IMG/VR virus record: IMGVR_UViG_3300019757_000014 | Location: 1 to 24,503 of that record | Origin: a virus | Strand: one strand, 5' to 3' | Length of the DNA: 24,503 nucleotides | Part shown: one piece after another, positions 1 through 24,503 of the stretch | How positions within the stretch are numbered: position 1 is the first letter of the stretch | Layout: the number at the start of each line of letters is the position of its first letter | Notes under the pieces: generated by a model | Told to the model about the DNA's origin: nothing | The model's input: only the letters and a program-made list of their open reading frames with translations | Database searches by the model: none | Program-made: the position numbers and the translations under genes

Positions 1-6
1 ACTATT

Positions 7-702
7 ATGGGTAAATTTAATTACGAATATTGTTTTAATGAGTGTGAAGATCCTATTAAGTTCATTAGGGAATTTAAAGATGACGTAAATTGGGATTGTA
101 TTTCACATAATCAAACACTATCTGAAGAATTCATTAGGGAATTTAAAGATAAAGTACATTGGTATTATATTTCACGTAATCAAACATTATCTGAAGAGTT
201 TATTAGAGAATTTAAAGATAATGTGTATTGGGGTTATATTTCAGGTTATCAGACGCTATCTGAAGAGTTTATTAGGGAATTTAAAGATAATGTAGATTGG
301 CATTGTATTTCATGTAACCAAACAATATCTGAAGAATTCATTAGGGAATTTAAAGATAATGTAAATTGGTATTATATTTCACGATATCAAACATTATCTG
401 AAGAGTTTATTAGAGAATTTAAAGATAATGTACATTGGTGTTATATTTCATGTCATCAAAAATTATCTGAAAAGTTTATTAGGGAATTTAATATTCCCTT
501 TGCACCTAATAAACGTAATTGCGGAAAACATAAAAGAAATATTTATGTTGAAGATAATATTATTTATCTAGGATGTTTTAGAGGTACTAAAGAAGAAGCA
601 ATTAAAGCTATTAACAAAGATGGTTACTATTCTAAGAACCCTTTAGAAAGAGATCAGTATATTAAAGATGTTGAAGAAGTATTTGAAGCTTATAACAAAT
701 AA
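7..702 (+). CDS. Tandem-repeat protein of unknown function
   Basis: This 231-residue protein consists largely of six copies of a 23-residue unit with the core FIREFKDNVxWxxISxxQTL (roughly residues 19-156). A shorter non-repeat C-terminus follows, containing CGKHKRNIYV and YLGCFRGTKEEAIKAI. The unit has fixed Phe, Trp and Ile positions, so the copies probably form a regular solenoid of short helices. Variation is concentrated at the two positions after Trp and the two after Ile-Ser, as expected for a variable surface. Proteins with similar repeats occur in large phages and giant viruses, but I know of no assigned role. There is no signal peptide or membrane segment. The start at base 7 is supported by the same actattATG context that precedes the next start at 723; any ribosome-binding site lies outside the window. 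Confidence 0.8.
   Translation: MGKFNYEYCFNECEDPIKFIREFKDDVNWDCISHNQTLSEEFIREFKDKVHWYYISRNQTLSEEFIREFKDNVYWGYISGYQTLSEEFIREFKDNVDWHCISCNQTISEEFIREFKDNVNWYYISRYQTLSEEFIREFKDNVHWCYISCHQKLSEKFIREFNIPFAPNKRNCGKHKRNIYVEDNIIYLGCFRGTKEEAIKAINKDGYYSKNPLERDQYIKDVEEVFEAYNK
61..489 (+). repeat. 69-bp in-frame tandem repeat, six full copies plus a partial one
   Basis: Units begin at 61, 130, 199, 268, 337 and 406, and a partial unit begins at 475. Each is 69 bp (23 codons) and starts with a variant of TTCATTAGGGAATTTAAAGA. Most differences between copies are in the codons around the Trp and Ile-Ser positions, while the start of the unit is nearly invariant at the DNA level. That suggests recent expansion or gene conversion between copies. 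Confidence 0.9.
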
Positions 703-722
703 CTTGAAGGGGTAAAACTATT

Positions 723-1065
723 ATGAACACACTTTTTCAATTCAGTACCGCAGCAAAGTTTAAACCTCGATACAGTAAACTTTAATCTCGATCAAATAGA
801 GATTAACAAAGAAGTATTTGAAGTTTTATCCATTGGTAATGAAGGCGAAAGTCTTTATCAGAAAGAAGCCAATGGATTACTAATTGCACAAGAGGGAACA
901 AAGAGCATTTGGCTTGTACAAAACGCAGATCAAACATTTTTGATCTGTGAGACATATTCTGACAACAAACCAGAATATCGGTTGAACTCTACAAATGGTC
1001 GTAGAGTTCAAAAAGATAAGGATCTCTTTTTAAAAGAGATCCTTATCAATCATAATTCGAAATAA
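723..1065 (+). pseudogene. Small ORF interrupted by a +1 frame change
   Basis: A good start lies at ATG 723, with an AAGGGG ribosome-binding sequence 8-9 nt upstream, but its frame stops at TAA 783-785 after 20 codons. The +1 frame is open from 727 to TAA 1063-1065 with no ATG. It encodes a protein-like sequence including NSVPQQSLNLDTVNFNLD and EGTKSIWLVQNADQ. Joining the two frames in the run CTTTTTC (732-738) gives a start MNTLFNSVPQQ and a protein of about 113 residues. This could be an inactivating single-base change, a homopolymer sequencing error, or a programmed +1 shift; the sequence alone cannot decide. No function is recognised. A strong terminator follows directly. Confidence 0.6.
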
Positions 1066-1070
1066 CATTA

Positions 1071-1113
1071 AAATCTTATATACTTTAATTAGTATATAAG
1101 ATTTTTTTTTTTT
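1071..1113 (+). terminator. Rho-independent terminator
   Basis: A perfect 14-bp stem (1071-1084 with 1091-1104) has a 6-nt loop and is followed by an uninterrupted T run to 1113. It ends the transcription unit that starts with the repeat protein. Confidence 0.9.
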
Positions 1114-1211
1114 GAACATATATAAATTTAATATTATACATATATATTCTTATCAACAGATTATTGATTACGAATATTCTTTTAAATTAAAATATATAGG
1201 AAATAATTATT

Positions 1212-1880
1212 ATGAGTGAAGAAACCGATTCAAAATATACATGTCACTTCCAAGAAGAAGTTGATATGATTAAAGAAGAAATGGAAAAAGTTGATAACCT
1301 TTATGAAGATATAATGGGTCGAATTACCAATATATCAGATGCATCTAAAAGAAAAACATCTGGAAATTCGCCATTTACATTTATATCTAATATGATGGAA
1401 AATGCGTTATCAGCTAAAACTAGTAAAATTAATCTTATTAAAGAATTAGTTCACATTAAAAAGTATATTGCCGACTTTGATTTAAAATCAATTAAGAGTG
1501 AAGGTAACGACGAAGAGAAGTTTAAAGCATTGGCTGCTGAATTAATGGTAATGGCTAATAAATCGTTTAAAGGCGAAGATGATAATGATATTATAGAAGA
1601 TATAGAAGATCTTGATCTAGAAAAGATGGCTGAAGATGCTTGGGAAGAAGAGATGGAAGGGGAAATAGATCTCCCGACTAATAAATGTAATAAAAATGAA
1701 CCTATCGGAGATCTAGTAGCCGATCAAGAAGGCGACGTTTTTTATATTGACGAAGACGGAGAATATTTAGGAGTCCCTGATAATTTAGATATTTTCGAAG
1801 CATACGAAGATGAATCTGGCGAAATAGTTAAAGTTATTAATACTGAAACTAATGAAGAATTAGAATTAGTTGAAAGTTGA
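1212..1880 (+). CDS. Acidic protein of unknown function
   Basis: This 222-residue protein is rich in Asp and Glu. The N-terminal third looks helical (HFQEEVDMIKEEMEKV). The middle has an acidic run (DDNDIIEDIEDLDLEKMAED), and the C-terminus is again acidic, with GDVFYIDEDGEYLGV. I recognise no family. The gene stands alone between two terminators. The 98 bases before it (1114-1211) are almost pure A/T and presumably carry its promoter. AGGA at 1197-1200 can serve as ribosome-binding site. The charge pattern could suit a DNA mimic or a structural or scaffold protein, but nothing in the sequence chooses between these. Confidence 0.75.
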   Translation: MSEETDSKYTCHFQEEVDMIKEEMEKVDNLYEDIMGRITNISDASKRKTSGNSPFTFISNMMENALSAKTSKINLIKELVHIKKYIADFDLKSIKSEGNDEEKFKALAAELMVMANKSFKGEDDNDIIEDIEDLDLEKMAEDAWEEEMEGEIDLPTNKCNKNEPIGDLVADQEGDVFYIDEDGEYLGVPDNLDIFEAYEDESGEIVKVINTETNEELELVES

Positions 1881-1889
1881 TATAATAAT

Positions 1890-1917
1890 CCCCTATACCT
1901 TAATTAAGGTATAGGGG
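1890..1917. terminator. Bidirectional terminator between convergent genes
   Basis: A perfect 28-nt palindrome begins CCCCTATACC and ends GGTATAGGGG. It sits between the stop at 1880 (+) and the stop at 1924 (-), so it can serve both genes. It is one of four copies of the same stem in this window. Confidence 0.85.
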
Positions 1918-1923
1918 GTTCTA

Positions 1924-2313
1924 TTATGTTGTACGTTTAGACTTAGGAATATCACTTGTTTTTGATTTTGGCTTTTTACCAGAAATAACTTGTTTAGCTT
2001 TAGCGAGAGCTTCGTTCTTAAGTTTCTTTTCGATCTTAAGACGATATTTAGTTGCTAAATCCCGATGCTTACGCCATTGAACGTAATCTGGATCATCATT
2101 CTTACGAGCAATAAGCATTGCTGATCGCTGTGTTAATCGTTTAATCTTTTGTAGTTTAGTTACTTTAACTCGTTTCAATTCTGAATTATAATTTTCGCTA
2201 AGAGGAACTTCTCCTCCGTCAGTCAATAAACCAATTTGAATAGCCTCCTCAGTGATACTTTCCATTAAGTGTTCATCTTCTTTTGTTATTTCTTTTTCGT
2301 CTGCAAAGAACAT
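1924..2313 (-). CDS. Small basic conserved phage protein
   Basis: The product is 129 residues from the chosen start. An ATG five codons further upstream (2328) contains AAAGGA, the ribosome-binding sequence for the ATG at 2313, so the protein most likely begins MFFADEKE. The N-terminus is acidic. The central and C-terminal parts are strongly basic and helical (SELKRVKVTKLQKIKRL, WRKHRDLATKYRLKIEKKLK) and end in a Lys/Arg/Ser-rich tail. The pattern SENYNSELKRVKVTKLQKIK is familiar from proteins of unknown role in large phages, but I cannot name a function. The charge suggests nucleic-acid contact or packing inside the head, which is inference. It is the only minus-strand gene in the first 19 kb and is divergent from the gene at 2456. 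Confidence 0.75.
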   Translation of the reverse strand: MFFADEKEITKEDEHLMESITEEAIQIGLLTDGGEVPLSENYNSELKRVKVTKLQKIKRLTQRSAMLIARKNDDPDYVQWRKHRDLATKYRLKIEKKLKNEALAKAKQVISGKKPKSKTSDIPKSKRTT

Positions 2314-2455
2314 TGTAAATCCTTTCATTATTTATGATAATTGTATTTTTAATACTTATATAACTAATTATTTGTTATAATTGTTAATTAACAAAATAAA
2401 CATATATTATGCTTGTGATACGACATAATTATTATTTTATTTAGGAGAATTATAA
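2314..2455. promoter_or_regulatory. Divergent intergenic promoter region
   Basis: 142 A/T-rich bases separate two genes transcribed away from each other, so promoters on both strands are expected here. The stretch contains AACATATATTAT (2399-2410), GTTAATTAAC (2384-2393) and the AGGAGA ribosome-binding site of the plus gene (2443-2448). I see no clear bacterial -35/-10 pair, as expected if a phage polymerase reads it. Confidence 0.35.
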
Positions 2456-2971
2456 ATGGTTAATAATCGTAAAAGAAAAGATGGATTACCGCCTTTAATT
2501 TTAGAATTTGATAGCATTAGTCATATAACATTATATGATTTTAGATTTATCTATTATTCATATGATTGTGTACATTTTCAGTATAAATTAAAAGGAGGAA
2601 TTCCATCTAAGGGAGAATTACTTAAACATTTACGTACTTCATTTATGAGATATGGGATTAGTTTCGGTAATATTATCGATGAAGAAACACTTGAAGGAGT
2701 AAATATACTTGGAAAAGTTACACTAGAAAAACTTCAAACTTTAGACTATCCTATAGTTGATAGAAGTGTAAATAAAGTAATTCTTAAAAGTCCATGCTTA
2801 ACATGTAAAGGAAAAAATGAAAGTAAAATTGATTGCATAGATAGTTGTGTATCTTTAAAAGAATATCAAAACGTTATAGGATTTTCGAATACATTTAGTG
2901 ATAGTTCTTTAGCATTTTCTGATGGAGGGGATACTGGAATACACATTAATGGAAGAAGTGGAAAAGCATAA
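2456..2971 (+). CDS. Unknown protein with C-terminal four-cysteine module
   Basis: This 171-residue protein starts at ATG 2456 behind a good AGGAGA. Residues 1-110 form an unrecognised domain with many aromatics. Residues 112-138 hold SPCLTC, then nine residues, then CIDSC and LKEYQ. The cysteines C114, C117, C127 and C131 have the spacing CxxC-x9-CxxxC, which suits a small zinc-binding site. The C-terminal 30 residues are Ser/Gly-rich and probably flexible. The next gene is a free-standing copy of the cysteine module with exactly the same spacing. It lies directly upstream of the DNA polymerase in one run of genes, so a replication or nucleic-acid role is possible but not shown. Confidence 0.8.
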   Translation: MVNNRKRKDGLPPLILEFDSISHITLYDFRFIYYSYDCVHFQYKLKGGIPSKGELLKHLRTSFMRYGISFGNIIDEETLEGVNILGKVTLEKLQTLDYPIVDRSVNKVILKSPCLTCKGKNESKIDCIDSCVSLKEYQNVIGFSNTFSDSSLAFSDGGDTGIHINGRSGKA

Positions 2972-2989
2972 AAATTGGAGGTATTTAAG

Positions 2990-3163
2990 ATGAGAAGTCC
3001 TTGTTTAAAATGTTCTAGAAGAGATATAGAAAAAAAAGATTGTGCTTTATCATGTGATAGATTAGATAAATATAAATTATTTCTCATGAAGAATGACTTT
3101 AATGGTGCTGGAAGTTCTTTTGATGCATGTGTAAGTATACCAGTCTTTAAAGTTAGAATTTAA
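2990..3163 (+). CDS. 57-residue four-cysteine mini-protein
   Basis: The start is ATG 2990, with GGAGG at 2977-2981 at ideal spacing; an in-frame TTG at 2975 is less likely because it precedes that site. The protein begins MRSPCLKCSRR, and C5, C8, C18 and C22 have CxxC-x9-CxxxC spacing followed by LDKYK. This matches residues 112-138 of the preceding protein, so the two modules are probably paralogous. The remainder (NDFNGAGSSFDACVSIP) is short and carries one more cysteine. The small size and probable zinc site suggest an adaptor or nucleic-acid-binding peptide, which is inference. It ends 16 bases before the DNA polymerase start. Confidence 0.75.
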   Translation: MRSPCLKCSRRDIEKKDCALSCDRLDKYKLFLMKNDFNGAGSSFDACVSIPVFKVRI

Positions 3164-3179
3164 AATTAGAGGAGAATAA

Positions 3180-3597
3180 ATGGCAGAGTTATTAATAGAA
3201 AAATATCGTAATCAAGCAATTCATATGATTGAAGAATGTACTGGTGAAAATATTACTGAAGAAGAAATTGAAAAATTAAATGGTATTATTAAAGATAACT
3301 TTAAAGATACTGAAATTAAATTCACTAATACATACAATAAGACTTCTAAAAATTTTCCTTTATTAACTGTTATTGATAATATTTTAGCCAAAGAGCCTAT
3401 TATTACTGGCAATGGAACACTATTTAATCGTGAAGATAAAGGTGGAAAAAATATCACTGGTAGCTTTGTTGATATGCTTTTAAAGACTCGTAAAGTTTAT
3501 AAAAACAAAATGTTCAAAGCCCAGAATGATAAAGATAAAGCACTTGAAGAAGTAATGGACATGTTTCAAAAAGTATTTAAAGTACTAGCAAATGCGT
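3180..3597 (+). CDS. DNA polymerase exon 1 (fingers up to motif B)
   Basis: 139 codons plus one base. The first 75 residues are unrecognised. Residues from about 77 (TGNGTLFNREDKGG) through LKTRKVYKNKM resemble the stretch that lies between motifs A and B in family B polymerases. The exon ends inside motif B at ...KVLANA plus a T. If not spliced, translation stops at TAA 3597-3599 immediately after the junction, giving a 139-residue product without active-site residues. Confidence 0.8.
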
Positions 3598-6500
3598 AAA
3601 TTGTAATGCGCCTTATATAAGTAATTATATAAGCAAATTTCTTTAATTGCTGGAAACTCTTAACATGTAGTGGTGAAGACAATCAGCAGCGAAGCCTATT
3701 GCGTAATAGGAACGTTCAACGACTATCCCTTTAAGGGAGTACATTCTAAGTAGAATGGAAATAGGAAATATCTCATAGAGATAATGATATAGTCTGATCT
3801 ATATGGAAACATATAGCTATACGGTGAAGCCTAACGACCTTTCACAAACATGTATGATTATGGAGCGCTCGGCCAACAGTCCTTTATATTCCATGATAGA
3901 CAAAGTGCAGCAGCAGTTACTTTATCGGGAGTATCGATTATTACAACTCTTATTCAAAATTTCGAATCATTCCTTGCGGATAATTGGGAATTCGAATGTT
4001 ATGGAGATGTAATTGACTTCATTTCAGAAGTAAATATTACTGAGATGGAATTTGACTCTATTGTAGAAAAAGATAAAACAGTAGAAGAAGTCTATGAACG
4101 ACTGATCTCTAAAGTTAAATTAAAAGAATCCGATAAAGAGCTAGAAGAGTTAATTCTTTCTATCTTAGAAACATATGACGAAGAAATTTTAAATCGTATC
4201 TATTATAAGAATAATCTTTATGAATTCTTTGAAGAACCTGTAATGATAGAGTTAATAGGAGAAATTCTAGAATTTGATATTCCTTCAGGAAATCCTGGAG
4301 ATATCGAGCATGTAAGTATCAAAGAGAAACTTGATGAATTTAATGATATCATAAGAGATTATGTTGTATGGACTAGAGTATATGAAGACCGTTTAACATT
4401 CGCAGATACTACTACTAGAAAAGCAGTATTAGTAGTTGATACTGACAGTACTTTCTTATTCTTAGATCCATTCGTTAAATTTGTCGAAAAGTTTTATGAT
4501 TATGATACATCAGTACAAACTAACTCAATTACGGTATGTAACATTCTTATTTTTACATTATCGTTTCTTTCTGAAACTGTTTTAAGTGAGTGGTGTGATA
4601 AATCCAATATCGAACTAGATAAAAAACATCTTATAAATTTAAAGAATGAGTTAACAAAATAGCTCCTTATGTAAGTAATTACATAACGCAAACTTCTCTA
4701 ACTGTCTGGAAACTCTTAACACATAATGGTGAAGACAATCAGCAGCGAAGAACCTTTTTATAAGGTTAACGTTCAACGACTAGTGCATAGCACGTACAGC
4801 CAAGTGGTGAGCATTACGCTCTTAAATGGAAACGGGAAGCTTCTTATGTTTTTATAAGAAGAAGATATAGTCTACTCTGCGCGGAAATATGTAGCAGTTC
4901 ATAAGAGAACGGCGCAGGACTAGCGACCCTGTGTGAATATAAGGTTTTGTATTCTAGAATCATGTTAACAAAGAACAAGAAGAGCTACGCGGGTAAACTT
5001 TCTTATGCTCGCGCTAAATCTCTCTAATTGTCTGAGAACTCCTAACATATAATGATGAGGACAATCAGCAGCGAAGTATCCTTTATTACTTAAGTATAAG
5101 GATAAACGTTCAACGACTAGTCGAAAGACGTACAGCCAAGTGGTGAGCATAGCGCTCTTAAATGGAAACGGGGGACTCCTAGAGATAGGATGAAGATATA
5201 GTCTACTCTGCATGGAAACATGTAGCAGTCTAGAAATTTTAGACGGTTATAATTTAACGAATTATAACGAATACAAATGATAATAAGCTCACAAGAAGGT
5301 AATCTTTTAGATCCACCAAAGCTTGATATGAAGGGTTAATAACATGGCCCCTTAGACTAGTGATAGTCTAATGAAAATCTCTTTAATTGCTGGAACCCCT
5401 TAACATGTTGTGATGAAGGCAATCAGCAGCGAAGACTCTATTCTCCGAAGTAAAGGAGAAGAAATTGTGTCAGTAAAATTTTGGACAGACGATAAATTAC
5501 AGTGGATACGCGATAATATTAGTTTATCCAATAAGGAAATAGGAAGTCATTTTGATAAACCAGTAGATGAAGTTAAGCGAATTAAAAGCTTGCATAAGAT
5601 ATCTAAGAAATCTAAAATCGTTTTAGGTGAAGACGAACGATATTTTAAGGTCACAGACTGTGAAGGATATTTTATAACTGAAAATGGTGTAGTATTCAAT
5701 GCTGAGAAAATGAATAAAATGGCAGTGACGATGAATACGTACGGTTATCCTTGTGTTATTATTAAGAACAAACGAGTACAAAAGACAGTTTTAATACACA
5801 GAGAGTTAGCAATGCATTTATTGGAACGACCTAAAGACTTTGACAAAGTTAAATATGATGCACGCCATATTGACGGAGACAGACTAAACTATTCTATAGA
5901 TAATATAGAGTGGATAAATAAACATAAACATGCCAGCAACCACTCTATTGGTGTCAGTAGAAATCTTAAATCATCCGAAGAAGATATCATTTCTATTTGT
6001 GAGCAACTAGAAAGCGGCGTGACTCAAAAGAAGATATCGAAACAATTCGGGATCGGCATAACGACCATACAGTCAATAAAATCTGGTAAAACGTGGAAAC
6101 ACATTTCCAAAAATTATAATTTCTGAGAATAGAGTAACGTTCAACGACTATCCCGACAGGGAGTAGAATTCAAGTGAATTCGAAAAAGGAGACATCTCAA
6201 TGAGATGAAGATATAGTCTAGACTTATACGAAAATATAAGTAGTTCTTAATAAAGAACGGCGCGGATTAACAACCTAGCGTGAATATACTCGTTGGATAT
6301 AAAGAAAGTAAAAGTTAATAAGGTCTCTCAAAATTATTTTAAAGAGATCCTAACAGAAGACATTTTAAAGAGTCCTGAAATTAATTCCAGTCATATCATC
6401 GGTAAATTTATTACTTATGAGAAAATGATCAGAGATAGCATTGAAGAGGCTAGTGCTGACTTTACTAGACCTGCTAAATTCTCAGGAATGAATGCTTATA

Positions 6501-6919
6501 AATTTCCTTATAGAATGGAAGTATTTCGTGGTAGTATTATTTGGAATGAACTTTATTTCGATGAAGTAATATTACCTATGGACGCTGTAAAGATTATTAA
6601 ATTAAAAGCTGAAACTGAAGAAATCTTTAATAAAATTATCGTAGATAATGAAGAATTCTTTAGTGATGAAGATTTAGAAACTCTTGATAAGATTAAAGAT
6701 TTTGTATTTAAAGATGAAGAATTAGGACATTATGGTTTTACTAGATTTTGTATTCCTAATACTAAAAATGCATTTCCTAAGTACTTAATTCCTTTTGTAG
6801 ATGTAGATGTAATCGTTGATGATAATGTTCGATCTGCATTAATCCTGCTTCAAAGCATTGGATTAGAGACATTAGAAGTTAAAGGTATTAATAGGTATAG
6901 TAATATTATTAAATTTTAA
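3180..6919 (+). CDS. Family B DNA polymerase, C-terminal part, interrupted by four group I introns
   Basis: Joined exons 3180-3597, 3857-4651, 4945-4994, 5280-5336 and 6293-6919 give 648 residues. Motif B appears as KVLANAYYGALG (K134, N138, Y141, G142), motif C as VVDTDST (D334, D336), and the thumb-proximal KKxY motif as TKNKKSYAG (about 413-421). PPKLDMKGLDIKK follows. These identify the polymerase half of a family B replicase. The exonuclease domain and motif A (DxxSLYP) are absent. The start at 3180 has a strong AGAGGAGA site, so this looks like the C-terminal subunit of a split polymerase whose other part lies elsewhere. Joins rest on frame, motif continuity and guide-sequence pairing. 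The join at 5336/6293 is the least supported by P10. Confidence 0.85.
3598..3856 (+). ncRNA. Group I intron 1 in DNA polymerase (ORF-less, 259 nt)
   Basis: P1: exon GCGU pairs with intron GCGC (3608-3611), with the expected U-G pair at the splice site, and A3598 pairs with U3607. The 3-prime exon start AUUA can pair with UAAU just before that guide, forming P10. The core is recognisable: TTAATTGCTGGAAAC (3643-3657), GACAATCAGCAGCGAAG (3678-3694), a hairpin at 3695-3710, P7 strands GTTCAACGACTA (3714-3725) and GATATAGTCT (3786-3795). The last intron base is G3856. The insertion lies inside motif B of the polymerase. Confidence 0.85.
3857..4651 (+). CDS. DNA polymerase exon 2 (end of motif B, motif C)
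   Basis: The exon begins by completing YYGALGQQSFIFHD, the second half of motif B. It carries an extended palm with VVDTDSTFLFLDPF, where the two aspartates (334 and 336 of the joined protein) bind catalytic metals. It ends at ...LKNE plus a T. Between motifs B and C lies a long acidic helical insert (about residues 190-300) compared with short polymerases such as T4 gp43. Unspliced, reading would continue to TAG 4660-4662. Confidence 0.85.
4652..4944 (+). ncRNA. Group I intron 2 in DNA polymerase (ORF-less, 293 nt)
   Basis: P1: exon GAGU, followed by intron UA, pairs with UAGCUC (4659-4664), giving U-G at the splice site. The 3-prime exon start UUUUGU is exactly complementary to ACAAAA (4653-4658), a six-base P10 that fixes the join. 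The core has GACAATCAGCAGCGAAG (about 4734-4750), GTTCAACGAC (4771-4780) and AGATATAGTCT (4863-4873). The last base is G4944. Its 3-prime half is nearly the same as that of intron 3. Confidence 0.85.
4945..4994 (+). CDS. DNA polymerase exon 3, 50-nt micro-exon with KKxY motif
   Basis: The exon encodes FLYSRIMLTKNKKSYAG when joined in frame (16 codons plus two bases). TKNKKSYAG corresponds to the conserved T-x-KKRYAG motif after motif C of family B polymerases, where the lysines contact the template-primer. It is flanked by introns on both sides, and its identification depends on the motif and the P1/P10 pairings. Confidence 0.8.
4995..5279 (+). ncRNA. Group I intron 3 in DNA polymerase (ORF-less, 285 nt)
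   Basis: P1: exon GCGGGU pairs with GCUCGC (5007-5012) with U-G at the splice site, and the next A-U pair extends it. UUAU before the guide can pair with 3-prime exon AUAA (P10). The core has CTAATTGTCTGAGAAC, GACAATCAGCAGCGAAG (5061-5077), GTTCAACGAC (5108-5117) and AGATATAGTCT (5194-5204). The last base is G5279. From 5129 to 5172 it matches intron 2 (4793-4836) almost base for base. Confidence 0.85.
5280..5336 (+). CDS. DNA polymerase exon 4, 57-nt micro-exon
   Basis: Nineteen codons: IISSQEGNLLDPPKLDMKG. The end, PPKLDMKG followed by LDIKK from the next exon, fits the KG-(L/F)-(D/E)-hydrophobic pattern seen in the thumb region of family B polymerases. An in-frame stop (TAA 5337-5339) follows at once in the intron. 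Confidence 0.75.
5337..6292 (+). ncRNA. Group I intron 4 in DNA polymerase, with HNH endonuclease ORF (956 nt)
   Basis: P1: exon GGGU pairs with GCCC, with U-G at the splice site, in the local hairpin AAGGGUUAAUAACAUGGCCC. The core has CTTTAATTGCTGGAAC, GGCAATCAGCAGCGAAG, then a stem ACTCTATTCTC (starting about 5434) closed by GAGAATAGAGT (6125-6135). The ORF sits in the loop of this stem. P7 strands are GTTCAACGAC (6139-6148) and AGATATAGTCT (6209-6219). The 3-prime end is placed at G6292 because the join gives KGLDIKK; P10 support is weak, so this boundary is less certain. Confidence 0.8.
5467..6126 (+). CDS. HNH homing endonuclease in intron 4
   Basis: 219 residues from GTG 5467, chosen because AAAGGAGA ends seven bases upstream; the frame stays open back to 5410, but that part is intron core. 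Residues 1-45 (WTDDKLQWIRDNISLSNKEI) form a helix-turn-helix of the kind found in phage intron endonucleases. The HNH nuclease spans about 90-158, with H111 (LIHRELA), then ARHIDGDRLN (H134, D136, D138, N141), N146 and IEWINKHKH. Residues 170-213 (GVTQKKISKQFGIGITTIQS) form a second helix-turn-helix like an intron-encoded nuclease repeat. The layout resembles I-HmuI-type enzymes. The stop TGA (6124-6126) lies in the stem closing the loop. It would nick the intronless polymerase gene to spread the intron. Confidence 0.85.
   Translation: MSVKFWTDDKLQWIRDNISLSNKEIGSHFDKPVDEVKRIKSLHKISKKSKIVLGEDERYFKVTDCEGYFITENGVVFNAEKMNKMAVTMNTYGYPCVIIKNKRVQKTVLIHRELAMHLLERPKDFDKVKYDARHIDGDRLNYSIDNIEWINKHKHASNHSIGVSRNLKSSEEDIISICEQLESGVTQKKISKQFGIGITTIQSIKSGKTWKHISKNYNF
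6293..6919 (+). CDS. DNA polymerase exon 5 (C-terminal thumb)
   Basis: The last 208 residues begin LDIKKVKVNKVSQNYF, directly completing the KG motif of exon 4. The rest is a mixed helical domain (AKFSGMNAYKFPYRM, then an acidic stretch) and a C-terminal beta-rich part, GHYGFTRFCIPNTKNAFPKY. No ribosome-binding site precedes TTG 6293, so this segment is not expected to be translated on its own. The dCMP deaminase follows after 16 bases. Confidence 0.8.
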   Translation: MDIKKVKVNKVSQNYFKEILTEDILKSPEINSSHIIGKFITYEKMIRDSIEEASADFTRPAKFSGMNAYKFPYRMEVFRGSIIWNELYFDEVILPMDAVKIIKLKAETEEIFNKIIVDNEEFFSDEDLETLDKIKDFVFKDEELGHYGFTRFCIPNTKNAFPKYLIPFVDVDVIVDDNVRSALILLQSIGLETLEVKGINRYSNIIKF

Positions 6920-6935
6920 TAAAGGTAATAAAGAT

Positions 6936-7427
6936 ATGAGTATATCACATACAATAGAAAAAGATTACCGCCTAAATTTAAAGCTACAGTCAATGATGGA
7001 AATAGCTGTTATTGAATCTAAATTGTCCACATGTGAAAAATTAAAAGTTGGTGGAATATTAACTTCTAATGATTTTACTATTAAGTCATCTGGATGTAAT
7101 GGAGCACCTAGCGGTTATCCACACTGTAAAATTCTCAATGAACCTGATAATCATTCTGCAATTTTTGAAGTACATGCTGAAAATAATCTTTTGAGTAGAT
7201 GTAATTGGATACCTGCTCAAAACGAATCGTCATATATCTTTTTAACTCATTTGCCATGTATGTCATGTGCTCATATCATTGTAACTAATGTTAATCGTCT
7301 TAGAATTAAAAAACTATATTATAACGATGTATATATAGACAATGATTCTAGCTATGATAAATATAGGAAACCTAGCAGTGTGGTTAGTTTCTTAAAAGAT
7401 TCAGGAATTGAGGTTATTAAATTATGA
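6936..7427 (+). CDS. Deoxycytidylate (dCMP) deaminase
   Basis: 163 residues. The zinc-dependent cytidine/dCMP deaminase signature is complete: H80-A-E82 (zinc ligand and catalytic glutamate) and P107-C108-M-S-C111. GCNGAPSGYPHC (53-64) matches the substrate-side loop of dCMP deaminases. It should convert dCMP to dUMP, feeding thymidylate synthesis or a dUTP pool. The length is normal for the family. It lies downstream of the DNA polymerase behind AAAGG and overlaps the next gene by an ATGA junction, so the two are probably translationally coupled. Confidence 0.88.
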   Translation: MSISHTIEKDYRLNLKLQSMMEIAVIESKLSTCEKLKVGGILTSNDFTIKSSGCNGAPSGYPHCKILNEPDNHSAIFEVHAENNLLSRCNWIPAQNESSYIFLTHLPCMSCAHIIVTNVNRLRIKKLYYNDVYIDNDSSYDKYRKPSSVVSFLKDSGIEVIKL

Positions 7428-8002
7428 AAGAAAATAGCCCTTCAATGGAAATAGCACACAATAGACTACTTATTAATAATATACAGAAAAAAATTGAAAA
7501 GACTTTAGACAGTTTTGTTGGCTTTACAGAATCGAAATCTACATTAAAAAACATCGACGAAAACATTAAAGACGTTTTATCCGAAAATTCAGATAAGGGT
7601 TTAATTAAACCTTCTTTTAGCTGTGATACTTCTTTACATAAAGTTACTTGGAAAGAAATTTATCCTAATTTTATAAAAAGAAATATTGCACGACTAATTA
7701 TTTGGATTCTTAGGGTGAGAAGTAAATCGTTGTCGGTGCATGAGAAGGACATTAAGTGGTATCATTATCTTTTACCTTACTTTCATTCAGTCTCAGTACA
7801 TATAAAAGATTTAGAAATAGACGAGGACGACGAATGTGAATTATTCAGCGAAGATTTATTGCAGTATATTGTCGAAAAGACTTATGCTAAGAGACATTGT
7901 TCGTTAAAAGTTCCTCACAACGTAGTAAATACAGACGTTTCTTTTTCTCCAATAAAAAGTGTAGAAAGTATAGAAATTAATACCATTATAACAAATTCAT
8001 AA
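7424..8002 (+). CDS. Unknown protein coupled to dCMP deaminase
   Basis: 192 residues, starting in the ATGA overlap with the deaminase stop, with GAGG upstream. No family is recognised. The N-terminus looks helical (RLLINNIQKKIEKTLDSF). The middle has a basic-aromatic stretch (WKEIYPNFIKRNIARLIIWI) that is amphipathic rather than a clear membrane span, followed by WYHYLLPYFHS and an acidic run (EIDEDDECELF). The gene is followed by a small hairpin, so the transcription unit may end here. Confidence 0.7.
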   Translation: MKENSPSMEIAHNRLLINNIQKKIEKTLDSFVGFTESKSTLKNIDENIKDVLSENSDKGLIKPSFSCDTSLHKVTWKEIYPNFIKRNIARLIIWILRVRSKSLSVHEKDIKWYHYLLPYFHSVSVHIKDLEIDEDDECELFSEDLLQYIVEKTYAKRHCSLKVPHNVVNTDVSFSPIKSVESIEINTIITNS

Positions 8003-8032
8003 TTTTAAATATTAAAACAACATTATATCGTA

Positions 8033-8054
8033 GATCGATCATGGTGAATCGATC
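8033..8054 (+). terminator. Possible weak terminator or regulatory hairpin
   Basis: GATCGAT (8033-8039) pairs with ATCGATC (8048-8054) around an 8-nt loop, followed by GCTTTTAGGCTTTT. The T tract is broken, so this may be an attenuator or a spurious hairpin. It lies 66 bases before the SSB-like gene. Confidence 0.35.
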
Positions 8055-8119
8055 GCTTTTAGGCTTTTAAGGTAGTTTAAAAGTTATTTCTAGCTAACTA
8101 TTGAAAGGTAACAAAGAAA

Positions 8120-8854
8120 ATGGCAAATTATCCACAGAAAAAATCAGTTTATACAGACTCTTACAACTTCTTTAACTCGTCATGTAGTGTTCTACAACTT
8201 GGATTTGTTAATGCTTCTGGATATATGAAAGTTAGTCCAGTAAATGAAGAGTTTCGGGGTAAAAAAGCTAAACGTGGCGCTCAAATGTACAATTACGATG
8301 AGCAGATTTTTGTTTCATTTAATATAGAAGATTTGATTATTCTTAATCATATTGTTGATAGTATTGAAGATGGTTCTATTGAAAGTTATACCTTCTCTCG
8401 TAAAATCAATAACTCTATTAAAAATCTTCATATTGGTCGTAATTTAGATGCCGATGATGGTGAAGAAGTAGGTCTCGATGGTCCAATTCAATTTTACTTT
8501 GAGGATTTAGATCGGGAAGATCCTGATGGCGATCCTATTATTGAAATTTGGTTTGAGTTCGAAAAGAATAAAGAGCTAGGTATTTATGTAGAATATGAAG
8601 CTTTAAAAGCATGGATTGGTGAGGCTGTATCTATTTCTACTAAAACAGGGAAACACGCTCTAGAGTATGCAAAAGCTCAAACACAATCTAAATCAAGTGG
8701 AAATGGTGGAAGCCGTAGTCGTAAAAACGATGATGAAGATGAAGAGGAAAATGAACGGCGTCCTAGTCGTAAACGTCCAACAAGTAAGAAGAGTAAACCT
8801 TCTAACGACGATGACGATCCTGCTTTTAATCCAGATGACGAAATTCCATTTTAA
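8120..8854 (+). CDS. Single-stranded DNA-binding protein with bacterial SSB-type tail
   Basis: 244 residues. About residues 1-165 form a beta-rich domain (NFFNSSCSVLQLGFVN through IEIWFEFEKNKELGIYVEYEAL) that I cannot assign confidently to a named OB-fold family. Residues 180-244 are a low-complexity linker of Ser/Gly/Arg/Lys followed by acidic runs, ending NPDDEIPF. That end matches the conserved DDDIPF/DDDLPF tip by which bacterial SSBs recruit repair and replication proteins. Folded core, disordered linker and acidic amphipathic tip together are the SSB layout. It is the only gene between a hairpin and a strong terminator, so it has its own transcription unit. The ribosome-binding sequence GAAAGG lies about 12 bases upstream. 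Confidence 0.75.
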   Translation: MANYPQKKSVYTDSYNFFNSSCSVLQLGFVNASGYMKVSPVNEEFRGKKAKRGAQMYNYDEQIFVSFNIEDLIILNHIVDSIEDGSIESYTFSRKINNSIKNLHIGRNLDADDGEEVGLDGPIQFYFEDLDREDPDGDPIIEIWFEFEKNKELGIYVEYEALKAWIGEAVSISTKTGKHALEYAKAQTQSKSSGNGGSRSRKNDDEDEEENERRPSRKRPTSKKSKPSNDDDDPAFNPDDEIPF

Positions 8855-8870
8855 TGTAAGATAATATTTA

Positions 8871-8907
8871 AGGGATAGTGACTTTATTGTCACTATCCCT
8901 GTTTTAT
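8871..8907 (+). terminator. Rho-independent terminator after SSB-like gene
   Basis: A perfect 12-bp stem, AGGGATAGTGAC (8871-8882) with GTCACTATCCCT (8889-8900), has a TTTATT loop and is followed by GTTTTATT. Confidence 0.88.
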
Positions 8908-8935
8908 TAATTTAATAAAGGATAAAAAAAGAATA

Positions 8936-9388
8936 ATGATTGATCTTAAAGAAATTGATAATTTAATAAATAAATTCAATACAATGTCACCAGAGAATTT
9001 TGAAGAATATCTCCTTTCATTGAGAGAGGCTATACATCTTAATGACAATAAATTTAAAGAAATAATCAGTATTACTTTGAAAAATAATCCAGATGATACA
9101 GATCCTCCTATAACACTAGAAACTTCTAGAATATCTGAACATTTTTGTATTATGGAAAAAGATTTAACTCCTTTTAACGGTTGGAAAAAGGGAATTAATT
9201 TAACGCATATTAAATCTGGCACTAGAATAACTAATATTGCGGTAAGGAAAAGTAAAGCATTATTCTTAATTAGTGAACTTGAAAATTGTGGAATTAATTG
9301 GGACTTTACAGATTATAATGACTTTTCCTCTCAGTCAAATGAATTGTTAGAAAAAGGAATATCTATTGCTAGAAAACTAGAAAGGTAA
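8936..9388 (+). CDS. Unknown 150-residue protein
   Basis: No family is recognised. The N-terminal half is helical (LKEIDNLINKFNTMSPENF). The centre has EHFCIMEKDLTPFNGWKKG. The C-terminus, SKALFLISELENCGINWDF, is again helical. The start at 8936 has AAAGGA somewhat far upstream (about 13 bases). It sits three bases before the HAD phosphatase gene, so the two probably form one operon bounded by the terminators at 8871 and 10096. Confidence 0.7.
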   Translation: MIDLKEIDNLINKFNTMSPENFEEYLLSLREAIHLNDNKFKEIISITLKNNPDDTDPPITLETSRISEHFCIMEKDLTPFNGWKKGINLTHIKSGTRITNIAVRKSKALFLISELENCGINWDFTDYNDFSSQSNELLEKGISIARKLER

Positions 9389-9391
9389 AAT

Positions 9392-10066
9392 ATGAACGAT
9401 TCATATGAAGTAGCCGATCAAAAAACAATTAAAGATCGATTACGAAATATTTCGACATCTTTTTTCAATAATGAGCGACGCTTACTAGTTTGTGATCTAG
9501 ACGATGTACTAGTAAATATTACATGCAAATGGGCTAAGTTAGCTGTCAAAAAATATAATCTTGATCCAATTTTAGCTGAAGAAAAAACAGTAATTGATCG
9601 TTCTGAATATTATGTAGAAAGTTTATTGGGCATTAATAAAGAACAATTTATGCATATTTATCGTGATGAAAAATTTTATGATGATTTAATTCCCACTAAG
9701 TTAGGTATTGCCGTTGCTAAATCGACACATGATATGAATATTGATTTAGTTATAATCTCTCATCTTACTGAAGAAAATATTGTAGGTAAACGAAGATTTT
9801 GTGAAAAGTTCTTTCCAAAAGCAAGACATATTTTAGTACCTCACACTGTTAAAAAGTCTTCAGTAATTAATAAAGAAGGTCTTGACTATTGTACTTTTAT
9901 AGATGACCGTGCTGAAAATATTGAGGATGTAGTTTTGAACACACAATCGTTCGGTAAAGAGTTTATGTTACCTAAATTTGGTCACAATCAGGAAATAAGT
10001 CGAGGAGCGTTATTAAACATTCATGAGAACTCATCCAAACTAACTTTTTATGAAAATGTGCTATAA
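9392..10066 (+). CDS. HAD-family 5'(3')-deoxyribonucleotidase-like phosphatase
   Basis: 224 residues. Motif I is LLVCDLDDVLVN, with D35 as nucleophile and D37 as acid/base. Motif II is VIISH (S123), motif III is served by a lysine in KRRFCEKFFPKARHI (about 133-147), and motif IV is TFIDDRAENI (D171, D172). The order and spacing fit the C1-capped nucleotidase branch of the HAD superfamily (NT5C-like), which removes phosphate from deoxynucleoside monophosphates. Polynucleotide phosphatases share this fold, so the substrate is not certain. With a dCMP deaminase nearby, a role in adjusting the dUMP/dTMP pool is plausible; this is inference. AAAGG precedes the start at 9392. A terminator follows. 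Confidence 0.78.
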   Translation: MNDSYEVADQKTIKDRLRNISTSFFNNERRLLVCDLDDVLVNITCKWAKLAVKKYNLDPILAEEKTVIDRSEYYVESLLGINKEQFMHIYRDEKFYDDLIPTKLGIAVAKSTHDMNIDLVIISHLTEENIVGKRRFCEKFFPKARHILVPHTVKKSSVINKEGLDYCTFIDDRAENIEDVVLNTQSFGKEFMLPKFGHNQEISRGALLNIHENSSKLTFYENVL

Positions 10067-10095
10067 CATGTTATTGATATGATAATATACACTCG

Positions 10096-10131
10096 AAATA
10101 AGGGATTTCTATGATCCCTTATTTTTTTTTT
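10096..10131 (+). terminator. Rho-independent terminator before the RNA polymerase gene
   Basis: Stem AAATAAGGGAT (10096-10106) pairs with ATCCCTTATTT (10114-10124), followed by T residues to 10131. An ATG in the loop (10111) is in frame with the next gene but belongs to the hairpin, not to a start. Confidence 0.88.
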
Positions 10132-10146
10132 ATGAAAGGAATTTTT

Positions 10147-11523
10147 ATGAAAGTTGATTTGTTTGATATTTCTAAATTTGTAAGTTTAAACAACTTACAA
10201 GCAGTAACTAATCCTATATATTTAAATCCAGATAAAACACCAACTGAAGATGGTATTTTTAGTTATAATATATTTGGGTTCCCAGGGTCTAGAGAAAGAA
10301 AAGAAAACTTTGCGTATATTGAATTAAATGCACATGTATTTCATCCGTTTATTTATAAACAATTAGTCACAATGGAACGAAAGATTCAGTATATAGTAGA
10401 AAGTTCTAAGAATTATCTAGTTAGTAAAAGTGGTGAATTGATTGAAGATGAAGAAAATGGATACACTGGTATAGAATGGTTATATAAAGTATGGGATAGT
10501 ATTAAATTTAAAAAAGGTGATTCCGAAACAAGAAAAACCAAACTATCTATTTTAAATAAGCTTTCTAAGAATGAGATATTTGTAAATAAATGGATAGTCA
10601 TGCCAGCTATGTATCGTGATCTAAATTTTGCCAATTTAGGATCTGGTCGTATTAGTATGGAAGAGATTAACGAGTATTATATAAAGATACTAAATACTTC
10701 AAAAGCTCTAGATAGACCTGATGCTATTAGTTTCTTAACTAATTCTACTCTTTTAAGAATGCAAGGAGTACTAGTAGAGTTATATGAACATTTAATATCA
10801 AAACCTACTGGTAAAAATGGGTATGTTCGCCAATATATGATAGGTAAAAATATCGACTATTCCGCAAGAGCAGTTATCAGTACTACTAACGCTGGTCGTG
10901 CAGAAACATATAACGACATGGAGATTCCTTTTTCATATATAGGATTGCCTATCCATATTATATGCGGTTGTTTTAAGCCATTTGTTTTAAAAGCAATAAG
11001 AGAAATAGTTGGAAGTAAATTAGAAGGAAAAACTAAATTACTTTATGGAGGTAAGGTTATCTCAGGAGATTCCATTAATGCAGAATCTTTTTCCGACTCA
11101 GCAATAGATAAAATGATTACTCTTTTCGAAAAATCTCAAGAAGATCGATTCAATACGATATATATTGAAGATGAAGAAGGTAAGAAAAAAGAGCTAATGA
11201 TGTATTCTAAAACATTAGAACGCCCTATGACTATTGCTGATTTACTTTTTTTAGCATGTCACAGAATTATTGAAGATAAACATGTAGTAGTAACTCGATA
11301 TCCAATTATTTCTCATCAATCGACTAACCCTTTAAAGATTAAAATAGTATCTACTGAGAAAACAATGACAATGGATTTTGATAAGACTGCGCCTGAAGCT
11401 GGAAAGAAATCATTCTATAGTAAGATTGAGAATTATCCAGATATTAATAGCAAACATCTTTGGCGAGATGCAGCTATCTTTGATAATAACTTAACCCATG
11501 CATACGGTGCTGATTTCGACGGA
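10147..11523 (+). CDS. RNA polymerase beta-prime exon 1
   Basis: 459 codons from MKVDLFDISKF to ...YGADFDG. Unspliced, the frame runs eight codons into the intron (STFLHASK) and stops at TGA 11548-11550, losing the third catalytic aspartate. The zinc-binding insertion between the IFGP-like and GHIEL-like segments of bacterial beta-prime is missing here; only about 12 residues lie between them. Confidence 0.85.
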
Positions 11524-13231
11524 TCAACTTTCTTACACGCTTCAAAATGAGTTAAAGGAAGTAAAGAACTTCTTATAAATACATAATCCGCAATTAATTT
11601 AAATTTTTAATTAACAGTATATTGGAATTATCAAATATTAAAAACATTAAAAATAAATTAACTGGAGAAGATTATGCCGCCCTTAGTAGAACAAAAAAAT
11701 ATTATTGAACGAGTAGAAAAATTATATAACAACGAATATAGGCTACTTTCCAAATACACAGGTGCAAAAGAGGCTATAACATTATATCACATTTCTTGTG
11801 GTCACACATACGTAATCAAAAGAGCTAAGACTTTCTTAAATGAAGGTGGAGGTAAATGCCCTAAATGTCGTCCTAAACCAACAACTCCTAATACTCGAAG
11901 TAAAGGTGTTTCTGAAGAGACAGTTATTAAGAGAATTAAAGAGCAAGTAGGCGACGAATATTCATATTTAGGTGGTTTCAAAAGAATGAATGACAAGGTA
12001 TTAATGCGTCATAATGTCTGTGGACATGAATGGAATATAACTCCTCATATGTTTCTAGGCTCTAAGCAAAGAAGGTGTCCTGTGTGTGGGAATAAAGCTA
12101 GAGGAAGTCATCTAAGAGGAAAAGATTACTGTCAAACGGCCCTCGACTCTCAGTCCTATGGTGGAGACTATGAATGGCTAGAAGAATACAATAATGATAA
12201 TAAAGAAAAACTTCTAATCAAACATAAATCATGCGATAGAACTTACAGAGTTCGTGTTAATGACTTTCAGCAAGGCTATCGATGCCCCCATTGTTCTGAA
12301 GAAGCTAAAGAATCATATAACTCAATGTTAATTAAAAATCTTCTTAAAGAAAATAATCTCAAATTTAAGACTGAAGTTAAATTCAAAGACTTAAAGCATA
12401 AAAATAGTCTTAGAGTGGATTTCTTTATTAAAGAATTAAATCTTTTAATTGAATATGATGGAATGCAGCATTTCAAACCCAGTGGATTTATTGCAAATAA
12501 TGATTTGAAAAAAACAAGAAAACGTGATTTAATTAAAAATCAGTGGGTAAAAGAACATGAAATATCTCTTTTACGAATCCATTATAAATTAAAAGAAAAA
12601 GATTTAAAGAATATAATCCTAAATATATCCTGTGAAGAAGAATTAATTAAACTCGTTAAAAAATATAATTTATACTACGACAATAATACTACTAAAATTT
12701 ATAATGAAGAAAATTACTACAAACTTATCTAGAAGTGACAATATAATGGCCGTCGCTAAATCCCTTTAATTGCGGGAAAATCCTTAGAGCTTTAACTACC
12801 AACTATAAATAGTAATATATTATAGGGTTAAGATTAACTATCTTAAGTATGGTAAAAACGTTAAAGATTGGACAATCCGCAGCTAAGTATCCTTTATCAT
12901 ACAAGTATAGGATAAAAGTTCAACGACTAGTGTTTACACGTACCTTTTAAATAAAAGGGAAATAGGGGACTCTTATACACACAATATAAGATGAAGATAT
13001 AGTCTAGTCTATATGGAGACATATAGAAGTTCTTAAAGAACGATATAGAATTAATGAATCTATATGAATACAACGGATCAAGTTTCAATCATTGGTTTAT
13101 TTACAAAAGAAGCCAATGATCAAGCAGATAAACATATTAAATCAATATCTAACTTAGTTAGAACAGATGGATCTCATGTTAGAAATATTTCTAATGAAGC
13201 AGGTCTATCTCTTTATATGATGTCAAAATAA
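10147..13231 (+). CDS. Phage multisubunit RNA polymerase beta-prime, N-terminal subunit, split by a group I intron
   Basis: Joined exons 10147-11523 and 13076-13231 give 510 residues. The start is ATG 10147, behind GAAAGGAA. Landmarks of bacterial beta-prime appear in order: DGIFSYNIFGFP, AYIELNAHVFHPFIY (GHIEL region), NGYVRQYMIGKNIDYSARA (like GRFRQNLLGKRVDYSGRS), GLPIHIICGCFKPFV, VVVTRYPIISH, and the catalytic GADFDGDQVSI restored by splicing. The three aspartates hold the active-site magnesium. The protein ends about 50 residues later, so the rest of beta-prime must be another polypeptide, as in phiKZ-like and AR9-like phages. Whether it belongs to the virion or the non-virion polymerase cannot be told. 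The next gene overlaps its stop by one base. Confidence 0.88.
11524..13075 (+). ncRNA. Group I intron in the RNA polymerase catalytic motif, with endonuclease ORF (1552 nt)
   Basis: The core lies downstream of the ORF: CCTTTAATTGCGGG (about 12763-12776), GGACAATCCGCAGCTAAG (about 12878-12895), P7 strands GTTCAACGAC (12918-12927) and AGATATAGTCT (12995-13005). The guide CCGUCG (12750-12755) pairs with exon CGACGG (11517-11522), so the 1.2-kb ORF region lies between the two strands of P1. The last base is taken as G13075. The 5-prime boundary is set after A11523 because this restores DFDGD in frame; it puts A instead of the usual U opposite G12749, so the exact join needs testing. Confidence 0.8.
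11674..12732 (+). CDS. Intron-encoded zinc-module / EDxHD (Vsr-like) homing endonuclease
   Basis: 352 residues, start behind GGAGAA. Three related modules each begin with a short strand and CGH or similar and end with CPxC: C42/H44/C62/C65, C116/H118/C135/C138, and C187/C204/C207 (Asp188 follows the first Cys and no histidine is obvious). They probably bind zinc and DNA. The C-terminal part (about 212-305) is nuclease-like: ESYNSMLIKNLL, TEVKF, LRVDFFIKELNLLIEYDG, MQHF, then RKRDLIKNQWVKEH. Candidate catalytic residues are E234, D249, E260, D262 and H266, fitting the EDxHD or Vsr-like group known from phage introns such as I-Bth0305I. The last about 40 residues are Asn/Tyr-rich. It should cleave the intronless RNA polymerase gene. 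Confidence 0.8.
   Translation: MPPLVEQKNIIERVEKLYNNEYRLLSKYTGAKEAITLYHISCGHTYVIKRAKTFLNEGGGKCPKCRPKPTTPNTRSKGVSEETVIKRIKEQVGDEYSYLGGFKRMNDKVLMRHNVCGHEWNITPHMFLGSKQRRCPVCGNKARGSHLRGKDYCQTALDSQSYGGDYEWLEEYNNDNKEKLLIKHKSCDRTYRVRVNDFQQGYRCPHCSEEAKESYNSMLIKNLLKENNLKFKTEVKFKDLKHKNSLRVDFFIKELNLLIEYDGMQHFKPSGFIANNDLKKTRKRDLIKNQWVKEHEISLLRIHYKLKEKDLKNIILNISCEEELIKLVKKYNLYYDNNTTKIYNEENYYKLI
13076..13231 (+). CDS. RNA polymerase beta-prime exon 2
   Basis: 51 residues beginning DQVSIIGLFTKEANDQADKH, equivalent to the DQMAVHVPLSxEAQxEA stretch that follows the catalytic aspartates in beta-prime. It ends SLYMMSK at TAA 13229-13231. There is no start codon or ribosome-binding site of its own, so it depends on splicing. 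Confidence 0.8.
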   Translation, partial: DQVSIIGLFTKEANDQADKHIKSISNLVRTDGSHVRNISNEAGLSLYMMSK

Positions 13232-13437
13232 TGAAGAATATACTAATTCTATTTATATTATTGCTGTTATCGGGGTGTATTACGCTAAGATACCCTGATG
13301 ATATTTCATATAACATTAATGATAAGATGAAGGATAAATATATTAAAAAAATTTTAACAAATAATCTTTCATTATCAGCAGAAGATCTACTCAAAGATAT
13401 ACCAGAAGCAAATATTAAAATGGTATGGTATTTTTAA
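13231..13437 (+). CDS. Small predicted lipoprotein
   Basis: 68 residues. The start ATG 13231 shares a base with the stop of the RNA polymerase gene (TAATG), suggesting coupled translation. Residues 1-16, MKNILILFILLLLSGC, are a lipoprotein signal with lipobox LSGC, so C16 would be lipidated after cleavage. The mature 53 residues are polar. Small phage lipoproteins act as outer-membrane spanins or superinfection-exclusion proteins; nothing here decides between these. A strong terminator follows. Confidence 0.72.
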   Translation: MKNILILFILLLLSGCITLRYPDDISYNINDKMKDKYIKKILTNNLSLSAEDLLKDIPEANIKMVWYF

Positions 13438-13446
13438 ATTACATAG

Positions 13447-13484
13447 TTCAGCATATACTTAAAGGTATATGCTGAATTTATTTA
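13447..13484 (+). terminator. Rho-independent terminator
   Basis: Stem TTCAGCATATAC (13447-13458) pairs with GTATATGCTGAA (13465-13476), followed by TTTATTTA. It separates the polymerase/lipoprotein unit from the head-gene unit. Confidence 0.88.
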
Positions 13485-13529
13485 ACCAACATACTATTGT
13501 AAGAAAATAAATAATTGGGGAGTAAAATT

Positions 13530-14183
13530 ATGACAACTTTAATGAATAGAACAGACTTAGAAGATTTTGTCTTTAATTCTATAGACATTACACCTGCAAA
13601 TAAAAATTCTTTTGAAACTCTTTTAAAATTACCTTATCCAATTTATATTGAATTAATTCATAGTTTAAAAAGCGGAGAAGTAACTATAGATGCTCTAGAC
13701 CAAAGTCTAAAGAACATAGAACAAAATATATCTCCATTAACAGAAATTCCTGACGATACGTTAATAGACATGGTTAAGAAGAATGTAGGAGTGAGTAAAG
13801 TTAATGAAGATCCTGTAACAAATATGTTTCTATCTTCAGCAATGGCAAAAGTCAATGATAGTTTACAAAATAAAAACAAACTAGTAAATATAGATCAAAG
13901 TGAAATAAAGAATAAAATCTCCAAAGAATTTGGAGTTAGTAATCTTGAGTCAAATAATTTAATATTAAGTGGAAAGTCTACTGCTAATTCAATAAGGTCT
14001 ACAGAATTAAGTAATCTAGAGAAAAGAATTAAAGATAGTACTGAAGAATTAATTGACTTAAAAAAATCTGTAGGCTTATATCAGGATGCGACTGGTTTAA
14101 ATATGATAGAACATCTTTCTAAACATATTAAAGAACTTAGTAATGAATATATATCTTTAAAAACTAATATATTGAGGACATAG
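13530..14183 (+). CDS. Pre-portal protein A, unknown function
   Basis: 217 residues from ATG 13530, with GGGGAG at 13517-13522; an in-frame TTG at 13515 lies ahead of that site and is unlikely. The protein is mostly helical. The segment LLKLPYPIYIELIHSLKSGE and later IPDDTLIDMVKKNV resembles the start of the next two proteins. The C-terminus has coiled-coil character (LSNLEKRIKDSTEELIDLKK, LSKHIKELSNEYISLK). It is the first of four closely spaced genes ending with the portal, so a head, neck or scaffold role is likely but unproven. Confidence 0.72.
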   Translation: MTTLMNRTDLEDFVFNSIDITPANKNSFETLLKLPYPIYIELIHSLKSGEVTIDALDQSLKNIEQNISPLTEIPDDTLIDMVKKNVGVSKVNEDPVTNMFLSSAMAKVNDSLQNKNKLVNIDQSEIKNKISKEFGVSNLESNNLILSGKSTANSIRSTELSNLEKRIKDSTEELIDLKKSVGLYQDATGLNMIEHLSKHIKELSNEYISLKTNILRT

Positions 14184-14188
14184 CTAAA

Positions 14189-15244
14189 ATGGACATTAAT
14201 CAAATACAGGTAAATGAATACATTATATCATTAGATTTAAATAATAATAGTACATATTATAAAGCATTTACAGAATTAACCTCTATTTCAAATAGTTTAT
14301 TTACTGAGATATTAACATTACTCATTAATAACGATATTGATTTTGATAGAATCGTATCATTACCAGTAATTGACGAGGACTCTATAAATGGGGTTATTGC
14401 AGATTTTGAATTAAACCTAGAAGATAGTATTAGTAAAAGAAAAGAAGTTATTGATTTTTTAAATAGTAGTGAAAATTATCCATTGATCTTAAATCAGTTT
14501 ATTAATGGTAATTTTGATCTTGAAGAGGTTGTCGAATCTGACTTTTCTAAGTATATTGCTATATCGAATATAACACCTGATTCTTTTATAACGCAAATTC
14601 AAATTGATGAAATATCTTCGTCTAGTCTTATAAAGTTTAAAAGCTATAATGATGTTCTTGAAGAATACAATAGTATTATGAATCTAGATTTTGATGGAAT
14701 GGTCTATAATACTAATTTTACAAATCACATATTAACTGCAGAATATCCTGATTTAGTTGCTGAAAGTAATCTTATTAGAAGTGAATTAGGTTATTATCTA
14801 GAGACAACTTATTCACAATCTATTCTACGTACAAATAAGTTTTCTCTAGATATAACTAAAGGGATCTTTGAATATGGTTCATATAAAGTATTAGAAGATA
14901 CTTTTAATAATTTTTGTAATCAAGTTATATCTGAAATGGAGATATCCGACGATTCTATATTAGAAATATCATGGAGAATATTAGAAGAAAATATGGTTAG
15001 TGATACCTCTCCTTGGAGCACAATTCCAGTAAATGATAATTTTATTGATATATATTGGACAAAACAATTAATGTTATTATCTCTTCCAATGCTTTCATGT
15101 TTTAATAATAAAAGAGGATATGATTCAGAAGAGTATATAAATGAGTTAAAAGAAGAATTAAAAGAATTAAAAGGGTTCTTAACTCTATTTAAAAATCTAT
15201 CAAAACATACATCTAATGTATTAGCCACTAATATATTAGAATAA
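14189..15244 (+). CDS. Pre-portal protein B, unknown function
   Basis: 351 residues, five bases after protein A. The N-terminal segment LFTEILTLLINNDIDFDRI ... SLPVIDEDSI aligns without gaps to LFIKVINAIHFGIITIVEI ... SLDILNEDSI of the next protein, so B and C appear to be paralogues. The body is acidic and probably helical, with a charged C-terminal coiled coil (INELKEELKELKGFLTLFKN). There are no signal or membrane segments. It is likely cotranscribed with the portal. Confidence 0.75.
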   Translation: MDINQIQVNEYIISLDLNNNSTYYKAFTELTSISNSLFTEILTLLINNDIDFDRIVSLPVIDEDSINGVIADFELNLEDSISKRKEVIDFLNSSENYPLILNQFINGNFDLEEVVESDFSKYIAISNITPDSFITQIQIDEISSSSLIKFKSYNDVLEEYNSIMNLDFDGMVYNTNFTNHILTAEYPDLVAESNLIRSELGYYLETTYSQSILRTNKFSLDITKGIFEYGSYKVLEDTFNNFCNQVISEMEISDDSILEISWRILEENMVSDTSPWSTIPVNDNFIDIYWTKQLMLLSLPMLSCFNNKRGYDSEEYINELKEELKELKGFLTLFKNLSKHTSNVLATNILE

Positions 15245-15256
15245 ATAAGGTTTATT

Positions 15257-16357
15257 ATGAATTTAGAATATTTAAGAGATACTAGAATAGATGAAGATCA
15301 AGTAAAAAGTATGTTAATTACATTAATTGAAAGTGGTTTTCATACTCAATTATCTAGGTTAATTAATCTAGATCCAGTTCTTTTTATCAAAGTAATTAAC
15401 GCTATACATTTCGGAATTATAACTATTGTAGAAATTTCTTCTTTAGATATTCTCAACGAAGATAGCATAGACACATTACTAGAAGAAGCTATTGTTAGAG
15501 CTAGATTAAATGAAAATTTAAAAGGCAATAAAGAAATATATGATTATTTAGTATTAGGAAGTGATACTACAGATATTAATAGTGAATCATTGGGTATGCA
15601 GTTTAAATTAGCCGAAGCAAGATATAATATTTCTTCTTTAGACTATTTTAATCTCACATCATGTAAGCTAAAATATGAACTATTTTTTGAAAATCAAAAT
15701 AATAGATCGTATAATACGAGTTTAGACTTTGAAAAAGACTTTAGTGAAAAAGTGTTGCCTCATTTATTTGAAGAATTTTCTGTTTCTTCTATTACTAATC
15801 TATTCCCTCATGACGGATCAATATTATTTGATATAGCAACAATTCCTAACGAAGTAATTAGAAATATATCAATAGCGATATATAATCAGCTTTTTAATGA
15901 ATATATCGAGTATCTTACTGACGAAAAAGTATATAAATTAAATATATCATCGTCTATCTTAAAATCAAAAGCTGACTGTAGTCATACGTATTTAAGTGAA
16001 TTTGTCAATTATAAATATCCATTTAGTAACACTGGAAATGTTATTGATGAAGTAATTTCTAAAATGATAGAGTATGAAGAAACAGAAATAATTCTTAATA
16101 ATAGCAGTTATTTGTACATTTTAAATGAAATATTGAATCCTGTAATTGATGGTAATAAAGTTAATAGTCTTAACAGAGTATTAATATTAATGGAAATAAT
16201 GGCTAAAGTTAGTGAAAAAGAAGCATATTTAGATTTATCTCCAGAGGATATAAGAACTTCAATTAGTATGATAAATTTAAAGATGGATAATTTTAAAAAA
16301 TTAATACTCAGAATATCTGATTTTTCTAGGGATAAACTTAAAGTATATAATAAATAA
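15257..16357 (+). CDS. Pre-portal protein C, unknown function
   Basis: 366 residues, 12 bases after B, with AAGG before the start. It shares the N-terminal LF-x3-I/V ... SL-x4-EDSI block with B. The remainder is mixed helix and strand, with an Asn/Ser-rich middle (LTSCKLKYELFFENQ, IYNQLFNEYIEYL), and it ends in a helical SMINLKMDNFKKLILRISDF. Its length is close to that of B. Three related proteins in a row before the portal suggest a hetero-oligomeric virion part, which is inference. Confidence 0.75.
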   Translation: MNLEYLRDTRIDEDQVKSMLITLIESGFHTQLSRLINLDPVLFIKVINAIHFGIITIVEISSLDILNEDSIDTLLEEAIVRARLNENLKGNKEIYDYLVLGSDTTDINSESLGMQFKLAEARYNISSLDYFNLTSCKLKYELFFENQNNRSYNTSLDFEKDFSEKVLPHLFEEFSVSSITNLFPHDGSILFDIATIPNEVIRNISIAIYNQLFNEYIEYLTDEKVYKLNISSSILKSKADCSHTYLSEFVNYKYPFSNTGNVIDEVISKMIEYEETEIILNNSSYLYILNEILNPVIDGNKVNSLNRVLILMEIMAKVSEKEAYLDLSPEDIRTSISMINLKMDNFKKLILRISDFSRDKLKVYNK

Positions 16358-16371
16358 AAGGCGATATTGTT

Positions 16372-18582
16372 ATGGCAAAAAAAGCAGATTCATCGATAGG
16401 AAGTACTATTAAAAAACTTATGACTCTTAGAAAGAGCACTACATCCGCTATTCATGGAGGATCAGATGAATTCTATGAACAAAATACTAAAGATTTAGAC
16501 ACAATTAATGATTTAGTTAAAGGATCTTCTGAAAGAATTAAGAATATATCCGGTGGGGATATTTCAGGTCTTTTTTCATCAATACAATTAAATGATAAAT
16601 CTAAAAATAAAAAAGACACTACAGATGAAAGTAAAAAAGATTTTATAGATATTGAAAAAGTTGTTAATAATGCTGAAGAAATGGGCATTAATGAACTTCT
16701 TCTCAGTGAACAGACTAGATTAGAAAATTATTTTGATTATCGTCAGATCGTTAAAATGATACCGCAAATGTCTCAAGCTATAGATACATATGTCGATAAC
16801 ATTACAAGTCCGGATGATTTTTCTAAGAATTCATTAAACGTAACTCTTTCTGATAACGCATCTACAGATGAAAGTAAAAGATTAAAAATTCTTAGTAATA
16901 TCGATAACCTCATGAAGAAATATAAGATCGAAGAGAGATCTCCTAAAATTATTAAAGGTTCATTAATTGACGGGGATCATTTCATTTCAGTTATTCCTAT
17001 TAAAAAAGATTTTGAAACATTTTTAAATGAAGAGTATAATAAAGATGAAGAAGCTCTCTATGAATCTTACAATTTATCTGAAGGAGTTTTTACAGGTCTT
17101 TTAAATGAAGCTAAAGAAGTTTTAACTGCTGATTTACCTAATCTGACCGTTGAATCATGGGAAGGTATTAAAACTGATTTATCTTCTTTACTTTCAGAGT
17201 CTTTATCGTCTAACGTATTAGTATCTAAATCTTCTTCTACTCTTACAGTAACTAGTAGTGCATACAAAGATATTTTTGATAAAGAAGAAGCTAAGAAAGA
17301 AGCCAATAAAAAGAAGGAAAAAGTAGAAATAGATATTAATGGTTCTGTTATTAAAACTCTTGATCCTGAAAGAGTGATAAAACTAGAAGAATCTAATATA
17401 TGTTTTGGTTATATTTATTTTGAACAAATTTCAGATGATCAAACTGATTTAACTTCTCTTGTATCTTCTGTAGATAAGAGAAAGAAAGTTAACTCTTTAA
17501 TTACAACAGATTCTACTGAAAATAATGCGATTAAACAAAAATTCATTAATAGACTATTTGTCAAAGGAATAGCTAAAAAATTAAATAAAGATATACTTGA
17601 AAGCAATCCACAATTTTCTGATTTAATCCATAATTTATTAAAACAAGATTATATCACTAAGAAAAAAATACGTATCACTTACCTTAGTCCTAGTGAAGTA
17701 ATTCATTTTGGTAAGGACGATGGTGAAGGCGTATATAATGAATCCTTGTTTGAAAATGTATTTTTCACTGCTAAACTTTATGTAGCTATTCTAACTTCTA
17801 ATTTAATGCATAGACTTGTTAGAGCGCCTTCTAAAAGATTTTTTTATGTAGAAGTAGGATTAGATGAAGATGAATCAACAGCTATTAACTCTTTTATAAG
17901 AGACGTTAAATCAAAAGATATCAAATTGGACGATATGAATGGTTCAATTAGTAATGTTTTATCACACATTGGTACTTATAATGATGTCTTTGTTCCCGTG
18001 GTAGACGGTTCTAAGCCCGTGGAGATCGAGACTCTAGAGGAAAGTTCTCCTGATATGCAGGATGAATTCTTAGAATGGCTTATGAAAGGTCTACTATCTG
18101 GAGTCGGTATTCCATCTTCATTTGTAGGTGAATTGGAAAATGTCCAATTTGCTAAAAGTTTAGCACAGGAAAATTCACGCTTTCTAAGAGGAGTAATTAG
18201 ATATCAGAAAAAATATGGTGAACAATTCTCTGAACTAGTCTCAAAACTTTATAATAATGAATATCCCGATGAAGACGGAATTGACGAAGAATTAGTAGCT
18301 AGTTTCCCATCTCCAGCATCTTTAAATACCACCAATTTAAGTGAACAAATTAGTAATGCTGGTGGTGTAATTGATTATATTACTGAAATCTCGGTCGGTA
18401 GAGATGATGATAAAGTAGTAAATGCATTTAAGAAAGAAATCTCTAAAGACTTTTTACCTAGTGTTCCTTGGAATCGTATTGACGAGGTTCTTCAGGTTCT
18501 TAAAAAAGATGCCATGAAAGAAAAGATCAAAACTGGCGGTGATGATACAGGCGGAGATGCAGGTGGCGGAAATAATTGGTAA
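16372..18582 (+). CDS. Portal vertex protein (probable)
   Basis: 736 residues. Residues about 115-160, LENYFDYRQIVKMIPQMSQA followed by IDTYVDNITSPDD, fit the start of phage portal proteins. There are several portal-like segments: a long acidic middle with a Ser/Thr-rich stretch, ITYLSPSEVIHFGKDDGEGV, LYVAILTSNLMHRLVRAPSK (about 470-490), DMQDEFLEWLMKGLLSGVG with IPSSFVGELENVQFAKSLA (stem/crown region), and FLRGVIRYQKKYGEQF. The C-terminus is Gly-rich (GGDDTGGDAGGGNNW) and probably disordered. The portal dodecamer forms the DNA channel and docks the terminase. It comes last in a four-gene run and is followed by the DUF6582-like protein. The call rests on pattern, not on a search. Confidence 0.72.
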   Translation: MAKKADSSIGSTIKKLMTLRKSTTSAIHGGSDEFYEQNTKDLDTINDLVKGSSERIKNISGGDISGLFSSIQLNDKSKNKKDTTDESKKDFIDIEKVVNNAEEMGINELLLSEQTRLENYFDYRQIVKMIPQMSQAIDTYVDNITSPDDFSKNSLNVTLSDNASTDESKRLKILSNIDNLMKKYKIEERSPKIIKGSLIDGDHFISVIPIKKDFETFLNEEYNKDEEALYESYNLSEGVFTGLLNEAKEVLTADLPNLTVESWEGIKTDLSSLLSESLSSNVLVSKSSSTLTVTSSAYKDIFDKEEAKKEANKKKEKVEIDINGSVIKTLDPERVIKLEESNICFGYIYFEQISDDQTDLTSLVSSVDKRKKVNSLITTDSTENNAIKQKFINRLFVKGIAKKLNKDILESNPQFSDLIHNLLKQDYITKKKIRITYLSPSEVIHFGKDDGEGVYNESLFENVFFTAKLYVAILTSNLMHRLVRAPSKRFFYVEVGLDEDESTAINSFIRDVKSKDIKLDDMNGSISNVLSHIGTYNDVFVPVVDGSKPVEIETLEESSPDMQDEFLEWLMKGLLSGVGIPSSFVGELENVQFAKSLAQENSRFLRGVIRYQKKYGEQFSELVSKLYNNEYPDEDGIDEELVASFPSPASLNTTNLSEQISNAGGVIDYITEISVGRDDDKVVNAFKKEISKDFLPSVPWNRIDEVLQVLKKDAMKEKIKTGGDDTGGDAGGGNNW

Positions 18583-18604
18583 TTTAGATTAAAGGAATAA
18601 ATAA

Positions 18605-18895
18605 ATGTCAGATCTACTATTTTTAAGTGAATCACTTTCTGCAAAAGATAGAAAGAAATTAAAAGATTCCGACTTTGGTTTACCAAAGCAAAGGAAATTT
18701 CCTTTACATGATAAAGAGCATGTAAAAGCAGCAATTAAAATGTTTCATTTTTGCAAAGACAAGGATAAGAAAGAACTTGCAGGACATATTCTTTCAACTG
18801 CTAAGAAGTATGATATTAAAGTCAAAAATTCTATGGTCTATGATGCATTAGATGGTAAGATTGACAATAAAAAGAAAGAAGATAAGAAAGATTAA
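18605..18895 (+). CDS. Small DUF6582-like head-region protein
   Basis: 96 residues behind AAAGGA, 22 bases after the portal gene. The block DSDFGLPKQRKFPLHDKEHV followed by KAAIKMF resembles a small phage domain typified by (F)xIPxxRxYPIHDxxHAxxA, which is common near portal and prohead-protease genes. Its function is not established. The C-terminus is Lys/Asp-rich and disordered. It is the last gene of the plus-strand block and is followed directly by a terminator. Confidence 0.7.
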   Translation: MSDLLFLSESLSAKDRKKLKDSDFGLPKQRKFPLHDKEHVKAAIKMFHFCKDKDKKELAGHILSTAKKYDIKVKNSMVYDALDGKIDNKKKEDKKD

Positions 18896-18900
18896 AAAAA

Positions 18901-18940
18901 AAAATACCCCTATACTAAATTAATAGTATAGGGGTATTTT
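18901..18940 (+). terminator. Terminator of the head-gene unit
   Basis: A perfect 17-bp stem (18901-18917 with 18924-18940) includes the shared CCCCTATAC/GTATAGGGG core and an AATTAA loop, with A tract on one side and T tract on the other. Confidence 0.88.
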
Positions 18941-19008
18941 CTACATCATCTTTAATAGTCTTTTCTTTTTCATTCATAGAAATACTATTAAGCAGTTATG
19001 ATAAATTT

Positions 19009-19036
19009 ACCCCTATACCAATTAAGGTATAGGGGT
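19009..19036 (-). terminator. Terminator of the tail-gene unit
   Basis: ACCCCTATACC (19009-19019) pairs with GGTATAGGGGT (19026-19036). It lies ten bases past the stop of the minus-strand tail tube gene. The following U tract on the minus strand is weak. The 68 bases between this and the plus-strand terminator contain no gene. Confidence 0.75.
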
Positions 19037-19046
19037 GTCTAACTAA

Positions 19047-19814
19047 TTAAGCTTGAATGTTACTTGGATCATATTCAGCTTCTTCTTCAAAATTAAATCC
19101 AATAGCACCACTCTTAAGAAGAGCAACGGCAGCTTCATCAACTTTTGGAGAGATATGAAGTTGACCTGCGAAAGGCATATCAATTTCATTATTAGCATTC
19201 TGAGTAGATTTAGCATAGTTAAAATGACCTAATGCAATCTTCTTAGGGAATACTGAAGTAAAGTATGCAGCAAATTCAATGATATTCTTTTCAATGTTGT
19301 TCGCATCAGGACGGACTACGATATACATTAGTTCAGCGGTATGATTTTTTGCACGATAATCTAAACCGTATTGTTTAGGGTACGTAGCAATACCAGTACG
19401 TGGATCGCGAATACCTGTCACCCAATGTTGGTAAGCATTTTTAATTGGGCTACCAGAATACTCAAGGTGCTTCAAATTAAATGAAGATGGTTTTGCTGCA
19501 ATTCCTTGAGCAATGTGATATTCATTAGCAGAGAAACCTTCAGTAATTCCTTGGGTAGCTAATTCAATATCAACAATACCATCAAGAGCTAAAAAGTTCT
19601 TTTGGGTTAGAGATTTAATATTAGGGTACTCTTTGAGAACCCATTCAGGGAAACGAGTCCAAACGATAAAAGCATGACCAGTGACCAAAGGATCAAAGTA
19701 CTGCGCATTATGGTTGAACCCACCAGTAAAGAAGTTATCTTCTGAAGAAGAGCCAGCGTTAAAAACAGCATCAGAACCGCTATTCATACCAGCCCCAGGT
19801 TTTACAATGGACAT
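19047..19814 (-). CDS. Tail tube protein (probable)
   Basis: 255 residues; AAGGAG precedes the start and overlaps the end of the sheath gene region. Features are a flexible Gly/Ser-rich N-terminus (PGAGMNSGSDAVFNAGSSS), the segment FDPLVTGHAFIVWTRFPEWV, then beta-rich sequence with ALDGIVDIELATQGITEG and a C-terminal FNFEEEAEYDPSNIQA. Position directly after the sheath, size and beta-strand content fit the tube of a contractile tail, through which DNA passes. Sequence similarity between tube proteins is low, so the call leans on context. Base composition is visibly richer in G+C than in neighbouring genes, as for the sheath, and may reflect high expression. Confidence 0.68.
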   Translation of the reverse strand: MSIVKPGAGMNSGSDAVFNAGSSSEDNFFTGGFNHNAQYFDPLVTGHAFIVWTRFPEWVLKEYPNIKSLTQKNFLALDGIVDIELATQGITEGFSANEYHIAQGIAAKPSSFNLKHLEYSGSPIKNAYQHWVTGIRDPRTGIATYPKQYGLDYRAKNHTAELMYIVVRPDANNIEKNIIEFAAYFTSVFPKKIALGHFNYAKSTQNANNEIDMPFAGQLHISPKVDEAAVALLKSGAIGFNFEEEAEYDPSNIQA

Positions 19815-19825
19815 AATAGCACTCC

Positions 19826-22192
19826 TTATTTAACAGCTAGTGTGATAACGACGCGTTCTAGAATAGAAGTAAATACCATTTCGATGCGTACACGAACTAG
19901 TTTTTGTTTCTTATCATAATCTGACGCATATACTGTGCCTTTGATAGACTCAAATGCCTCTGAATTGCGCCAATCTGCGAGATAATTATCAAGATTATAA
20001 TTCATAGTAGTAAGAGTATTCTTAGTAATGAATTCAAATTGATAATCTTCCATCAAGATTTCTACTTCACGCTGTAGTCTAAGAAGAGTACGTACATGCG
20101 AGATATCAGATAGTGCAGAATTAACTGTTTGAGAGGTTAATTGAGAGAAAAGCATAGTGCGTTTAGTATCACGCTTAATATAGTTAACTTGAGCACGATA
20201 TAAACGTTCCTGCCAAGCATCATTAGGATTCCATGCAAGATTGTCAGCAGTAATTACACCGCGACGTGGCCCTACAAATGGGTAATGAATACCTTTAGCG
20301 ATATCTACAGAAGGAATTTTCCCTGCAAGATGATAAGTAGGAGTTACTTTCATCTCACGACCACCATAAATGTCTTGGATAGTGTTATCCTGAGACCATA
20401 CAGCAGTATAGAAGTTACTGAATCCAAGCTCTTTACGATAAGTAATAGCTTGTTCTGGATTAGCGGTAAAGCCTAAGTCAGCATTAAACATCAAGTCCTG
20501 ACGAATAACAGATGCAAGCTCATTACAAGCTTTCTTAACAGTAGAACTGTAGTTAGCATCTAGAATGATATCGAAAGGCCATTCACGCTTTAATAAAATA
20601 TCTTCGTTAGTAATACCTGTATAAGCTTCAACTAGAAGTTTATCACGAACACCAGCTTCATTCAAAGAACCTTCAGATCCACCAGTAAGAACTACATTCT
20701 CATCAAAGTTGATATCTTCAGACCCATCAATAAGAATACCGCTATATTGACGAAGAACCACACTATCTGCTGGGACTGCATCTGCTAATGTGACTACATC
20801 TGCTTCAACGTCAACATCAATAATAGATACAATAGTTTCAACACCAACACTATCGATAGCTACAGCTTTACCTATGAAAAACTTAGGACTTTGCTCTGTG
20901 CCAGCATCAGTTACTTCTAGAATAGAATCAACAATAGTACTAACGCCGCTTTGACGATATTCAGGTAGAGGTTCTTGAGCAATTACTTGACCTACTTCAT
21001 AAGAATTTACAAGTGCAGATTCTAAAGAAAGTTTACCAGTTGTAACATCAACATCTGAAACTACAACGCGCTCTACCCCATTAAGAAGAATACTAGCACT
21101 AGGATAGATATCTTCTGGAGCATCAACAAATACATAAGAACTACCAGCGCTAACATCTTCACTAATTATAGTAATAGAAGTAGAAGGAATATTCTTTGTA
21201 TGATATTGAACGTCTTCAGAGTTAATAGTACGACCAGATAAGAATAGAAAGTCTTGAATAGCTGGATCAACTTCAGGATTCAAAGTTTCACCAAGTTCTT
21301 CAAAAACATCTTCATTCATTACAAAACGAATTTCAGTAGCATATTTTTCTAGAACATCGGTGATGAACATGCTTTCACCACTTGTGTCTTTAGCTGTAGA
21401 ATCTAGAGATACATTAAACGGACCTTCAAGCAAAGTAAGGGAACCAGTAGTTCCTTTTTCATAAAGCTCTACGCTATATACTTTAAAGTCATATGTATCA
21501 TCATATACATCATTAATAGAAAAACGAAATTGGAGATCATTATAGAAGTGATGACCACGACCGATAGGATAAAAATATCCCAAAGGATTATGTGTAAAAC
21601 CATCTTCTTTAATATCACCATTCAGAGCATCAACAGCTGCTTCAATAGCACTTACTGTAGTTGCACCAGTTACAATTTCACGTGTCTTTGGACGAACAAT
21701 AACACGAGTTTCTTCTTCTTGAGAGACGTTAGGTGCTGCAACAAGTTCAGCCTCAGTTGTAAGAACTGTGCCATCACTAGGAAGAACGAAAACATATTCT
21801 CCAGTTGCAGTATCAAGCTTACGTTCAACGTCGATCAAGGTTCCTTCAACAAGCTCTTTCCAAACTTTAACAACAGTGTCTTTAGTTTGAATGTCAATCA
21901 CCGAATGGGCAAATGTAGCATCATCAGGAAGAAGACGCATTGTAACAGCTTCTCCTCCTGCTTTCACCCATTGAATAACATTGAACGGCATTTGACCGTA
22001 TTCAACGCTATCTGGTTCTCCGTGCTTTTCCAAATACTCTGAAACGCCATTATTGCGTACAAGTACGCCATCTTGACCTCGTTCACAGAATAAAGGAGCA
22101 AAAAGCATGGTAAGACCTTGAGCTGTCTGAAATATTTGACTTTCATCCGATATACGCGAAGTAATAGACGGATGTAAAAACAATTCAGCCAT
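19826..22192 (-). CDS. Contractile tail sheath protein
   Basis: 788 residues, behind AAAAGGAC. The N-terminal part (LFAPLFCERGQDGVLVRNNG, PFNVIQWVKAGGEAVTMRLL) and the C-terminal part (RRGVITADNLAWNPNDAWQE, RLYRAQVNYIKRDTKRTMLF, then SERVVITL-like ILERVVITLAVK) fit the conserved ends of phage sheath proteins, where N- and C-terminal arms link neighbouring subunits. The middle (about 200-560) is a long beta-rich, Val/Thr/Asp-rich insertion (SGSLTLLEGP-type strands, DVSAGSSYVFVDAPEDIYPS), which makes the protein longer than T4 gp18. It is followed after 11 bases by the tube gene. The codon choice is richer in G+C than in nearby genes, as expected for an abundant protein. Confidence 0.78.
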   Translation of the reverse strand: MAELFLHPSITSRISDESQIFQTAQGLTMLFAPLFCERGQDGVLVRNNGVSEYLEKHGEPDSVEYGQMPFNVIQWVKAGGEAVTMRLLPDDATFAHSVIDIQTKDTVVKVWKELVEGTLIDVERKLDTATGEYVFVLPSDGTVLTTEAELVAAPNVSQEEETRVIVRPKTREIVTGATTVSAIEAAVDALNGDIKEDGFTHNPLGYFYPIGRGHHFYNDLQFRFSINDVYDDTYDFKVYSVELYEKGTTGSLTLLEGPFNVSLDSTAKDTSGESMFITDVLEKYATEIRFVMNEDVFEELGETLNPEVDPAIQDFLFLSGRTINSEDVQYHTKNIPSTSITIISEDVSAGSSYVFVDAPEDIYPSASILLNGVERVVVSDVDVTTGKLSLESALVNSYEVGQVIAQEPLPEYRQSGVSTIVDSILEVTDAGTEQSPKFFIGKAVAIDSVGVETIVSIIDVDVEADVVTLADAVPADSVVLRQYSGILIDGSEDINFDENVVLTGGSEGSLNEAGVRDKLLVEAYTGITNEDILLKREWPFDIILDANYSSTVKKACNELASVIRQDLMFNADLGFTANPEQAITYRKELGFSNFYTAVWSQDNTIQDIYGGREMKVTPTYHLAGKIPSVDIAKGIHYPFVGPRRGVITADNLAWNPNDAWQERLYRAQVNYIKRDTKRTMLFSQLTSQTVNSALSDISHVRTLLRLQREVEILMEDYQFEFITKNTLTTMNYNLDNYLADWRNSEAFESIKGTVYASDYDKKQKLVRVRIEMVFTSILERVVITLAVK

Positions 22193-22314
22193 AGTCTTTT
22201 GTCCTTTTTAATAAATAGTTATTGGTAAAAATAGTACGTTTTATATCACTCAATTAATTGTTAAAAATACAATCATTAAAACAATACTTTTGCATATATT
22301 TCATAATAACAATC
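22193..22314 (-). promoter_or_regulatory. Leader and promoter region of the tail genes
   Basis: This A/T-rich stretch lies between the terminator of the upstream minus-strand unit and the sheath start, so a promoter for sheath and tube is expected here. Beyond the ribosome-binding site (AAAAGGAC just before the start) I see no motif I can name. Confidence 0.3.
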
Positions 22315-22343
22315 CCCCTATACAACATAAAGTCGTATAGGGG
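22315..22343 (-). terminator. Terminator of the minus-strand hypothetical operon
   Basis: CCCCTATAC (22315-22323) pairs with GTATAGGGG (22335-22343), about 17 bases past the stop at 22360. It carries the same stem as the terminators at 1890, 18901 and 19009. Confidence 0.8.
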
Positions 22344-22359
22344 AGTATTATATCAATAT

Positions 22360-23082
22360 TTAATAAAAAACCGTCTCTTCCATAGAAGTTTTTGGTTCTT
22401 TACCATTATGCCTAGTTCTGTCCACACCGCTAGCAATAGCGCTATTTATATTCTCAAAAGATATACCACTAAAAGTACTTATATTCTGAGGCAATAGTTT
22501 AAGGTTTATTAGTGTATAATCACTATCTTTTACAGAAGCATTTTTTAAAGCTAATCTAAATGGAACAGATTTATCTCTATCAAATCTAGCTAACTCAGAT
22601 ATAATGCCTTCAATAGTTGATGAGGGAACACCTAAGTAAGTATTATTCATTCGTTGAACTTCCATATATTGATGATATATATTCTCATATGATATCTTAG
22701 GAAGTTTTCCAGAATGTAGTAGTTTAACAAAAGCTTCAATGTTTTTAGGTGATGGTACAAAGTTAACATTATCAATAAAAACATCATCCTTTAAAAACTT
22801 GAAGACCTTATATTTATCTTCTACACCTTTTATAGTTTCGGTAGAATTATAAGATTCTTGAAATTTCATATAGATTGAATTAGGATTATTGAAGATAAAA
22901 TATTTAAACTTAGCCGATTCAGAAGTCTTCATTCTAAATTTAAATATGCCAATAGTTTTTAATTTATCAGCTAATAGTTCAGCTATACCATCGGTAAAGT
23001 AGATATCAGGAATTAATACTTCTAATTCATGACAATCTACCATTACTTGATCTTTTACTTTTTTTAGAAAATTATATGACAT
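22360..23082 (-). CDS. Conserved phage protein, possibly structural
   Basis: 240 residues. The sequence has features I associate with proteins of large phages that encode RNA polymerases: NFLKKVKDQVMVDCHELEVL, DGIAELLADKLKTIGIFKFR, FVKLLHSGKLP, LGVPSSTIEGIISELARF, and STFSGISFENINSAI. I cannot assign a role. There are no membrane or signal segments. It is the last gene of a three-gene minus-strand run, six bases after the previous stop, and terminates at the hairpin 22315-22343. Being upstream of the tail sheath suggests a virion or assembly protein, which is inference. Confidence 0.72.
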   Translation of the reverse strand: MSYNFLKKVKDQVMVDCHELEVLIPDIYFTDGIAELLADKLKTIGIFKFRMKTSESAKFKYFIFNNPNSIYMKFQESYNSTETIKGVEDKYKVFKFLKDDVFIDNVNFVPSPKNIEAFVKLLHSGKLPKISYENIYHQYMEVQRMNNTYLGVPSSTIEGIISELARFDRDKSVPFRLALKNASVKDSDYTLINLKLLPQNISTFSGISFENINSAIASGVDRTRHNGKEPKTSMEETVFY

Positions 23083-23088
23083 AAATTA

Positions 23089-23766
23089 TTACTCTCGTAT
23101 AATTTCTTCTTCCACATATTTAATAATAGTATCTACAAACTCATAGTCATAATCTTCATGCTTCAATTTATAAATATTATTAATAGTTTGTGTAATGAAG
23201 ATTGCGTTATTCCTGATCTTGTTACTCATAATAAATTCGAAAAAGCAGTCAGTAAAGATTAACGCATAATGACGACGTCCTTCAGGCATTCGAGAGTAAA
23301 GGATAGGAAGAATATTTTTAGGGTGAAGAAAACGATATTTTTTAGTTTTATTAAGTTTATCAGAAACTTGTTTTAAAGTCATTGCTCTATGATTTTTCAT
23401 AGAATTACTAGTTGCTTTATTATTTAAAATATACAACTCTCTATATTTTTCTTTACGCATAGATTGAAAGGAATTAATGTCGATAAGCTGACGTTTAACG
23501 CTACTAAGTTTCTTAATTTTTTCAAAATTACCTTTTTTCTTCTTAAGCTCTAGAATGTCATTATCAATTTTAAGAATATTCTCTTCACTAGCTACATTCT
23601 TATTAAAGTCATTCTCAGCCATAATTCGCTGTTTTTCTTTAAGAATTTCTTTAGTCTTATCACGTTCGTCTTGTTCTAAGATCTCTAATTCTTCAAGAGC
23701 TTTTTCAATATTTGCTTCAGAACTTTCAAGCTGCTGCTCATTTACTTTCTCTTCAGTTTCCACCAT
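23089..23766 (-). CDS. Coiled-coil protein of unknown function
   Basis: 225 residues, with TGGAGAA before the start. The N-terminal 100 residues are highly charged with heptad-like Leu/Ile spacing (IEKALEELEILEQDERDKTK, ENILKIDNDILELKKKKGNF), a likely long coiled coil. The C-terminal half is more globular: RFLHPKNILPILYSRMPEGR, RHYALIFTDCFFEFIMSNKI, ending in an acidic helix. No family is recognised. It lies between two other unknown genes in one operon (33 bases from the upstream stop). Confidence 0.72.
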   Translation of the reverse strand: MVETEEKVNEQQLESSEANIEKALEELEILEQDERDKTKEILKEKQRIMAENDFNKNVASEENILKIDNDILELKKKKGNFEKIKKLSSVKRQLIDINSFQSMRKEKYRELYILNNKATSNSMKNHRAMTLKQVSDKLNKTKKYRFLHPKNILPILYSRMPEGRRHYALIFTDCFFEFIMSNKIRNNAIFITQTINNIYKLKHEDYDYEFVDTIIKYVEEEIIRE

Positions 23767-23799
23767 TTCAAATTCTCCATTTTAATTTGATAATTTTAT

Positions 23800-24503
23800 T
23801 TAAAAGTCTTGTTTCTTAGGTAATAAAGGAATTAATTGCATTTTAATTTTACTTAAATAATAATCAATATTTCTATCTTTCTTAATATGTTCAAGAATTC
23901 TAGTTGTTAGAATATGATTATCTCCATCAATAATTTCTTTCATAATTGAATTAGAAGTCTCAGATTCCTCTTCCATTTCAATATTATAAATGAAATCATC
24001 AAACTTAATTGATGAATCAATGATATCTAAGATAATTTCTTCTAAATAATAAAGAACGATCATATCGGCAGGTTCTTTAATGAATGCTCTTAAAGAAGAC
24101 ATTCCTAAAATCTTCTTATCCTTCATTAAAGGTTTGAATGCTTGGGATATCTGTTTCTTATTATTGAAAATAAAGTTAGCGAAGAAATCTGAAATTTTAT
24201 CGTTAATGTCTATTACTAAAAATCTGTAAATACAATGAGCATAGAACTGAAGATCTGAAGTTTGTAAGTTTTCCATATTCATTAATGATATTTCAGAAAA
24301 ATCGAAATCAAATTTTTCTTCTAAAGACATAATAATCTTTAAATAGACTTCACGTTCTGCATTTTTAATTTTATTAACTTCTTCTTCATCTGAAGATAAC
24401 GAGATAGTAATATTATCTACTCTTTTTATCAGCATTCCTACAAAGTCTTGTTTTTTGTTATTTATATTACTAGGACTAAAAAGATTTTCTATTTGATCTT
24501 TAA
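23800..24503 (-). CDS. Unknown protein, N-terminus outside the window
   Basis: The minus-strand frame is open to the very end of the window. The first ATG (24435) has AGGA directly against it, which is too close to act as a ribosome-binding site. The codons before it (NLFSPSNINNKKQDFVGM) read like coding sequence, so the real start is probably beyond base 24503. The visible 234 residues are helical and acidic (ISLSSDEEEVNKIKNAEREV, EEKFDFDFSEISLMNMENL, MIVLYYLEEIILDIIDS) and end LIPLLPKKQDF. No family is recognised. It is followed by the coiled-coil gene in the same run. Confidence 0.68.
   Translation of the reverse strand, partial: KDQIENLFSPSNINNKKQDFVGMLIKRVDNITISLSSDEEEVNKIKNAEREVYLKIIMSLEEKFDFDFSEISLMNMENLQTSDLQFYAHCIYRFLVIDINDKISDFFANFIFNNKKQISQAFKPLMKDKKILGMSSLRAFIKEPADMIVLYYLEEIILDIIDSSIKFDDFIYNIEMEEESETSNSIMKEIIDGDNHILTTRILEHIKKDRNIDYYLSKIKMQLIPLLPKKQDF

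Follow-up and report, generated by a model that had tools for sequence, protein, structure and literature searches.

The question raised by this locus is what a phage protein may do that ends almost as bacterial SSB ends and carries in front of that end a core unlike SSB. The window, i.e. the whole stretch of DNA analysed (24,503 nucleotides, IMG/VR virus record IMGVR_UViG_3300019757_000014), contains on its plus strand an ORF at 8120-8854, which starts with ATG, encodes 244 residues plus a stop and has NDDDDPAFNPDDEIPF as its C-terminus.

The gene and its parts

The following features were assigned to the gene and its immediate surroundings:

8104..8108, plus strand: likely ribosome-binding site AAAGG, 11 nt 5' of the ATG (a reading of the sequence only)
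8120..8854, plus strand: whole gene, 244 aa plus stop (ORF reading)
8150..8665, plus strand: ordered core, residues ~11-182, predicted to be Whirly-like with two beta4-alpha repeats (AlphaFold2, 11 rows; structure matches)
8666..8833, plus strand: charged linker, residues 183-238 (AlphaFold2 model and alignment)
8834..8851, plus strand: SSB-type tip DDEIPF, residues 239-244 (sequence; ORF-end count; 16-row tree)
8871..8900, plus strand: terminator-like stem-loop directly 3' of the gene, 12 pairs, T-rich tail

A stem-loop search over 6900-10200 yielded two such structures against 0.8 expected. Just 5' of the gene, at 7990-8027, there are two matches to AACA-N6-TA, the late-promoter form of AR9.

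The first-pass annotation had described an SSB-like protein with a C-terminal DDEIPF close to the bacterial DDDIPF. Both descriptions stand: the tip follows a disordered charged linker, and the architecture as a whole is that of an ordered core, such a linker and a conserved SSB-type tip. In the AlphaFold2 model the last helix extends to about residue 192, and the remainder of the linker is of low confidence or disordered.

The same annotation held that the core does not look like host SSB, and this is confirmed by the library searches, in which neither Pfam SSB nor any other core model was matched. None of the Pfam, PHROG, NCBIfam or PADLOC models matched the core of the window protein, the weak matches being confined to the low-complexity tail; the weak PHROG matches phrog_2544 and phrog_15004, both from tail regions, fall in linkers and were dropped. 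Pfam SSB (PF00436) was unmatched by the protein and by the whole window record, and bacterial SSB was touched through the tail only (E 0.46-0.87) in a phmmer comparison with PDB sequences. The Pfam Whirly model (PF08536) matched none of the 16 family members with E values allowed up to 1, and none of 20 records when the limit was raised to 10. The gp32 model (PF08804) matched none of 17 records including the window, which is a weak test given control genomes that lacked a strong positive. Profile searches of PDB sequences returned matches at chance level only.

A diverse family with a recurrent tip

Relatives of the window protein surfaced only via phage phiR1-37, a two-row profile and the synteny with RNA polymerase genes. 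A direct tblastn search with the protein against 50,697 phage records gave nothing credible, and no relative was found in a single-protein scan of viral contigs or in two scans of bacterial and archaeal genomes. Among nine selected records, the g176 protein of phiR1-37 proved to be a relative (E 7.5e-6 within that genome, 20% identity over residues 7-81); it ends in DDDIPM, and its overall identity to the window protein is low (18-20% by alignment). The two-row profile led to the loci L017 and L018 (36% identity over residues 10-180, end KDDIPF), and the linker of L018 is rich in Gly, Arg and Asp, unlike that of the window protein. Sixty viral loci around the gene of the RNA polymerase beta' subunit were then fetched, and an iterated profile over their ORFs added L023 (DDDIPY), L025 (DDDIPM), L022, L030, L024 and L027. 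When 40 whole records were searched with profile A5, 16 of them gave a match. Profile A8 matched three of 40 in a second record set, which has 17 records in common with the first: AR9 and PBS1, both in the linker and tip only, and L101, which was found later and ends in GDDDDE.

In the 16-row alignment the best conserved positions are H179 (15/16), T12 and Y57 (14/16 each), the D at position 58 (13/16) and Y59 (12/16). The window protein shares with the g176 family the similarity to the core profile, the Y-D-Y motif and the His motif of the C-terminal helix. These proteins form a diverse family, of which g176 of phiR1-37 is a named member and the core of which is recognised by no Pfam, PHROG or NCBIfam model. 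Directly 5' of the Whirly-like gene, four distant phages carry an acidic ORF of 250-265 aa, the four being similar by eye (L091:673-1428, L092:608-1408, L094:600-1382 and L095:653-1420).

The tip itself was counted in a set of 1006 distinct ORFs that start with ATG and are 100 aa or longer, taken from the window and the loci L021-L080. Only five of these end in [DE][DE][IL]P[FMY], and all five belong to the tip-protein family: the window protein, L021 (same ending as L018), L023, L025 and g176 (L066). Since the only such ends among the 1006 ORFs are those of five members of one family, the tip is more than chance and is selected. The five nearest members, the window protein included, end in DDEIPF, KDDIPF, DDDIPM, DDDIPM and DDDIPY behind linkers that are unlike; between the window protein and L018, identity amounts to 64 of 166 aligned positions in the core, 13 of 58 in the linker and four of six in the tip. 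In a more distant set, L091, L092 and L095, the ends are DELPFS, DEIPFQ and GEIPFN, with one residue beyond the Phe. The tip-labelled rows of the 16-row tree fall into two groups, the five nearest members (85/88, under the star threshold of the tool) and L091/L092/L095 (98/97). The other eight rows are without the tip: L022, L030, L089, L090 and L093 have no similar end, and L024, L027 and L094 end in EETSPF, SIPGIN and VESLF, respectively. The absence of the tip from part of the family weakens the case for recruitment through it.

Predicted fold of the core

An AlphaFold2 model built from the single sequence had a mean pLDDT of 37.5 and was discarded. With an alignment of 11 sequences, most of the core reached a pLDDT of about 90 and was modelled as beta-beta-beta-beta-alpha, twice, followed by a disordered tail. 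The OB fold that had been proposed for residues 1-165 is not found in this model, which consists of two beta4-alpha repeats and is Whirly/PUR-like; as far as a prediction can decide in place of a solved structure, the OB fold is ruled out, the best matches being Whirly and MRP. In a VIA-align comparison with solved structures, seven plant Whirly entries lead (Z 13.2-14.2), followed by three MRP1/MRP2 entries (Z 11.9-12.3) and PURA/Pur-alpha (Z 6.7-7.8); all other matches are at Z 5.4 or below. The best Foldseek match is 2gia_B (MRP1/MRP2, E 9.9e-5), with PURA second. Binding to single-stranded nucleic acid is a property of Whirly, MRP and PUR proteins, in agreement with published abstracts, so that the predicted fold, as the earlier annotation had required of a DNA-binding protein, would belong to a class of single-strand nucleic-acid binders.

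The core is thus predicted to have a Whirly-type fold, a prediction that rests on a shallow alignment of 11 rows. We claim the fold and not membership or common descent, because the Pfam Whirly model is unmatched and the profile matches to PDB sequences are at chance level. The net charge of the core is about -14 by a simple count, which is unusual for a DNA binder and weakens the reading of the protein as one.

When predicted viral proteins were searched with the model, the top match was an unnamed entry of 301 aa, the same length as g176 (E 1.9e-12); below it ranked uncharacterised proteins of myoviruses and two short proteins of Bacillus phage W.Ph. The latter, G9B1W3 and G9B1V9 in BFVD (132 and 134 aa; E 7.2e-4 and 1.4e-3), indicate that Whirly-like proteins may be commoner in phages.

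Genomic neighbourhood

The window is part of the genome of an AR9/phiR1-37-like jumbo phage, which has a multisubunit RNA polymerase of its own. Comparison of the beta' and polymerase proteins places AR9/PBS1/Goe21, BpSp, LPJP1, the Staphylococcus jumbo phages and phiR1-37 closest to it among named phages. Portal and sheath genes are also present in the window, and the neighbours of the tip-protein gene are the following:

3180-3599, 3850-4662 and 6293-6919: pieces of a B-family DNA polymerase (library matches)
5410-6126: HNH endonuclease ORF, between the last two DNA polymerase pieces
6936-7427: dCMP deaminase (library matches)
9392..10066, plus strand: HAD / deoxyribonucleotidase-like gene, in L018 also found between the tip protein and beta'
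10111..11550, plus strand: N-terminal part of the phage RNA polymerase beta' subunit, the conserved downstream landmark (phrog_2986, E 6e-91)
11674-12732: homing-endonuclease-like ORF, after the N-terminal beta' ORF

The three pieces of the DNA polymerase look as if the gene were split by intron-like insertions, and the annotation of AR9 joins its beta' gene from three pieces and has endonucleases within it. The dCMP deaminase and the deoxyribonucleotidase-like gene, together with the kinship to PBS1 and phiR1-37, suggest that the DNA of the window phage contains uracil.

In all seven members for which this arrangement was recorded (the window, L018, phiR1-37, L023, L025, L022 and L030), the gene lies some 0.8-2.4 kb 5' of beta' on the same strand. 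Four of these seven were retrieved with beta' as bait, which biases the set, and in more distant members the gene had another genomic position.

Proposed function

We consider it probable that the gene encodes a phage single-stranded DNA-binding protein, in which a long disordered linker joins a Whirly-like core to an SSB-type tip that recruits replication, recombination or repair enzymes. Such a protein would coat single-stranded phage DNA during replication, and its tip would act as a tethered hook through which these enzymes reach the strand; bacterial SSB works in this way from a core that is unrelated. Computation yielded the ORF and its family, the conservation of the tip, the fold as a prediction, and the position amid genes for replication and RNA polymerase; from there we infer the binding of single-stranded DNA, the high abundance in the window phage and the recruitment via the tip. 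This reading is favoured by the Whirly/MRP fold prediction, by the five tip ends among 1006, by the replication and RNA polymerase neighbours and by the expression of g176, which according to the available text of PMC4848604 has one of the highest TGR values in phiR1-37. That source also calls g176 a virion structural protein. In the available text of PMC13030884 g176 was not found.

The host factors that might be captured are ones that read a terminal Phe. Among the near relatives the last residue is F, M or Y, which suits a phage-encoded partner no less well than such capture, and one clade has an extra residue after the F; this suggests that the partner differs between phages and makes us lean towards a phage-encoded one. 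The partner may thus be encoded by the phage or by the host, with a slight lean to the former. There is a precedent in phage HK620, where, in the text available, the SSB tip NDYPPF recruits the phage protein Sak4 (PMC5928155).

A further partner scheme was suggested by phage T7, in which the tips of helicase and SSB are read by one receptor. A helicase-like protein of LPJP1 (L012:43-1518) ends in LLQEDDIPF, and its AR9 homologue ends in DSGIPF. Among 13 helicase frames, LPJP1 has EDDIPF and AR9 SGIPF, and those of BpSp and three Staphylococcus phages end in DF; no such end was seen in the other seven of the 13, which include frames from the genomes of the tip-bearing relatives L018, phiR1-37 and L023. 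Since the helicase frames of tip-bearing relatives are without such an end, a tip shared by helicase and SSB was dropped for the window.

The closeness of DDEIPF to DDDIPF, together with the very high TGR of the phiR1-37 relative (PMC4848604, available text), could also point to a decoy, in line with the titration idea of the first-pass annotation: protein made in excess would occupy, with its tip, the pockets in which host RecQ, PriA, exonuclease I, RecO or similar proteins bind the SSB tip, and these would stay away from phage and host DNA. Such titration is unsupported and we hold it to be unlikely, since three of the five nearest members have M (two) or Y (one) as the last tip residue, and since a pure decoy would not need the predicted single-strand-binding fold that carries the tip. 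To the same low degree we credit a role mainly with the phage RNA polymerase, in which the protein would open or hold single-stranded promoter DNA and so act as a cofactor comparable to N4 SSB. The position just 5' of beta' in seven members speaks for it, and the sources, as far as available, hold precedents: the AR9 non-virion polymerase reads template-strand promoters and can start on single-stranded DNA (PMC9209446), N4 SSB activates late promoters (PMC5312081), and the initial description of plant Whirly was that of a transcription factor (PMC2377264). However, distant members lie elsewhere, replication genes are neighbours as well, beta' served as bait for part of the set, and the AR9-type promoter pattern AACA-N6-TW shows no enrichment, with 51 matches in the window against 59.8 expected.

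Slightly less probable again is a role in virion structure or packaging, with the protein serving chiefly as a particle component associated with DNA. The annotation of g176 as 'phage structural protein', in line with its naming in the available text of PMC4848604, weakens the reading as a single-stranded DNA binder. The same note is carried by the beta' subunit g178, however; an abundant DNA-bound protein can enter virions without a structural role, and fold and tip point to DNA transactions. E. coli uracil-DNA glycosylase reads the SSB tip. We also weighed, as the least probable of all and very doubtful, that in jumbo phages with uracil in their DNA a Whirly-fold protein replaces host SSB and its tip holds the host glycosylase in a non-productive state, which would be the missing glycosylase control; for phages such as phiR1-37 no Ung inhibitor has been found, according to the available part of PMC10303552.

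Comparison with known systems

With bacterial SSB (PF00436) the window protein has in common the order of parts, i.e. an ordered core, a disordered linker and an acidic tip ending in I-P-F. It differs in having no match to the SSB domain, in a core predicted to be Whirly-like and not OB, and in the variable last residue (F, M or Y) of its relatives. If our reading is true, evolution has placed the SSB tip, as a portable module, on a core of Whirly type, and there is in jumbo phages a family of single-strand-binding proteins unrecognised by Pfam, PHROGs and NCBIfam.

The predicted fold of the core resembles the plant Whirly entries 4koo (Z 14.2, 153 residues at 4.7 A), 4kop (Z 14.1, 129 residues at 2.6 A) and 3n1h, and the trypanosome MRP1/MRP2 entry 2gia (Z 12.3). 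Unlike these, the phage protein has no match to Pfam Whirly and adds a linker and an SSB-type tip, and identity is only 9-13%. Whirlies are called plant-specific in the available text of a review (PMC9070903), and no paper on a phage SSB of Whirly fold was found in the open-access literature as far as its text was available. A phage protein of this fold would change where the fold is sought. The phage T5 homologue of PC4 (4bg7), a phage protein of the PC4 class, is a weak match (residues 87-182, Z 2.8) and covers at most one of the two repeats, because the target has 88 residues.

The HK620 protein is a phage SSB with an SSB-like tip needed for partner recruitment (PMC5928155, available text), and the comparison with the window protein concerns the tip. 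In AR9/PBS1, gp161 (phrog_27562; L102:2474-3499, homologues L103-L107), an unannotated protein present in 18 AR9-clade phage records, likewise has a long linker behind its core. In AR9 and three Staphylococcus-phage rows this linker contains an internal DDDIPF or DDDLPF, which is absent from the linkers of BpSp and LPJP1. Homology of gp161 is unsupported, with hhalign probabilities of 2.4% and 0.6% and a profile match that covered linker and tip only; it is possibly an analogue of the window protein.

The closest comparison is with phiR1-37, whose g176 has a homologous core by profile, the same place before beta' and the same type of tip (DDDIPM). Unlike the window record, which covers 24.5 kb, phiR1-37 also encodes a canonical SSB, the only one in 17 records: g269 (L108:1178-1510) is an OB-type SSB of 110 residues, which ends in GGIVCL and lacks linker and tip. 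Because of g269, g176 is not the sole single-strand-binding candidate of that phage. With g269 tip-less and g176 tip-bearing, OB core and SSB tip sit on different proteins of phiR1-37, and if our reading is true these two halves of bacterial SSB form a natural separation that is directly testable.
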